Below are positions 1 through 64,000 of a stretch of DNA of 64,000 nucleotides, one piece after another. The position numbers were made by a program, and so were the translations under genes. This DNA is from Myxococcus xanthus (lineage in GTDB: Bacteria; Myxococcota; Myxococcia; Myxococcales; Myxococcaceae). Numbering within the stretch: position 1 is the stretch's first letter; every line of letters starts with the position of its first letter. The notes below the pieces were generated by a model. That model worked only from the letters and a program-made list of their open reading frames with translations. It was not told where the DNA came from and did no database searches. The DNA lies in NCBI RefSeq assembly GCF_006402735.1, contig NZ_CP017174.1, positions 5,707,001-5,771,000 of the forward strand, given 5' to 3'.

Positions 1-213
1 CATTTCCGCGCGAGAAAGTGACGTGCGCCCGCGAATCACGGCGAGGTGGCTGTCATTCCCGACAGACTCGGTCCCGAAACGCGCCAGCACGCGCCACCGC
101 CCGAAAGCCACCCGACCCCGTGGCTCCAGAGCCACACACCCGCCCGGTCCAGGCCTTGCACAACAGGCCACCCGTGGGCCGCGAACGACACCGCGGCCGA
201 GGAGCTTGTCGCC

Positions 214-708
214 ATGTGGACGATGCGGGGGTGGAAGGTGACGTTGCTGTGTGGCTGGCTGGCCGCGCCGGTGGCCCAGGCCGAGACGGCGATGCTCGAC
301 GGGGTGCCGCGGGAGGCGAGGGCCGCGCGGAGCGCGGAGCTGCTCCCCTCCGAGCCGATGTTCCCCGACGCGGGCCCAGGCGAGCTGGACGGCCCCGTCC
401 TTCGCTACGCGGAGCCGGTGTCCTGCCCCGCCGCGCCCGAGGGCCGGGTGTGGGTGGCGGAGACGCAGGCGTGCGACGACGCCGGCTGCGAGTCGCTCAC
501 GACGGTGTGGGCGGGCTCGTGGACCGTCGAGGACGCGGGGCTGGAGGTGCGCTGTGAGACGGACCGCGTGGTGCTGGCCGCGGGCGAATGGCGGATGGTG
601 CTCACACGAGGCGCGGGCGGCGGGCTCGAGGTGAGTGAGCTGACGCCGCCGGAGCCCGAGTCGCTGTCGGCGGCGCGTCCCTCGGAGCCACCGGCCTCCG
701 AGGGCTGA
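214..708 (+). CDS. Hypothetical secreted protein
   Basis: I do not recognise this 164-residue protein. The open frame extends upstream to 46, but the ATG at 214 is chosen because GGAG lies 9 bases before it and the protein then begins with a good signal peptide: a charged start, a hydrophobic core (VTLLCGWLAA) and a likely AQA cleavage site near residue 23. The mature part is acidic and carries two cysteine pairs spaced like disulfides (near ACDDAGC and again around EVRC). No enzyme motif is visible. It converges on the helicase gene, whose stop lies 6 bases away. Periplasmic or secreted location is inferred; the function is unknown. Confidence 0.6.
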   Translation: MWTMRGWKVTLLCGWLAAPVAQAETAMLDGVPREARAARSAELLPSEPMFPDAGPGELDGPVLRYAEPVSCPAAPEGRVWVAETQACDDAGCESLTTVWAGSWTVEDAGLEVRCETDRVVLAAGEWRMVLTRGAGGGLEVSELTPPEPESLSAARPSEPPASEG

Positions 709-714
709 GCCGGG

Positions 715-3264
715 CTACACGCCGATGCGGCGGAGCATCAGAATGGGGCCTTCATCCAGGCGCCTGTCCCGCAGGTCGATCTCGCAGTCGATCATCCAGT
801 CGCCGTGCCCTTCCGGGTCGATGATGCGCTGCTGGGTCTCCCACAGCCGCGTGCCCGACTCCTTCAGGAAGGTGTTGGCGGGCTTGCGCGCCTGGGGCGT
901 GAGCACCACGACCTTGTGCTCCTCGAAGTACGGCGCCATGGCCTGCTCCAGCTTGGGGGCCGTCCATTCGCCCAGCGCGTTGTCCAGCATGGCCAGCGCA
1001 TCCATGTAGCGCTTCTGGCCCAGCGCCTTGAGCAGCCGGTGCAGTTCTTCGCGCACGCGCGCGGCGAAGGCCTTCGGGTCGTCGGTGAGTTCCTTCGGCT
1101 TGAGCTCCACCACCGGCTTCGCCTCGACGGCGGCGTCCGGGTTGCGCATGCGCTCCCACTCATCCAGCAAGCTGGAGTCCACCTGTCGGAGCGTGGCGCG
1201 CAGGTGGTCGATGAAGTCCTCCACCTCCTCCGTGCGGAAGCGCTCTGGCACCGTCTGCACCAGCGTCTTGTACGTGTCGTTCACGTACCGCAGCAGCACG
1301 CCCTCGCTGCGCTGGAGGCCGTACTCACGGATGTAGTCCGGGAAGGACATGAACCGCTCAAACATGTCCCGGACAATGGACTTGGGCCGGATGTTCTCCT
1401 CGCCCACCCACGGGTGCTTCTGCGCGAACTTGTTGAAGGTGCCGTAGATGAAGTCGCGGTTGGGCTTGGGCCACTCGAGCTTCTCCAGCTCCGCCATGCG
1501 GTCGTCGTACTCCACGCCCTGCGCCTTCAGCTCGTTGATCTTCTCGCCCTTGAGCTGGTTCAGCTGCGCGTAGAGCACCACGTCCGGGTTCTCCAGGATG
1601 GCCTCCACCAGCGACACCACGTCGAGCGCGTACGTGTCCGTGGTCGGATCCAACAGCTCCAACGTGTCGAGCAGGTACAGCGACAGCGTGTGGTTGAGGC
1701 TGAAGTCGTGCTGCATCTCCCCCGCCACCTTCACCGTGGCGCCCGAGCCGCCCTGCCCCTTCTCCACCTCGATGATTTCCGCGTCGCGCAGCGTGCGGAA
1801 GTCGCGCGCGGCCTCCTTGAGATGCCGGCGCTTGAGGTAGTCCGAGTCGTGGCTGCGCTGCACCAGCTTCACCAGCCGCTTGTACCCGCCATTGCCTTCT
1901 GTCTGGTGGTCGCTCTGGAGCAGGTTGAGAATCATCCCGTGCGACACCGCGAAGCGGGACTCCAGCGGCTCCGGCATGCCGCTCTGGAGCCGCTCGAAGG
2001 TGCTCCGGTCGTACTGGACGAAGTTCTTCTGGGGCGGCTTGGCCTTGGGCGTCTTCTTCTTGCCCGCGGCCTCCTTGGCGGCCAGCTTGATGTTCTCGAT
2101 GACGTACTCGGGCGCCTGGGCCACCACGCTGCCCTGCGTGTCGAAGCCCTTGCGGCCCGCGCGGCCGGCAATCTGCTGGAAGTCGCGCACGCTCAGCGTG
2201 GTCAGCTTCTCGCCGTTGAACTTGAAGAGCTGCGTGAAGAGCACCGTGCGGATGGGGATGTTGACGCCCACGCCCAGCGTGTCCGTGCCGCTAATGACCT
2301 TGAGGTGCCCGTGCTGGGCCAGCTTCTCCACCAGCAGGCGGTACTTGGGCAGCAGGCCGGCATGGTGCATGCCGATGCCGTGGCGCAGGAAGCGCTGGAA
2401 CTCCTTGCCGTAGGGCGTGTCGAAGGGCGCGTCCTGGAGCGCCAACCGGATGGCCTCCTTCTCCTCCTTGGTGGAGAAGTCCACGCTCATCAGGTTCTGC
2501 GCCTGCTCGGCGGCGGTGCGCTGGGTGAAGTTGACCAGGTAGATGGGGTACTTCCCACGAGCAATCAGGTCTTCAATCGTCTCGTGCAGCGGCATCTCAC
2601 GGTAGTCGAAGTCCAGCGGCACGGGGCGCTCGGCGCTGCGCACGGTGGCCACTTCCCGGCCGGTGAGTTTCGCCAGGCTCTCCTCGATGACGTGCGTGGG
2701 GCCCAGCGTGGCGGACATCAGCAGGAAGGTGGTGTCCGGCAGCGCGATGAGCGGCAACTGCCAGGCCACGCCGCGCTCGCGGTCCGAGTAGTAGTGGAAC
2801 TCGTCCATGACGACGTAGTCCACGCGTGCGCTCGCGTCGCGCAGGGCCAGGTTGGCGAGGATTTCGGCGGTGCAGCAGATGATGGGCGCGTCGCGGTTGA
2901 TGCTCGCGTCGCCGGTGAGCATGCCCACGTTCTCCGCGCCGAAGGCATCGCAGAGGGCGAAGAACTTCTCGTTCACCAGGGCCTTGATGGGGCAGGTGTA
3001 GAAGGAGACCTTCCCCTCCGCCATGGCCTTGAAGTGGAGCGCCGTCGCCACCAGCGACTTGCCGGAGCCGGTGGGCGTCTTGAGGAACAGGTGCTTGCCC
3101 GCCAGCAGCTCCAGGATGGCCTCTTCCTGGGCCGAATAGAGGCTCAAGCCATTGGCCGCCACATAGCCGACGAAGCGGTTGAGGATTTCGTCCGCGTCCA
3201 GGGGCGGTTCGCCCTTCTTGGGGAGCAGTGCGGCGAGCGGCGCTTGGGTTTCAGGGGTGGCCAT
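715..3264 (-). CDS. DEAD/DEAH-box Ski2-like helicase with DUF3516 C-terminus
   Basis: 849-residue ATP-dependent nucleic-acid helicase. Visible motifs: Walker A TPTGSGKS (63-70), DEFH box (154-157), motif III SAT (184-186) and motif VI QIAGRAGR (364-371). These are the two RecA-like domains of superfamily 2, Ski2-like group. The remaining 450 or so residues are helical and charged, as in the DUF3516 helicases of actinobacteria and myxobacteria. The start is the ATG at 3264 (MATPETQ). The frame stays open to 3450, but that extension is low-complexity, overlaps the divergent promoter region and looks non-coding. Substrate (RNA or DNA) cannot be told; an RNA-processing role is inferred from Ski2 relatives. 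It is transcribed alone. Confidence 0.88.
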   Translation of the reverse strand: MATPETQAPLAALLPKKGEPPLDADEILNRFVGYVAANGLSLYSAQEEAILELLAGKHLFLKTPTGSGKSLVATALHFKAMAEGKVSFYTCPIKALVNEKFFALCDAFGAENVGMLTGDASINRDAPIICCTAEILANLALRDASARVDYVVMDEFHYYSDRERGVAWQLPLIALPDTTFLLMSATLGPTHVIEESLAKLTGREVATVRSAERPVPLDFDYREMPLHETIEDLIARGKYPIYLVNFTQRTAAEQAQNLMSVDFSTKEEKEAIRLALQDAPFDTPYGKEFQRFLRHGIGMHHAGLLPKYRLLVEKLAQHGHLKVISGTDTLGVGVNIPIRTVLFTQLFKFNGEKLTTLSVRDFQQIAGRAGRKGFDTQGSVVAQAPEYVIENIKLAAKEAAGKKKTPKAKPPQKNFVQYDRSTFERLQSGMPEPLESRFAVSHGMILNLLQSDHQTEGNGGYKRLVKLVQRSHDSDYLKRRHLKEAARDFRTLRDAEIIEVEKGQGGSGATVKVAGEMQHDFSLNHTLSLYLLDTLELLDPTTDTYALDVVSLVEAILENPDVVLYAQLNQLKGEKINELKAQGVEYDDRMAELEKLEWPKPNRDFIYGTFNKFAQKHPWVGEENIRPKSIVRDMFERFMSFPDYIREYGLQRSEGVLLRYVNDTYKTLVQTVPERFRTEEVEDFIDHLRATLRQVDSSLLDEWERMRNPDAAVEAKPVVELKPKELTDDPKAFAARVREELHRLLKALGQKRYMDALAMLDNALGEWTAPKLEQAMAPYFEEHKVVVLTPQARKPANTFLKESGTRLWETQQRIIDPEGHGDWMIDCEIDLRDRRLDEGPILMLRRIGV

Positions 3265-3485
3265 CACCCGTGGACAATAGGCGGCGCGCCCGGCCCCTAC
3301 CGGGAAAATCGCAATCGGCGGCACGGGGCGTGACGGCAGGCGCCCCCTTCCCGCACGGAAGGGCCGGGGGAAGGCCCCCCTGGAGGGGTGTCCACGAGTC
3401 CCCGTGAGCAACGGCCGGGGGCGCGATACCCGGGCCCCGGCCCCCTCCATACCGTTGCCCCTGGACTGAAGCTCAGGGGGTGGGG

Positions 3486-4094
3486 ATGCGGAGAACCGTC
3501 AGACAGAAGATGACGCGCCTCAAGCGCGCGGCACTGCTGGGAGGTCTGGCTTCCGCGCCCTGCCTCTGGAGCGGCTGTGAGCAGCGACGGGGCCCCACGG
3601 TGGACGAGGCCGATGTTGCCGAAGCCCCGATTGTCGCGGGGCTGGAAGGCGGTCCCCCCACCGCCACGATTCCAACGGCTGACGGCGGGAATGCTGGCGC
3701 AGGGCCGGGCCCAGCACCAGGCCACGCCGATACCGGCACGGGTGGCGCGGGAGCCCACGGCGGGACCGGCAGCCGGAGCGAGACGCCAGGCACGAGCGCA
3801 TACATACCCGGCAGCGGCCCGCGGGACAGCGGCAGCAGAGCCGGTGGTGGCAGCGCCCCCCGGAACAGCGGCAGCTGGACCGTTGGTGGCAGCGGCCCGC
3901 GGGACAGCGGCAGCCGGACCGGTGGTGGCAGCGGCGCTGGCCGAGGTCGCTTCGGAGGTGGGGGAAGCCTCACGGGTGGCCACAGCGCCACCGGTGGGGA
4001 CAGCCTGTCGAGCGGCAACAGTGTGACGGGGGGCGGCAGCAGCACCGGCCAAGGCGGCAGTGGCTCGGGTCGAGCCACGGGCTTGCGCAACTGA
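3486..4094 (+). CDS. Gly/Ser-rich putative lipoprotein, ended early by an in-frame stop
   Basis: About 202 residues. The N-terminus is a basic stretch and hydrophobic core ending in LWSGC, an imperfect lipobox with Trp at -3. After a short acidic segment the protein is almost all Gly, Ser, Thr and Ala, with three copies of a 13-residue unit (GSGPRDSGSRxGG) at 3810-3926, each 39 bp. The reading frame continues with the same composition past the TGA at 4092-4094 up to 4220, which suggests a nonsense mutation in a longer gene. Start choices are GTG 3480, ATG 3486 and ATG 3510; GGGGG sits just before the first two. Function unknown; a surface or linker role is only a guess. Confidence 0.5.
   Translation: MRRTVRQKMTRLKRAALLGGLASAPCLWSGCEQRRGPTVDEADVAEAPIVAGLEGGPPTATIPTADGGNAGAGPGPAPGHADTGTGGAGAHGGTGSRSETPGTSAYIPGSGPRDSGSRAGGGSAPRNSGSWTVGGSGPRDSGSRTGGGSGAGRGRFGGGGSLTGGHSATGGDSLSSGNSVTGGGSSTGQGGSGSGRATGLRN
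3810..3926 (+). repeat. Three tandem 39-bp repeats in a coding region
   Basis: Units at 3810-3848, 3849-3887 and 3888-3926 encode variants of GSGPRDSGSRAGG. Copies one and three are nearly identical; the middle one differs at several codons (P-R-N and S-W-T-V). The repeat is in frame with the Gly/Ser-rich gene. Confidence 0.8.
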
Positions 4095-4220
4095 GGAAGC
4101 AGCGCGGGTGGCTCGGCCTCGGGAAGTGGAGGGCTGGACAGTGCCAGTGGCGGCGACAGCGCGTCCGGCGACGGCAGCGGCGAGGGAGGCTCGCGGTCCG
4201 GTGGGATGCTGGGGCTCTGA
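4095..4220 (+). pseudogene. In-frame Gly/Ser-rich tail beyond a premature TGA
   Basis: Forty-one codons follow the TGA at 4092-4094 in exactly the same frame and keep the Gly-Ser-Asp composition of the gene before it, ending at TGA 4218-4220. There is no start codon or ribosome site of its own. The simplest reading is that one base change (for example GGA to TGA) split a longer gene. A sequencing error or programmed readthrough cannot be excluded. Confidence 0.5.
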
Positions 4221-4514
4221 CGCCGCCTCACGCGGTGCACCTCACCGCCACGCCGTCGCAATCGCGCTGGAGGAACGGCCGGAGCGCGTATCGCCTGGAC
4301 CCGACGCGCCTCGAAAAGCAAACGGGATGAGCGGACCGTGCCGCCCATCCCGCGCGTTCAAGCCCAGGTGACGCGGCCTCCGTCGTCGGCTGAGTCGTCT
4401 GGATGACCGGGGCCTGCGCTCCCTGCTGCCTGATGTCCTCCAGCACGTCGTTCATCGACGCCATCAGCGCATGCGGCCCGGAGCCCGTCCACGTCCCGGC
4501 TTCCTGGAGCATGG

Positions 4515-5186
4515 GAGCTGGCGGCGCGGCAGGTCCACGCGCTGTCCCGCCTGGCCAGCGGTCCCTTCATCGCCGTCAACTGCGGCGCGCTGCCACCAGA
4601 GCTGCTGGAGAGCGAGCTGTTCGGCCACGTCCGGGGCGCCTTCACCGGCGCCACGAAGCCGCGCGAAGGCCTGTTCGGCGTGGCGCGCGGCGGCACCCTC
4701 TTCCTGGACGAGGTGGGCGAGGCCTCTCCCCGCGTACAGGTGAAGCTGCTGCGCGTGCACCAGGAGCGGCGCTTCCGCGAGGACCTCTATTACCGGTTGG
4801 CCGTGTTGCCCATCGTCATGCCGCCGCTGCGCGAGCGCATCGAGGACATCCCGATTCTGGCCACGCGGTTCCTGGAGCAGGCCGCCGCGCGCAACGGCCT
4901 GCGGCTGCCGCTGCTGGCGCCCGAGGACGACGTGCGCTCGGAGCACGTGGCCCGCATGTTCGACCCGCCCACCTCCGCGCGAGCGCGGTCGGATTCCACG
5001 CGCGAGGAGGAGCCGGAGCTGCTGAGCGCCTCCGGTGAGCTGCCGACGCTGCGCGAGGCGAGAGACCGCTTCGAGCGGCGCTCCAAGGGCAACGTGGCCG
5101 CCGCCGCGCGCATGGCCAGCCGCAACCGCACGGACGTCTACGAGCTGCTGCGCCGCCACGGGCTGTCCCCCGCCGACTTCAAGTAG
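4515..5186 (+). pseudogene. Decayed sigma-54-dependent activator (NtrC family) fragment
   Basis: In one continuous frame the sequence reads [33 protein letters not shown] (the sigma-54 contact loop), [12 protein letters not shown] (Walker B), [10 protein letters not shown] and [11 protein letters not shown], and ends in a Fis-like helix-turn-helix ([20 protein letters not shown]). Parts of a working activator are missing: the N-terminal sensor, the Walker A (the segment before ELAA reads PGAW instead of GxxGxGK), about 30 residues between LLRVHQER and RFREDLY, and the PGNVREL region before the HTH. All the losses keep the frame. It probably cannot hydrolyse ATP. The nearest usable start is GTG 4680, after GAFTGA. 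A short HTH protein could still be made, but I see no evidence for that. Confidence 0.75.
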
Positions 5187-5313
5187 CGGCCGTCGCCCCC
5201 CCGTCCACCGAAGCGTTGTCGCGTGCACATCTCGCTCGTGCTTCACGGCCATGGCGGTGTGCTTTTCAACTGCCCAACCTTCAGCTGAACAGCAGTTGAG
5301 GGGGACGACAGTC

Positions 5314-5907
5314 ATGCGAATCACACGAGCGATGTTGGGTGTGGCGATGGTGGGGACGGCCGTGATGCTCGCCGGCTGCGGAGAGAGCAGCGCTAGCGAG
5401 AACACGCTGGGGCCCCAACAGGCGGCCGCGGGTCATCCAGTGACGCTCACGGACGGCCAGATTCTGGGCGTGCTCCTGGTGGCCAACGCGGGCGAGGTGA
5501 TACTGGGCCAGGTGGGCCAGGCGCAGGCTACCGACCCGACGGCGCGTGACTTCAACGCACGCATGGTCACCATGCACTCAGAGGTCATCCAGCGCCTGGA
5601 GAAACTGGCCATGGCCCAGGGCATCGCGCCCGCGGAGAGCCCGGTGTCGCAGCACCTCCAGCAGACGGCGCAGAAAACCGTCGACCTGCTGAGCGCCACG
5701 CAGGCCCCTGCCTTCGACCTGTCGGTGATGGATGCGCAGGTCGCCGCCCACGCCGGTACCGCCCTGCTGGGGGATTCTCTGCTCGCGATGCAAGTACAGA
5801 ACCCAGCGCTCAAGGAAGAGCTGATGGCGATTCGGAAGACGGTCCAGGCCCACCTCCAGGAGGCCTCGAACATCCAGACCACCCTCTACAACGCGAAGCA
5901 GCCGTAG
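5314..5907 (+). CDS. DUF4142-family lipoprotein
   Basis: 197 residues. ATG 5314 follows a GAGGGGG ribosome site by about 9 bases. The N-terminus is a lipoprotein signal with lipobox LAGC near residue 22, so it should be anchored in the cell envelope. The rest is an all-helical domain of the DUF4142 type (ferritin-like four-helix fold): LTDGQILGVLLVANAGEV, then ARDFNARMVTMHSEV and a helical C-terminus ending in SNIQTTLYN. The family is widespread in proteobacteria and has no established activity. It stands alone between a pseudogene and a convergent gene, with no visible partner. Confidence 0.85.
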   Translation: MRITRAMLGVAMVGTAVMLAGCGESSASENTLGPQQAAAGHPVTLTDGQILGVLLVANAGEVILGQVGQAQATDPTARDFNARMVTMHSEVIQRLEKLAMAQGIAPAESPVSQHLQQTAQKTVDLLSATQAPAFDLSVMDAQVAAHAGTALLGDSLLAMQVQNPALKEELMAIRKTVQAHLQEASNIQTTLYNAKQP

Positions 5908-6088
5908 CCGCGACGCGCAGCCGTCCGCCCGGCAGTCGCAGCCCCGGGCGTGACGGCGCTTCGCGCGTGACGGCTTCCGAACAGTGCCCCTGTCCCTGGG
6001 GGCGATTGCATGGTGAACGCCCGGTTCCAGCGAGTGCTGGGAATTGGTGGAGCAGCCGCCACCAGGCCCCGTCAGAGCGACGCGCGCT

Positions 6089-8839
6089 TCAAAGCACCTT
6101 CACGGCCTTCACCATATCTGGCGACAGCTCCTCGTGCTGGAGGATGGAGAAGCCCAGCTTCCGGCTGATGGTCTGCATGGCGCGGTTGCCCGCGAGGATG
6201 TCCGCGACGATGCGCTCCATGCCCCAGTCCCGGCCGATGTCCACCAGTCGCTTCAGCATCTCCGCGCCCAGCCCCTGCCGCTGCACCGGGTCGCTGATGA
6301 GGATGGCGAACTCCGCGTCGCGCGTGCCTCGCAGCCGCGTGAGCCGTCCCACGCCGAGCAGCTCTCCGTCCTTGCGCTCCGCCACCAGCGCCATCTCCCG
6401 CGCGTAGTCGTTGAAGCAGATGCGGGACAGCCGCTCGTGCGCCACGCGCGTGCTCAGCTGCATCAGCCCCGCGTAGCGCAGGAACACCGTCTGCTCCGAC
6501 AGCGTGCGGTGGAACTCCGCCATCTTCGGCTCGTCCTCCGGGCGGATGGGCCGCAGCAGAATCTCCTCGCCGTTGCGCAACCGGTAGGGCGCCACGTACT
6601 GGTTCGGGTACGGCTCGATGGCCAGCTTCGGCAGCTCCGCCTCCGTCACCGAGGCCGGGTGCAGCACCACGCGCGCGTCCAGTGCCAGCAGCCGCTCGGG
6701 CGAGGCCAGCAGCGGGTTGATGTCCACCTCCTTCACGAAGCGCTGCTCCGCCACCAGCTGGCTGAAGCGCACCATGAGCTGCTCCAGCGCCTTCAGGTCC
6801 ACCGGCGGGCGGCCCCGGACGCCCTTCAACGCCTCGTAGATGCGCGTCTGCTCCATCATCCGCCGCGCCAGCGTGGTGTTCAACGGCGGCAGCCCCAGCG
6901 CCCGGTCCCTGAACACCTCCACCAACGTCCCGCCCGCGCCGAAGAGCAGCACCGGACCGAACTGCGCGTCCACGCTGCTGCCCACGATGAGCTCATAGCC
7001 ATCCAGCCGCACCATGGGCTGCACGGAGACGCCGTCGAACGCGCTCCCCTGCCCCATCGCCTCCAGCCGCGTCCGGATGTCCCGGAAGGCGGCGCGCACG
7101 GCCTGCGCATCCGGAAGGTTCAGCCGCACGCCGCCAACTTCGGTCTTGTGCGTCACCGTGAGCGAGTGGAGCTTCACCACCACCGGGAAGCCCAGGGCCG
7201 CGGCCTCCGCCACCGCGGCGTCCTCCGTCACCGCCAGCCGCGTCTCCACGGTGGGGATGCCATACGCGGCGAGCAGCTTCTTGGACTCGTACTCCGTCAG
7301 CAGCGTCCGCCCTTCCGCGCGCGCTGACTCCACCCACCGGCGCACTTCGTCCCGGGCGCTGCCCACCGCCTGCGCCAACGCGGGCGTCTCATACAGGCCC
7401 GCCAGGTTGTACGTGTATCGCCACATGTAGTTGAAGATGCGCGCCGCCGTGTCTGGATAGCCGAAGGTGGGGATGCCCGCGTCGTTGAGGATGCGCTCCC
7501 CCGCCGCGACCTCCGAGCCGCCCATCCAGCTGGCCAGCACCGGCTTGCCGTGCAGCTTCGCGTAGGGCTTGAGGCGGTCCGCCGTCTGCGTGGGCTCCGT
7601 CATGTCCTGCGGCGTGAGGATGACGAGCAGCCCGTCACTGCCTTCGTCCTGGCCGGTGACTTCCAGCGCCTTCGCGAAGCGCTCCGGGTCCGCGTCTCCC
7701 AGGATGTCCACCGGGTTGCCGTGGCTCCACTGCGGCGGCAGGAAGGCGTCGAGGGCCTGGAGCGTGGACGCGCTGAGCGTGGCCAACTCACCGCCCCCCG
7801 ACACCAACGCGTCCGTGGCCAGCACCCCGGGGCCGCCCGCGTTGGTGAGCACCGTGAGGCGCCGGCCCGCGGGGCGCGGCTGCCGGGCCAGCGTCTCCGC
7901 CATGTAGAAGAGGTCGGCGATGGAATCCACGCGCAGCACGCCGGTGCGACGGAAGGCGGCGCTGAGCACCTCGTCACTGCCCGTCAGCGAGCCCGTGTGG
8001 GACGCCGCCGCCTGCGCGGCCTGCGCCGTGCGGCCGGCCTTGATGACGATGATGGGCTTGGTGAGCGCCACCTCGCGCGCCGCGGAGAGGAAGGCCCGCG
8101 CGTCGCCAATGGACTCCATGTACAGCAGGATGGAGCGCGTCATCGGGTCGTCGGCCAGGAAGTCGATGAGGTCGCCCCAGCCCACGTCCAGCATCGAGCC
8201 CACCGACACGAAGGCGCTGAAGCCCACCGCCTCGCGCAGGCTCCAGTCGAGGATGGAGGTCAGCAGCGCGCCGCTCTGGCTGATGAAGGCCACGTTGCCC
8301 GGCCGGGCCATGGCGCCGGCGAACGTCGCGTTGAAGCCGCTGGGCGGGCGCATCACCCCCAGGCAGTTGGGGCCGATGATGCGCACCTGGGCCGCCTGAG
8401 CGATGCGGAGGATCTCCTGCTCCAGGCGCTCCCCCTCCGCCCCAATCTCCTTGAAGCCCGCGGAGAGGATGATGGCGCCCCGGATGCCCAGCTCCGCGCA
8501 CTCCTGGATGACGCCGGGCACCGCTTGCGCGGGCGTGACGACGATGGCCAGGTCCACCCGCTCCGGCAAGGCCCCCAGGGACGGCCATGCCTTGATGCCC
8601 AGCACGTTCGGCCGCTTCGGGTTGATGGGGTAGACGGTGCCGCCAAAGGGGTTGCTGATGAGGTTCCACAGCACGGTGCGCCCCACGCTGCCGGGCCGCT
8701 CGGTGGCCCCGACGACGGCCACGCTGCGCGGCGCGAAGAGGACGTCCAGCGGCAGCCGCGTCCGCTGCAGGTGGAGCACGTTGTAGGACGGGTCCGTCTT
8801 CGAGGTGCCAGGGGCGCGCGTGTCCATGGCCTCCGTCAT
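6089..8839 (-). CDS. Bifunctional acyl-CoA synthetase-like / GNAT protein acetyltransferase (Pat type)
   Basis: 916 residues in the order CoA-binding Rossmann domain ([14 protein letters not shown] near residue 40), succinyl-CoA-ligase-like domains ([23 protein letters not shown]), ATP-grasp domain ([16 protein letters not shown] onward) and a C-terminal GNAT acetyltransferase ([16 protein letters not shown] to the end). This is the layout of Pat/PatZ lysine acetyltransferases, which control acetyl-CoA synthetase and other enzymes by acetylating a lysine. The His in SHTGS, the phospho-acceptor site of active ADP-forming synthetases, is present, so the synthetase half might be active. Start: ATG 8839 (MTEAMD) or ATG 8827; the frame is open further upstream but without family similarity. 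Confidence 0.87.
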
Positions 8840-9110
8840 TGCGGCCGGGCTCGCCAGGGCGCAATGGCCTTCTCGTGCCTGCCCCGTGAACGCCCCCCTC
8901 CCAGGTCCTCGCATGAATGGGATAGAACGGGAATAACTGCACTTCCCGTCAAGGAACCAGGAGGCGCGCCCTGCGCATGTCACCCACATGTCGCTCTGAC
9001 AGCCAGTACGTGACGCAGGTCGATCTGACACTCGCGGACAGTTTCACTGAACGAACTTTCACCGGTAGGCGAGCATCCCACGACCCGCTCGGTGTATACG
9101 GGGCGCCTCT

Positions 9111-9728
9111 ATGACTCCTTCCGAGAAGCTTGTTTTCAACCAGACCGTCGAGGCGCTCTTCGTGCGCGCCCTCGAGAACCGCCTCACCCCGGCGTGCCGT
9201 GAGCACCTGCGCCGGGCGGGGTTGGAGCTCGACCAGAAGTTGGAGCGGGCCTACACCCTGGAGCAGTGGAAGGAGTTCCTCCGAATCGCCGCCGGCCACG
9301 TCTACGGCGGCGTCCCCGCCGAGGCGGCCTACTACTCGCTGGGCGAGCGGTTCATGGACGCGTACTTCGGCACCTTCTTCGGCCGGGCCCTGCTGGGCGT
9401 CGTCCGGCTGGCCGGGCCCCGGCGGATGCTGCTTCGCGCGGGCATGGGCTTTCGCGCCGGCAACAACTTCAGTGTGGTCGAAATCGTCGAGCGCAGCCCC
9501 ACTTCGGTGGAGCTGCGGATGAATGACGTGCTGGCGGACCTGCCCACCTTCTCCGCGGGCCTGCTGGCGCGCGCGGTGGAGCTGTGCGGTGGGTGGCGGG
9601 TGGTCAGCATCCCCGAGGAGTTCGACGGCACCGCGGCCACCTTCCACATCCGCTGGTCCGAGGCCCCGGCCGAGGCCGCCCTCACCGCCACGGATGACGA
9701 CTCGGGCGCGTCCCGGCCTCGCGCGTAG
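9111..9728 (+). CDS. DUF2378-family protein (myxobacterial)
   Basis: 205 residues, all one domain of the TIGR02265/DUF2378 type. This family occurs in many copies in Myxococcus genomes and, as far as I know, is confined to myxobacteria. Typical features are the opening KLVFNQTVEALFVRAL, the GGVPAEAAYYSLGERFMDAYF segment and the aromatic, basic C-terminal half. There is no signal peptide or membrane segment, so it should be cytoplasmic. Distant similarity of this family to heme-NO-binding-like folds has been suggested, but nothing here proves a ligand. It lies 271 bp from the divergent Pat-type gene. Confidence 0.82.
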   Translation: MTPSEKLVFNQTVEALFVRALENRLTPACREHLRRAGLELDQKLERAYTLEQWKEFLRIAAGHVYGGVPAEAAYYSLGERFMDAYFGTFFGRALLGVVRLAGPRRMLLRAGMGFRAGNNFSVVEIVERSPTSVELRMNDVLADLPTFSAGLLARAVELCGGWRVVSIPEEFDGTAATFHIRWSEAPAEAALTATDDDSGASRPRA

Positions 9729-9921
9729 CAACCCCCTGCGCGCCCCGTGGCGCTTCGCCACGGGATGCCGCGCAGCACGCCACGCTCGCAAGACAGCCGA
9801 GCGTGGCCACGGGGCCACACGGCGGCCTGCGTCTCAGAGGGAAACGCGCGGCTTCACGGCGGCGCGGACCTGCTGGCATCGCGGCTGCAATCCCATGCGG
9901 CATCCCTCGGAGGATGGACGC

Positions 9922-10716
9922 ATGAGCAACCCTGAAGTGGTGACGAAGTCCCCGCGCCGGATGCACTGGGGCGTGGGCGTGGCGGCGCTGGTGATGCTGT
10001 TCGCGGGCGTGGGCACGTGGCTGGTGCTGCGCCAGTCGGCGACGGAGCTGCCGCATCCGTCCATGGCGGTCATCCCCAAGCCATCCCATCCCGGCGTGGC
10101 GCCGCGCGCGGAGCCGCCGCTGCCCTCCTCCTCGGAGATGGACGCGCTGCTGCGCACACGGCTCGCTCGGGCGTCGCTCATGCCGGAGTTCGCCACGTGG
10201 CTGAAGGAGCAGGACCTGCTGCGCCGCTTCGTCACCGTCGTGGGCAACGTGGCCAACGGTGACAGCCCCCGCGAGGCAGTGAGCTTCCTCGCTCCGGCCG
10301 GCACCTTCGAGGCACGCCGCAAGGCCGGCAAGCTCGTCATCGAAAAGCAGAGCTACGCGCGCTACGATGTCATCGGCAAGGTGGTGGGCTCGCTCGACGT
10401 GGGCGTGCTGGTGTCCACCTACCGCGAGGTGCGTCACCTGGCCGAGCGCCTCCACAAGGAGACGGCCCGCCCCGGAAGCACCTTCGACGCCACGCTCCAC
10501 CTCGCCTTCGAGCAGGTGCTCGCCGTCCCCGTCATCGACGGTGACGTCGAGGTGCTCCCCAAGGGCGCGCTGTTCGTCTACGCCGACCCGAAGCTCGAAG
10601 GGCTGACGGCCGCGCAGAAGCACCTGCTGCGGATGGGGCCGCAGAACCTCCGCCGCATCCAGGACAAGGTGCGCGAGGCGTCCCAGCAGCTTACCCAGCA
10701 GGCGTCCCGCCGCTGA
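9922..10716 (+). CDS. DUF3014 membrane-anchored protein
   Basis: 264 residues. ATG 9922 has GGAGGA 7 bases before it and is preferred over ATG 9895. A short cytoplasmic N-terminus (SNPEVVTKSPRR) precedes one membrane segment (VAALVMLFAGVGTWLVL, about residues 16-34), a Pro-rich spacer, and a periplasmic domain of the DUF3014 type beginning at SEMDALLRTRLARASL. Family hallmarks are LLRRFVTVVGNVANGDSPRE and the final helix-rich part with RMGPQNLRRIQDKVRE. The molecular role of DUF3014 is not established. A hairpin at 10747-10771 may end its transcript. Confidence 0.82.
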   Translation: MSNPEVVTKSPRRMHWGVGVAALVMLFAGVGTWLVLRQSATELPHPSMAVIPKPSHPGVAPRAEPPLPSSSEMDALLRTRLARASLMPEFATWLKEQDLLRRFVTVVGNVANGDSPREAVSFLAPAGTFEARRKAGKLVIEKQSYARYDVIGKVVGSLDVGVLVSTYREVRHLAERLHKETARPGSTFDATLHLAFEQVLAVPVIDGDVEVLPKGALFVYADPKLEGLTAAQKHLLRMGPQNLRRIQDKVREASQQLTQQASRR

Positions 10717-10746
10717 AGCGGTCACCAGCCCCACCCGCCTGCCTTC

Positions 10747-10771
10747 GCCAGCGCGCGTCACCCGCGCTGGC
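10747..10771 (+). terminator. Possible GC-rich hairpin terminator
   Basis: A perfect 9-bp stem (GCCAGCGCG with CGCGCTGGC) closes a 7-base loop 31 bases after the stop of the DUF3014 gene. No T-tract follows, so intrinsic termination is uncertain. Confidence 0.35.
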
Positions 10772-10968
10772 CCTGGCAGGATGCAACGGGGGCCATGCAG
10801 ATTGCGGCGCTCCGCCATGGGGCGCCGCCTCCGCGCAGAGGGACAAGCCGGGGGCACGGGCGTTGCTACCGGAGAAGCTTTCCTCCGGGACGAAGCGCTG
10901 CCAGGCGGCGTGGAGGCCCGGCAAGCACCGGAGCCCCCGCGCCGGTGTCGCCCCTGCGTCCCGTGTTC

Positions 10969-13083
10969 ATGCGCCTGCCTGTCCTCCCCGTGCTGCTGCT
11001 GTGTCTGATGCTCTCCGGCATCATCGCGGGCGTCCTGCACTTCATGCAGCGCGACCGGCAGGCGCTGGTGGACCAAATGGCGCGCGAGCGACAGGCGCAG
11101 CTGCTGGAGGCCGTGCGCGGCGTCTCCGCCGCCCTGGAGAGCGCGGAGGAGGACCTGCGCTTCGCGGGCGAGCTGCTGGCCCAGCCGGGCACCGCCGAGG
11201 AGCACCGGCGCGAGATGCGCGCCCTGCTGGAGGCGGCGGGGCAGTACAAGGCCATCCTCGTCTTCGGAACGGACGGCCAGGAACGGCTCCGGCTGGTGGA
11301 CCGGCGCAGCGCGGCGGCGATGACGCACCAGTTCACCGCGGAGGACCTGGCCCTCACCGTGGCGCAGGCCCGAAGTCATCCGCCGGGCCACGTCGTCTCA
11401 TCCCCGCCCCTTCCCCGGGCCCAATCGGGCTGGCTGCGCGCCTTCGCCACCGCGCTGCCGGAGGACGCGCAGGACAGCGGCGCCGTCGTCGTGGTGCTGG
11501 TGGACGCCGAGCCGCTCTTCGCCCCGCTGAAGCTGCTCGCGTCGGACTCGGAGACGCAGCTGCTGGTGCTGGGAGTCCATGGAACGCCAACAGCGTTGAC
11601 CCACCCGAACCTGGCGGACAGGTACCGGCGGCTGGACACCGACGGCCACCAGACGCCGGGCCTCACGGCGCTGGCGCGGGCGCTTCGCGCGGGCGAGTCG
11701 GGCACGCACGTCATCGAGCGCAAGGAGGCCGCCCGGCTCGGACTGGGCGACTCGGAGGTGGTGGCCACCTTCAGCCCGGTGCGGTTCAAGAATGGCGCGG
11801 CATGGCCGGTGGCGACGCTCGCGTCGACGCGCGTGCTCCGGACCCATGAGCGCGGCCTGGTGCTGCGCCTGTCGCTGGCGGCGGTGCTCGTCTCCGGGTT
11901 CCTCATCGCCTTCGGTGTGTACGTGGTGCTCGCGCACAGCCGGGCGGAGGCCCTGCGGGAGAGCCAGCTCCATGCGCAGCGGCTGGCGCACCTGCACGAC
12001 AAGACGCAGAAGATTCTCGACAACATCCCCACCGGGGTCCTGGCGCTCTCCTCCTCCCGGCACATCTCCGCCGCCAACCGCGCGCTGAGCGCCCGCATGC
12101 CGGCGGAGGTCGTGGGCCAGCCCCTGACGGCGGCCTTTCCCCAGGCCCAGGCCCCCGTCATCCAGCGGCTGGAGGACCTGGTCCACGCGGCCACGAGCGA
12201 CGGCCGGGTGCGCAGCCTTCACGGTGAACCGCTCTGCCTCTTCGAAGAGCCCGGCCAGTACAACGTCCACGCGGTGCCGCTGGAGCCGAACACGCCGGAG
12301 GTCCACACGCTGGTCGTCATCGAGGACCTGAGCAGCCTGCGCGCGCTGGAAGGACAGCTGCTGCGCGCGGAGAAGCTGGCCACGGTGGGCGTGCTGGCGG
12401 CGGGCATCGCCCATGAGATTGGCACGCCGCTGGGCATCGTCCGCGGCCGGGCCGAGTACGTGCAGGAGAAGCTGGGCCGCGAGCACCCGCAGGCGGCGGG
12501 CCTGGGCACCATCGTCGAACAGATAGACAGGGTGAGCCGGACGCTGCGCCAGCTGCTCGACTTCTCCCGGCTCCAGCCAGCGGACGCGCAGGCGGTCCCG
12601 CTGGAGCCGCTGGCGCACAGCGTGCGGGAGCTGCTGTGGATGGAGGCCGAGCGGCGGCGCCTGAAGCTGGAGGTGACGGTCGCCTCGCCCATGCTGGCGG
12701 TGGCGGCCGACCCCGACCAGTTCCAGCAGGTGCTCATCAACCTGGTGCTCAACGCGTGTGACGCGTGCGAGGCCGGCGGACGCGTCCGGCTGAGCGCGAG
12801 CATGGACACCGCAGACGCACCGGGCGCCTGGGGCATGGTGCGCGTGGACGTGGAGGACAACGGCTGCGGTATTGCCCCCCGCCACGTTCATCAGGTCTTC
12901 GACCCTTTCTTCACCACCAAGAAGCGCGGCCAGGGCACCGGATTGGGCCTGACGATGGTGGCGCACATCGTGCGCAACCACGGAGGCCGTATCGAACTGG
13001 ACAGCGCGCCAGAGCGAGGCACCCGCGTCACCGTGCGCTGGCCCGCCGCGGCGCCCGCCGGAGAGGAGCGACATGTCGTCTAG
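10969..13083 (+). CDS. Membrane sensor histidine kinase
   Basis: 704 residues from ATG 10969 (a GTG at 10945 is an alternative). TM1 is at about residues 3-24 and TM2 at about 298-322; between them lies a 270-residue periplasmic sensor domain. A PAS-like segment follows (KILDNIPTGVLALSS), then HisKA with the phosphorylated His at about 482 (GIAHEIGTPL) and HATPase_c with N-box NLVLNACDAC, G1 DNGCGI and G2 GTGLGLTM. It should autophosphorylate and pass phosphate to the NtrC-type regulator encoded next, whose start overlaps this stop by 11 bases. The signal is unknown; the domain is extracytoplasmic, so an envelope or external cue is likely. Confidence 0.92.
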   Translation: MRLPVLPVLLLCLMLSGIIAGVLHFMQRDRQALVDQMARERQAQLLEAVRGVSAALESAEEDLRFAGELLAQPGTAEEHRREMRALLEAAGQYKAILVFGTDGQERLRLVDRRSAAAMTHQFTAEDLALTVAQARSHPPGHVVSSPPLPRAQSGWLRAFATALPEDAQDSGAVVVVLVDAEPLFAPLKLLASDSETQLLVLGVHGTPTALTHPNLADRYRRLDTDGHQTPGLTALARALRAGESGTHVIERKEAARLGLGDSEVVATFSPVRFKNGAAWPVATLASTRVLRTHERGLVLRLSLAAVLVSGFLIAFGVYVVLAHSRAEALRESQLHAQRLAHLHDKTQKILDNIPTGVLALSSSRHISAANRALSARMPAEVVGQPLTAAFPQAQAPVIQRLEDLVHAATSDGRVRSLHGEPLCLFEEPGQYNVHAVPLEPNTPEVHTLVVIEDLSSLRALEGQLLRAEKLATVGVLAAGIAHEIGTPLGIVRGRAEYVQEKLGREHPQAAGLGTIVEQIDRVSRTLRQLLDFSRLQPADAQAVPLEPLAHSVRELLWMEAERRRLKLEVTVASPMLAVAADPDQFQQVLINLVLNACDACEAGGRVRLSASMDTADAPGAWGMVRVDVEDNGCGIAPRHVHQVFDPFFTTKKRGQGTGLGLTMVAHIVRNHGGRIELDSAPERGTRVTVRWPAAAPAGEERHVV

Positions 13084-14446
13084 AGCCAGGGTCCTCGTCG
13101 TCGACGACCACGTCGAGATGGGGCAGATGTTGAGGGAACCGCTGACGGACGACGGCTACAAGGTCGACATCGCCACCGGCGGCGCGGATGCCATCGCCCA
13201 GCTGCGCGCACGCGTCTACGACGCGGTGCTGTGCGACCTGCGAATGCAGGACGTGGACGGCTTCGACGTGCTGGACGCCGCGCGCAAGCTGGACCCGGAC
13301 CTGCCCGTGGTGATGATGACGGCCTTCGGCGGCGTGGAGAGCGCCGTGGAGGCGATGAAGCGCGGCGCGTTCCACTACTTCACCAAGCCCTTCCGGCTGG
13401 ACGAGGTGCGCCTGTCCCTGGAGCGCGCGCTGGAGCAGCGCCGCCTGCGCACCGAGCACCGCACGCTCAAGCAGCAGGCCGCGGACCGCGGGGGCCTGGG
13501 CGCCCTGGTGGGCAGCAGCGCCGCGATGCGCGACCTCTACGCGTTGATTGAGCGGGTGGCCTGGTCCAGCGCCCCGGTGCTGGTACGCGGCGAAAGCGGC
13601 AGCGGCAAGGAGCTGGTCGCCCGGGCCCTGCACTTCGAGGGCACCCGGCGCGCGGGGCCCTTCGTGGCCGTCAACTGCACCGCGCTGCCACACGCGCTTC
13701 TGGAGAGTGAGCTGTTCGGCCACGTCAAAGGCGCCTTCACCGGCGCCACCACGGCTCGGCGTGGCCTCTTCGTGGAGGCGGACGGCGGCACCCTGTTCCT
13801 GGACGAGATTGGCGACATGGCCCCCGAGCTCCAGGCCCGGCTGCTCCGCGTGCTGGAGGACGGCGAGGTGCGGGCCGTGGGCGCGGACGGCACGCGCACG
13901 GTGGATGTGCGGGTAGTGGCCGCGACGCACCAGGACCTGGAGACGCGCGTCAAGGAAGGCCGCTTCCGCGCGGACGTCTTCTACCGGCTCAACGTCGTCA
14001 CGCTGCGGCTGCCACCCCTGCGCGAGCGCCGCGAGGACATCCCCGCGCTCATCGAGCACTTCCTCCAGCAGGCCAAGGCACGCAATCCGCGCTCCACGGT
14101 GCAGCGGTTCTCGCCGGAGACGCTGGCCGCGCTGGGGGCCCTTCCCTGGGCGGGCAACGTGCGCGAGCTGGAGAACCTGGTGCAGCGGCTGGTCGTGCTC
14201 GGCTCGACGGAGGTGGTGGACCTGCCGCAGCTGCGTCCCCACCTGCCCTCGGACACCAGCCAGGAGAACCACCCGCTGGCCGCGGCGCTGCGCACCATCG
14301 TCCCCCTGAGGCAGCTGGAGACGGAGTACATCGCCTGGGCCGTGGCCCGCTGCGGGGGAAACAAGACGAAGGCGGCGGAGCTGCTCGGCATCGACGTCTC
14401 CACCATCCACCGGCGCGAGCGCGCGGAAGGCAATCCGCAACGCTGA
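13073..14446 (+). CDS. NtrC-family sigma-54-dependent response regulator
   Basis: 457 residues. Receiver domain 1-120 with acidic pair D11-D12, phospho-acceptor D55 (CDLRMQDVDG) and Lys in FTKPF. AAA+ domain about 145-380 with Walker A GESGSGKE, sigma-54 contact loop GAFTGA, Walker B LFLDEIGDM and PWAGNVRELENL. C-terminal Fis-type HTH (NKTKAAELLGIDVSTIHRR). All key residues are present, unlike the decayed homologue at 4.5 kb. The gene overlaps the kinase gene by 11 bases, so the two are translationally coupled and form a cognate pair. It should activate sigma-54 promoters when phosphorylated; its targets are not evident here. Confidence 0.94.
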   Translation: MSSRARVLVVDDHVEMGQMLREPLTDDGYKVDIATGGADAIAQLRARVYDAVLCDLRMQDVDGFDVLDAARKLDPDLPVVMMTAFGGVESAVEAMKRGAFHYFTKPFRLDEVRLSLERALEQRRLRTEHRTLKQQAADRGGLGALVGSSAAMRDLYALIERVAWSSAPVLVRGESGSGKELVARALHFEGTRRAGPFVAVNCTALPHALLESELFGHVKGAFTGATTARRGLFVEADGGTLFLDEIGDMAPELQARLLRVLEDGEVRAVGADGTRTVDVRVVAATHQDLETRVKEGRFRADVFYRLNVVTLRLPPLRERREDIPALIEHFLQQAKARNPRSTVQRFSPETLAALGALPWAGNVRELENLVQRLVVLGSTEVVDLPQLRPHLPSDTSQENHPLAAALRTIVPLRQLETEYIAWAVARCGGNKTKAAELLGIDVSTIHRRERAEGNPQR

Positions 14447-14535
14447 CCTGGGCACGCTGCAACGGTGAGCGGGCCAGGGTTGAGATGTCTCAGAGGGACG
14501 GGAGCACGGCACGGGCCTTGTAGATGACACAGGGC

Positions 14536-15078
14536 ATGAACCGAACCCTCCTGTCTCTCCTTGCCGCGGTCAGTCTGGTTGGTTGCGCCTCCAAGCCCAA
14601 GACGTCCTCCGTCACGGACAACCTGCCCGACCGGCAGCGCAGCCCCGCCGCCACGGCGGAAACGTCCAACCGGACCTCCGATGAAGACGAGGACGCGGCC
14701 CGCCGGGCCACGGGCCCGCTGTCCGCCGAGCCGGTGTACTTCGAGCTCGACTCGGCCACGCTGCGGCCCGAGTCCCGCGACATGCTCGCGCAGCTCGCCA
14801 CGGGCCTGCGGGAGCGGCCCCTCACGCGGGTGACGGTGTCGGGCCACACCTGCGAGCTGGGGACCACGGAGTACAACATCGCGCTGGGCCACCGGCGCGC
14901 GGCCGTGGTGCGCGACTACCTGCGCAACCTGGGCGTGGAGCCCAAGCAGCTCTCCATCGTCTCCTACGGCGAGGAGCGGCCGCTGTCCGAGGCCCACACA
15001 GAAGAGGCGTTCCGCAAGAACCGCCGCGCGGAGTTCACCTTCTCCTCGAAGGAGCAGGCCACGCGCGGGGGGCTATAA
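14536..15078 (+). CDS. OmpA/Pal-like peptidoglycan-associated lipoprotein
   Basis: 180 residues from ATG 14536 (ATG 14524 is in frame just upstream). Lipoprotein signal with lipobox LVGC, then a disordered Ser/Thr/Asp linker to about residue 60. The OmpA C-terminal domain follows: VYFELDSATLRPESRDML, then VSGHTCELGTTEYNIALGHR, the peptidoglycan-contact segment, and FRKNRRAEF. It should tether the outer membrane to peptidoglycan, as Pal does. No tol genes are nearby, so this is probably one of several Pal paralogues rather than the Tol-Pal member. It lies 89 bases after the response regulator but has room for its own promoter. Confidence 0.88.
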   Translation: MNRTLLSLLAAVSLVGCASKPKTSSVTDNLPDRQRSPAATAETSNRTSDEDEDAARRATGPLSAEPVYFELDSATLRPESRDMLAQLATGLRERPLTRVTVSGHTCELGTTEYNIALGHRRAAVVRDYLRNLGVEPKQLSIVSYGEERPLSEAHTEEAFRKNRRAEFTFSSKEQATRGGL

Positions 15079-15113
15079 TCGCGCGCGCGATTGATAACCC
15101 AGCGCTATCAATC
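15074..15113 (+). promoter_or_regulatory. Possible -10 element followed by a palindromic operator
   Basis: TATAAT, a perfect sigma-70 -10 box, lies at 15074-15079 across the stop codon of the OmpA-like gene. Ten bases further on is a perfect 8-bp inverted repeat, GATTGATA (15089-15096) and TATCAATC (15106-15113), with a 9-base centre. In this GC-rich genome such an AT-rich element is unusual. No good -35 box is seen, so the promoter is tentative. The repeat lies where a repressor would block transcription of the gene at 15185. Confidence 0.42.
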
Positions 15114-15184
15114 CACGAACAACTTGTTCCTCCCAGTGTTCGACGTGCGCCGCTACCTTCCGGCTTCCACAAGGGGGGACACGC

Positions 15185-15667
15185 ATGAAGACGTGGGTGA
15201 AGTGGCTCTGGGGTATCTCGCTGGATGTCGTGGTTCTGGGAGTGGGCGCCGTCGCCAGCTTCGTCGCCTTCGCCGCCTGGTCCGAAGGCACGCTCACTCA
15301 GTACTGGACCTTCCGTGTGGGGTTCATGGCGGCCCCCGCGATGGTCATCGCGCTGATATCCGCGGGCGCCCTCCGCGATGCCGCCTGGCATTGCTGGCTG
15401 CGATTCGGACTGTTCGAAACGGTTTCGGTCCTGCTGGTCTGGGCGGTGCCAGGCAGTCCCTATGTGGCGGGGACGCGTGTCAGTGAAACCAACGTGCTCT
15501 TCAGCCTGGCTGTGCTCCTGGACGTGGCCGTCTACGGGCTGGGGTTGTTCCTGATGAATCGATTCATGCGGCGGCGGTCGCGAGGCCCCTCCGTCGAGAG
15601 GCGGGTCCAGACGAAGCGACTTCCCTCCACCGGAAGGTGGCCGACACCTGGAGGGGCGGGCCACTGA
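15185..15667 (+). CDS. Small integral membrane protein, unknown
   Basis: 160 residues. AAGGGGGG lies just before the ATG. There are four likely membrane segments: about residues 8-32 (LDVVVLGVGAVASFVAFAAW), 44-64, 72-92 and 102-124. A basic, Ser/Arg-rich cytoplasmic tail follows (RRRSRGPSVERR). I recognise no family motif. It is probably transcribed alone from the region holding the TATAAT box and the palindrome at 15074-15113, so it may be controlled by a repressor. It converges on the hydrolase gene. Confidence 0.65.
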   Translation: MKTWVKWLWGISLDVVVLGVGAVASFVAFAAWSEGTLTQYWTFRVGFMAAPAMVIALISAGALRDAAWHCWLRFGLFETVSVLLVWAVPGSPYVAGTRVSETNVLFSLAVLLDVAVYGLGLFLMNRFMRRRSRGPSVERRVQTKRLPSTGRWPTPGGAGH

Positions 15668-15709
15668 CCTGCCCCGCTCGTTCTCGACTGTCGGAACAAT
15701 TGGGACGGC

Positions 15710-16576
15710 TCAACGCACGGAACTGGCCGCCGCGCGGGCTGTCTCCAGGCCGTCGAGGAACGCGAGGATGCGCTGTGCGCAGCGCTCCGGCTGCTCCAAC
15801 GGAAAGAGGTGTCCCGCGCCGGGAAGCTCCTCCGTCTGAGGCTCATTCAGGGTGAGGCGTGCCCGCTCCAGCGCGTCGCCCGTCAGCGTGTCGGACTCGC
15901 CGCCGCGAATCACCAGGGCCGGGACGTTCACGGTGCCCAGCTCCCGCCAGACGTCCTTGGGAGACGTCTCGAAGACACGCGCCTCCCAGGCCTTGGGGAT
16001 GGTCAGCTTGAAGCCACCGTCCGGGGCCTCGGTGAGGCCGTGGGTGATGTAGTCCTGGAAGCACTCCGGGTCGAAGCGCGCGAACAGCGGCTTCTTGCCG
16101 TAGCTTCGCGAGGCCTCTTCCCGTGCGCCCCAAGACTCACGCCGCCGCCTCGCCAGACTCGCGGGAGGCACGCGGCTTCGCAACCCGAGCAGCGTCAAGG
16201 CACGGAGCGCCCATTCCCGCGCCCCCGTGAACAACACCGGGTCCAACGCCACCACGGCCCGGAAGAGCGCGGGAGCCTTCGCGCACGCGAGCAGCGTCGC
16301 CACGCCGCCCATGCTGTGCCCCACGCCCACGATGCCCTGCACGCCCTGAGCACGCAGGGCGTGAATCAGGTCATCCGCCATGTCATCCCAGGTCCGCATC
16401 TCCAGCGGGTCCGAGCCCGGCACGAGACACCGCGTGCGAAGCGTGAAGACGTGGTAGCGCGGCTTCAGGTGCTCGATGAGCTTCCGGTAGCACCCCGGAG
16501 GAAAGCCATTGGCGTGGGCCAGGTGCAGCACCGGACCGGTGCCACCCCAGTCCTCCATCTGAAGGGCTTCGCGCAT
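15710..16576 (-). CDS. Alpha/beta-hydrolase
   Basis: 288 residues. The alpha/beta-hydrolase fold shows the oxyanion segment HANGFPPGCY, the nucleophile elbow GHSMGG (Ser near 107), a lid of about 60 helical and basic residues, the acid region GGESDTLTGDALE and the catalytic His in GAGHLFPLE. There is no signal peptide, so it is cytoplasmic. The substrate cannot be predicted; relatives include esterases and lactone or ester hydrolases. It follows the MnmC-like gene on the same strand by 39 bases, so it may be the last gene of a tgt operon, although no functional link is obvious. Confidence 0.85.
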   Translation of the reverse strand: MREALQMEDWGGTGPVLHLAHANGFPPGCYRKLIEHLKPRYHVFTLRTRCLVPGSDPLEMRTWDDMADDLIHALRAQGVQGIVGVGHSMGGVATLLACAKAPALFRAVVALDPVLFTGAREWALRALTLLGLRSRVPPASLARRRRESWGAREEASRSYGKKPLFARFDPECFQDYITHGLTEAPDGGFKLTIPKAWEARVFETSPKDVWRELGTVNVPALVIRGGESDTLTGDALERARLTLNEPQTEELPGAGHLFPLEQPERCAQRILAFLDGLETARAAASSVR

Positions 16577-16615
16577 GTCCCGTCGATTACCCCGGACCGC
16601 GGCGAATGTCTTCCG

Positions 16616-20558
<3,943 letters not shown>

Positions 20559-20583
20559 TCCGACAGACACTGGTGGAAACACG

Positions 20584-20630
20584 AATCGCCGCCCGGCCCG
20601 GGGATGCGCTCCCGGGACGAGGCGGCGATT
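20584..20630. terminator. Bidirectional hairpin between convergent genes
   Basis: AATCGCCGCC (20584-20593) pairs with GGCGGCGATT (20621-20630), enclosing a second GC-rich inverted repeat (CCCGGGG and CTCCCGGG). It lies between the stops of the ABC-F gene and the repeat lipoprotein gene and could end both transcripts. Confidence 0.6.
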
Positions 20631-20655
20631 GCCGTTTCACCCTGCCCTGGCGGGA

Positions 20656-23600
20656 CTACGGGTTCCGGACGCCGAACGAGGAGCCGCCCACGAACCAGTC
20701 ATCCCGCGTGTCCGAGTCCGTGGCACCGATGCGCTGCACGGAAGAGGACCGGCCCTGGGTGACGAAGGCCTGAGACCAATCCACGGAGACCTCCCATGCA
20801 GTCGGGAAGCTCGCATACGTGCACAGCGCGCCGTTGCAGTTCGCCGGCAGCCACAGGGACTCGTCTTGGAGCGCCTGGAGCAGCGCGGGATAGCCCGCGA
20901 AGGAATTGCTCGGAACGACGACAGCCAGCGCATCCTGGGTGACGTCGAATCCGTCCTGGATGCGCAAGGTCCGGTTGCCGGTCCCCACGCCGAGCGTGGT
21001 GCCATGGAAATCCCAGGCGGTGTCATAGTTCCAGAAGAAGGAGGAGGCGGGGTACTGCGTCTTGCTCAGCGTCTCCGAGCCCGGGGCATCCGCGCCCGGT
21101 GTAACGCGGTCCGGGTTGAGGTGGATGACGATGATGTCCCCCGACGCGACCTGCACGTCCGGCAGCGTCGCCAGGGTGGCGTTTCCATCCAGGAGCGTGG
21201 CCCCCATGACGGAGCCGCTCGTCAGGACAACCAACTCCACCAGGTCCCGGTTCTGCTGAACATTGGGCGCCACCTCGGACAGACGCAGCCGGGCCGGCAC
21301 CTGGTAGCCCGTGAAGCTGGTCGAAGCGGCCGTGCTGTCGACGGAGACGCCGCGCCGGTCCCGCACGCTGCTCGCCACCGTCACCGTGTACCGCTGCCGC
21401 GGCGTCTGGCTGGCGGTGCTGAGCCAGACCTCGCCGGTACTCAGCACGACCGCATCCATGACGCTCAGTCCAGGGATGGAGAACTGGCTGCCGTTGCGCT
21501 GGACAGAGAGCGGGTCGATGGCGCGGGTGAATCGCAGGATGACCGAATCGTGGTGCATCGCCTGCGCCCCCGTCACCCGAGGCGCCGGGCAGGAGTGGAC
21601 GGTGGCCTGGCTCTCCGTCCACACGGAGGGCTGGATGGTATGAGTCGTCTGTGTCCCGCTCATGAAGACCCAGAGCGGAGACACCACCGTCAGTGAGCAC
21701 CCCTGCGAGAGCGCCAAGGTGTCGTGGAACGGCTCCGCGACGCGCAGCCGCAGGGCCGCCGCGCCTGGAGAACCTTCGGGAACGCCCGCCGTCGTGAATG
21801 GCGCCTGGACATGGCCGAGCCCGGCATTGGAGAAGCCCGGGTTGCCAATGGTGCCGGTGATGGAGATGTACTCGGACTCGTAGGCGGGCGGCGTGCCCGT
21901 GGTGACATCCACGCCGCTCACGTCCTGGACCAGGTCCGACAGCGAGTGGCCCGTGCTGAGCACGGCGTACGCGGAGATGCGGGCGCGCGTCTGGCCATTC
22001 ACAAGGCTCTTCTCGGAGACGGTGACACGCACCCGGGCGCCCGCTTGCGGCGCGGGAGAGAGCGTGAGCGGGTCCACCTCGACGAAGAGCGCGGGCCCGG
22101 CCTGCTCGGCCTGGAGGAAGAAGCCCGCCGCGTCATTCACCACGTTGCCCACGGCCGGCTTGACATAGGTGATGCGAGCACCGCTGATGACCAGGTTCAC
22201 CGTGCCGGTCGCGGCATTGCGAACCGCCTGGATCTGCTCCGAGGCGAGCCGGTCCAGGGAGGGCAGCACATAGACGGCCTGCTTCGCCAGCTCCACGTTG
22301 CCCGCGTGGTCCACCGAGGCGAAGCGCAGCGTCGTGCTGGCGGAAATGGAGATAGGTCCCGCGTACACCGGCGAGCCCGCCTCCGGCGCCGAGCCGTCCA
22401 GCGTGTAACGCGTCTCGCGGCACCCCGAGCCGTTGTCACTGCACGACAGCGTCACGGTGACGGCATCCGTGTACGAGCCGCCCCCGGGCGAGACCGTCGT
22501 CACCGGGGCCACCGTGTCCAGTGTGTACTGTTCGGACTTCGCCGGCTCGGCGTTGCCCGCCAGGTCCACGGAGAAGAAGCGCAGCGTGGCGCTGGTAGAG
22601 ATGGAGATGGCCGCCGAATAGCGGAGGCTGGAAGTCGTGGGCGCACTGCCATCCAGCGTGTAGTACGTGGCCGCGCAGCCACTGCCGTCGGCGTTGTCCG
22701 TGCAGGCCAGCACCACCGACTGCGTGCTCCGGTAGGTGCCGCCCGCGGGCGTCGCCGTCGTCACCGGGGCCACCGTGTCCAGCGCATACTGTTCGGACTT
22801 CGCCGGCTCGGCGTTGCCCGCCAGGTCCACGGAGAAGAAGCGCAGCGTGGCGCTGGTGGAGATGGAGATGGCTGCCGAATAGCGGAGGCTGGAAGTCGTG
22901 GGCGCACTGCCATCCAGCGTGTAGTACGTGGCCGCGCAGCCACTGCCGTCGGCGTTGTCCGTGCAGGCCAGCACCACCGACTGTGTGCTCCGGTAGGTGC
23001 CGCCCGCGGGCGTCGCCGTCGTCACCGGGGCCACCGTGTCCAGCGCATACTGTTCGGACTTCGCCGGCTCGACGTTGCCCGCCAGGTCCACGGAGAAGAA
23101 GCGCAGCGTGGCGCTGGTGGAGATGGAGATGGCCGCCGAATAGCGGAGACTGGAAGTCGTGGGCGCACTGCCATCCAGCGTGTAGTACGTGGCCGCGCAG
23201 CCACTGCCGTCGGCGTTGTCCGTGCAGGCCAGCACCACCGACTGTGTGCTCCGGTAGGTGCCGCCCGCGGGCGTCGCCGTCGTCACCGGGGCCACCGTGT
23301 CCAGCGCATACTGTTCGGACTTCGCCGGCTCGACGTTGCCCGCCAGGTCCACGGAGAAGAAGCGCAGCGTGGCGCTGGTGGAGATGGAGATGGCCGCCGA
23401 ATAGCGGAGGCTGAAAGTCGTGGGCGCACTGCCATCCAGCGTGTAGTACGTGGCCGCGCAGCCACTGCCGTCGGCGTTGTCCGTGCAGGCCAGCACCACC
23501 GACTGCGTGCTCCGGTAGGTGCCGCCCGCGGGCGTCGCCGTCGTCACCGGGGCCACCGTGTCCAGCGCATACTGTTCGGACTTCGCCGGCTCGACGTTGC

Positions 23601-24729
23601 CCGCCAGGTCCACGGAGAAGAAGCGCAGCGTGGCGCTGGTGGAGATGGAGATGGCCGCCGAATAGCGGAGGCTGAAAGTCGTGGGCGCACTGCCATCCAG
23701 CGTGTAGTACGTGGCCGCGCAGCCACTGCCGTCGGCGTTGTCCGTGCAGGCCAGCACCACCGACTGCGTGCTCCGGTAGGTGCCGCCCGCGGGCGTCGCC
23801 GTCGTCGTGGGCGGGGTACGGTCCTCCGCTGAAGCCTCCCGCGTGTAGAGCTCCGACACCACGTCGGAGACATTGCCCGCCCAGTCCACCGCGATGAAGC
23901 GCACGCGGGTGGTGGCCGTCAGCACCAACGGCCCCTGGTAGACGGACGAGTCCAGGGAGGGAATGGCGCCATTGGTGGTGTAGTGGATCGCCGCGCAGCC
24001 GCTGCCCTCACCGTCGTCACACGTCAGCGTCACCACGCGCGTCCCGGTGAACGTGCCACCCCGTGGCGTCGCGGCCACCTGGGGCGCCTCCGTGTCCACG
24101 ACGTAACGCGCCTGCCGCACCGCCTCGACGTTGCCCACCCGGTCCACGGAGAAGAAGCGCAGCGTGGTGGACGTGGCGATGGACAGGGGCGCCGTGTAGC
24201 GCGGCGAGGCCTGCGTGGGAACGCTGCCATCCAGCGTGTAGTGCGTGGCCGCGCAGCCGCTGCCCGCGCCGTCGTCACACGTCAGCGCCACGCTCCGGGG
24301 GCTGCTGAACGAGCCGCTCGCGGGGTTGACCACCGTGCTGGGCGGCTCCGTGTCCGCCGAACCCACCAGGGTAAATGTCGCCGTCCCCGGCGCCTCCGCG
24401 TTGCCCGCCGCGTCCATGGAGTAGAAGCGCACCGTGGTGGTGCTCCCCAGCGTGAAGGGCTCGCGATACTGCGTGGAGCCGGTGCCGGGCGTGGAGCCAT
24501 CCAGCGTGTAGTACGTGGCCGCGCAGCCACTGCCGCCGCCGTCGTCACAGGCGAGCGTCACCACCACGGAGGTGGTGAAGTCGCCTCCCGCGGGCGTGGC
24601 GCGCGTCGCGGGCGGCGTGAGGTCGGTGGGAGGTGGAGGCTTCGATTCGCCGCCGCCACAGGCAAGGACGAGTTGAGCCGTGAGAAGCACCGCGCCGCAG
24701 CGCAGTGGCCAGAAGGGGGTCTGAGACAT
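20656..24729 (-). CDS. Large repeat lipoprotein: nine CHB_HEX_C-like modules, OB-like and lamin-tail-like domains
   Basis: 1357 residues. ATG 24729 has GGAG 6 bases before it, and the lipobox LVLAC gives a lipoprotein anchor. Nine modules of about 87 residues follow (about 20-850), each with the pattern TPAGGTY, a Cys pair in LACTDNADGSGC, YYTLDGSAPT and LRFFSVDLAGN. These are beta-sandwich domains like those C-terminal to chitobiases. Modules four to eight are almost identical. Then come an OB-like region (ISGARITYVKPA), an Ig-like region and a lamin-tail-like domain (RLRLSEVAPN). No catalytic domain is visible. Role inferred: a surface-exposed adhesive or carbohydrate-contact stalk whose length can vary. 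Confidence 0.82.
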   Translation of the reverse strand: MSQTPFWPLRCGAVLLTAQLVLACGGGESKPPPPTDLTPPATRATPAGGDFTTSVVVTLACDDGGGSGCAATYYTLDGSTPGTGSTQYREPFTLGSTTTVRFYSMDAAGNAEAPGTATFTLVGSADTEPPSTVVNPASGSFSSPRSVALTCDDGAGSGCAATHYTLDGSVPTQASPRYTAPLSIATSTTLRFFSVDRVGNVEAVRQARYVVDTEAPQVAATPRGGTFTGTRVVTLTCDDGEGSGCAAIHYTTNGAIPSLDSSVYQGPLVLTATTRVRFIAVDWAGNVSDVVSELYTREASAEDRTPPTTTATPAGGTYRSTQSVVLACTDNADGSGCAATYYTLDGSAPTTFSLRYSAAISISTSATLRFFSVDLAGNVEPAKSEQYALDTVAPVTTATPAGGTYRSTQSVVLACTDNADGSGCAATYYTLDGSAPTTFSLRYSAAISISTSATLRFFSVDLAGNVEPAKSEQYALDTVAPVTTATPAGGTYRSTQSVVLACTDNADGSGCAATYYTLDGSAPTTSSLRYSAAISISTSATLRFFSVDLAGNVEPAKSEQYALDTVAPVTTATPAGGTYRSTQSVVLACTDNADGSGCAATYYTLDGSAPTTSSLRYSAAISISTSATLRFFSVDLAGNAEPAKSEQYALDTVAPVTTATPAGGTYRSTQSVVLACTDNADGSGCAATYYTLDGSAPTTSSLRYSAAISISTSATLRFFSVDLAGNAEPAKSEQYTLDTVAPVTTVSPGGGSYTDAVTVTLSCSDNGSGCRETRYTLDGSAPEAGSPVYAGPISISASTTLRFASVDHAGNVELAKQAVYVLPSLDRLASEQIQAVRNAATGTVNLVISGARITYVKPAVGNVVNDAAGFFLQAEQAGPALFVEVDPLTLSPAPQAGARVRVTVSEKSLVNGQTRARISAYAVLSTGHSLSDLVQDVSGVDVTTGTPPAYESEYISITGTIGNPGFSNAGLGHVQAPFTTAGVPEGSPGAAALRLRVAEPFHDTLALSQGCSLTVVSPLWVFMSGTQTTHTIQPSVWTESQATVHSCPAPRVTGAQAMHHDSVILRFTRAIDPLSVQRNGSQFSIPGLSVMDAVVLSTGEVWLSTASQTPRQRYTVTVASSVRDRRGVSVDSTAASTSFTGYQVPARLRLSEVAPNVQQNRDLVELVVLTSGSVMGATLLDGNATLATLPDVQVASGDIIVIHLNPDRVTPGADAPGSETLSKTQYPASSFFWNYDTAWDFHGTTLGVGTGNRTLRIQDGFDVTQDALAVVVPSNSFAGYPALLQALQDESLWLPANCNGALCTYASFPTAWEVSVDWSQAFVTQGRSSSVQRIGATDSDTRDDWFVGGSSFGVRNP
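22501..23805 (-). repeat. Five near-identical 261-bp tandem repeats
   Basis: The anchor CACCGGGGCCACCGTGTCCA recurs at 22501, 22762, 23023, 23284 and 23545, always 261 bp (87 codons) apart. Copies differ at only a few bases: for example GCGTTGCC/ACGTTGCC (Ala/Val), GGAAGTCG/GAAAGTCG (Ser/Phe) and silent GACTGC/GACTGT. The outer modules of the same protein are far more diverged, so these five arose by recent unequal crossing-over or gene conversion. Confidence 0.95.
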
Positions 24730-24980
24730 CGGAACTCCAGGGCGCACGTCGAGCGCGCGCCGGGGCAATCAGGGTGCGGGGGGAATGTCCGAGGGGGACT
24801 GCCAGTGGACGACGGCAGCCACTGTCGTCCAGCCAACAAGGCGCGCACGCTCGCACTGGGGGTAGGCGCTCCGCAAGCCCGCTGCGACGACAACCCTTCA
24901 CACCGGAATTGCGCCGCGAGTCAAAAGCCACCCGTCGTCACGCACGAACGCCCCGGCTTCACTGGGAAAAGAAAGACGCT

Positions 24981-26060
24981 CTACCGGGGGGCCGACTTGC
25001 GCAGCAGGAACAACCCCAGGCCCATGCCCACGGTCCACTTGAAGGCCGCCGCGAGCGGCGTGTCGCGCAGCCTGGGCGGAGCAGACGGTGGGTCATCCAG
25101 GGGCCGGCCCGTCACCGGGTCCACCACGGGCTGGAAGCCCGGAGCGCCCGGAAGCGACGCGCCTCCCGCCTCCAGCTCCGTCTTGGTGGCGGCCAGCGCC
25201 TTGCCCTGCTCCGGGACCTTCTGGCCCGGCGCCTTTCCGTCTGGGGAGCGGTGCTCGAGGATGGCGTTGATTTCCGCGCCCAGCAGGATGACCTGCGCGG
25301 AGATCCACATCCACAGCAGCATGACGATGACACCGCCGATGGCGCCGTAGTTGACGTCGTACCTGCCGAAGTTGGCCACATACTGGGAGAAGCCCCACGA
25401 CGCGAACACCCAGATAAGTACGCCCACCACCGAGCCCGGGGTGATGAAACGGAACTTCTGATTCACGTCCGGCAGCACGTAGTACAGCACCGCCCACAGG
25501 AACATCATCATCAGGCCCGCTACCGGGAGCCGCAGCCACATGAGCACGGTGCCCAACCCTCCGGGAAGCTTGCCAGCGATGACGGGCGTGACGATGACCG
25601 CGAACGCCGCAAGGATGGCCACCGCCGCGCCGCCCAGCGTCACCAGCAACGCGATGCCGCGCAGCCTCCAGATGGGACGCGACTCCGTCACGCCGTAGAC
25701 CTTGTTGAGCGCCGTCATCAGCGCCACCACGCCCGCGGAGGCCGCCCAGACGGCACCGACACCGCCCACCGTCAGCAGCCCCACCGGCCGGCTGTTCGCC
25801 AGCGCCTCGATGCGCTCGCTCAGGATGGACGTCACTTCCCGGGGCGCCACCCGCGCCAGTTCCTGGATGAGCACCTGGGCCTGGGCGGGCTCGATGAGGA
25901 GGCCCGCCAGCGACACCAGGAACAGCAGGAATGGGAACAGTGCCAGAATCATCCGGAAGGTGAGCGCGCCAGCGACGTCCCCCACCTCGTCGCGCGTCCA
26001 CTCGTCCTTCAGCGCCAGAAAGAACTTCTTCCAGCTCATTCCCTTGCCAGGGAGAACCAT
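24981..26060 (-). CDS. YihY/BrkB-family integral membrane protein
   Basis: 359 residues. ATG 26060 has GAGGAGG 4-5 bases before it; an internal ATG at 26039 (MSWKKFF) is possible. Six or so membrane segments carry the family signature: DVAGALTFRMILALFPFLLF, the conserved AVWAASAGVVALMTALNKVYGV, and GRYDVNYGAIGGVIVMLLWMW. After the last segment an 80-residue Pro/Ala/Gly-rich cytoplasmic tail and a final short hydrophobic stretch are unusual. The family was once called ribonuclease BN by mistake; its function is unknown, with links to envelope integrity and surface properties. It is divergent from the PEGA operon. Confidence 0.9.
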   Translation of the reverse strand: MVLPGKGMSWKKFFLALKDEWTRDEVGDVAGALTFRMILALFPFLLFLVSLAGLLIEPAQAQVLIQELARVAPREVTSILSERIEALANSRPVGLLTVGGVGAVWAASAGVVALMTALNKVYGVTESRPIWRLRGIALLVTLGGAAVAILAAFAVIVTPVIAGKLPGGLGTVLMWLRLPVAGLMMMFLWAVLYYVLPDVNQKFRFITPGSVVGVLIWVFASWGFSQYVANFGRYDVNYGAIGGVIVMLLWMWISAQVILLGAEINAILEHRSPDGKAPGQKVPEQGKALAATKTELEAGGASLPGAPGFQPVVDPVTGRPLDDPPSAPPRLRDTPLAAAFKWTVGMGLGLFLLRKSAPR

Positions 26061-26306
26061 TCCGCCTCCTCGGAGGTGTTGCGACCGGGGGAACGATGCG
26101 CATTCCCCACACCCCAGGCGACCTCCAGCCCCCAGCTTCCCTGCATGCGGCCGGAGGACAGGCGAGCAGGAAGGCCCTGGAAGGCGCCTTCCCAGAAATC
26201 CCTCCGTTCTCGGGGCTCCCCCCTAGGCAGGAGAGCGTTCATTGGCGTACACCTTGGACGGGGGCCGCCGGTCGGTTCCGCCGCGGCCCCCTCCCCCGAG
26301 GACGCC

Positions 26307-27857
26307 ATGTTCGTCTCCTGTCTCCTGAGTGTCAGCCTGGCGCTGAGCGCCGGCGCCGCACCCGGAATGCCCCCGGGCACCCAGGCACCCACCCCTTCGC
26401 ACACGCTGTGGCTCGTCCAGGCCCTGTACCCAGGACAGGACGCGTTGCTGCAACGCACCGAGGAAGGGATTGCCGCGCTGATACCGCAGGACGTGCAGGC
26501 GGAGCAGCTCATCGGCCGGGGCGCCCTGGCAATGCACCTGAAGGGCCAGGGCGGCGACCTGCGCTGCGTGTCCGGCGAGGCGCGCTGCCGGGAGCCGCTG
26601 GAGGCGTACCTGGAATCACTGGGCCTGGAGCGCGTGGTGCTGGTGCAGGTGGGCCAGGACGACGCCGGCTACCGCTTCCGCGCCGTCAGCGTCCGGCCCG
26701 GCACGGGCGCCCGGGGCCAGGCGGAGACGGCGAACCCGGCGTTCGAGAAGGCCCTGGCCGGCGTGCTGGTGAAGTTCCTGTCACTCAACGCCACGGTGGT
26801 GGCGGAGACGACGCCCGCGGGGGCCACCGTCTTCATCGACGGCGTGAAGGTGGGCTCCACGCCCTTCACCACGGAGGTACTGCCGGGTGAGCACACCTTC
26901 CGCTTCGAGCTGGCTTCGCACCTTCCGAAGGAAGAGACGCGCGTGATGAGCTCGCGCCAGCAGGTGAAGCTGGACGCCGCGCTGGAGAAGGTGCCCGCGC
27001 GGCTGGTGGTGAAGGCGCAGCCGGAGGGCGCGGAGATTCGCGTGGACGGCCAGCCGGTGGGGACCACCGCGGTGGACCAGGGCATCCAGCCCGGCACGCG
27101 CATGGTGTCGCTGACGCTGGACGGCTACGAGCCCCACGAGGTGAAGGCGGAGATCGCGCCCGGCGGGACATACACGCTGGAGCACGCGCTGACGCCCACC
27201 TCCATGCAGTCCTTCAAGCTGGCCATGCGCCGCCGCAAGGAAGCCACCATGGCGCGGCAGAGCTACCTGGAGGCCTCGTTCGAGATGCAGCGCCTCACGG
27301 GCACGTCGCTGGCGTCCCAGCCGCTGAGCACCTCGGAGGAGTTGGAGAGCCTGCGCACCCGGGACGTGCGCGCGCCGGGCTCGCGCAACCTGCGCGGCGT
27401 GGGCGTCGAGTACGGCCGATACGGGCAGTTCTTCGGCGTCATGCTGGTGGGCGCCACCTACGCCTCCACTGGCGACACATGGACGCTGGGCATCGACGTA
27501 CCGCCTGGCGTGGGCGGCGTAGGGCCGGACGGCGTGTCGTCGCTGGACACGCAGGTGCAGGCAGTGTCGCTGCGCGCGCTCCAGCCGCAGCTGCGCTACG
27601 TGCTCGGGCCCGTGTCCTTCGCCATCCAGGTGGGACTGGAGGGTCGAGGACTGCTGGTGAAGGAACGCGCGGGTGACGCGGCCATCTTCAAGGACGGCCT
27701 CTACGCGCTGGACCTGCACGCGTCCGGACAGGCCACCGCGCGCATCTTCGTGTACGAGGGCCTGTACGCCTCCGTCGCGTACCAGCACAGCTTCACGCTG
27801 CTGAAGAAGATTGCCGGAACGAGCAACATTCGCGGAGGGCTGGGCTATGCGTTCTGA
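26307..27857 (+). CDS. PEGA-domain secreted protein
   Basis: 516 residues. The start is ATG 26307, which gives a signal peptide (SCLLSVSLALSAGAA); the long upstream open frame belongs to the antisense of other genes. Residues about 20-165 resemble a sensor-like module. Two PEGA repeats follow: TTPAGATVFIDGVKVGSTPF (about 172-225) and QPEGAEIRVDGQPVGTT (about 232-290). The C-terminal half (GVGVEYGRYGQFFGVMLVGA to the end) is rich in beta-strand and ends in an aromatic residue (GLGYAF), as outer-membrane beta-barrels do. It is first in an operon with a TPR protein and a Ser/Thr kinase. Envelope role inferred. Confidence 0.78.
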   Translation: MFVSCLLSVSLALSAGAAPGMPPGTQAPTPSHTLWLVQALYPGQDALLQRTEEGIAALIPQDVQAEQLIGRGALAMHLKGQGGDLRCVSGEARCREPLEAYLESLGLERVVLVQVGQDDAGYRFRAVSVRPGTGARGQAETANPAFEKALAGVLVKFLSLNATVVAETTPAGATVFIDGVKVGSTPFTTEVLPGEHTFRFELASHLPKEETRVMSSRQQVKLDAALEKVPARLVVKAQPEGAEIRVDGQPVGTTAVDQGIQPGTRMVSLTLDGYEPHEVKAEIAPGGTYTLEHALTPTSMQSFKLAMRRRKEATMARQSYLEASFEMQRLTGTSLASQPLSTSEELESLRTRDVRAPGSRNLRGVGVEYGRYGQFFGVMLVGATYASTGDTWTLGIDVPPGVGGVGPDGVSSLDTQVQAVSLRALQPQLRYVLGPVSFAIQVGLEGRGLLVKERAGDAAIFKDGLYALDLHASGQATARIFVYEGLYASVAYQHSFTLLKKIAGTSNIRGGLGYAF

Positions 27858-28839
27858 CCTGCGGCGCCTGACGTGGGCTTGTGTGCTGCTGACGTGTGGC
27901 CTGTCCCTGGCCGAGCCCCTGGTGGGGCCCTCCGTCGGCCGTGGCGATGCGCTGCTGGCCGAGGGCACCCGCCTCTACAACAAGCGCAAGCACAAGGACG
28001 CGGCGGAGGTTTTGCTCCAGGCCACGCGCGCCAATCCGTCCCTGCTGCCCACCTACCTGGGCCTGGCCCGCGCGCGCATGGGGGCGAAGGACGTCCCCGG
28101 TGCCTGCGCCGCCTACCGAGCCTACGTGCGCAGCGCGCCGGACATCCAGGACCGCACCAAGGCTCAGCGCGAACTGGCCCTGTGCGAGCGCAAGCTGAAG
28201 GCCGCGCGCCGCAAGAAGCGCAACAAGGTGCCGCCCGACATGACGGCCCGGCACGTGGAGCTGAAGGCCGGCTTCTTCGCCGCGCTGGAGGAAGGCCGGC
28301 TGGTGGGCCCCGGCGCGGCGGGCGAGACGCTGCGCACGCTGGTGTCCGAGGGCTACCTGGGCACGGACCTGGGAGACATGGCCGCGCGGCTGAGCGCGGC
28401 CTCCAAGGCCACCACCGACGACCTGCACCAGCGGGCCCTGGCCGGTGAAGCGCTCCCCACGGCGCGCCTGCGAGCGTCCGGCGCGCTCTTCGACCTGGCT
28501 CGCGACACGGGGGAGCCGTCCGCCACGGCCGCTGCCCAGGCGCCTTTCCTGGAAGGGCTCGCGGCGCTCCAGAGTGGAGACTCCGCCGGGGCGCAGCGAC
28601 TGTTCGCGAAGGCCGCATCAGCGGCGCCCGAGCGCGCCGAGTACCGCGTGTGGCGCGCCGCCGCGCTCCAGCGCGCCGGAGATTTGGACGGCGCGCTGAC
28701 GGTGCTGGAGACGGACCTGCCGCAAGATGCGCGCACGGACGTGCTCCGCGCCGCCTCCGCCCAGCGGAAGTCCCCCGAGGCGGGAGCTCGCGAGTTGGAG
28801 CGCATCCTCTTCCAGCGTTACGCCCCGGCCACGCGCTGA
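27847..28839 (+). CDS. TPR-repeat secreted protein
   Basis: 330 residues. Its ATG at 27847 overlaps the end of the PEGA gene by 11 bases, so translation is coupled. A signal peptide (LTWACVLLTCGLSLAEP) precedes tetratricopeptide-like helices: GDALLAEGTRLYNKRKHKD, then AAEVLLQATRANPSLLPTYLGLARA and, near the C-terminus, FLEGLAALQSGDSAGAQRLF and EYRVWRAAALQRAGDLDGAL. A basic stretch (AARRKKRNK) separates the two TPR blocks. TPRs bind other proteins, and the obvious partner is the PEGA/beta-barrel protein encoded with it. Function otherwise unknown. Confidence 0.75.
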   Translation: MRSDLRRLTWACVLLTCGLSLAEPLVGPSVGRGDALLAEGTRLYNKRKHKDAAEVLLQATRANPSLLPTYLGLARARMGAKDVPGACAAYRAYVRSAPDIQDRTKAQRELALCERKLKAARRKKRNKVPPDMTARHVELKAGFFAALEEGRLVGPGAAGETLRTLVSEGYLGTDLGDMAARLSAASKATTDDLHQRALAGEALPTARLRASGALFDLARDTGEPSATAAAQAPFLEGLAALQSGDSAGAQRLFAKAASAAPERAEYRVWRAAALQRAGDLDGALTVLETDLPQDARTDVLRAASAQRKSPEAGARELERILFQRYAPATR

Positions 28840-28875
28840 CCGCGGTCCCCTCCCCTCCGGCCCTGCAAGGACACC

Positions 28876-30645
28876 ATGTCGCTCTTCATCTGCCAGCGGT
28901 GCGAGGTCCAGCATGAGAAGTGGGACGGCGCCTGTCCGGCCTGTGGTGGCACCGAGCTGCTGACGGTGGCGCCGGCCGTGGACCGGATGCTCGGCCGTGT
29001 CGTGGCGGGCCGCTTCCGCATCCTCCGGCGGCTGGGCCAGGGCGGCATGGGTTCGGTGTACCTGGCCGAACAGGTGGGCATCGGCCAGCAGGTGGCGATG
29101 AAGTTCCTCAACAGTGGCCTGTCCATGGACCCGGACGTGGCCCGCCGCTTCCTCAACGAAGCCAAGAGCTACGCGCGGGTGGCCCACCCCAACGCGGTGA
29201 CGCTGCACGACTTCGGGCAGGACGAGGAAGGCAGCCTCTACATCTCCATGGAGTACGTGGAGGGGGATGACCTCAAGAGCCTGCTCGCCACGTGCGGCCG
29301 GCTCGCGCTCGACGAAGCCGTGGACATCGTCCTCCAGGTGGCGGACGTGCTCGCCTATGCCCACGCGCGACAGGTCATCCACCGCGACCTCAAGCCGGAG
29401 AACATCATGGTCCGGCAGGGCATGCGCGGCTGGCACGTGAAGGTGCTGGACTTCGGCATCGCCCGAATCACCGACGGCGCGACACGGCTCACCATCCAGG
29501 GCTCGGTGGCCGGCACGCCGCGCTACATGTCCCCCGAGCAGGCCATGGGCCTGGACGTGGACGCCCGCGCGGACGTGTACGCGGTGGGCATCGTCCTCTT
29601 CGAGCTGCTCACCGGTCAGCAGCCCTTCGACGGCAACAGCGTCTCCGAAATCATGCAGAAGCAGGTCCACCAGCCCATGCCACGACTGGCGCAGGTGGTG
29701 GCGGACTTCCAGCACCCGGCCGTCGACGCCGTCATCCAGAAGGCCACCGCGAAGAACCGCGCGGAGCGCTACGCCACCATGGAGGCCTTCGCGTCGGACC
29801 TGGTCAACGCGCTGCCCACCCTCACCAGCCGCCGCGCCGTCAGCGGCGTCAACCCCGCCATCACCGGCGGCGGCCTCGAACCGGCGCGGCCGGCCACGCT
29901 CCTCTTTGGCACGGAGGGCTCCGAGGCCACCCTGGTGCGCGCCGCCCCGGCGGAGGCCGCGCCGGTGACGGGCACCGCGCCCATTCCGCTGACCCAGCCC
30001 GCCGCGCCCTCCGGGCTCCGGGTGGGGCCGGAGGGCTTCAACAAGACGGCGCACGCGGCCTCCCCCTACGCGGCGCCGAAGCGATCGAAGTCCAGCGCGG
30101 TGGTGGGGCTGGGCATCGCGGGCGTCCTGCTCCTAGGCGGTGTGGGCCTCGTGGCCCTCCGGGGCGGGAGCGGCGACGACGTCAAGGTGGGAACCCTGGT
30201 TCCAGTCGGTTCCCCGGCGCAACCGGCGCCCCCTGTGGCGCCACCCGCCAAAGAGGCCGGAGCGTCACCTCACGCCACCACCGGGACGGTGGAGACGGCG
30301 CCTGACGATGTCGCGACCCGGCAACTCAAGGTGCTCGCGGCGGGACAGGCCATCGACATCGGCAATGACTTCAACGAAGGCCGGCTGGACAGCGCGATGA
30401 AACGGCTGGCCCAGGCACGGAGCCTGGGATTGGAGGCCGTCGAACCCGAGCTGGCGGCACTCGCGGGCAAGGTGGAGGACGCCTCGAAGCGCATGGCCCG
30501 CGCCCGCGCCCTGGAGAACGACGGCAACTGCGAGACGGCCATCACCCTCTATCGCGCCCTGAAGCGCGACCATCCGCAGCTCGTGGAGGCCCAGCGAGGC
30601 ATCCGGCGCTGCCAGGACATGCTGCCTCCAGAGGTGTCCGACTAG
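28876..30645 (+). CDS. Membrane Ser/Thr protein kinase with N-terminal zinc ribbon
   Basis: 589 residues. A zinc ribbon opens the protein (C6, C9, C20, C23). The kinase domain spans about 46-315: glycine loop GQGGMGS (54-60), K76, HRDLKPEN (169-176) with catalytic D171, DFG (192-194) and the MSPEQ activation segment. All Hanks-type residues are present. A Pro/Ala-rich juxtamembrane region leads to one membrane segment (about 406-428). The outer part contains a helical, TPR-like sensor region with two cysteines (NCETAI, RRCQDM). It is 36 bases after the TPR gene, so the three probably form one operon linking an envelope sensor to cytoplasmic phosphorylation. Confidence 0.92.
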   Translation: MSLFICQRCEVQHEKWDGACPACGGTELLTVAPAVDRMLGRVVAGRFRILRRLGQGGMGSVYLAEQVGIGQQVAMKFLNSGLSMDPDVARRFLNEAKSYARVAHPNAVTLHDFGQDEEGSLYISMEYVEGDDLKSLLATCGRLALDEAVDIVLQVADVLAYAHARQVIHRDLKPENIMVRQGMRGWHVKVLDFGIARITDGATRLTIQGSVAGTPRYMSPEQAMGLDVDARADVYAVGIVLFELLTGQQPFDGNSVSEIMQKQVHQPMPRLAQVVADFQHPAVDAVIQKATAKNRAERYATMEAFASDLVNALPTLTSRRAVSGVNPAITGGGLEPARPATLLFGTEGSEATLVRAAPAEAAPVTGTAPIPLTQPAAPSGLRVGPEGFNKTAHAASPYAAPKRSKSSAVVGLGIAGVLLLGGVGLVALRGGSGDDVKVGTLVPVGSPAQPAPPVAPPAKEAGASPHATTGTVETAPDDVATRQLKVLAAGQAIDIGNDFNEGRLDSAMKRLAQARSLGLEAVEPELAALAGKVEDASKRMARARALENDGNCETAITLYRALKRDHPQLVEAQRGIRRCQDMLPPEVSD

Positions 30646-30651
30646 GCGGTA

Positions 30652-30677
30652 AAGCCCCGGCCGGCATGGGCTGGGGC

Positions 30678-30679
<2 letters not shown>
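30652..30679. terminator. Hairpin after the Ser/Thr kinase gene
   Basis: AAGCCCCGGCC pairs with GGCTGGGGCTT (one G-T wobble) around a short loop, starting 7 bases after the kinase stop. It is a likely terminator for the PEGA/TPR/kinase operon. It also covers the last bases of the transposase-derived frame on the other strand. Confidence 0.5.
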
Positions 30680-31153
<474 letters not shown>

Positions 31154-31164
31154 GACCAAACACT

Positions 31165-31307
31165 GTTCCCCCTCCATCGCGGTCAACCTCTGGTGGTGGG
31201 ACATCCCATCAGCGGTTCGCGTCGGTCCGGTGGCGGCACGCATTGCCCTTGGGATGAAGCTGCAAGAGGCTTATGCCTCCCTGCACCGCAGCCCGCCCCG
31301 TGTCTGA
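31165..31307 (+). pseudogene. C-terminal remnant of an unrecognised gene
   Basis: Just outside the IS end, a frame reading NLWWWDIPSAVRVGPVAARI and then LGMKLQEAYASLHR runs to TGA 31305-31307, only 6 bases before the MFS start. It has no start of its own and looks like natural protein rather than shadow. Most likely it is the end of a gene once co-transcribed with the exporter and cut by the insertion or deletion next to it. I cannot name the family. Confidence 0.35.
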
Positions 31308-31313
31308 GCAGTG

Positions 31314-32633
31314 ATGAGCGAGCCAGGGAACGGAGTGCTGCGCTTCGCCATCATCTGGGGCGGCCAGACGGTGTCGAAGCTCGGCAGCGCCCTGACCAGC
31401 TTCGCCCTGGGGCTCTGGGTGTATGGCCTCACCAGCTCGGTCACGGATTTCGCGCTGATCTCCGTGCTGACCATCCTGCCCGGGGTGCTCGTGGCGCCCA
31501 TCGTGGGGGTGCTGGTGGATCGCTGGGATCTCCGGAACGCGATGCGTCTGGGAGATTGCGGCGCGGGGTTGGTCCCCCTCGGCTATGCCATTCTTCTCTC
31601 GTTGGATCAGCTCGCGCCCTGGCACGTCTACGTGGGCACCGCCATCGCGTCGGTGAGCGGTGCGTTCCAGCGGACGTCGTACACCGCCCTGACCCCAGCA
31701 CTCATCCCCGCGAAGCACCTGGGCCGAGCCAACGGCCTCGTCCAGGCGAGCGATGCCGCCGTGCCCCTGATCGCCCCCCCCTTGGCGGGGTTCCTGATGA
31801 GCGCCACCAGTCTGGGCACGGTGGTCTTGATCGACTTCATCAGCTTCCTGGCCGCCATCACCACGTTGTCGCTCATTCGGAGCCTGCTCGCTGGGAGCGG
31901 GGCCTCCTCGGATGCGGGCACATCCGCGCTGCAACAAGCCCTCGAAGGGTGGAACTACCTCAAGGAACGCCGGGGTCTGCTCGGCCTGCTCACGTTCTCC
32001 GTCATCACCAACTGCTCGCTCTCCGCCATGCAGGTGCTGCTTCCTCCGCTGGTGTTGGACATCGCCAACCCAGCCGTTCTCGCGGGCCTGCTGTCCACGG
32101 GGGGCCTGGGGCTCCTGGTGGGGAGCGTCGTGATGACCGCGTGGGGAGGGCCGAAAAACCGCATCCATGGGGTGCTCGGAGTCGGGATTGGCCTGGGGAC
32201 GGTCGTGGTGCTCGCAGGGCTGTTCCCCACCCTGAGGATGCTCGGCTATTGCACCTTCATGGCCGGATTCTGCATCCCCATCATGGATGCAAGCAGCCAG
32301 GCCATCTGGCAGGGACAGGTCCCCGCCGCACTCCGGGGGCGCGTCTTCGCCATGCGCGGGATGATTGCCTGGTCCGTCCAGCCGCTGGCGTACCTTGCGG
32401 CGGGTGTCACGGCGGACCACCTGGACGGCGTCTCCTTCTCCATCCCCGCGCTCTTCGGGCCGCTGGAACAACTCGACGCGCGCAGCCGGGGCATCGCGCT
32501 GTGCTTCATCGCCGCCGGCCTCTTGACGCTCATCGCGGCGGTGCGGGGCTATAGCGCCCGCCACGTCCGCGAAGTCGAGGAGATGCCGCCAGGCCCCACC
32601 TTGACCGGGGCCGTGTCCCCGCCTTCGCGGTAA
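31314..32633 (+). CDS. MFS exporter (DHA3/MFS_3 type)
   Basis: 439 residues from ATG 31314 (GTG 31311 is adjacent). Twelve predicted membrane segments. The loop 2-3 motif reads GVLVDRWDLRNAM (the GxxxDRxxRR pattern of MFS), and AALRGRVFAMRGM is the matching loop after segment 8. The sequence type is that of MFS_3 proteins (macrolide and enterobactin exporters), often found beside secondary-metabolite genes. The gene in front of it is only a fragment next to an IS remnant, so its original partner is lost. It probably pumps out a small hydrophobic compound; the substrate is unknown. Confidence 0.85.
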   Translation: MSEPGNGVLRFAIIWGGQTVSKLGSALTSFALGLWVYGLTSSVTDFALISVLTILPGVLVAPIVGVLVDRWDLRNAMRLGDCGAGLVPLGYAILLSLDQLAPWHVYVGTAIASVSGAFQRTSYTALTPALIPAKHLGRANGLVQASDAAVPLIAPPLAGFLMSATSLGTVVLIDFISFLAAITTLSLIRSLLAGSGASSDAGTSALQQALEGWNYLKERRGLLGLLTFSVITNCSLSAMQVLLPPLVLDIANPAVLAGLLSTGGLGLLVGSVVMTAWGGPKNRIHGVLGVGIGLGTVVVLAGLFPTLRMLGYCTFMAGFCIPIMDASSQAIWQGQVPAALRGRVFAMRGMIAWSVQPLAYLAAGVTADHLDGVSFSIPALFGPLEQLDARSRGIALCFIAAGLLTLIAAVRGYSARHVREVEEMPPGPTLTGAVSPPSR

Positions 32634-32639
32634 GGGGCG

Positions 32640-34610
32640 TCAGTTCCGCGTCAGCGTCAGGTCATCCACCTGAATCCAGGCGTCGCCGTTGTTCGCCCAC
32701 ATCCCCGCGAACACCTCCACGCTGTGCTGGGCGCCGGAGTTGAACGACACCGACAACTGCGTGTAGTTGCCCAGCGGCTGAGCGAAGCGCACCTCGTTGA
32801 GGATGGGCCCGCCCCGGAGCAGCCGCGCGCCGAAGTAGCCATCCGCGTGGTTCGTGGACGTCTTCACCCAGCCCGTCAACGTGTACTGGGTGTTCGGCGT
32901 CACCGCGACCTCCTGCTTCACGGCATTCCACCCCGTGTCGTTCCGCGCCCATGCGTTGTTGGCGCCCGTGCGCGCATAGCCGAGTCCCCGGTCAATGCCC
33001 GCCTTGCCTTCGGTGTACCAGGGCGACGTGGCGTTGTGGGTGGACTGCTGTTCGAAGCCCGCCTGGTGGATGAGATTGCTCCCGCGCGTCAGGCTGACGT
33101 CGTCGAGTTGCATCCAGGTATCGCCGTTGTCGGCCCAGAGGCCGCCATACACCTCGATGAGCGCGTTCGGCCCGGAGTTGAAGTGGACCACCCGCTCCGT
33201 GTAGGCCCCCAGCGCGCCGAAGGGCACCTCGCCCAGGATGGAGCCATTGCCCGGCCCGCGAGCCCCGAAGTAGCCCGCGGTGTTGTTGGCGGAGCTGCGG
33301 ACCCAGCCGCGCAGCGTGTAGTCCGTGTAAGGCTGGACGATGACGCTCTGCTTGAGCGCATTCCAACCGCTGCTCGCGTGCACGAAGCCGTTGTCCTGCC
33401 CACTGCGCGCGTTGCCGAGCGCCCGGTCCACGCCGCCCGAGCCTTGCAGATACCAGGGCGCCATCACCGGCGTGGCCGCCTGTGTCTCGAAGCCGGGCTC
33501 GGAGAGCAGGTTGTCGCTGTGCGCGTCGTGGGCCAGCGTGGCCCGCATGAGGAAGGTGTTGTACGGCGTCCACTGGGACATGACGAAGTACAGCGAGTTT
33601 CCGGTGTTGCCCCAGGGGTGGATGAACGCGTTGTAGAGGCCCGGGTACACGGCTCCACTGGCGAGCACCTTCTCTCCGCTCCAGGACCCCGTGGGCGTGG
33701 CGGCGTCACGCATCACCACCGCCTGCCGGTGCTCGTTCAGGTACGTCATCAGGAAGCGCCCGAGCGGAGCGTGGTACGAGACGGACAACTCACCCGCGAT
33801 GCCGATGGCGACGGGCCGCGCCGCCGCCTGTGACACGCTCCAGCCGTTTCCATCCCAGTAGCGGTAGGCGTTGATGTCCAGGAGCGCCGTCTCCGGCACG
33901 CGGGCCAGGTGGACGTTCCCGAACCGGCCGTTCGGCGTCGCGTACATGTAGACGAACCCGCCGTTCCTGACGAAGGCCGCCATCTGGAAGTTGTTCGTCC
34001 AAGCCGGCGTGTTCTGCCAACGCGCCGTCGGGTGCTTCACCCAGTTCTGCCCCTGGTCATCCGAGTACGCGATGCCCGCGTGGTTCGTGAACCACATGCC
34101 CGCCTCCCCCCAGTGGTGGATGGACATGTAGTGGATGTAGTGCCGCGAACCGATGGTGACGCCCGCGGTGGGGATGACGGTGATTTCGTCGAAGTTGACC
34201 TTCCGGGACGCGAGGATCTCCTTCGCATGCCGAGGCCCGTCCTGAATCATGGTGGAGAAGGACAAGCCGTCGGCCAGGTTCGTATCGGACGAACGCGCCA
34301 GGACGTTGCTGCGCCAGCCGCCCCCACAGCCGCCATTGCCACACCAGCCCGCGCCGAAGGTGTCCCCGAACAGGACGAACACCTCGCCACCGCCCTTGTC
34401 CCAGACGATGCCCAGGTCCGTCCCATGGACGTCGTGGTTCGTGTGCGTCTGGTTCGGGTTCGGCAGCAGCTCACCGGCGGGCGTCGCGCCCGTCACCCGG
34501 GAGACCTTCGTCACGTTCGACGGCGTTACGGCCGCCGCCGTGGTGCCCCACAGGAGCGCCCACGTGGCGTGCAGCAGGAACGTCCGCTTCCATGTCGTCA
34601 TGCGCTTCAT
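32640..34610 (-). CDS. Secreted DUF4185 protein with two carbohydrate-binding-like repeats
   Basis: 656 residues from ATG 34610, preceded by GAGAGG. Signal peptide (LLHATWALLWGTTAAA). Residues about 30-370 form a beta-propeller-like DUF4185 domain: GTDLGIVWDKGGGEVFVLFG, DTFGAGWCGNGGCGGGW, then IHYMSIHHWGEAGMWF. Two homologous modules of about 142 residues follow (372-513 and 514-656), each starting with GFE..PWY and ending with a W-Q-DD-LTR pattern. They look like beta-sandwich carbohydrate-binding modules (CBM4/9-like). The family resembles glycoside-hydrolase-like propellers, but no activity is proven. Likely an exported protein acting on polysaccharide outside the cell. Only 6 bases separate its stop from that of the convergent exporter gene. 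Confidence 0.83.
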   Translation of the reverse strand: MKRMTTWKRTFLLHATWALLWGTTAAAVTPSNVTKVSRVTGATPAGELLPNPNQTHTNHDVHGTDLGIVWDKGGGEVFVLFGDTFGAGWCGNGGCGGGWRSNVLARSSDTNLADGLSFSTMIQDGPRHAKEILASRKVNFDEITVIPTAGVTIGSRHYIHYMSIHHWGEAGMWFTNHAGIAYSDDQGQNWVKHPTARWQNTPAWTNNFQMAAFVRNGGFVYMYATPNGRFGNVHLARVPETALLDINAYRYWDGNGWSVSQAAARPVAIGIAGELSVSYHAPLGRFLMTYLNEHRQAVVMRDAATPTGSWSGEKVLASGAVYPGLYNAFIHPWGNTGNSLYFVMSQWTPYNTFLMRATLAHDAHSDNLLSEPGFETQAATPVMAPWYLQGSGGVDRALGNARSGQDNGFVHASSGWNALKQSVIVQPYTDYTLRGWVRSSANNTAGYFGARGPGNGSILGEVPFGALGAYTERVVHFNSGPNALIEVYGGLWADNGDTWMQLDDVSLTRGSNLIHQAGFEQQSTHNATSPWYTEGKAGIDRGLGYARTGANNAWARNDTGWNAVKQEVAVTPNTQYTLTGWVKTSTNHADGYFGARLLRGGPILNEVRFAQPLGNYTQLSVSFNSGAQHSVEVFAGMWANNGDAWIQVDDLTLTRN

Positions 34611-34713
34611 GGCCACCTCTCTGGTTGTCACGGTGCGACCCGGACGGGAGAGGCGACTCTAGCCGCATAGCGAGACTAACCTTTAAATCAAGACACGACG
34701 GACGACCGGAGTG

Positions 34714-35163
34714 TCAGCCCTGCGCCAGCACGCGGACAAGGACGTCAATCATGGTGGCCCAGCCCTGCTCCGTCCGGCTCGCGTAGTCGGCCCACTTCGC
34801 GTCCATCTCGTGGGTGAGCGTCAGCTCACAGCCGGTGTCGCGCGGTGTGATTTCCACCGTCACCCGGCTGAGCTCGTCCTCCTCCTTGTCGATGTGCCAG
34901 GTGAAGACGAGCCGGCGCGGCCGGTCAATCTCCAGGTACGTGCCCACATGGTCGATTTCTTCTCCGGCCCGCCGCACGAAGAACGAGAACTTGCCGCCCA
35001 CGCGCGGGTCGATGGCGAGCCGCAGCACCTCCTCGTCCCGGACCGTCGGCCCGGTCATCCACTGGCCGACCATCTCCGGCTTGAGCCAGGCGTCGAACAC
35101 CCGCTCAGGCGACGCGTTGAAACGCCGTGTGACGCGAACCTGGACGCTCTGTGCTGAGGACAT
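34714..35163 (-). CDS. START/AHSA1-family protein (SRPBCC fold)
   Basis: 149 residues from ATG 35163, with GGAAAAG just before it. The single domain is of the AHSA1 (Aha1 C-terminal-like) type: VTRRFNASPERVFDAWLKPE, then RVGGKFSF, YLEIDRPRRLVFTWH, TVEITPRDTGCELTLTHEM and a final helix GWATMIDVLVRVL. These small proteins bind hydrophobic ligands in a cavity and are usually encoded beside an ArsR-type repressor. Here no ArsR gene is adjacent, although two palindromes of that style sit in the promoter. Ligand unknown. Confidence 0.88.
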   Translation of the reverse strand: MSSAQSVQVRVTRRFNASPERVFDAWLKPEMVGQWMTGPTVRDEEVLRLAIDPRVGGKFSFFVRRAGEEIDHVGTYLEIDRPRRLVFTWHIDKEEDELSRVTVEITPRDTGCELTLTHEMDAKWADYASRTEQGWATMIDVLVRVLAQG

Positions 35164-35201
35164 GGCTTTTCCTTTCAATCCGAGGGTTGGCGCCTTTGAT
35201 A

Positions 35202-35254
35202 AACCACATGGTTCAACATACTCCCGGCCGTGGCAATGAACAACCACTTGGTTG
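35202..35254 (-). promoter_or_regulatory. Promoter flanked by two AACCA-n2-TGGTT operators
   Basis: AACCACTTGGTT (35242-35253, within CAACCACTTGGTTG) and AACCACATGGTT (35202-35213) are perfect palindromes apart from the 2-base centre, exactly 40 bp apart. Between them on the minus strand are TTGTTC (35243-35238) and TATGTT (35220-35215) with a 17-base spacer, a plausible -35/-10 pair. One operator overlaps the -35 box and the other lies at the start site, so a dimeric repressor (ArsR type) could block the START-domain gene. A role in the divergent gene at 35302 is possible. Confidence 0.6.
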
Positions 35255-35301
35255 ACCTTCGTCACGGGTGAGCCCGGGGCGTTTCTGGTAGAGCCTGGGG
35301 C

Positions 35302-36372
35302 ATGCCTCAGCGCCCCACCGTGGCGGAAGTGGAATCCATTCTCCGCGCGCCAGTCCGCCAGAACTGGGAGCAGTTCACCAAGACGCTCAAGACGCTGCCA
35401 GCGGATGTCGACCCCGACCTTGCGTCACAAGCTGCGTTGAGCCTCATTCACGGGCAGCCCGCGTCCCACTGGTTATTCGGGCGTACCTGCCAGCAGCTCC
35501 CTGCCCCTGTCATCCGCGCGCTCCTGGGTCGGCTCGAAGCCGACTCCCGGCCCCACGCCTACTTCCTACGCGAAGCGGTCCCCCAAGAAGCCTCCGACGA
35601 AGAGCTCCGAACGACATGGAAGGCAGCACTCCAGGGCTTGCTCGACCTGGAGACGACCTATGCGTGGGGCTCGAAGCAGCGCAAAGCAAAGTTCCAGGCG
35701 CTGGCGAACACCCCATCCTTGCTCCAAGCCATCCAGACCGCTGTCGTGGCCTGTGAGCAGGTGTCGGTGGACATGCTGGCCGTGCTGACGGTGGATGCGT
35801 CGGACTCCTCGGTCGATGCGCTCATTCCCCATGTGGAGCGGGCCGTGCAGAGCCAGGGCTGGGAGTTGGACCGTCTGGAGGACTTGCGCAAGCACGCGCG
35901 CTCCACCCCCGTGATGGACGACATGTTCGCGCGAATGGAGGCCCTGCTCCAGGGACGTCGCGCGCGCTCGCCCGCGCTCGACCTGGCCCGGCACCTGGGC
36001 TTCGGTGAACTAGATGCCATCTGGTTCAGAACCTACCTTCTTGCTGGGGACACCCATGCGACGAACCCCCTCGCGCATCAGTGCAACATCAACGTGGATA
36101 GCCGCACCCCTCGCTGGTTCAGTGTCTGGCAGACATCCCGAATGGATGGCCTCGACAGAAACGCCTGGAGCGACACCCACTTCGACAACGAAAAGCTGCA
36201 CAAAGACATCCGGGGACTTGGCGCATGCGAGTTGATGCAACTTCCTGATTGGGTTGCGCGCACGGCCAAGCGCCTCGGCGCAGCGTGGAACATCAGCGAC
36301 AGCGCGTTGTTTACGAACCTTCGCGGGAAGAAACGCGCAAGACTCGCGGAGTGGCTTCGCTCGGGCACATGA
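35302..36372 (+). CDS. Unrecognised soluble protein
   Basis: 356 residues, no signal peptide or membrane segments. I do not recognise the family. The first 230 residues are mostly helical and HEAT- or TPR-like in composition (VAEVESILRAP, then LSLIHGQPASHWLFG and a run of Leu-rich helices). The last 120 residues are more basic with many aromatic residues (PRWFSVWQTSRMDGLDRNAW) and differ in codon use, with more AT-ending codons than neighbours, which may point to transfer. The start is divergent from the START-domain gene, 138 bp away, and the stop converges on the MFS gene. Possible roles such as an immunity or accessory factor are guesses. Confidence 0.6.
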   Translation: MPQRPTVAEVESILRAPVRQNWEQFTKTLKTLPADVDPDLASQAALSLIHGQPASHWLFGRTCQQLPAPVIRALLGRLEADSRPHAYFLREAVPQEASDEELRTTWKAALQGLLDLETTYAWGSKQRKAKFQALANTPSLLQAIQTAVVACEQVSVDMLAVLTVDASDSSVDALIPHVERAVQSQGWELDRLEDLRKHARSTPVMDDMFARMEALLQGRRARSPALDLARHLGFGELDAIWFRTYLLAGDTHATNPLAHQCNINVDSRTPRWFSVWQTSRMDGLDRNAWSDTHFDNEKLHKDIRGLGACELMQLPDWVARTAKRLGAAWNISDSALFTNLRGKKRARLAEWLRSGT

Positions 36373-36382
36373 GCCGCCCGGC

Positions 36383-37816
36383 TCACCCCACCCTGCGGCC
36401 CCCGATGTGCGCCCCGGCATTGGGCGACAACCGGCGATAGAGCGGTCCGGCCAGCGACGACATGATGCCCACCGCGATGAACGGCAGCACGAAGCGGTCC
36501 GGCGTCAACGGCGCCTCGCCAGCGCCGCGCGCCAGGTGCAGCATCAACCCGCCGAAGCTGATGCCCAGCCCCAGCGCCATCTGCATCGTCACCACGGACA
36601 ACGTGGACGCGTTGCTCACCGTGTCCGGGGGAATGTCCGCATACGCCACGGTATTGATCGCGGTGAACTGCATCGAGCGCATGAATCCGCTGACCACGAG
36701 CACGCCAACGATGAGCGGAATCGGCGTGCTGTTCCGGAAAAAGGCCGGCAGCGCGGTCAGGACGGCGGACGCCAGGTTGGCGAAGATGAGCGTTTGCCGG
36801 AAGCCGAACCGCCGGATGATGTAGGGCGCCACCGACTTGCATGCGAGCGCGCCCACGCCGCCGCCGATGGTCACCAGCCCGGCCTCGACGGGCGTCCAGC
36901 CCAAGCCGACCTGGAACAGCAGCGGCAGGAGGAAGGGCGTCGCCCCCAGGCCCATGCGCGTCAGGGTTCCGCCAATCATGCTGGCCCGGAAGGTGTCGAT
37001 GCGCAGCAACCGGAGATTCAATACGGGCCGCTCCACGCGCAGCGCGTGCCACACGTAGGCCCCCAGCGACGAGAACGCGACGGCCGCGAGCCCCAGTTGC
37101 AACGGCAGCGGCATCAGCCCGATGCCCACCGTCTCCGCCGCGCCAATCAGCGTGGTGATGGCGACGGCCGCGAGCACGAAACCCCGCGTGTCGAACGGCC
37201 CCGGGTCCGGCTGGTGCAGCGGCGGAACGAAGCGCGCCACCGCGAGCATGCCCAGGATGCCCACGGGCACGTTGATGAAGAAAATCCACGGCCAGTCCGC
37301 GACGCCCAGGATGAGGCCCGCCAACGGAGGCCCCACCAGCGGGCCCACCAGCGCGGGCATCGTGAACCAGCTCAAGGCGGCCACCAGGCGCTCTCGCGGC
37401 GCCGAACTCACCACGATGATGCGCCCCACGGGCGTCATCAACGCGCCGCCCAGCCCCTGGAGGGTGCGGAAGATGACCAACTGGGTCAGCGACTGTGAGA
37501 ACCCGCAGAGCACCGAGCCCAGCAAGAACACGCTCATCGCGAACATGAAGACGCGACGGGGCCCGAAACGGTCCGCCACCCAGCCGCTCGCGGGCGCGAG
37601 CACCGCCAGCGCCAGGATATAGGACGTCAGCGCCAGCTTCAGGTGGATGGGGTCGGTGTCGAACGCCAGCGACAGCCGAGGCAACGCGGTGGACAGAGCG
37701 GTGGAGTCCACGAACTCCATGAACAGCGCGCTGGCCACCGCAATCGAGGCCAGTCGCGAGCCCCGGGGAGAATCTCCACCTGCGCCGGTGCTGCTGGGAA
37801 CCGGATGCTCAGGCAC
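36383..37816 (-). CDS. MFS multidrug-type transporter (DHA2/EmrB-QacA)
   Basis: 477 residues with 14 predicted membrane segments, the layout of the DHA2 family. Seen are FVDSTALSTALPRLS in segment 1, motif A GWVADRFGPRRVF and the motif-C-like PALVGPLVGPPLAGLIL. Start is GTG 37816, just 3 bases after the rfbC stop, so it may be read from the rhamnose operon; its own ribosome site is poor. These transporters use the proton gradient to expel hydrophobic drugs. Its place at the end of the dTDP-rhamnose genes may be chance or may mark export of a rhamnosylated product. Substrate unknown. Confidence 0.85.
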   Translation of the reverse strand: MPEHPVPSSTGAGGDSPRGSRLASIAVASALFMEFVDSTALSTALPRLSLAFDTDPIHLKLALTSYILALAVLAPASGWVADRFGPRRVFMFAMSVFLLGSVLCGFSQSLTQLVIFRTLQGLGGALMTPVGRIIVVSSAPRERLVAALSWFTMPALVGPLVGPPLAGLILGVADWPWIFFINVPVGILGMLAVARFVPPLHQPDPGPFDTRGFVLAAVAITTLIGAAETVGIGLMPLPLQLGLAAVAFSSLGAYVWHALRVERPVLNLRLLRIDTFRASMIGGTLTRMGLGATPFLLPLLFQVGLGWTPVEAGLVTIGGGVGALACKSVAPYIIRRFGFRQTLIFANLASAVLTALPAFFRNSTPIPLIVGVLVVSGFMRSMQFTAINTVAYADIPPDTVSNASTLSVVTMQMALGLGISFGGLMLHLARGAGEAPLTPDRFVLPFIAVGIMSSLAGPLYRRLSPNAGAHIGGRRVG

Positions 37817-37819
37817 GGT

Positions 37820-38371
37820 TCAGCCCACGTACTCCGGAAGCAAGGGCGCGTCGCGGAGTCTCGGGGCCTGGGCATCCTTGGGCGACAACAGCGGCTCGCT
37901 CACCGGCCAGGGAATCGCCAGGTCCGGGTCATTCCACGCAACGCTCCGCTCCGTCTCCGGCGCGTAGAGCGCGGTGCACTTGTAGTGGAAGTCCGCGGAG
38001 TCACTCACCACGCAGAAGCCGTGGGCGAAACCCGGCGGAACCCAGAGCTGACGGCGGTTGTCCGAGGACAGCTCCACCGCCACCCACTGGCCGAAGGTGG
38101 GCGAGCCGCGCCGCACGTCCACCGCGACGTCGTACACGGCGCCCGCCAACACCTGCACCAGCTTCCCCTGGGCCTGGGGCTCCTGGAAGTGCAGGCCCCG
38201 CAGCGTCCCCTTCGCCGAGCGCGAGTAGTTGTCCTGCACGAAGGGCCCGGGAATGCCCACGGCCGCGTACCGCGCCGCATGGAACATCTCCATGAAGAAG
38301 CCGCGGTCATCACCGAAGACCTTGGGCTCCAGCAGCAGCACGTCCGGAATCTCCAGCGGCGTCACCTTCAC
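37820..38371 (-). CDS. rfbC: dTDP-4-dehydrorhamnose 3,5-epimerase
   Basis: 183 residues. Start GTG 38371 overlaps the rfbA stop (GTGA, 38368-38371), so the two are translationally coupled. Cupin fold with [12 protein letters not shown] near the start, [15 protein letters not shown] with the catalytic His, and [11 protein letters not shown]. It carries out the third step of dTDP-L-rhamnose synthesis, epimerising C3 and C5 of the keto sugar. Also called rmlC. The four rhamnose genes are all on the minus strand in the order rfbB-rfbD-rfbA-rfbC. Confidence 0.96.
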
Positions 38372-39249
38372 GAAATGGCTCCCCGGTTCTCCGCGAGCGC
38401 CCGCAGGTACTGGCCGTAATCGTTCTTGAGCATGGGCTCGGCCAGCGTCAGCAGTTGCTGCGCGCCGATGTACCCCATGCGGAACGCAATCTCCTCCGGG
38501 CACGACACCTTGAGGCCCTGGCGGCGCTCGATGATTTCGATGAAGTTCGACGCCTGCATCAGCGATTCGTGCGTGCCGGTGTCCAGCCACGCATAGCCGC
38601 GCCCCATGAGCTCCACGTCGAGCTGGCCGCGTCGCAGGTACTCCGCGTTGACGTCGGTAATCTCCAGTTCGCCCCGCTTGCTCGGCTTGAGGCCCGCGGC
38701 GATGTCCAGCACCTGGTTGTCGTAGAAGTACAGCCCGGTGACGGCGTAGTTGGACTTCGGCTTCAGCGGCTTCTCCTCCAGGCTCACCGCGCGGTTCTTC
38801 GCGTCCAGCTCCACCACGCCGTAACGCTCCGGGTCCTTCACGTAGTACCCGAACACCGTCGCGCCCGAGGCACGTGACGCCGCGCGCTTCACCAGCTCGC
38901 TCAGGCCGTGGCCGTAGAAGATGTTGTCGCCCAGCACCAGCGACACGCTGTCACCGCCCACGAACTCCCGGCCGATAACGAAGGCCTGGGCCAGCCCCTC
39001 TGGCCTGGGCTGCTCCGCGTAGCTGAAGCGCATGCCCCACTGCTCGCCGCTGCCCAGCAGCTCATGGAAGCGCGGCAGGTCCTGCGGCGTGGAGATGATC
39101 AGCACGTCCCGGATGCCCGCGAGCATCAGCGTGCTCAGCGGGTAGTAGATCATCGGCTTGTCGTGCACGGGCAGCAGCTGCTTGCTGACCACGCGCGTCA
39201 GTGGGTACAGCCGCGTCCCGGAGCCACCGGCGAGGATGATGCCTTTCAT
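38368..39249 (-). CDS. rfbA: Glucose-1-phosphate thymidylyltransferase
   Basis: 293 residues from ATG 39249 with GAGG before it (a GTG at 39255 is in frame). The nucleotidyltransferase signature [16 protein letters not shown] starts the protein; [32 protein letters not shown] and [13 protein letters not shown] complete the RmlA pattern. It joins dTTP and glucose-1-phosphate to dTDP-glucose, the first step of the rhamnose pathway, and is normally feedback-inhibited by dTDP-rhamnose. Length is usual for the family. Confidence 0.97.
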
Positions 39250-39264
39250 GTCCACCTCGGCACG

Positions 39265-40167
39265 TCAGTGTCCCCGAGCCGCGAGCCAGGTCGCGTGGAA
39301 GCGCGACAAGGACTCCGCGAGCGCCAAGGGAGGAACGGAAAGTTCGGCGCGGACCTTGTCGGTGCGCAGACCACTCTTGAGTGGGCGGGGGCTGGCGAGC
39401 TTTAGCTCCGCCATGCGGGTGGGGACGATGAGCCTTGCATCGAACCCGAACACCTCGCACAGCGCGAGGCCAAAGCCCACCCTGTCGATGACCGTTCCGC
39501 CGCAAGTGTTCCACACTCCACCCAGCCGCCGCGTCCCCAGCTCCACCAGCATGGCGGCCACGTTGTCCGCGAAACTGGGCGACACAATCTGGTCCTCGAA
39601 GAGGCGCACCTGCTGCCCCTTCTCCAGCGCCGTCACCAGCCAGGCACCGAAGTTGAGCCGGCCCTCCACCGGAGGCCAGCCATACACCACGGCGGTGCGA
39701 GCAACGGCGCAGCCGGGCGCGAGCACGCGCGCGGCCTGCTCCCCCATGTGCTTCGTCACCGAATACACACCGCGAGGATTCGGAATCGCGTCCTCGGAAT
39801 AGGGCCCGGCCTCGCCGTCGAAGACGTAGTCGGTGGACACATGCACCAGGTGCGCACCGGCCTTGCGCGCACTCCGCGCCACGGCGGCGGCGGCGGTGAC
39901 ATTCCCCGCGTACGCGGCCTCCGGGTCCTTCTCGCAGGCATCCACCTCCGTCACGGAGGCGCAGTGGATGATCACCTCGGGCGCGGCGGTCTCCACCGCG
40001 GCGGCGACGTCCGCCTCTCGGGTGAGGTCCACGCTCGCGTAGCCATACTCCCCACCGGTGCGCCGGGCGCCGCGGCCCAGGCCCACCACCTGGTGCCCGC
40101 CCTGGTGGAGCAAGGAACACACGCGGCTGCCCACCAACCCGTTGGACCCCGTGACGAGGAAGCGCAT
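39265..40167 (-). CDS. rfbD: dTDP-4-dehydrorhamnose reductase
   Basis: 300 residues. N-terminal NAD(P)H-binding motif TGSNGLVGSRV, STDYVFDG with the active-site region, and the catalytic Tyr/Lys pair YSVTKHMGE. It is a short-chain dehydrogenase that reduces the 4-keto group to give dTDP-L-rhamnose, the last step. It starts 3 bases after the rfbB stop and ends 15 bases before the rfbA start, so it is in the same operon. Confidence 0.93.
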   Translation of the reverse strand: MRFLVTGSNGLVGSRVCSLLHQGGHQVVGLGRGARRTGGEYGYASVDLTREADVAAAVETAAPEVIIHCASVTEVDACEKDPEAAYAGNVTAAAAVARSARKAGAHLVHVSTDYVFDGEAGPYSEDAIPNPRGVYSVTKHMGEQAARVLAPGCAVARTAVVYGWPPVEGRLNFGAWLVTALEKGQQVRLFEDQIVSPSFADNVAAMLVELGTRRLGGVWNTCGGTVIDRVGFGLALCEVFGFDARLIVPTRMAELKLASPRPLKSGLRTDKVRAELSVPPLALAESLSRFHATWLAARGH

Positions 40168-40170
40168 GGC

Positions 40171-41196
40171 TCAGGCCCTCCCCTGCAGGCGCGTGCGGTA
40201 CTGCGTTTCGAAGTACTGGCGATAGGCGCCGCTGGTGACGCGCTGCCACCACGCCGGGTGGTCCACGAACCAGCGCACCGTCTCCGCCAGGCCCTGCTCG
40301 AAGGTGTGCGCGGGCGTCCAGCCCAGCTCCGCGCGAATCTTCGACGGGTCAATGGCGTAGCGCCGGTCGTGCCCCGGCCGGTCCTTCACGTACTGGATGA
40401 GGGACTCCGGCTTGCCCACGAGGCCCAGAATCGCCTTCACGATGTCGATGTTCCGCCGCTCCGCCCCACCGCCGATGTTGTAGACCTCGCCGGCCCGGCC
40501 CTTCTCCAGCGCCAACAGCAGCGCATGGCAGTGGTCCTCCACGTGGAGCCAGTCGCGCACGTTGCCTCCGTCGCCGTACACCGGCAGCGGCTTGTCGTGC
40601 AGGGCGTTCACCACCATCAACGGAATCAACTTCTCCGGGAACTGGTAGCGACCGTAGTTGTTCGAGCAGCGCGTGACGACGACGTCCAGGCTGAACGTGT
40701 GGTGATACGCGAGCGCCACCAGGTCGGAGCTCGTCTTGCTGGCCGAGTACGGGCTGGAGGGCTGCAATGGCGAGGACTCGGTGAAGGCGCCAGTGGGGCC
40801 CAGCGAGCCGTAGACCTCGTCGGTGGACACCATGAGGAAGCGCTTCACGCCGCGGGCGCGGCTGGCCTCCAGGAGCTGCTGGGTGCCCAGCACGTTGGTG
40901 GTGACGAACACCTCCGGCCCGAGGATGGAGCGGTCGACGTGGCTCTCCGCCGCCAGGTGCATCACCGCGTCGATGGCGTGCACGGACATCAGGTGCTCCA
41001 CCAACTCGCGGTTGCCGATGTCCCCCCGGATGAAGACGTGCTGGGGGTCGCCCTCCAGCTCGGACAGGTTCTCGAGGTTGCCGGCGTACGTGAGCTTGTC
41101 GAGGTTGACCACCGTCCAGGCAGGCCGCTCACGGCGCAGGTACTTCACGAGGTTGGACCCGATGAAGCCACAGCCTCCTGTCACCAGTACGTTCAT
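40171..41196 (-). CDS. rfbB: dTDP-glucose 4,6-dehydratase
   Basis: 341 residues. Rossmann motif TGGCGFIGSN at the start, HLAAESHVDRSI, STDEVYGSLG and the catalytic YSASKTSSD. It makes dTDP-4-keto-6-deoxyglucose, the second step of rhamnose synthesis. First gene of the rfbBDAC operon; the promoter should lie in the 120 bp between it and the divergent glycosyltransferase gene at 41316. Confidence 0.96.
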   Translation of the reverse strand: MNVLVTGGCGFIGSNLVKYLRRERPAWTVVNLDKLTYAGNLENLSELEGDPQHVFIRGDIGNRELVEHLMSVHAIDAVMHLAAESHVDRSILGPEVFVTTNVLGTQQLLEASRARGVKRFLMVSTDEVYGSLGPTGAFTESSPLQPSSPYSASKTSSDLVALAYHHTFSLDVVVTRCSNNYGRYQFPEKLIPLMVVNALHDKPLPVYGDGGNVRDWLHVEDHCHALLLALEKGRAGEVYNIGGGAERRNIDIVKAILGLVGKPESLIQYVKDRPGHDRRYAIDPSKIRAELGWTPAHTFEQGLAETVRWFVDHPAWWQRVTSGAYRQYFETQYRTRLQGRA

Positions 41197-41315
41197 TGTC
41201 CCGTGGACCTCATGCGCTCGAAGCGAGCGCCTGCGTATCGAAGGGGTCCACGACCGTCAAGGCGCGAGGAGGCCAGGCTTGTGGGCGGCCCTGCACGGCG
41301 GTAAGGGAGCCGGTC

Positions 41316-42956
41316 GTGAGCACACCGCGCCCCCCTCCCCGCCGGACCGGGCTTCCCGCCATCCACCAGGTGCTCCCCCGGCTCGCCTGGGGCGACGCCG
41401 TGGGCAATCAGGTGCGATATCTCCAGGGCCTGCTGCGCCGCTGGGGCCATGCCTCCGAAATCTACGCCGAGGCCTGGGACGACGCCTGCAAGGACCAGGT
41501 CCGCCCGGTGCGTGATTACGAGCGGGAAGCGGACCACAACGCAGTCCTGCTGGTGCATCACAGCTTCGAATCGCGGCTGGTGCCCCGCATCGCGAAGAGC
41601 CCTGGCCGCAAGGTGCTTGTCTACCACAACGTGACACCCGCGCGGCTGTTCGAGGGCTTCGAGCGCAAGGTGGCCGCCGCGTGTGACGCCGCGCGGGATG
41701 AGCTGCTGGCGCTGCGCCCCCACGTCGAAGCGGCCTTCGCCTACTCGCGCTTCAGCGCCGAGGAGCTGGTGGCCGCGGGCTACCCGAACGTCGCGGTGCT
41801 GCCCTTCGCCATCGACTGGGCGGCGTTCGACACGCCGCCGGACCCGGCGCTCCAGGCCGAGCTGGACGACGGAATGTCCAACATCCTCTTCGTGGGCCGC
41901 GCGGTGCCCAGCAAGAAGGTGGATGACGTGCTGCGCGTCTTCACCGCGTACCAGCGGCTCTACCAGCCCCGCAGCCGGCTCGTCGTCGCGGGCTACCTGC
42001 ATCGGGATGGGGCCTATGGCGCCTATCTGCATGGGCTGAAGGACGTGCTGGGCGCCGAGCAGGTCCGCTTCCTGGGACGCGTCAGCGCCGCGCAGCTCTC
42101 CGCCTGCTTCGCCACCGCGTCCGCGTACCTCTCCATGAGCCGCCACGAGGGCTTCGGTGTGCCACTGCTGGAAGCCATGTACCGGGGTGTGCCCGTGGTG
42201 GCCTACGGCGCCGCCGCCGTGCCGGAGACGATGGGCGGCGCGGGGCTCGCCACGCGCTCGGACGAGCCACGCGAGGTCGCGAAGCTGCTCGCCGTGCTGG
42301 ACCGCAATGCCGGGCTGCGCGCGCAGGCGATTGCCGCGCAGCGTGAACGCATCGCCGAGCTGTCGCAGGAGGCCGTGGCCGAACAGGTCCGCGTGGCCTT
42401 CGAAGGCATCTGCTCCGGTACGGCGCCGCAGCGCCCGGTAGCCACGACGACGGCAGCCACCGTGGAACTCGTCTGCCCAGGCTTCACCGTACGGCCCGAG
42501 GAGCCAGCCTCACGTCTGGCCCGCCGACTGGCCGAGCGCCTGCCAGGTGCCCGGGTGCTTGCCCTGCGCCCGTGGGGTGAAGAGGCATCCCTGACGCCGG
42601 AGCCCATCAGCGACGACGGTGTCGCGGTGACGCACTTCACGCCGGACCAACCGGTGGACTCAAACCCCAGGACGGCCCTACCGGGGTCCTCCGCGCTGGA
42701 GACGGCGGTGCGGGCTTCGAGCGGGCCCGTGGTGCTGCTGAGCGCGGACACGGTGTCAGCGCAAACCCTGATGCCCCATGTCTCGGCGAAGGCCTTGGGC
42801 ATCTGTGCACCTTCCAGCCAGCCGGCCCTGCTCGCATCCGCCCGGGAGCACCTGGGTGACAGGTTGGTGGTGGAGGAGCCGGCTCACCTCGAGACGGCGC
42901 TGCAGACACTGCTCACGACGCTGGCTTCAACGGGAGTCCTCCCACGTGCGACCTGA
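41316..42956 (+). CDS. Glycosyltransferase family 4 with C-terminal extension
   Basis: 546 residues from GTG 41316, with GGGAG 7 bases before. GT4 (GT-B) fold: N-terminal half to about residue 180, then NILFVGRAVPSKKVDDVLRV and the donor-binding SRHEGFGVPLLEAM with the E-x7-E pair. After about residue 380 an extra 160-residue domain follows (ELVCPGFTVRPEEPASRLAR and onward) that looks like a degenerate Rossmann or second sugar-binding part, ending in repeated Leu/Thr. Such proteins add a sugar from a nucleotide donor to a growing glycan at the inner membrane. Coupled to the next gene by an 11-base overlap. Confidence 0.85.
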   Translation: MSTPRPPPRRTGLPAIHQVLPRLAWGDAVGNQVRYLQGLLRRWGHASEIYAEAWDDACKDQVRPVRDYEREADHNAVLLVHHSFESRLVPRIAKSPGRKVLVYHNVTPARLFEGFERKVAAACDAARDELLALRPHVEAAFAYSRFSAEELVAAGYPNVAVLPFAIDWAAFDTPPDPALQAELDDGMSNILFVGRAVPSKKVDDVLRVFTAYQRLYQPRSRLVVAGYLHRDGAYGAYLHGLKDVLGAEQVRFLGRVSAAQLSACFATASAYLSMSRHEGFGVPLLEAMYRGVPVVAYGAAAVPETMGGAGLATRSDEPREVAKLLAVLDRNAGLRAQAIAAQRERIAELSQEAVAEQVRVAFEGICSGTAPQRPVATTTAATVELVCPGFTVRPEEPASRLARRLAERLPGARVLALRPWGEEASLTPEPISDDGVAVTHFTPDQPVDSNPRTALPGSSALETAVRASSGPVVLLSADTVSAQTLMPHVSAKALGICAPSSQPALLASAREHLGDRLVVEEPAHLETALQTLLTTLASTGVLPRAT

Positions 42957-43467
42957 AGACCTCATCACGCGCAGCCCCACGGCCGAAGCAGTGGTGCGCG
43001 AAACGCAGCAACTGCCCACGCCCTCCAATGAAGCCCAGGATGCGCTTCGCCAGACGCTGGAGGCGGCGGCTCGTCCACCCACGCCCACGCCCTGGCCCGC
43101 GCTGCTCCAGGAAGCACGTGGGAAGATGGACAGCCGCTACGCGGAACCGGCGACCTCCCACCGGGGAGTCATCACGGGCACCGCGCTCGTCCTGGCCAAG
43201 CGCGCCTTCCGACTCGCCTTCCAGCCCTTCATCAACGAAGTGCTGCGCAAGCAGGTGGAGTTCAACGAGTCCATCCTCGACGCGCTGGCCACCGTGCACG
43301 ACGTGCAGCGCGAACAGGCGCGTGCCCAGGCCGCATGGCGCAAGGAGTTGGAGCGCAGGCTGGCGAAGCTCGAAGCCACGGGCACCCGCACCGAAGCCGT
43401 CACGACCGAGCAGCAGGCGCCCACGCCTGCCGCGTCCTCCAAGCGGACACGCAAGCGAGGCCGATGA
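42946..43467 (+). CDS. Small coiled-coil protein coupled to a glycosyltransferase
   Basis: 173 residues. Start GTG 42946 lies inside the end of the GT4 gene. After a disordered, Pro/Thr-rich N-terminus there is a weakly hydrophobic segment (GVITGTALVLAKRAFRLAFQ, about 80-99). A long amphipathic helix follows (FINEVLRKQVEFNESI, then DVQREQARAQAAWRKELE), ending in a basic tail (KRTRKRGR). The helix resembles segments placed before methyltransferase or GT domains in other polysaccharide clusters, but no catalytic domain follows. A scaffold or membrane-docking partner of the GT is the best guess. Confidence 0.6.
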   Translation: MRPEDLITRSPTAEAVVRETQQLPTPSNEAQDALRQTLEAAARPPTPTPWPALLQEARGKMDSRYAEPATSHRGVITGTALVLAKRAFRLAFQPFINEVLRKQVEFNESILDALATVHDVQREQARAQAAWRKELERRLAKLEATGTRTEAVTTEQQAPTPAASSKRTRKRGR

Positions 43468-43585
43468 CGGCCAGGGCGCGGGACCTCGACCCGTCATCCT
43501 CGTGAATCCGCGTCCTGCGGAAGGAGGCGTGAAAGCCTCCGGCCTCGACAGGCGATGAGCATATGACTCAGGGGCGGCGTTGAGG

Positions 43586-45832
43586 ATGGCGGCCGTTCGG
43601 GTGTATTCCCCATCCGTTCGACGCCTTCCTCTGTCCAAGGTCTGGTCCTTGCGCATCTGCCTCGTCTCCAAAGAACTCGCCCCCTTCGACAGGGGCGACA
43701 TCGCGACCTACGTGGCAACCATGAGCCGGGCGCTTGCGGAGGCCGGACATGAGGTCCATGTCTTGACGGCGGCGCATGCCGACTGGCAGCGGGCCGTGTC
43801 CTTCCTTCCCGGCGTGCACCTGCACGCCGCGGATGAGCGAGAGGTGGACTTCAAAGGTGCGTTTCCACACGCACCACTTCGCCATGCGTGGGCGGCGTAC
43901 AGAAGCCTGCTGGAACTCCACGCGCGTCATCCCTTCGACGTCATCGAGTTCCCCGACGACGCAGGCGAGGGCTATTTCGCGATGCGCGCCCGGCGGACGC
44001 TGGGGCACTTCGAGCCAGCGGTCCTCGCGGTGCGCTTGCACGACTCCACCCACGACCGCCTGCTGCTCAACAGGGTGGCCACGCTCGACATGGACACCAC
44101 CCAGCGCGAGCACATGGAGGACACGTCCATCCGTGAAGCGGACCTCGTGCTGTCTCCCTCCGGGCCAGCCATGGCGCGAGTCCGCACCAGGCTGGAGCTG
44201 AAGCGCAGCGGCGTCGTGATTCCACCTCCGTTCTCGGCACTCCGGGAGCACCGCTCATCCCCTCGTTCCCGCGAAGGACTGCCCCTGGTGCTGTACGTCG
44301 GAGACCTGGAGTACCGAAAGGGCGTGCATCTTCTCGTCGAAGCCATGCAGGTGCTCTTCGAGCAAGGAGTCGCCGCGGAGGTCCGGCTCATCGGGGATGA
44401 CACACGCACCGGCCCGTTCGGCCGCTCCCTGCGACAGTGGCTGGACCAGCGCATCGCCCCCGCCTGGCGAAACAGGTTCCACTTCACACCTCCGCGCGAA
44501 GGAGCAGACATCGCCTCGGCGCTCGCCGAAGCAGCGGTGTGCTGCATCCCGTCTCGCTGGGAGCACTTCTCCCACGTGTGCATGGAAGCCATGTCCGCTG
44601 GAGCGCTCGTGGTGGGCAGCGATGGAGGGGGCAACGCCGAACTCATCGAGGACGGCCAGAGCGGCTTGCTGTTCCGGAGCGACGATGCTTCACAGCTTGC
44701 CCGCGCGCTCGAGAGAGCCCTGTCCACACCGGCGCTACAAGAAGCCGTCCGGCATACAGCGCCCGCCCGTATTGCTTCCTATTGCGCCCCCGCCAGCATC
44801 GTCCGCCAGTTCGAAGCGGCCGTGGCGGATGCGAGGCACCAGCGTCACATGGGCCCCATCAGCGCCGCGCCCAGGAAGAAGGACGCGGCCACGCCGTACG
44901 TGTCCATCCTCGTGCCCTACTACAACATGGGGCGCTACCTCCCCGAGACGCTGCGGTCCATTCGCGCGCAGACCTTCACGGACTACGAAATCATCCTCGT
45001 GGATGACGGCTCGACGGATTCGGAGAGTCGAGCCGTGCTGGAGACGCTCCACGCGCCAGACCTCCACATCCTCCGCAAGCCCAACGGAGGGCTCAGCTCG
45101 GCCAGGAACGCCGGTCTGCGCGCCGCACGGGGCCGGTACATCCTGCCGCTGGACCCGGACGACCTCATCCAGCCCACCTTCCTGGAGAAAGCCGTCGCGG
45201 TGATGGACAGCACACCAGGGTTGGCCTACGTCACGTCACTCGTCTCCTACTTCGTCGAGACGCCGGACCAGCCCGTGGGCGGATGGATTCCCTGGGGCAC
45301 CGAACGTGACGCACTCCTCGCGGAGAACGTGGCATCCACCTGCACCGCGCTGATGGAGCGACAGCGCATCGAAGAAGTCGGCGGCTACGACGAGTGGCTC
45401 ACGGCCTATGAAGACTGGGACGTCTTCTGCTCCCTGGCCGAGCGAGGGCTCGCGGGCTCCGTCATCCCAGAGCCGCTCTTCCTGTACCGGCTGCGCCCGG
45501 ACTCGATGACCCGCAGCATGCGCGTGAACGACCGTCATGCGCAGATGGCCTACCTGTGCCAGAAGCACCCTGCATTGCCGCTCCACCCGGAGCGCGCACT
45601 CCGCATGCAGCTCGGCCGAGCCCACAAGCAGGAACTCCATCTGCGCGCGACAGGCGCGGCCTCCCCACCGCTCCTGAATCGATTCGCCGACAAGATGAAC
45701 GCCACGCTCAAGCGGTTCGACTTCGCCCATGCCACCTTGAGGCGCGCCGCGCTCTGGGTTGCCGGCGCGGACGACGACTCCCGCCCACTGCGTCATCAGG
45801 TCATGGAGCGGTTCTTCAGACGCCGCCATTGA
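43586..45832 (+). CDS. Two-domain glycosyltransferase (GT4-GT2)
   Basis: About 748 residues. The start is uncertain: ATG 43586, TTG 43580 or TTG 43649; the last fits the conserved opening RICLVSKELAPFDRGDI best. The N-terminal half (to about 400) is a GT-B/GT4 transferase with VLYVGDLEYRKGVHLLVEAM and SRWEHFSHVCMEAM. From about 438 a GT-A/GT2 domain follows: VSILVPYYNMGRYLPE, VDDGSTDSES (nucleotide site) and LDPDDLIQP. Two active sites in one chain could add two sugars in a row. It is downstream of the coiled-coil gene by about 110 bp and convergent with the DUF2304-GT2 gene. Confidence 0.88.
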   Translation: MAAVRVYSPSVRRLPLSKVWSLRICLVSKELAPFDRGDIATYVATMSRALAEAGHEVHVLTAAHADWQRAVSFLPGVHLHAADEREVDFKGAFPHAPLRHAWAAYRSLLELHARHPFDVIEFPDDAGEGYFAMRARRTLGHFEPAVLAVRLHDSTHDRLLLNRVATLDMDTTQREHMEDTSIREADLVLSPSGPAMARVRTRLELKRSGVVIPPPFSALREHRSSPRSREGLPLVLYVGDLEYRKGVHLLVEAMQVLFEQGVAAEVRLIGDDTRTGPFGRSLRQWLDQRIAPAWRNRFHFTPPREGADIASALAEAAVCCIPSRWEHFSHVCMEAMSAGALVVGSDGGGNAELIEDGQSGLLFRSDDASQLARALERALSTPALQEAVRHTAPARIASYCAPASIVRQFEAAVADARHQRHMGPISAAPRKKDAATPYVSILVPYYNMGRYLPETLRSIRAQTFTDYEIILVDDGSTDSESRAVLETLHAPDLHILRKPNGGLSSARNAGLRAARGRYILPLDPDDLIQPTFLEKAVAVMDSTPGLAYVTSLVSYFVETPDQPVGGWIPWGTERDALLAENVASTCTALMERQRIEEVGGYDEWLTAYEDWDVFCSLAERGLAGSVIPEPLFLYRLRPDSMTRSMRVNDRHAQMAYLCQKHPALPLHPERALRMQLGRAHKQELHLRATGAASPPLLNRFADKMNATLKRFDFAHATLRRAALWVAGADDDSRPLRHQVMERFFRRRH

Positions 45833-45886
45833 AGCGCCGGCCGCTCCACGCGGCGGAGCGGGCCCCATCTACGCGCGCGCTCCCCG

Positions 45887-47080
45887 CTACCCGCCCAACC
45901 GCCCCTCCTCTGCTGGTGGAAGTGAAGCGGGCTCTCGAGAGGTGAGCGACACCATGGGGGGCGCGACGCCTTCCGCCGTCGGCACGAGAGCGCTCGGCTC
46001 CTTGCGAATCAACGAGCGCAGCCGCAACCCGAACAGGGCGGAAGCCACCTTCGTCATGAACTGGAACCCCTTGAGCCCCGTCAGGCTCGAGGTCCCCGTA
46101 GTGCGTGGGCGCATCGCGACCGCGACCTCTCCGATTCGAAGCCCGGCGAGCGCGACGAGCGCGATGGACTCCGGCTCCGGGTACTCATCCGGCATGAGGC
46201 GCAACAACGTGGCCACGGCGCGAGGCGAGTACACCCTGAAGCCCGATGTCGGGTCTGTCACCTGGGCCTGCTGGCCAAACATCCCCAGCAGCATGCTCAC
46301 GACGCGACCTCCCACCCAGCGAAGCGGCGTCGTGCTGACCAACGTGTCCGTGCCTCCCGTCGCGACATCGCAGAAACGGGAGCCAATGAGCAGGTCGGTC
46401 TGCCCGCTCCGCGCCGAGCGAACCAGGTCAGGGATGGACTCAACGGGATGCTGCCCGTCGGCGTCACACTGCACGACGTAGCTGACCTCCAACCGCTGGG
46501 CCAGGAGGAACCCCGTCCGCAGCGCCCCGGACACGCCGATGTTGGTGTGGTGTGTGACGTGGTTTCGTGGAGCCAGCCGCCGTAACACCCCGGCCGTGCC
46601 GTCCACCGACCCATCATTGACGATACAGAAATCCAGCTCCCAGTCCGGCGTGGCGCGAGTCAGCGCCGTGAGACGCGGCAGGAGCGCAGGAAGGCTTTCC
46701 GACTCGTTGTAGCAAGGGAGAACCACCAGCACGCGGGGGCGACCACCTTCCGACGTCGCTGGCACGTCGGGAAATGTTTGAGCGGCAAGGGCTGACACGA
46801 CCTGCCCCAGTTGCCGCTGCACGCGTGTGCTCTCCGCGTAGTGCGCCAGCATCTGAACGAACAGGAACATGGTGAGCCCAGCCAGGACCATGTTGCTGAC
46901 CAAACTGATGCCCATCAGTCGAGCCACGGGCAGCAACCAATCCGGACGGATGGCCGCCACGAGCACGAAGCCACTGGCAAGGAACCACGTCACGGAATGC
47001 CGTGCCGCGAGCCGCGCGCCGAACTGGGAAATGACCACGAAGAAAAAGCCCACCACCACGGTAATGAATGGCAGCGACAT
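45887..47080 (-). CDS. DUF2304 membrane domain fused to GT2 polyprenyl-phosphate glycosyltransferase
   Basis: 397 residues from ATG 47080. Residues 1-100 contain three membrane segments of the DUF2304 type (FITVVVGFFFVVISQFGARL; ASGFVLVAAIRPDWLLPVA; NMVLAGLTMFLFVQML). From about 115 a GT2 domain of the DPM1 class follows: VLVVLPCYNESESLPALLP, CIVNDGSVDGT, QCDADGQHP and RFCDVATGG. DPM1-like enzymes load a sugar onto a lipid phosphate carrier. DUF2304 is usually a separate small protein; the fusion is unusual. Divergent from the GT-C-like gene next door, which would use such a lipid-linked donor. Confidence 0.86.
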   Translation of the reverse strand: MSLPFITVVVGFFFVVISQFGARLAARHSVTWFLASGFVLVAAIRPDWLLPVARLMGISLVSNMVLAGLTMFLFVQMLAHYAESTRVQRQLGQVVSALAAQTFPDVPATSEGGRPRVLVVLPCYNESESLPALLPRLTALTRATPDWELDFCIVNDGSVDGTAGVLRRLAPRNHVTHHTNIGVSGALRTGFLLAQRLEVSYVVQCDADGQHPVESIPDLVRSARSGQTDLLIGSRFCDVATGGTDTLVSTTPLRWVGGRVVSMLLGMFGQQAQVTDPTSGFRVYSPRAVATLLRLMPDEYPEPESIALVALAGLRIGEVAVAMRPRTTGTSSLTGLKGFQFMTKVASALFGLRLRSLIRKEPSALVPTAEGVAPPMVSLTSREPASLPPAEEGRLGG

Positions 47081-47185
47081 TTCGGAGTCCCCCACAGCAA
47101 TGCCCTGATGTTCGAACACGCAGAGAAGCACTCACACTTCTCAGGTTTGCATTGCCCCCCCCTCCGTACGGTACTCACGCCATCA

Positions 47186-49420
47186 ATGCAATCCCCTGAA
47201 GCACCGGTGCCAGTCCCTGACGTACGCCCCGCCCCACGGCGCTGGACTCGCGCCGTGATGAGCGTGTTGCTCGCGCTCAGTACCGCAGGGGTATTCACGC
47301 TGGGGGCATGGGCCCCCCCCTTCCAGTCCCTGGGCTCCCGCCTCGTGCTGGTCCTGGGGTGCCTGGCTTTGGGCGCGGTGCTCTACCGCCTTCTACTTCC
47401 GTGGCTGCACAGTCGGCTGACGCGCTCCTCGCCCGCTCAGCAGCGGACCTGGCTGGGAGTCGTCGCCCTGGTCACCGTGCTCCTGATGGTAGCCACCCCG
47501 CTCCACGTCATGATGCCCGCGGAACGGCTGCCCGTGACGGTCCGTGCCACGGGCGAGCGGAACCCCAGTTCACAGGGCAGCGAAGTGTGGGTCCTCGGAC
47601 TGCTCGACGCCTACGGTAACCCGCTGCCTCCCGATGGCTGGCGCCCCGAAGGAAACTGGGAACGCCGAGATGGAGGCGCCTGGCTTTCGCACCTCGACCA
47701 GCCGGCGCGCCTGCATTGGGAAGCAGAAGGTCACAAGCCCAGGGTCCTCCAATTGTTGGCGCACGGATTCTCCGGTGTCGTGGAGTACACCGTGAACGGT
47801 CGAACCGAGCGGCTCGACCTCTATTCGCCGCCCGGGACGGACGCGCGCCGGGACCTGGTCCTCCACCATCCCGACAGCGCATTGACCGCCAGTGCCGGGA
47901 TTCGAATCACCGTCACGTTGGCGGCCCACGCGCTGGTCCTCGGCACCCTCCTGCTCCTGACGGGGCTCTGGCTCACGGGCCGTCCGCCTCCACCTCTCAA
48001 GCCCCTGCCACGACGCTGGGTGGGACTGCTGATGGCCATCCCCACCGTGGTGGTGGCTGGCATCTGGCTGATGGCTGTCTACCCGGGGATGCTGAGTCCA
48101 GACTCGACATCACAATGGCGTGACGCCCTTTCCGGGCACATGGATGATGCGCATCCGTTGTTCCACACCGCCTCCATCCGATTCATCCAGAAGCTCTGGG
48201 CATCACCCGCGGCGGTGGCACTCGCACAGATTGCCGGCCTGGGGGTGCTCGTAGGTTGGGGCTGCGCGGCGCTCGCGAGGGCAGGTGTCTCCCGAGGCAT
48301 CATCGCGCTCACCGCGATGGTGTTCGCGCTGGCGCCCGTGAACGGGACGATGGCCGTCACCCTCTGGAAGGACGTCCCGTTCAGCCTCTGCATCCTGGCG
48401 CTGTGTATCTGGGTCTTCCGCTCCGCGACCGACAACACCATGCGCTGGGACGTGCCCTTCTGGGTGAGCATGGTGGTGCTGGGAGCCTTGGCCATGTTGT
48501 TCCGTCACAACGGCCTGCCCGCGGTGGTCGGAACCTTCCTGGCACTGGGTCTCCTCCGGAGGGAGCGCTACAAAGCAGTGGCGCTCGCGCTCGTGGCCAC
48601 GTTTGTCGTCGCGTCGGGTACCCGCTGGGTGCTGAGCCAGACGTACACCATCAAACCCTTCGCCAAGGGGATGACGCTGGTCGGATTCCTGGGCGCCCAT
48701 GTGGCGGCAGGAACGCCCCTGGAGCCCGGTGAACGGGCCCTCCTCGAGGAGCTTCACCCGCTCGACGACAAGTGGAACTACCGCTGTTTCAGCAACGTGT
48801 TCACCATCTGGGACGGGCGCTTCGACATGGACGCGCTGACCCGGCACAACAAGGCATTGCTTCCGCTCCTCGTCCGCCTGACACAACGAGACGCAGCGCC
48901 CGTGCTCTCACACGTGCTGTGCAGCAGTTCGGTGCTCTGGAAGCTTTCGCAAGGCTCGGACCACCTCAATGGCCCTCCCATCTGGAGGGGGCCCGGCGAG
49001 GAGCTGGGCACCATCGAGCCCGGAGCGCGACACCTTCGGTCCGACTCACTCCTTCCAGTCCTGCGTGAGCCCCTTCTCCGGTGGACCGTCCGGACGCTTC
49101 AGCCAGACCTGGCCTGGCTGCTCTGGCGCCCGGCGCTGCCGCTCTACCTGCTGCTGCTCGCCTGCGCGGTGGCATGCATCCGCCACCGGACCTGGCGGCT
49201 TGCCGCCGTGGCGCTCCCCGTTGTCTTGCATACGGCGGCGCTCGCCGCGCTCATCCCGTCACCCGACGTGCGCTATCAGTACCCCGTGTTCCTCGTGGCC
49301 CTGATGTTCGTTCCCGCGTGGCTCGCGGGGATGCGACTGAATACGGCGCCGTCGGCCGAAGCGCCGCGGCGCGCGCCTTCCGTCTCGCAGGACGCGTCGA
49401 CGCTCAGGTCAGCCGGCTGA
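47186..49420 (+). CDS. Polytopic membrane protein, GT-C-like glycosyltransferase
   Basis: 744 residues from ATG 47186 (ATG 47258 possible; no clear ribosome site). Three membrane segments near the N-terminus, a 150-residue periplasmic beta-rich domain (QGSEVWVLGLLDAYGNPLPP), then about nine more segments. Loop GMLSPDSTSQWRDALSG, with acidic residues just after a membrane segment, is typical of GT-C enzymes that take sugar from a polyprenyl phosphate. LWKDVPFSLCILALCIWVF and FRHNGLPAVVGTFLALGL resemble the DUF6020 group. It probably decorates a polymer in the periplasm with the donor made by the divergent neighbour. Its end overlaps the convergent GT gene by 17 bases. Confidence 0.7.
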   Translation: MQSPEAPVPVPDVRPAPRRWTRAVMSVLLALSTAGVFTLGAWAPPFQSLGSRLVLVLGCLALGAVLYRLLLPWLHSRLTRSSPAQQRTWLGVVALVTVLLMVATPLHVMMPAERLPVTVRATGERNPSSQGSEVWVLGLLDAYGNPLPPDGWRPEGNWERRDGGAWLSHLDQPARLHWEAEGHKPRVLQLLAHGFSGVVEYTVNGRTERLDLYSPPGTDARRDLVLHHPDSALTASAGIRITVTLAAHALVLGTLLLLTGLWLTGRPPPPLKPLPRRWVGLLMAIPTVVVAGIWLMAVYPGMLSPDSTSQWRDALSGHMDDAHPLFHTASIRFIQKLWASPAAVALAQIAGLGVLVGWGCAALARAGVSRGIIALTAMVFALAPVNGTMAVTLWKDVPFSLCILALCIWVFRSATDNTMRWDVPFWVSMVVLGALAMLFRHNGLPAVVGTFLALGLLRRERYKAVALALVATFVVASGTRWVLSQTYTIKPFAKGMTLVGFLGAHVAAGTPLEPGERALLEELHPLDDKWNYRCFSNVFTIWDGRFDMDALTRHNKALLPLLVRLTQRDAAPVLSHVLCSSSVLWKLSQGSDHLNGPPIWRGPGEELGTIEPGARHLRSDSLLPVLREPLLRWTVRTLQPDLAWLLWRPALPLYLLLLACAVACIRHRTWRLAAVALPVVLHTAALAALIPSPDVRYQYPVFLVALMFVPAWLAGMRLNTAPSAEAPRRAPSVSQDASTLRSAG

Positions 49421-51746
49421 CCGTGCTCCGAATCGCGCGGTGAATGACGGGCATCCGCTTGAAGAGCGTGTTCGCGCGGTCCACGAGCACGTAACGAAGC
49501 GGAGGCGCCTCCCCGGGACTCGCCCCCCCCGTCTCCCCGCTGGTGGGAACGGGTTTGCCCGCGACGGCCTGCTTGAGCAAGGGGTGCACGAGGGGCAGGC
49601 GCTTCAAGGCCGCGTTCATCAAGTCCACCACGTCGTAGCGCAGCGGGCGCACGGCCTCGGCCAGCGATTGGGCGGACTCCAGGGCCGCGGACGCCGCGGA
49701 GGACGGCCGACGCTCCTGCGTGTCGAGCGCGCCATATGGGTCGACCATGGCCTCGCGGGAGTGCGCGAGCAGGGCGAAGAGCCGCGTCGACGGGTGCAGT
49801 GGCGCGGGCACGCCTTCGAAGAGCCGCACCAGCCAGCGGAAGTGCTGGCGCTGCTGGGACGCGGACGGGGTGATGGCATGCCCCCGCCGCGAGAAGAAGT
49901 GGACCTGGTTCGTCACCAGGAAGCGGTGTCCCCCCTGCGCGAGCCGCAGGAAGAAATCCCAGTCCGCATAGCCGGACAGGGTTTCATTGTAGGCATGCTG
50001 CTCCAGGACGGTTCGGCGCAGCAGCGCCGTGGGCGCGGAGACCTGGTTCGCGGCCAGCGCGTACGTCGGACAATCCCCCAGGTACGTCATGAACCCCTTG
50101 AACTGGCGGTTGGCCAACTCTTCGCTGGAGTGGAAGCGGCCCCCGGTGGGAACAACCCCTGAGAACTCCTGTCGCGCTTCCAGCGCGGAGACGGCGTGTT
50201 GGATGAAGTCCGGGGACAGGCTGTCGTCCGACTCCAGGAACACGACGTATGCCCCGCGTGCGGCTCGGACACCCAGGTTACGAGCCCCCGCGAACCCGCG
50301 GCGGACCGGGGAGCGGACGACACGAAGCCCCTCCCCTTCAGCCGCGGACCGCTCCAGGCGCTGCAGGACCTGCATGTCGAAGGCGCTCGTGGACCCATCA
50401 TCCACGACGACGACTTCCACTTCCGGGTACGTGCTGGCGGCGACACCTTGCAGCGCGATGGTCAGGAAGATGCCCTGGTCCTGATTGATGATGACCACGC
50501 TGACCAGCGGCGGCTGAGGGCTTCGTGTGGGCGGCGCCTCCCGCACGTGGCGCTCCCAATAGGGACGGTCCACCGTCCAGCGGACGGGGGCCAGCTCCGG
50601 TCCTTCCAACGCCTTGCGCATGGCCACCACCAGCGCGTCCAGGCTGCCGTCATACTTGTGGCAGTGGACCCCGTCGACGAAGGGGCTGTCGTCACCGAAG
50701 GCCAGGCAGGCCGAGTTGAGCACCAGCCGGGTGCCCGCGACGGAAGCCTCGTAGGCCGTGAGATTCAGCGACTCATAGCTGGAGGTGATGACCACCACCC
50801 CCGCGCGCATGTGGGCTTCACGGTCAGGACCTGGCTTGATGAAGACGAAGCGGTCCGTCAGGTCCGACGGGATGAGCGCCTTGACCTCGGCGAGGAAATC
50901 CGAATCGAAGGCATGGCACGCCAGGATGGCCTTGCCCTGGTACTCCGGCCACGTGCGCATCAACAGCACGGCACCCCGGACGAAGACATCCGGCTGCTTG
51001 AAGTGCTGGATCTTGGTGACGAACACCAGGTTGCGCTGGGCCGCGGGAACGTCGAACGGCCGGGACGGCTCCGCCGGAGACTCCATGACCACCGGGGGAA
51101 ACTCCACCCGCACCTTGCGCATCCACGCGTCATCGAAGCCGTAGAAACGCCGGTTGAACTCGGCAATGCAGGGCAGATGCCCCACCACGAGGTCCGCATC
51201 GAGCAAGGACTTCCGCTCGATTTCGTAACGCCCCAGGTTCTCGACCTCGAGCGTGTTGGGCTCGTGGTGCATGAGGGTGCCGTAGCTCGAGTGCAGCCGC
51301 ACCGAGAGGGTGGTCTGCGTGAAAGCCAGCCCCAGGTGCTTCTCCTGCAGCGCGGCGAAGGCCCAGCCGCGGAAATCCGCGAACTCGATGACGTCGAAGC
51401 GCAAGCCCTCCGCTTCGCGCGCCTTCAGATAGCGCATCACCTCCAACGACTCACCGTGCCAACGAGAATCCCGAAAGGCTTCCGTGGGCGGATAGAAGCC
51501 ATGCGCATCCGCGGTGGTCTGTTGTGGCTCGCGGAAGTCGCACAGATGCGCCTTCACCCGTCCCCCGAAGAAGAGCTCCACCTGGGCCGTCTGCACGGAA
51601 ACGGTGGGCGGGAACAGGACATGGAACTCCACGTTCGCGCCGTGGCGCTGCGAGTCCATGATGAGGTTGTGCGCGACGCGGCCAATGCCCCCTGGGGTGA
51701 AGGGGTAGAGCTCATCGGTAACGAGGCAGACGCGGGTCATGCTCAT
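49404..51746 (-). CDS. Two-domain glycosyltransferase (GT4-GT2)
   Basis: 780 residues. The start ATG 51746 overlaps the stop of the upstream methyltransferase-GT as ATGA, so translation is coupled. It opens with RVCLVTDELYPFTPGGIGRV, the GT4 acceptor-side loop, followed by NLVFVTKIQHFKQPDVFVRG and VITSSYESLNLTAYEASVAG (to about 385). From about 412 a GT2 domain: VSVVIINQDQGIFL, VVDDGSTSAF, LESDDSLSP. It has the same two-domain order as the protein at 43586, so the two are probably paralogues. Likely adds sugars to the O-antigen in the cytoplasm. Confidence 0.88.
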   Translation of the reverse strand: MSMTRVCLVTDELYPFTPGGIGRVAHNLIMDSQRHGANVEFHVLFPPTVSVQTAQVELFFGGRVKAHLCDFREPQQTTADAHGFYPPTEAFRDSRWHGESLEVMRYLKAREAEGLRFDVIEFADFRGWAFAALQEKHLGLAFTQTTLSVRLHSSYGTLMHHEPNTLEVENLGRYEIERKSLLDADLVVGHLPCIAEFNRRFYGFDDAWMRKVRVEFPPVVMESPAEPSRPFDVPAAQRNLVFVTKIQHFKQPDVFVRGAVLLMRTWPEYQGKAILACHAFDSDFLAEVKALIPSDLTDRFVFIKPGPDREAHMRAGVVVITSSYESLNLTAYEASVAGTRLVLNSACLAFGDDSPFVDGVHCHKYDGSLDALVVAMRKALEGPELAPVRWTVDRPYWERHVREAPPTRSPQPPLVSVVIINQDQGIFLTIALQGVAASTYPEVEVVVVDDGSTSAFDMQVLQRLERSAAEGEGLRVVRSPVRRGFAGARNLGVRAARGAYVVFLESDDSLSPDFIQHAVSALEARQEFSGVVPTGGRFHSSEELANRQFKGFMTYLGDCPTYALAANQVSAPTALLRRTVLEQHAYNETLSGYADWDFFLRLAQGGHRFLVTNQVHFFSRRGHAITPSASQQRQHFRWLVRLFEGVPAPLHPSTRLFALLAHSREAMVDPYGALDTQERRPSSAASAALESAQSLAEAVRPLRYDVVDLMNAALKRLPLVHPLLKQAVAGKPVPTSGETGGASPGEAPPLRYVLVDRANTLFKRMPVIHRAIRSTVSRLT

Positions 51747-53797
51747 GGCTGTGCGAACTCAAGATAGTGGTTGATCGCCTGGGCACAGAGCGTCTGGGTG
51801 TAGTCCTCCAGCATCTGCGCGTACTCCTCCGGCGAACGCTCCCGGAGGCCGACGACCCGCTCCAGCGCCGAGCGAATCTGTCCGAGCGAGCCGGTGCCCG
51901 CGACCTGAACCAATCGCTGAAAGGGGTGTTCATCCAGAGCCCCCAGGGTCAGCGGCCCTGTCAGGCACGCCACACCGTGAGTCAGTCCCTCCAGGGCGGT
52001 CATCGGCTGGCACTCGGCGAGCGTCACATTGAGGACGACGTCCGTCTCCCGGATGAGGTTGAACAGCTCCGAACGGTTCAATGGCCCCACGTTGATGACG
52101 GAAGCATTGAGGGGCAGCTCCGGGCGGGCCGAGAAAGGACTGGTGACGAAGACGCGCTCCATCCCCGGCAGTGACGCGGCGACGAAGACGTTGGAATAGA
52201 AGTTCTTCCACCAGTTGTTGGGCGTGGGAACGAAGGCGGCCCGCGTCGGCGAAGCGCGGTGACGTTGGTCCGCCGGTGCGACCCGAGGAGGAAGGTTGAG
52301 CAGGACCTTCTGGAAGAGCAGCGGCGACATCAAGTGCATCTCTGGCTTGACGCAAGCCACGGCATCAAGAAGCCCCTGCTCCCGGAGCGCCAGCAAGCGG
52401 CTGAAGGTCTCCAATTCGAAGTCGAAGTGGAACTGGGCGGTGGAGCCGTGCCACACACAGCACAGCTTGAGCGTGCTGCCGAACACGCGGCGAAGCATGT
52501 GCATGACCTCCAGGGCATTGGGCGAAAACCCCTGGAAGATGATGGACCGTGCGCCCAGCCGCTCACACGTCTCGGCGATGCGCTGGTGGTCCGCCGCCGT
52601 CAACGCGCGATTCGCGGTGATGCCAATCTTGTGTCCCGGCGCGTAGCCAGACGCAGCACGGATGCCGTACCACTCCTGGTGGAAGAGATGCACCACCCGG
52701 GAGAGCCGCGGGTCGACATGAGCCCACGTCGTATCCAGTGGGGCATCGACCACGACGGCCTCCGCCACGGTGTCATGCCCATAACGCGGCGCAGGCGTGT
52801 CGACCGGCGCCCGAGCAGTCACCACCGGCTCGGCGCGCAGGCGGACCAGCTCATCCGAAAGCGACAACAAGCGCTGCCGCCGCTCCGACCGCTTCAGTTC
52901 GACCGTCAGGCGCTCCGTCAGCTCGGAAACCTGCATCCCCGTCAGGCCGTTCCCCGCCTGGAGCACCTCGCCCGCGTGCTCCGTCCACGCCCGCAGCCGG
53001 GGCAGGGACTGGACGTTCAGCGACTCCAGCGTCACCTCCCGGCGCTCGTCCCGGGGCTGCTCGACGGACTGGAGCTGGAAGAAGCGGCGCCCTTGGGACG
53101 CGTTGCGCTTGAAGACGTAGACGTCATGCGTGGCCAGGAGGCCACCGCCATGATGCATGTCCCAGCCAGCGGGCGTCAGTTCCGCGTACGGGTGCAGCCA
53201 GCATCCCTGGTGCCAGGCGTTCTCCCAGACACCGAAGGGAACAAGCTGGTTTTCGACCAGGCACAGCAATCCGCCGGGACGCACGAGCTTGCCCAGCGAC
53301 TCCATCAGGCCAGGCAGGCGCTCCGGCGGGTTGTGGATGAGGACGGACACGGTGAACACCACGTCGAACGTCCTGTCCCCCACCGCCGCCAGGGCATCCG
53401 GCCCACAGAAGAGCCGCTCATCCACAGGCTCCAGCCCCACGGGCGGCGCTTGCCGCAGGGGCTCCATCATCGCCTCGGAGAAGTCGTAGCCGTGGTAGCG
53501 AACGCCTTCGAGGGAAGCCAGATAGGCGGCATGCCGCCCGAAGCCGCAGCCAAACTCCAGGACGTCCAGCGGCCTCTCCAGCGCGCGTTGCTCGGTCTGC
53601 ATCAGCTTCGTGAGCAGCGCCTCTTGTTGGCCATACCCGGGGTTGCCCGCGTCCTGACGCGTGCGGATCATCTCCCGGTAGGTGTAGCCGCTCGTGGCCT
53701 TCCAATACTGGCTGCTTGCCGCTTCTTCCGGCTGCGACTGCCGCGGGGCGCTCGGCTCCGGCGACAACGCGATGTGAAGATGGGTGTCATCCCGCAT
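51743..53797 (-). CDS. SAM methyltransferase fused to a GT4-like glycosyltransferase
   Basis: 684 residues from ATG 53797, with AGGAA 8 bases before. Residues about 60-250 are a class I methyltransferase: DVLEFGCGFGRHAAYL (SAM-binding), VVFTVSVLIHNPP and LVRPGGLLCLVENQ. A charged coiled-coil (LTERLTVELKRSERRQRLLS) links to a C-terminal GT-B-like half (about 390-684) with GHKIGITANRALT, CCVWHGSTAQF and VVLNVTLAECQPMTALEG, the E-x7-E-type donor region. Methylation can cap or mark O-antigen chain ends, so this protein could both extend and terminate the chain; that is inference. Confidence 0.82.
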   Translation of the reverse strand: MRDDTHLHIALSPEPSAPRQSQPEEAASSQYWKATSGYTYREMIRTRQDAGNPGYGQQEALLTKLMQTEQRALERPLDVLEFGCGFGRHAAYLASLEGVRYHGYDFSEAMMEPLRQAPPVGLEPVDERLFCGPDALAAVGDRTFDVVFTVSVLIHNPPERLPGLMESLGKLVRPGGLLCLVENQLVPFGVWENAWHQGCWLHPYAELTPAGWDMHHGGGLLATHDVYVFKRNASQGRRFFQLQSVEQPRDERREVTLESLNVQSLPRLRAWTEHAGEVLQAGNGLTGMQVSELTERLTVELKRSERRQRLLSLSDELVRLRAEPVVTARAPVDTPAPRYGHDTVAEAVVVDAPLDTTWAHVDPRLSRVVHLFHQEWYGIRAASGYAPGHKIGITANRALTAADHQRIAETCERLGARSIIFQGFSPNALEVMHMLRRVFGSTLKLCCVWHGSTAQFHFDFELETFSRLLALREQGLLDAVACVKPEMHLMSPLLFQKVLLNLPPRVAPADQRHRASPTRAAFVPTPNNWWKNFYSNVFVAASLPGMERVFVTSPFSARPELPLNASVINVGPLNRSELFNLIRETDVVLNVTLAECQPMTALEGLTHGVACLTGPLTLGALDEHPFQRLVQVAGTGSLGQIRSALERVVGLRERSPEEYAQMLEDYTQTLCAQAINHYLEFAQP

Positions 53798-53859
53798 GGT
53801 GAAGATTCCTTCTGCCGCGGCCCCCCTGGGCCAATGTTCAACCGCCAGCGACCCTGTGT

Positions 53860-56800
53860 TCAGCTGGCGTGTTCCAAGGATGAAGCCCGGTCGTCCAGCG
53901 TCGCCGCTGGGTGCGCACCTGTGTTCAGCAAGCCCTTCATGACCCGGTCTACCTCGGCCTCCCACGACGTCCGGCTGACCCGCTCCGCGGCATTCGCACC
54001 GAGCCGAGCCCGGAGCGCGCCGTTGGAGACGGCGTCGCGAAGCCGGGCCAGTACGCCACTCGGGGTCGGCTCGGCAAGCAGGCAGTTGTCACCATGCGTC
54101 AGCAACCACCGATTGGTGGGATTGTCGTTCGTGACGACCGTGACACCGCAAGCCATCATCTCCAGCGGCAGATACGACGGATGCCGGGTGAACATGAAAC
54201 ACAACCCGACATCACACTCGCGGTAGAGCGCCCCCGTCCGTTCCGCCGGCAACATTCCCAGATTGGTGACAAGCCCCCTGACGCCGTAGGCCTCGGGGTC
54301 CCACTCCGCGCCCGCCGCGAGCACCTCGACGGCGGGGCCCAGCTCCCGCTTGAGCTGCGCCAACGCGGCCAACCCCAGCTCGAAGCCGTTGCGCTCATTG
54401 CCCGGGCGTCCGTAGAAGAACACACGCACAGGCCCCTGGCGCGGTGGCCGGCGCGGATGAAACAAGGTCCCATCCACGGCGGGCTCGAACCAGGCGCCCT
54501 CCATCCCATGCAGGCCCACGACGTGTTCGTAGAGCCCGGGTGTGTTGAAGATGCCGTAGAAGCCCAGGCCATACGTCTGCTCGGCCAGCGCGGAGGGGGT
54601 GCCCGCCGCATGGAACAGCGGTTCGTAATCCTGGACGAAGTAGCCGCGAACGCCCGCCCGCGGGTGGTGCAGCACGCGATAGGCGGAGGTCCACGCGGTG
54701 GCCAGCGCCAGATCGCATGCGGGCAGTAGCGCCACGTCCTCTGGCCGGCGCAGCACGCGCACCGCCCCGACCGCGCCCGGGCAGATGGCCGCCACGCGGG
54801 CCTCGATGTCTCCGGGCCTCACGTTCGGCTGGTCGTAGATGACGAAGTCGCTGCGCACGCCGTGGCGGCGCTGCATCAGGTCCGCGAAGCGGAAGATGGT
54901 GTGGATGCCCGCGTAGACATGGCCGAAGGCGGGAACGAACCAGGTTGCCGTCTCCACTCGCCCCTTCGCGCGCAGCGCCGCCAGCGCCGCCGGCGCCGAC
55001 TCGCGCGAGGTCTGGGCCTGTTCGGGCGTGAAGTCCCAGGCCTCCAGGTGCTCGATGAGGTGCCGCTGCGCCCGCGCACGCTGCTCGCCCCGGACATCCC
55101 GCGCGCTCGGAACGTCGCGCCCCAGCGTCCGGACCGCCAGTTGCTCGCCATCCTCCGGATGTCGGCGGAGGCCGCAGTCCGTGGCCGTCAGCGTGAGGTG
55201 CGGGTTGTAGTAGGGGTCGCCCTTCGGCCCCAGCCACGGCCGGTAAGCAGCGTAAGACAGCCAGTAGTCCGCTTCGGGAATGGCATCCGCACGCCGGCTG
55301 GCCGACTCATGATGAATGAGCCGCGTCTGCGCCGTGCACACCACGCGGAGGCCCTTGGCGTTCAGCCGCAGGCCCAGCTCCACGTCACTGCCACACACCT
55401 GGAAACGCTCGTCGAAGCCCCCCAGCGCCTGGAAGACCTCGCGGCGGAGGATGACGCATGCGCTGGTGACGGACAGCCAGTTCCGCGTCCACTCGGTGTG
55501 CCCGAACGGAGTGGAGATGGGCCCCTCTGGCAGCCGCCAGAAAGGGTGTCCCGCGAAGCCCGTCATCCCCACCACGACGCCCGCATGCTGCACGGTGCCC
55601 TCGGGGAAGAGCAGCTTGCACCCCACCGCGCCCACCTCGGGCCGCTGGGCCTGGGAGACCAGCTCATCCAGCCAGCAGGGGTCCACCACCTCCATGTCGT
55701 TGTTGAGGAAGAGCAGCAGCTCCCCGGAGGCCTGCTTCGCGGCCCAGTTGTTGATGGCCGGGTAGTTGAAGGGGTGGTCCCACGTCAGCTTCACCAGCCG
55801 CGGGTCCACCCATTGCTCCAGCAGCGCGAACGTCTCCGGCCGGGTGCTGTTGTTGGAGACGAGCAACACCTCGAAATGGGGGTAGCGGGTCTGCGCCAGG
55901 AGGCTGTCCACCAGCGTGCGCAGCAGGTCCGGGCGGTCCTTGAAAGGCACGATGATGGAGACCTTCGGCGTGCCCCGCACCGGATAGCGAACCCGGTACT
56001 GCATGGGCGCCGGGCTCGTCACTTCCGCGGACTCCCCCTGGCGAGCCAGGTGCTCCGACAGCGCCCGCACGCCCGCCTTCGTGGCCGCGTCCAGCCCAGC
56101 CCCCCGGCTGGCCGAAGCCGCCGACCCCTCACGTGCGTGGTACAGCGGCTCCGTGACGTGGCCAATGGACGAGGAGGCCTCGCTCAGCCGCAGCATCAGG
56201 TCAAAGCCCTGAGCGCCATCGAAGCCCTCTCGCAGACCGCCCACCTGCGCCAGCGTCTCGCGACGGACCACCAGGAAGTGACGGACGTAGTCCACGGAGC
56301 GCAACAGGTCGGGCGACCAGTCCGGCTTGAAGAACGGCGCGCAGCGGTGGCCCTGCGCGTCCAACCCGTCCTCGTCCGTGTAGAGGAGCGCGAGCTCGGG
56401 CTGCGCCAGGAACGCCAGCGCCACCTCGGCCAGGGCATGCGGTGAGAGCGTGTCCTCGGCGCCCAGGAACCCCACGAAGTCCCCACGGCACGCCGCGAGC
56501 CCCTCGTTGGTGGCCCGGGCCCTGTCCCCTTGGGACGACGCGGTGAGGACGCGAATGCGAGGCTCCTGCTCCGCCACTTCCTGGAGGATGCGCGCCAGGT
56601 GCGGCGCGGTGCTGGCGTCATCCACCAGGATCCATTCCCAGTCGGCGTACACCTGCGAGGTCACCGAGGCGAGGCACTCACGAAGGAAGGCTTCCGAGGC
56701 ATCGTGGACCGGCGTGACCAGCGAGATGAGCGGGCGCCGAGACAGCCGCGCGACGGCTTCCTGTGCCGCGGTGACACGCGCCGGCTCCCGCGCCGCGCAC

Positions 56801-57687
56801 CAGGCGGGGTAGTCCGCCAGCGACGGCGGCTGTGGCGGCGCCGTCCGTGTGCCCAGGAGGTTGGCGAGCGCGAGCACCGACTCGGCGTTGAAACGGGACT
56901 GGCGCCGCAGCACCTCGCCCCACAGCGGCTGGGTGACGCGGAGGGCGCCGGGGAGAGTCCGCCCCGCCAGCGGCTCGCGCAGCGCTTCGACGTCCGCCAC
57001 ATGGCGGCGGGCCTCGGCTTCTCCTGGAGCCTGGGCACCCGCCGCCACGCGGATGGCCTCCACCATGGCCAGGTTCCACCGGGCCTGGCCCTGAAGAACG
57101 GCCTCCAGCACGGGTCCCAACGTGTAGAGGTAGCCCCGCTTGGCGAAGCCCACCAGCGCTCCCGCCACACGGCCGCGATGCGACCCCACCACCCATCGGG
57201 TGGGCACCGCCAGCGGCTCCAGTTGAGCGACCGCCCAGGAGGACACGTCATCGCGCAGGCCCAGGGCCCGATGCACCGTCAGGTACTCCAGCACCCGCAC
57301 GAGCGCGCGGTTGAAGTTCCCCTGGGGCCGAAGCATCTCGATGTGGAAAGGCTCCAACCCGTTGACGAAGGCACGCTTGGCGGACGTCACCAGCTTGCCC
57401 CCACGCGCCCGATGCGACGCCGGGATGGAGAAGGCAGCCGGGGCCGCCAGCCTCGCGGCTTCCTGGAGCGAGGACATGCCCTGGCCGCCGTCGGGGAGCG
57501 CGCGGTGGAGGTGCTCCGTCGCCAGGCGCAGCGCGCCTTCCAGGGCGCTGCGCTCGTCGCACTGTTCGGGCGCGCACGGCTGACGCTCCTCCAGCACCTT
57601 CCGGAGGACAGCCACCATCTGCGCGAAATCCCCCGGCCCCGGCGAAGCCACGTGCCCCTGCGTCACATCAGCCCACTTCTGCCACAT
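53860..57687 (-). CDS. wbgA: Three-module O-antigen glycosyltransferase (WbgA/RfbC-like)
   Basis: 1275 residues. A helical N-terminal region (1-310) is followed by GT2 module 1 (ISLVTPVHDASEAFLRE, VDDASTAP, LYTDEDGLD), GT2 module 2 from about 575 (VSIIVPFKDRPDLLR, LVSNNSTRPE, LFLNNDMEVVDPCWLDELV) and a C-terminal GT4 module from about 915 (WFVPAFGHVYAGIHTI, VFFYGRPGNERNGFELGL, SYLPLEMMACGVTVVTNDN), which resembles rhamnosyltransferase WsaF. Size and place beside wzt/wzm match, from memory, M. xanthus WbgA (RfbC) of the sasA locus, needed for O-antigen and social motility. It could make a multi-sugar repeat on its own. Confidence 0.9.
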   Translation of the reverse strand: MWQKWADVTQGHVASPGPGDFAQMVAVLRKVLEERQPCAPEQCDERSALEGALRLATEHLHRALPDGGQGMSSLQEAARLAAPAAFSIPASHRARGGKLVTSAKRAFVNGLEPFHIEMLRPQGNFNRALVRVLEYLTVHRALGLRDDVSSWAVAQLEPLAVPTRWVVGSHRGRVAGALVGFAKRGYLYTLGPVLEAVLQGQARWNLAMVEAIRVAAGAQAPGEAEARRHVADVEALREPLAGRTLPGALRVTQPLWGEVLRRQSRFNAESVLALANLLGTRTAPPQPPSLADYPAWCAAREPARVTAAQEAVARLSRRPLISLVTPVHDASEAFLRECLASVTSQVYADWEWILVDDASTAPHLARILQEVAEQEPRIRVLTASSQGDRARATNEGLAACRGDFVGFLGAEDTLSPHALAEVALAFLAQPELALLYTDEDGLDAQGHRCAPFFKPDWSPDLLRSVDYVRHFLVVRRETLAQVGGLREGFDGAQGFDLMLRLSEASSSIGHVTEPLYHAREGSAASASRGAGLDAATKAGVRALSEHLARQGESAEVTSPAPMQYRVRYPVRGTPKVSIIVPFKDRPDLLRTLVDSLLAQTRYPHFEVLLVSNNSTRPETFALLEQWVDPRLVKLTWDHPFNYPAINNWAAKQASGELLLFLNNDMEVVDPCWLDELVSQAQRPEVGAVGCKLLFPEGTVQHAGVVVGMTGFAGHPFWRLPEGPISTPFGHTEWTRNWLSVTSACVILRREVFQALGGFDERFQVCGSDVELGLRLNAKGLRVVCTAQTRLIHHESASRRADAIPEADYWLSYAAYRPWLGPKGDPYYNPHLTLTATDCGLRRHPEDGEQLAVRTLGRDVPSARDVRGEQRARAQRHLIEHLEAWDFTPEQAQTSRESAPAALAALRAKGRVETATWFVPAFGHVYAGIHTIFRFADLMQRRHGVRSDFVIYDQPNVRPGDIEARVAAICPGAVGAVRVLRRPEDVALLPACDLALATAWTSAYRVLHHPRAGVRGYFVQDYEPLFHAAGTPSALAEQTYGLGFYGIFNTPGLYEHVVGLHGMEGAWFEPAVDGTLFHPRRPPRQGPVRVFFYGRPGNERNGFELGLAALAQLKRELGPAVEVLAAGAEWDPEAYGVRGLVTNLGMLPAERTGALYRECDVGLCFMFTRHPSYLPLEMMACGVTVVTNDNPTNRWLLTHGDNCLLAEPTPSGVLARLRDAVSNGALRARLGANAAERVSRTSWEAEVDRVMKGLLNTGAHPAATLDDRASSLEHAS

Positions 57688-57728
57688 GACTCACCCTTCC
57701 CCCTGGGTACTGGCGCGCTCCTGAACCT

Positions 57729-59042
57729 TCATCCCACCTCCACACGCGGAGGCGTGCCTGGCTCGAAGGGGACTGCCGCCTGGGAGTTGGCACCCGGCTC
57801 CATCAACCACCGGTGAGGAGGACGAAACACCCCCTCCTCCTCGGTCGCCGACACCACCCGGAACGCACAGCGCCCGGACGACTCACCGTTCGAGGCCCGA
57901 GCCGACACCACCAGGGAGTAGTCGCCCCCCAGCGCCCCCAGGCGCTCGACCACGAAACGAAGCACGCCCTGGTCCGGCATCCGAGAGAGCACCACCGCCT
58001 CTCGGCGGGCGCTCGTCTCATACAGGGTACGTCCGTCCGCGGCCTGCAGTCGCACGTGGAAGTCCACGTCCTCGCACGGCCCTTCCACGGAGAAATCCGC
58101 ACAAACCTCCAGGCCCTCCTCCGGAGACAGGACTTCCAGGGGCTCGCCCCGAGCATCCAGCAACCGCACCCGGTGGATGCGGACGGGCCCTTCGGCGGGC
58201 AGCGATGCGGAGGGGACTTGCGGCAGCGCACCGCCCCCTTCCGTGAGCGCTGGAGGCGTGAAGGCGGCGGACTGCGCCTCCGCCAGGGAAATGGCCTCAC
58301 GGTACTCGGCGGTGACCTCCGCGGGCTTTCCCACGCGCCGGACGTAACCGCCATCAATCCACGCCGCGAGGTCGCACCAGCGCTCCACCGTGCTCAAGTC
58401 GTGCGTCACCAGGACGATGGTCTTCCCCTGCCGCTTGAAGTCCATCATCTTGGCGAGGCTCTTCTTGCTGAAGTGCTCGTCACCCACGGCGAGGATCTCG
58501 TCGATGATGAGGATGTCCGGGTCCACATGCGTGGCCACCGCGAACGCCAGGCGCATGTACATGCCGCTCGAGTAGGTACGCACCGGCTCGTCGATGAACT
58601 CGCCCAGCTCACTGAAGGCGATGATTTCATCCATCCGGGCCCGAACCTCGGCGCGCGTCATCCCGAGGATGATGCCATTGATGAGGATGTTCTCCCGTCC
58701 GGAGAAGTCCGGATGAAAACCGGCGCCCAGGTCCAGCAAGGCGGAGATGCGACCGTTGATTCGCAGGTCGCCGGAGGTCGGCGTGTAGATGCCGGTGATG
58801 AGCTTGAGCAGCGTGCTCTTCCCCGAGCCGTTCCGCCCGATGATGCCCACCGTCTTCCCCATGGGGATGGTGAGGTTGATGCCGCGCAGCGCGGTGATGA
58901 GGCTGGCATCGCGCGACTGGCGCTTGCCCCGAAGCCAGCGGAGCAGCTCGGACTTGAATGTCGTGTACTCGCCCCGGATGGTCCGCTTCCGGAAGCTCTT
59001 CACGACGTCCTTCAGGATGATGGCGTCCATGGATTCAGGCAT
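57729..59042 (-). CDS. wzt: O-antigen ABC exporter, ATP-binding subunit (Wzt)
   Basis: 437 residues. The ABC ATPase occupies residues about 1-245: Walker A GRNGSGKS, signature TYSSGMYMRLAF, Walker B DILIIDEILAVGDEHF and switch His in LVTHDLS. About 190 more residues form a beta-sandwich (VRIHRVRLLDARGEPLEVL to the end), the Wzt C-terminal domain that in other systems recognises the capped end of the polysaccharide. It pairs with Wzm, encoded 8 bases upstream, to flip finished lipid-linked O-antigen across the inner membrane. The presence of the C-terminal domain suggests chain-end recognition, fitting the methyltransferase-GT nearby. Confidence 0.95.
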   Translation of the reverse strand: MPESMDAIILKDVVKSFRKRTIRGEYTTFKSELLRWLRGKRQSRDASLITALRGINLTIPMGKTVGIIGRNGSGKSTLLKLITGIYTPTSGDLRINGRISALLDLGAGFHPDFSGRENILINGIILGMTRAEVRARMDEIIAFSELGEFIDEPVRTYSSGMYMRLAFAVATHVDPDILIIDEILAVGDEHFSKKSLAKMMDFKRQGKTIVLVTHDLSTVERWCDLAAWIDGGYVRRVGKPAEVTAEYREAISLAEAQSAAFTPPALTEGGGALPQVPSASLPAEGPVRIHRVRLLDARGEPLEVLSPEEGLEVCADFSVEGPCEDVDFHVRLQAADGRTLYETSARREAVVLSRMPDQGVLRFVVERLGALGGDYSLVVSARASNGESSGRCAFRVVSATEEEGVFRPPHRWLMEPGANSQAAVPFEPGTPPRVEVG

Positions 59043-59050
59043 GCCGACGC

Positions 59051-59833
59051 TCAGATGGACTCCGCGAACTCTTCGCGGCGGGATTCAAAGATGGACGAGG
59101 CGCCCCACAGCAGCACCACGGAGACAGCCGCCAGCGTCATCAAGGGCGCTGCGTCCGGCAGCCGGTGCTCGTAGAAGATGGCCTGGTACGACGTCATCAG
59201 GCTGACCATGGGATTGAGCGCCAGCATCAACGAGCGGGCGCTCTCATCCTGGATGGTGGAGAGCGGATACAGCACCGGCGTGGCGAAGAACCACAGCGTC
59301 AGCAGGTTGCTGACGATGTGCTGCAGGTCCCGGAACGTCACGTTGATGGCCGCCAGGATGTAGGTCAGGGCCAGCGTGAAGGTGAGCTGGATGAGCACCA
59401 CCACCGGGAACAACACCACGTGCCAGGTCGGCCACTGTCCATAGGCCATGCCCAGCACCAGCATCAGCGGAAGCGACAAGACGAAGTTGCAGAGGTTCGT
59501 CACCACCACCGACGTGGGCAGCACCTGGGCCGGGAAGCGGACCTTGGTCAGCAAGTCCCGTCGGTCGCTGATCGCGCTGGCCCCGCCGCCCACCGACGTG
59601 GAGAACCAGATCCACGGCAGCAGGCCCACGAACATGAAGAACGGGAAGTTGGGGATGTTCTGCCGCATCACCACGGTGAACAGCAGCACGTACACCAGCA
59701 TGTGGAGCGTCGGATTCAGGAACGTCCACAGGAAGCCGAGGAACGAGCCGCGATAACGCGCCTTCAGTTCCCGCTGGACGAGGCTGATGAGCAAGCCCCG
59801 GTACTGATACAGTTCACGGACGAGCCGAATCAT
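59051..59833 (-). CDS. wzm: O-antigen ABC exporter, membrane subunit (Wzm)
   Basis: 260 residues from ATG 59833 (MIRLVRELYQYRG). ABC-2-type permease with six membrane segments. Family features: LVQRELKARYRGSFLGFLWT near the N-terminus, the long hydrophobic PTLHMLVYVLLFTVVM and the LTLWFFATPVLYPLS segment near the C-terminus. The frame is open to 59992, but that part has no similarity and no ribosome site. It is first in the block wzm-wzt-wbgA-methyltransferase/GT-GT4/GT2, all on the minus strand with small gaps or overlaps. Confidence 0.95.
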   Translation of the reverse strand: MIRLVRELYQYRGLLISLVQRELKARYRGSFLGFLWTFLNPTLHMLVYVLLFTVVMRQNIPNFPFFMFVGLLPWIWFSTSVGGGASAISDRRDLLTKVRFPAQVLPTSVVVTNLCNFVLSLPLMLVLGMAYGQWPTWHVVLFPVVVLIQLTFTLALTYILAAINVTFRDLQHIVSNLLTLWFFATPVLYPLSTIQDESARSLMLALNPMVSLMTSYQAIFYEHRLPDAAPLMTLAAVSVVLLWGASSIFESRREEFAESI

Positions 59834-59993
59834 GAGGGGGCCTTCTATAGCAGGGCCTCTTGCTGTTGCGAGGACGCCCGGCGCCCCCAGCCCCACTCTG
59901 CTGACGCCCTCGGACGGCCGCTCACATGAAGAGCAAGCCATCCACCGAGCGATTGTCCGGCCCTGGCTCCAGCACCTGAGCCACCAGGACACC

Positions 59994-60030
59994 GGAAAAA
60001 CGAAAGGCCCCCTGGTTTCCCAGAGGGCCT
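59994..60030 (-). terminator. Intrinsic terminator after tRNA-Gly copy 2
   Basis: On the minus strand AGGCCCTCTGG, a 4-base loop and CCAGGGGGCCT form an 11-bp stem with one G-U pair, followed by TTCGTTTTT. It starts 6 bases after the tRNA 3' end. Confidence 0.85.
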
Positions 60031-60035
60031 CAATT

Positions 60036-60110
60036 TGGAGCGGGAAAAGGGATTTGAACCCTCGACCCTCGCCTTGGCAAGGCGATGCTCTACCGCTGAG
60101 CTATTCCCGC
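60036..60110 (-). tRNA. tRNA-Gly (GCC), distal copy
   Basis: 75 bases including encoded CCA. Acceptor stem GCGGGAA/TTCCCGC, D-arm with TAGCTCAGCGGTAGAGCA, anticodon loop TTGCCAA (anticodon GCC) on stem TCGCC/GGCGA, T-arm GAGGG TTCAAAT CCCTT. Every stem pairs. It is identical to the second copy 126 bp away. No promoter is visible in the 51 bases between the two, so its expression should depend on transcript reading through the upstream terminator. Confidence 0.97.
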
Positions 60111-60121
60111 GTCAGACCCTG

Positions 60122-60155
60122 CAAACTAAAAGGCCCTCTGGCTTCCCAGAGGGCC
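60122..60155 (-). terminator. Intrinsic terminator between the two tRNA-Gly genes
   Basis: A perfect 10-bp stem on the minus strand, GGCCCTCTGG and CCAGAGGGCC with loop GAAG, followed by TTTTAGTTT. Nearly the same sequence as the terminator at 59994-60030, so it was duplicated with the tRNA. Confidence 0.85.
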
Positions 60156-60161
60156 CGATTT

Positions 60162-60236
60162 TGGAGCGGGAAAAGGGATTTGAACCCTCGACCCTCGCCT
60201 TGGCAAGGCGATGCTCTACCGCTGAGCTATTCCCGC
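60162..60236 (-). tRNA. tRNA-Gly (GCC), proximal copy
   Basis: Identical to the copy at 60036-60110, with CCA encoded and all four stems pairing; anticodon GCC reads GGC and GGU. It is about 50 bases downstream of the promoter at 60293-60321. In E. coli a glycine tRNA with the same anticodon (glyW) also follows pgsA, so the arrangement is old or has arisen twice. Confidence 0.97.
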
Positions 60237-60292
60237 ATCAGGTGCCGCGCTTTCGTCACCGCCGTGTGACCGCCGGGCCGAAAGTGAGGTGG

Positions 60293-60321
60293 GGTATACA
60301 GAGCCCTTCCGGACCCGTCAA
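60293..60321 (-). promoter_or_regulatory. Sigma-70 promoter of the tRNA-Gly genes
   Basis: TTGACG (60321-60316) and TATACC (60298-60293) on the minus strand are separated by exactly 17 bases. The -35 box overlaps the stop codon of pgsA. It gives a short leader of about 50 bases before the first tRNA. Confidence 0.72.
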
Positions 60322-61007
60322 ACACTTTTCGCGGGGTCGGGCTCCCCCCCACGCTTCGCCAACATGGCCAGGAATGCCCGGAAGTAGACCACCGCGCTCC
60401 ACACCGAGAAGGCACCGGACAGGTAGACGAGCACCTGGCCCACGAGGTTGTAGTCCACCGGCACGGAGAAGGTGCGGAACTCCAGTGGATGCACGTAGTG
60501 GACGCAGAGCGAGATGATGCCCACCAGTTGGAGGGACGTCTTCCACTTCCCCTCCTGGCCCGCGGCAATCACCATGCCCTCGCTGGCGGCGATGGTGCGC
60601 AGTCCGCTGACAATGAGCTCCCGCGCCAGCAGGACGATGACGACCCACGCGGCGATGCGCCCCAGCCGCACCATCATCACCAGGGCCGCCATGGCGATGA
60701 GCTTGTCGGCCAGCGGGTCCATGAACTTGCCGACCACGGTGATGAGGTTCCACTTCCGCGCGAGGTAGCCGTCAACCACGTCGGTGATGGCGGCCACCGC
60801 GAAGACGAGCCCCGCCAGCAGCGAGTTGAGGGGGTCCGCGTCGTAGGTCAGCCATACGAAGAGCGGAATGATGAGGATGCGCCCCAACGTGAGCATGTTG
60901 GGCAGGTTCCAGAACTCCTGCACCAACACGCTGGGCTTGCGCGCCGCGCGCTTCCGGGCGCGCTCCTCTCGCTTCCGCTGTTTCCGCGCCGCTCGGTCCG
61001 TGGCCAT
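60318..61007 (-). CDS. pgsA: CDP-diacylglycerol-glycerol-3-phosphate 3-phosphatidyltransferase
   Basis: 229 residues from ATG 61007. A basic N-terminal tail (RKQRKREERARKRAARK) precedes the CDP-alcohol phosphatidyltransferase domain with the full motif DGYLAR...G..MDPLADK (DG-x2-AR-x8-G-x3-D-x3-D). About five membrane segments. It makes phosphatidylglycerol phosphate, the committed step to phosphatidylglycerol. The basic extension is longer than in E. coli. The gene lies 13 bases after the TPR-AIM24 stop, so they may be co-transcribed. Confidence 0.93.
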   Translation of the reverse strand: MATDRAARKQRKREERARKRAARKPSVLVQEFWNLPNMLTLGRILIIPLFVWLTYDADPLNSLLAGLVFAVAAITDVVDGYLARKWNLITVVGKFMDPLADKLIAMAALVMMVRLGRIAAWVVIVLLARELIVSGLRTIAASEGMVIAAGQEGKWKTSLQLVGIISLCVHYVHPLEFRTFSVPVDYNLVGQVLVYLSGAFSVWSAVVYFRAFLAMLAKRGGEPDPAKSV

Positions 61008-61020
61008 GGCAGGGGCCCTT

Positions 61021-62517
61021 CTAGCGGACACCGAGGGTGATGAGGGCAAAACCTTCACCACCCAGCTCCACCGCCGCCCGAAGCGGCTCCCCAGAGGGGG
61101 ACTTGAGCACGGGCACCATGCGCGGCGTGAGGTTCCCCTGCCAGCCCACCAGGTGCGTCAGCGGCACCGTCACCGGCTGCTCCTGGCGCACCGCCACCGC
61201 ACGCAGCGGCCCCGGGAGACTCAAGAGCACCTGGCCCTGCCCGCGCAGGTGCACCAGGTCCAGGTCCGGCGCGATGTCCGACGGAACCCGTCCGTTCTCG
61301 AACATGACCGGCTCCTCGAAGGCGAACACGCACTCGTCGCGGAAGTACGCGGAGTCCTCGCCCAGGTCCACCGCCAGGAAAGTACGGGTCGCGGCCGGCT
61401 CCAGGTAGAGCACGCCCTGGCCCCGGGCACGCACCATCCGCGCCGCCCCTTCCCCGAATGACTTGTCCGTGGCCCGGCCCCGGAAGCGCTTCATCTCAGG
61501 CTGGAAGGAGAGCTGCCCCGCCAGCGCCACCAGGCCATCCAGGCGCGTCAGAAGCTCCCCCTCCACCGCCACGGTGTAGCAACCCGGCCCCGCGCCGAAG
61601 GGCCGCGACGCCTCCGCGCCGGGAAGGACGACCGAGCCGGCGAGCTCGGCCAGCGACGACTGCGCGCCGTCCCGAACGGGCGAGGACTCCGGCGCCGGAG
61701 ACGTGGGCGCCAGCGACGTCGCGGGCACCTTGCGCAGCTGCAACCGCGTCAGGGGCACGGGCGCGGCCACCGCCTCGGAGGTCTCATCAAAGGCCGATTC
61801 GGGAGGCGGCTCCCGCGCCACGCCACTGTCAGCCGCTGCTTCCGTCGCCTCGGACGCCGAGGCGGCGGACAGGGCGCTGGGGCCCTCGTCCTCGGCGAAG
61901 CGAATCTCCTCGTCTTCCTCCGGTTCGGCGGCGGGCGGCGGCGGTGCGGGCGGCGCCGGCTCGGCGACACGGGGCTCCACCGGCGCGCTTCGGGGCGGCG
62001 GCGTGGCGGCGGCGGCCGGCTTCGCGTAACTCTCCCCCGCGATGGCGCGAGACATCTTCTCCGCCATGACGTCACTGCCGGCGAGCAGGAAGTGCTCGCG
62101 GGCGCGGCCGTACTCGCCCATCTGCGCCAGGGTGAGGCCCAGGTAGTTCTGGGCCTTCTGGTGCTCGGGGGCCAGGTCGGTGGCCGTCTCGAACTCGCGC
62201 GCCGCGCGCTGGAGCGCGGACGTCTTCAGGTACACCAAGCCCAGGTTGACCCGCAGTGTCGGGTCCACCGGGTTGTCGCGCACCAGCATCTCGTACAGCT
62301 CGGCTGCCCTGTCGTACTGGCCGAGCTTGAAGTAGCAGAGGCCCAGCAGGTTCTGCGCCTTCTCCATGCGGGGCTGGAGCTGGTGGGCACGCTCCAGGAA
62401 CGGCTGAGCCTCGTGGACCCTGCCTGCGGCCAACAGCTCGCCACCGCGGGAGAGCTGCTGGAGGAACTCATCATCAGCGGGGCTCGTCTCCCCCCGCCCC
62501 TTCGCGCGCGTCGTCAT
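61021..62517 (-). CDS. TPR-AIM24 fusion protein
   Basis: 498 residues from ATG 62517, whose start overlaps the end of the lytic transglycosylase gene by 44 bases. Residues about 15-150 are three to four TPRs (QNLLGLCYFKLGQYDRAAEL, VNLGLVYLKTSALQRAAREF, NYLGLTLAQMGEYGRAREHF). A long Pro/Ala/Glu-rich linker (150-310) follows. The last 190 residues are an AIM24-type beta-prism: CYTVAVEGELLTRLDGLV, MVRARGQGVLYLEP, VHLRGQGQVLLSLPG and VGWQGNLTPRMVP. AIM24 relatives in bacteria (TerD-linked and YgiD-like groups) have no settled role. No signal peptide, so it is cytoplasmic. Confidence 0.86.
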   Translation of the reverse strand: MTTRAKGRGETSPADDEFLQQLSRGGELLAAGRVHEAQPFLERAHQLQPRMEKAQNLLGLCYFKLGQYDRAAELYEMLVRDNPVDPTLRVNLGLVYLKTSALQRAAREFETATDLAPEHQKAQNYLGLTLAQMGEYGRAREHFLLAGSDVMAEKMSRAIAGESYAKPAAAATPPPRSAPVEPRVAEPAPPAPPPPAAEPEEDEEIRFAEDEGPSALSAASASEATEAAADSGVAREPPPESAFDETSEAVAAPVPLTRLQLRKVPATSLAPTSPAPESSPVRDGAQSSLAELAGSVVLPGAEASRPFGAGPGCYTVAVEGELLTRLDGLVALAGQLSFQPEMKRFRGRATDKSFGEGAARMVRARGQGVLYLEPAATRTFLAVDLGEDSAYFRDECVFAFEEPVMFENGRVPSDIAPDLDLVHLRGQGQVLLSLPGPLRAVAVRQEQPVTVPLTHLVGWQGNLTPRMVPVLKSPSGEPLRAAVELGGEGFALITLGVR

Positions 62518-63160
62518 TCTGGGATGTGGGCTCGCTGGGGCCGCTCGAGACGGCCGCCTCGCGCTCCTTGTAGTGGTAGTAGAGCTTGAGCACCTTGCGC
62601 ACGTACCCCTGCGTCTCTTCGTAGGGGGGCACCTTGCCACCATAGCGCTTCACCGCTTCGGGGCCGGCGTTGTACGCCGCAACCATCTTCACCATGTCGC
62701 CGTCGAACATGTTGGCGAGCACGCGCAGGTAGCGCACGCCGCCCTCGATGTTGTCGCGCTCGTTGAAGATGTCCTTCACGTACATGTCCGTCGCCGTGGC
62801 CGGCATGAGCTGCATCAGCCCGCTGGCGCCCTTGTGGCTGAGCGCGTTGGGGTTGAAGTTGCTCTCGGTGTGCATGATGGCGCGCACGAGCGCCGGCGGG
62901 ATGCGGTAGCGCAGCGCCGCGGCAGTGATGTGCGGATCCAACTCCGGCGGGGTCCGCTTGCGGCCCACCACCGGCGTGTTCTTCGCGGGGGCCTTGGTGA
63001 ACGTGCCCTTCAGCGTCTTGGCCCGCTTGCTGCCCGTGGGCTGCACGTTCGTATAGATGATGGTGCCGTCCTTCTCGACGTACCGGTAGATGGCATCCGC
63101 CCCCGCCGACAAGGGCAGGGCCAGCACGGCGACGGAGAGGAACGCGGAATAGGCACGCAT
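62474..63160 (-). CDS. Lytic transglycosylase (SLT domain) with DUF4124 N-terminus
   Basis: 228 residues. Signal peptide (LSVAVLALPLSAGADA), then a DUF4124 module (IYRYVEKDGTIIYTNVQPTG, about 24-45). The SLT domain begins near residue 76: AAALRYRIPPALVRAIMHTE with catalytic E99, SNFNPNALSHKGASGLMQLM, then NIEGGVRYLRVL and AAYNAGPEAVKRY. It cleaves peptidoglycan with formation of 1,6-anhydro ends, in the periplasm. A disordered, acidic tail follows. Its last 44 bases overlap the start of the TPR-AIM24 gene. Divergent from nadB. Confidence 0.93.
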   Translation of the reverse strand: MRAYSAFLSVAVLALPLSAGADAIYRYVEKDGTIIYTNVQPTGSKRAKTLKGTFTKAPAKNTPVVGRKRTPPELDPHITAAALRYRIPPALVRAIMHTESNFNPNALSHKGASGLMQLMPATATDMYVKDIFNERDNIEGGVRYLRVLANMFDGDMVKMVAAYNAGPEAVKRYGGKVPPYEETQGYVRKVLKLYYHYKEREAAVSSGPSEPTSQNDDAREGAGGDEPR

Positions 63161-63247
63161 ATCGGCCCACGAACCTTAGACATCCGCGGGAAACTCCTCA
63201 AGAAAACGCCTTGTTTCCAGCACTTACAGTCGTTAAGGCTGCTCACC

Positions 63248-64000
63248 ATGCCCCATCGGTTCGATTTCCTCGTCCTGGGAGGCGGCGTGGCGGGCCTCTC
63301 GTTCGCCCTCCAGGCGGCCCGCCATGGCACGGTGGCCATCCTCACGAAGCGCGACCGTTTCGAAAGCAGCACGGCCTATGCCCAGGGCGGCATCGCCAGT
63401 GTGCTCGCGCCCTCTGACACCTTCGAGGCCCACATCGAGGACACGCTGGTGGCAGGTGCGGGGCTGTGCCACCACGACGCGGTGGAAGTCACGGTGAAGG
63501 AAGGCCCCAGCCGGGTGCAGGAGCTGGCGGACCTGGGCGCGGAGTTCAACCGCCGCATCACCGGCGAGTTCGACCTCACCCGAGAGGGTGGCCACTCCGC
63601 GCGCCGCATCATCCATTCGGGCGACATCACCGGCCGCGAGGTGCAGCGCGCGCTGCTCGCCGCGTGTGACGAAATCCCCAACATCACCTTCTTCCCGCAG
63701 ACGGCCGCCATCGACCTCATCCAGGACCGGCGCGTCCCCTCCCCTGGGGTCAGCCGGTGTCTGGGGGTCTACGCCCTGCTGGAAGACGGCGTCATCGAGC
63801 GCTTCCTGGCCAAGGTGACGGTGCTGGCCACCGGCGGCGCTGGCAAGGTGTACCTGTACACGTCCAACCCGGACGTGGCGACCGGTGACGGTGTGGCCAT
63901 GGCGTACCGGGCGGGCGCGAGGGTGGCGAACATGGAGTTCTACCAGTTCCACCCCACCTGCCTCTACCACCCGGAGGCCAAGAGCTTCCTCATCAGCGAG
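63248..64000 (+). CDS. nadB: L-aspartate oxidase, 5' part (runs off the window)
   Basis: 251 codons are present and the frame is still open at the end. N-terminal FAD-binding motif LGGGVAGLSFALQAARHG, then SSTAYAQGGIASVLAPSDTF, GGHSARRIIHSGDITG, TGGAGKVYLYTSNP and NMEFYQFHPTCLYHP, all typical of the succinate-dehydrogenase/aspartate-oxidase flavoprotein family. The active-site segment Q-FHPT and the HTG-type loops fit NadB, which oxidises L-aspartate to iminoaspartate, the first step to NAD. Its start lies 87 bp from the divergent lytic transglycosylase. Confidence 0.94.
   Translation, partial: MPHRFDFLVLGGGVAGLSFALQAARHGTVAILTKRDRFESSTAYAQGGIASVLAPSDTFEAHIEDTLVAGAGLCHHDAVEVTVKEGPSRVQELADLGAEFNRRITGEFDLTREGGHSARRIIHSGDITGREVQRALLAACDEIPNITFFPQTAAIDLIQDRRVPSPGVSRCLGVYALLEDGVIERFLAKVTVLATGGAGKVYLYTSNPDVATGDGVAMAYRAGARVANMEFYQFHPTCLYHPEAKSFLISE

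Follow-up and report, generated by a model that had tools for sequence, protein, structure and literature searches.

Genes for START/AHSA1 proteins often stand next to a gene for an ArsR-type regulator, an association stated in the initial annotation of the window (the whole 64,000-nucleotide stretch of DNA analysed here) and borne out by the excerpted text of Makarova et al. (2009; PMC2701414). One such gene in the window, which we call START-A, has two operator-like palindromes at its promoter and no regulator gene beside it. This raises the question of which protein, if any, recognises these sites, and in particular whether the repressor is encoded elsewhere in the genome or was lost, the two possibilities left standing by the initial annotation.

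Two palindromes across the START-A promoter

The features of the locus, in coordinates of the window and with the kind of evidence on which each rests, are as follows.

35242..35253, no strand: distal candidate operator AACCACTTGGTT (minus strand AACCAAGTGGTT); sequence, conservation, and a position as in the 43 listed arsR promoters
35202..35213, no strand: proximal candidate operator AACCACATGGTT (minus strand AACCATGTGGTT); sequence and conservation
35238..35243, minus strand: inferred -35 hexamer TTGTTC; sequence and homology of position
35215..35220, minus strand: inferred -10 hexamer TATGTT; sequence and homology of position
35170..35176, minus strand: Shine-Dalgarno-like GAAAGGA ahead of the START-A ATG; sequence
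34714..35163, minus strand: START-A gene, 149 aa, an AHSA1/START (SRPBCC) protein without its arsR; Pfam match and orthologues
35302..36372, plus strand: divergent ORF of 356 aa, a neighbour thought not to belong; ORF call, Pfam search and relatives
36383..37816, minus strand: MFS transporter gene, upstream neighbour on the START-A strand; Pfam match and relatives

START-A matches PF08327 with an E value of 8.1e-28 (97.6 bits against a cut-off of 22.1), and its start codon is the ATG at 35163 on the minus strand. The two AACCA-n2-TGGTT palindromes are exact, lie where they had been reported and start 40 bp apart, and the 17-bp spacing given for the -35 and -10 hexamers is also correct. On the minus strand the promoter reads AACCAAGTGG[TTGTTC]-17 bp-[TATGTT]G-AACCATGTGGTT, followed by 38 nt to the ATG. 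The sites had been described as flanking this promoter, which holds insofar as they lie on either side of the hexamers, but they do not merely flank it: the distal site overlaps the inferred -35, with the last TT of AACCAAGTGGTT opening the hexamer TTGTTC (35243-35238), and the proximal site begins one base past the inferred -10 and extends over the inferred transcription start. Both hexamers are weak, with three of six consensus bases at the -35 and four of six at the -10, and a strict sigma-70 consensus scan did not find them; we therefore assign the promoter by its positional homology with the arsR promoters described below.

As had been noted, no repressor gene adjoins START-A; its neighbours are a DUF4185 protein, the divergent ORF and the MFS transporter, and the Pfam search identified no ArsR among them. 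The MFS gene lies beside START-A in seven of the eight genomes with a close START-A, and in G015 both genes are at contig ends. The divergent ORF has no Pfam or NCBIfam match; its homologues occur in 18 of the 27 genomes of the genus, mostly elsewhere in the genome, and it stands beside START-A only in the genome of the window (G000) and in G001, G006, G017 and G018, with a remnant by the MFS gene in G023.

Comparisons across the genome and among relatives, both proposed in the initial annotation, speak for the palindromes. Exact AACCAnnTGGTT occurs at three places in G000 (9,316,447 bp, one contig), two of them at START-A, and the reversed pattern at none; three exact places in 9.3 Mb, two of them 40 bp apart, are far beyond chance. 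The third exact place sits within a long open frame and was rejected as a regulon member. A looser pattern with at most one mismatch gives 60 strand matches in G000, nearly all elsewhere, against 14 for the reversed control. When each place was inspected by frame composition, most near sites fell within frames of coding-like composition, and the promoters of START-A, of a second START gene (START-B) and of a lone arsR, both described below, stood out. The near sites at 8546529, 8420418, 4021238 and 3832170 are among those without clear coding composition. One of these, at G000:C1:8546529-8546544 (L289), is an AT-rich palindrome, TTAATCATTTGGTTAA, between two divergent ORFs; it contains the ATG of the minus-strand ORF and is possibly another leaderless, ArsR-like control region.

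START-A homologues at an E value of 1e-15 or better are present in 15 of the 27 genomes, its own included, and comprise eight close ones (seven intact and 86-100% identical, and one, in G017, with a broken frame) and seven at 59-65% identity. In an alignment of the eight close promoters, that of START-A in G000 among them, all eight have an exact proximal site and four an exact distal one; the distal site has one mismatch in G015, G017, G018 and G021. All 10 specified positions of the proximal site and 8 of the 10 in the distal site are invariant; the corresponding counts outside the sites are 10 of 28 columns between them, 9 of 60 upstream and 10 of 38 downstream.

The promoter layout of arsR-START pairs

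Relatives that keep the repressor gene, whose comparison had also been proposed, do exist. In 7 of the 27 genomes arsR directly precedes the START-A homologue (59-65% identity) and a second START gene follows; in G007, G008, G013 and G014 the same arsR has only the second START type behind it, and in G002, G009 and G020 a related arsR is followed by a gene of the second START type. In all 14 genomes of the genus with arsR-START, AACCnnnnGGTT straddles the arsR start codon just past a -10-like hexamer. A different ArsR paralogue, 53-54% identical to P0003 (the ArsR of the paired genome G005), is found in G021, G001 and G023 (L072, L073 and L074), where tandem AACCA-n2-TGGTT-like sites lie immediately ahead of its start codon; it has no match in G000 at an E value of 1e-15.

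A scan of public genomes for AACCAnnTGGTT-N(14-44)-AACCAnnTGGTT returned a sample of at least 119 double-site stretches, in which ArsR and START genes were detected with profiles built from sequences of the genus (seeds including P0003 and L027) and counted as linked when they lay within 600 bp downstream of the double site. Among the matches listed, 50 stretches have a spacing of 38-41 bp (9, 14, 18 and 9 stretches at 38, 39, 40 and 41 bp, respectively), and these comprise 40 with arsR and START, 3 with arsR only, 3 with START only and 4 with neither. Among the matches listed at other spacings, both genes are linked in 24 of 35 stretches at 36 bp or less (neither in the other 11) and in 4 of 28 at 43 bp or more (arsR only in 4, neither in 20), and the six stretches at 37 and 42 bp include one with arsR and five with neither. 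As a control, 1486 random points in the same stretches gave no case of both genes, 1 arsR, 6 START and 1479 with neither.

To describe the layout we compared 43 arsR promoters, namely the 44 linked ArsRs at 37-41 bp among the matches listed minus L097, which belongs to another ArsR type. In these listed promoters the distal site extends into the -35, and the proximal site lies after the -10. The distal site continues as TTGA in 43 of 43 and as TTGAC in 39; the -10 hexamer ends in T in 42 and has A as its second base in 37; and by hand count the proximal site reads AACCA(T/C)ATGGTT in 41, the exceptions being L160 and L191. The ATG within this proximal sequence is, by eye, in frame with ArsR in L107, L203, L186 and the genus's own arsR. 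Among the matches listed, the layout is seen in records of Alphaproteobacteria, Bacillota, Planctomycetota, Acidobacteriota and Actinomycetota, as well as in this genus. START-A has the same arrangement, which was derived here and not taken from a publication: its distal site is on the -35, its proximal site follows the -10, and its inferred -35 occupies the place of TTGACA in arsR-START promoters. These comparisons support AACCAnnTGGTT double sites as a putative type of ArsR operator.

The distance between the sites equals 23 bp plus the promoter spacer, such that 38-41 bp corresponds to spacers of 15-18 bp. The initial annotation had noted that the 40 bp at START-A, by placing both sites on nearly the same helix face, would suit cooperative binding, an argument that we do not retain as the main cause of the spacing: 40 bp is about 3.8 turns, the family spans 38-41 bp, and no helix-face argument is needed because the spacing follows the promoter spacer (23 bp + 15-18 bp).

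Several stretches of the public scan depart from the usual gene content. In three stretches from other bacteria the double site precedes a START gene and no intact arsR was seen: L205 has no arsR ahead of the START gene, in which the stretch ends, the arsR of L200 has an in-frame stop, and L206 showed no intact arsR frame. L130, L147 and L152 have double AACCA-n2-TGGTT sites, spaced 41, 42 and 40 bp, near genes that read as TetR-like from their sequence, and in L147 and L152 an ORF that reads as membrane-protein-like starts inside the proximal site.

The lone arsR and a second START operon

Matches to HTH_20 mark 21 ArsR-like loci in G000, 14 of them over the cut-off and about 9 of those 14 ArsR-like by eye. 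One of the loci is a lone arsR at G000:C1:7805614-7805988 on the minus strand, 2.06 Mb from START-A, whose product matches winged-helix ArsR domains (HTH_20, E = 3.8e-12; HTH_5, E = 4.3e-10). In a profile of the 44 operator-linked ArsRs among the matches listed, this gene scores 163 bits and the next of the 21 candidates 118; in a profile of 24 ArsRs with sites spaced at 36 bp or less, also among the matches listed, it ranks fourth with 96 bits. The lone ArsR is 66% identical to P0003 over 107 residues. The gene occurs in 9 of the 27 genomes, and in all nine there is no START gene within about 1.5 kb of it. Its neighbours in G000, labelled from their sequence, are an apparent trypsin-like protease upstream and a delta-60-like repeat protein. 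The end of the lone arsR is overlapped by a glyoxalase-family ORF, which G017 has in intact form (L059, G017:C1:806904 onward) and of which G000 and G021 have only remnants (L066 and L056), those in G000 lying downstream of the gene.

The promoter of the lone arsR has its own palindromes, TTTAACTGGGTGGTTTAA and, 39 bp on, TCACCCCCATGGTTCA, each one mismatch from TnAACCnnnTGGTTnA, the second lying over the start codon in alignment with the paired arsRs. Within about 1.5 kb, TnAACCnnnTGGTTnA with at most one mismatch is found twice at the lone arsR and at none of the other 20 ArsR-like loci of G000. The palindrome AACTGGGTGGTT of the lone arsR departs from AACCAnnTGGTT at two positions, and the strict site pattern does not detect it. 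Among the relatives, G006 and G024 retain the first palindrome with additional changes, and the second has degraded in G017 and in G024. Purifying selection acts on START-A and on the lone ArsR alike, with dN well below dS; between G000 and G024, START-A has a dN of 0.062 and a dS of 0.58, and the ArsR a dN of 0.079 and a dS of 0.56.

A second START locus resembles the first. At 0.790 Mb, a pair of near sites 42 bp apart (G000:C1:789663-789720) precedes START-B (P0006; G000:C1:789737 onward; PF08327, E = 5e-11), and START-C (PF08327, E = 5.2e-17) lies behind it in an operon region spanning G000:C1:789663-790900 (L082, L295). START-C is 53-54% identical to the second START of paired operons in L048b and L045b and 48% identical to that in L060b. 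The START-B promoter in G000 reads CACCATTCGG[TTGACA]-19 bp-[AATATT]C-AACCAATTGGATGAATAT, its sites having two and one mismatches. In all nine genomes with START-B the proximal AACCAAyTGGATGAAT is kept, as is GGTTGACA in the distal site, whose left arm is variable (G017, G021, G024). No ArsR was found around START-B within 1.5 kb on each side, a distance that is shorter at the contig end of G015.

START-B, absent from 18 of the 27 genomes, is present in precisely those 9 that carry the lone arsR. These include G017, where START-A is broken, and G023, which has no START-A match, the gene having been lost from the MFS locus; because START-B is present in both, the lone arsR has a reason to persist there. 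The nine genomes look like one clade, hence the co-occurrence may reflect few events. A pattern that captures the layout, GGTTGN{18,26}ATNTTNAACCNNNTGG, matches 17 places in the 27 genomes (7 arsR promoters, 5 START-A, 4 START-B and 1 other, in G004:C12) and its reversed control none, and in G000 it finds exactly START-A and START-B. The pattern was drawn from these same promoters, so its value lies in the near absence of other matches, and it misses START-A of G001, G017 and G021.

The history of these genes can be read in part from the ArsR tree. ArsRs at least 60% identical to P0003 occur once each in 23 of the 27 genomes and never two together. In this tree the lone ArsRs cluster with the proteins of G002 and G009 (99/92) and of G020 (95/90); the 11 ArsRs of the other type fall outside this clade. 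The ArsRs with which the lone ones group are paired with another START type, not with START-A homologues. Because of this grouping, the original partner of START-A may be lost and the lone ArsR may be a stand-in. Two histories fit: a single ancestral module may have undergone different rearrangements from lineage to lineage, or START-A may have lost its own arsR and come under the lone one. An MTAP gene (labelled by eye) adjoins arsR in the paired genomes; in G000 about 194 kb separate it from the lone arsR, hence the neighbourhood is silent on which piece moved; the MTAP tree, in which the G023 row is wrongly delimited, leaves the deep order of the genus open.

A probable split module, its alternatives and known systems

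The question posed at the outset is best answered by "elsewhere": a lone arsR of the right subfamily lies at 7.806 Mb, though the tree also leaves room for a loss of START-A's own repressor followed by a stand-in. We give a probability of roughly 70% to the reading in which the palindromes are operators of a START-associated ArsR and the arsR-START module has been split, the lone arsR most likely acting in trans. An ArsR dimer on the distal site would cover the -35, a dimer on the proximal site would cover the sequence just past the -10, and the two together would exclude RNA polymerase from the START-A promoter. START-A would descend from an arsR-START operon in which the adjacent arsR was lost and the promoter and operators were kept, and the repressor would most likely be the trans-acting product of the lone arsR, a gene with related but weaker palindromes in its promoter. 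START-B and START-C are probably under the control of this ArsR as well, and its release would be brought about by a ligand, probably not a metal, of the kind bound by START proteins. In this reading the sites, their conservation, the family-wide layout, the lone arsR, the second operon and the co-occurrence are observed, and binding, repression and the ligand are inferred. We lean slightly towards a wider proposal, that in this clade the lone ArsR has become a small trans-acting hub for scattered START loci, two at the least (START-A and START-B/C), which arose from dismantled arsR-START operons with the double-operator promoter kept.

If the cognate repressor had instead been lost altogether, START-A would be expressed without that control and its operators would be relics. 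This is consistent with the lone ArsR not being the closest match to the ArsRs that accompany START-A homologues, and with the loss or decay of arsR beside such operators elsewhere (L200, L206, L205). However, relics would be expected to decay alike, whereas the proximal site is exact in eight of eight promoters while its surroundings drift, and a well-fitting ArsR persists under purifying selection; we regard such a loss as improbable. The sites might also be bound by another ArsR of G000 (e.g. G000:C1:4892192, 118 bits) or by a TetR-type regulator. Candidates exist, as 14 HTH_20 matches in G000 pass the cut-off and about 9 of these look ArsR-like by eye, and in other phyla some double sites are followed by genes labelled TetR-like from sequence (L130, L147, L152), but the lone arsR alone of the 21 ArsR-like loci has related palindromes within about 1.5 kb and it leads by 45 bits in the profile of operator-linked ArsRs, which leaves a different regulator with little probability. 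Least likely is that the sites serve the divergent ORF at 35302, instead of or besides START-A. Its orientation and a start 48 bp from the distal site would suit such a role, but G015, G021 and G024 keep both sites (the distal one with one mismatch in G015 and G021) without the ORF, and the layout in arsR promoters points the other way; as a target the ORF is unlikely.

Two-gene ArsR-START modules are widespread in Bacteria and have been little characterised; the START-A locus offers a candidate operator and promoter layout for them. A natural split pair with conserved operators would allow repressor, target and ligand to be tested apart, and the promoter signature may help to search for members of the module that stand alone, in any genome if the wider proposal is true. 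Among the open-access papers listed we found none on AACCAnnTGGTT as the operator of an ArsR-START pair; within the excerpted text of PMC11009283, the letters of AACCAnnTGGTT appear in primers only.

Three known systems invite comparison. The metal-sensing ArsR/SmtB family (NCBIfam NF033788) takes in the lone ArsR by score (68.2 bits against a cut-off of 55), as does Pfam HTH_5, yet the protein has a single cysteine in its 124 aa and no metal-resistance-like neighbour, judged by labels read from sequence, in the surrounding 3 kb; a metal-sensing role appears unlikely. In Mycobacterium tuberculosis, according to the excerpted text of PMC3338718, the ArsR protein Rv2034 represses its own promoter through a palindrome, precedes the polyketide-cyclase/START gene Rv2035 in one operon and also acts on distant promoters in trans. 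The excerpt gives that palindrome as CCGTAAGT-N4-ACTTACGG, not AACCAnnTGGTT, and describes one footprinted palindrome with arsR beside START, whereas in G000 the site is double and the arsR stands apart.

The third is the ArsR-COG3832 (ArsR-AHSA1/START) two-gene module of Makarova et al. (2009). In the excerpted text of PMC2701414, Table 2 lists COG3832 as a neighbour of ArsR 280 times and ArsR as a neighbour of COG3832 259 times, the ArsR subfamily of these pairs is without metal-binding motifs, and a role in antibiotic resistance or of a toxin-antitoxin-like kind is proposed for the pair. The protein families are the same, the relatives of G000 hold exactly that pair, and the sites in G000 match those before such pairs. 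However, that excerpt describes a stable two-gene combination and contains no operator sequence, whereas in G000 the regulator and the START genes are apart. The pair itself is thus known, and what appears to be new is an ArsR-START module probably disassembled within a genome with its putative operators kept.
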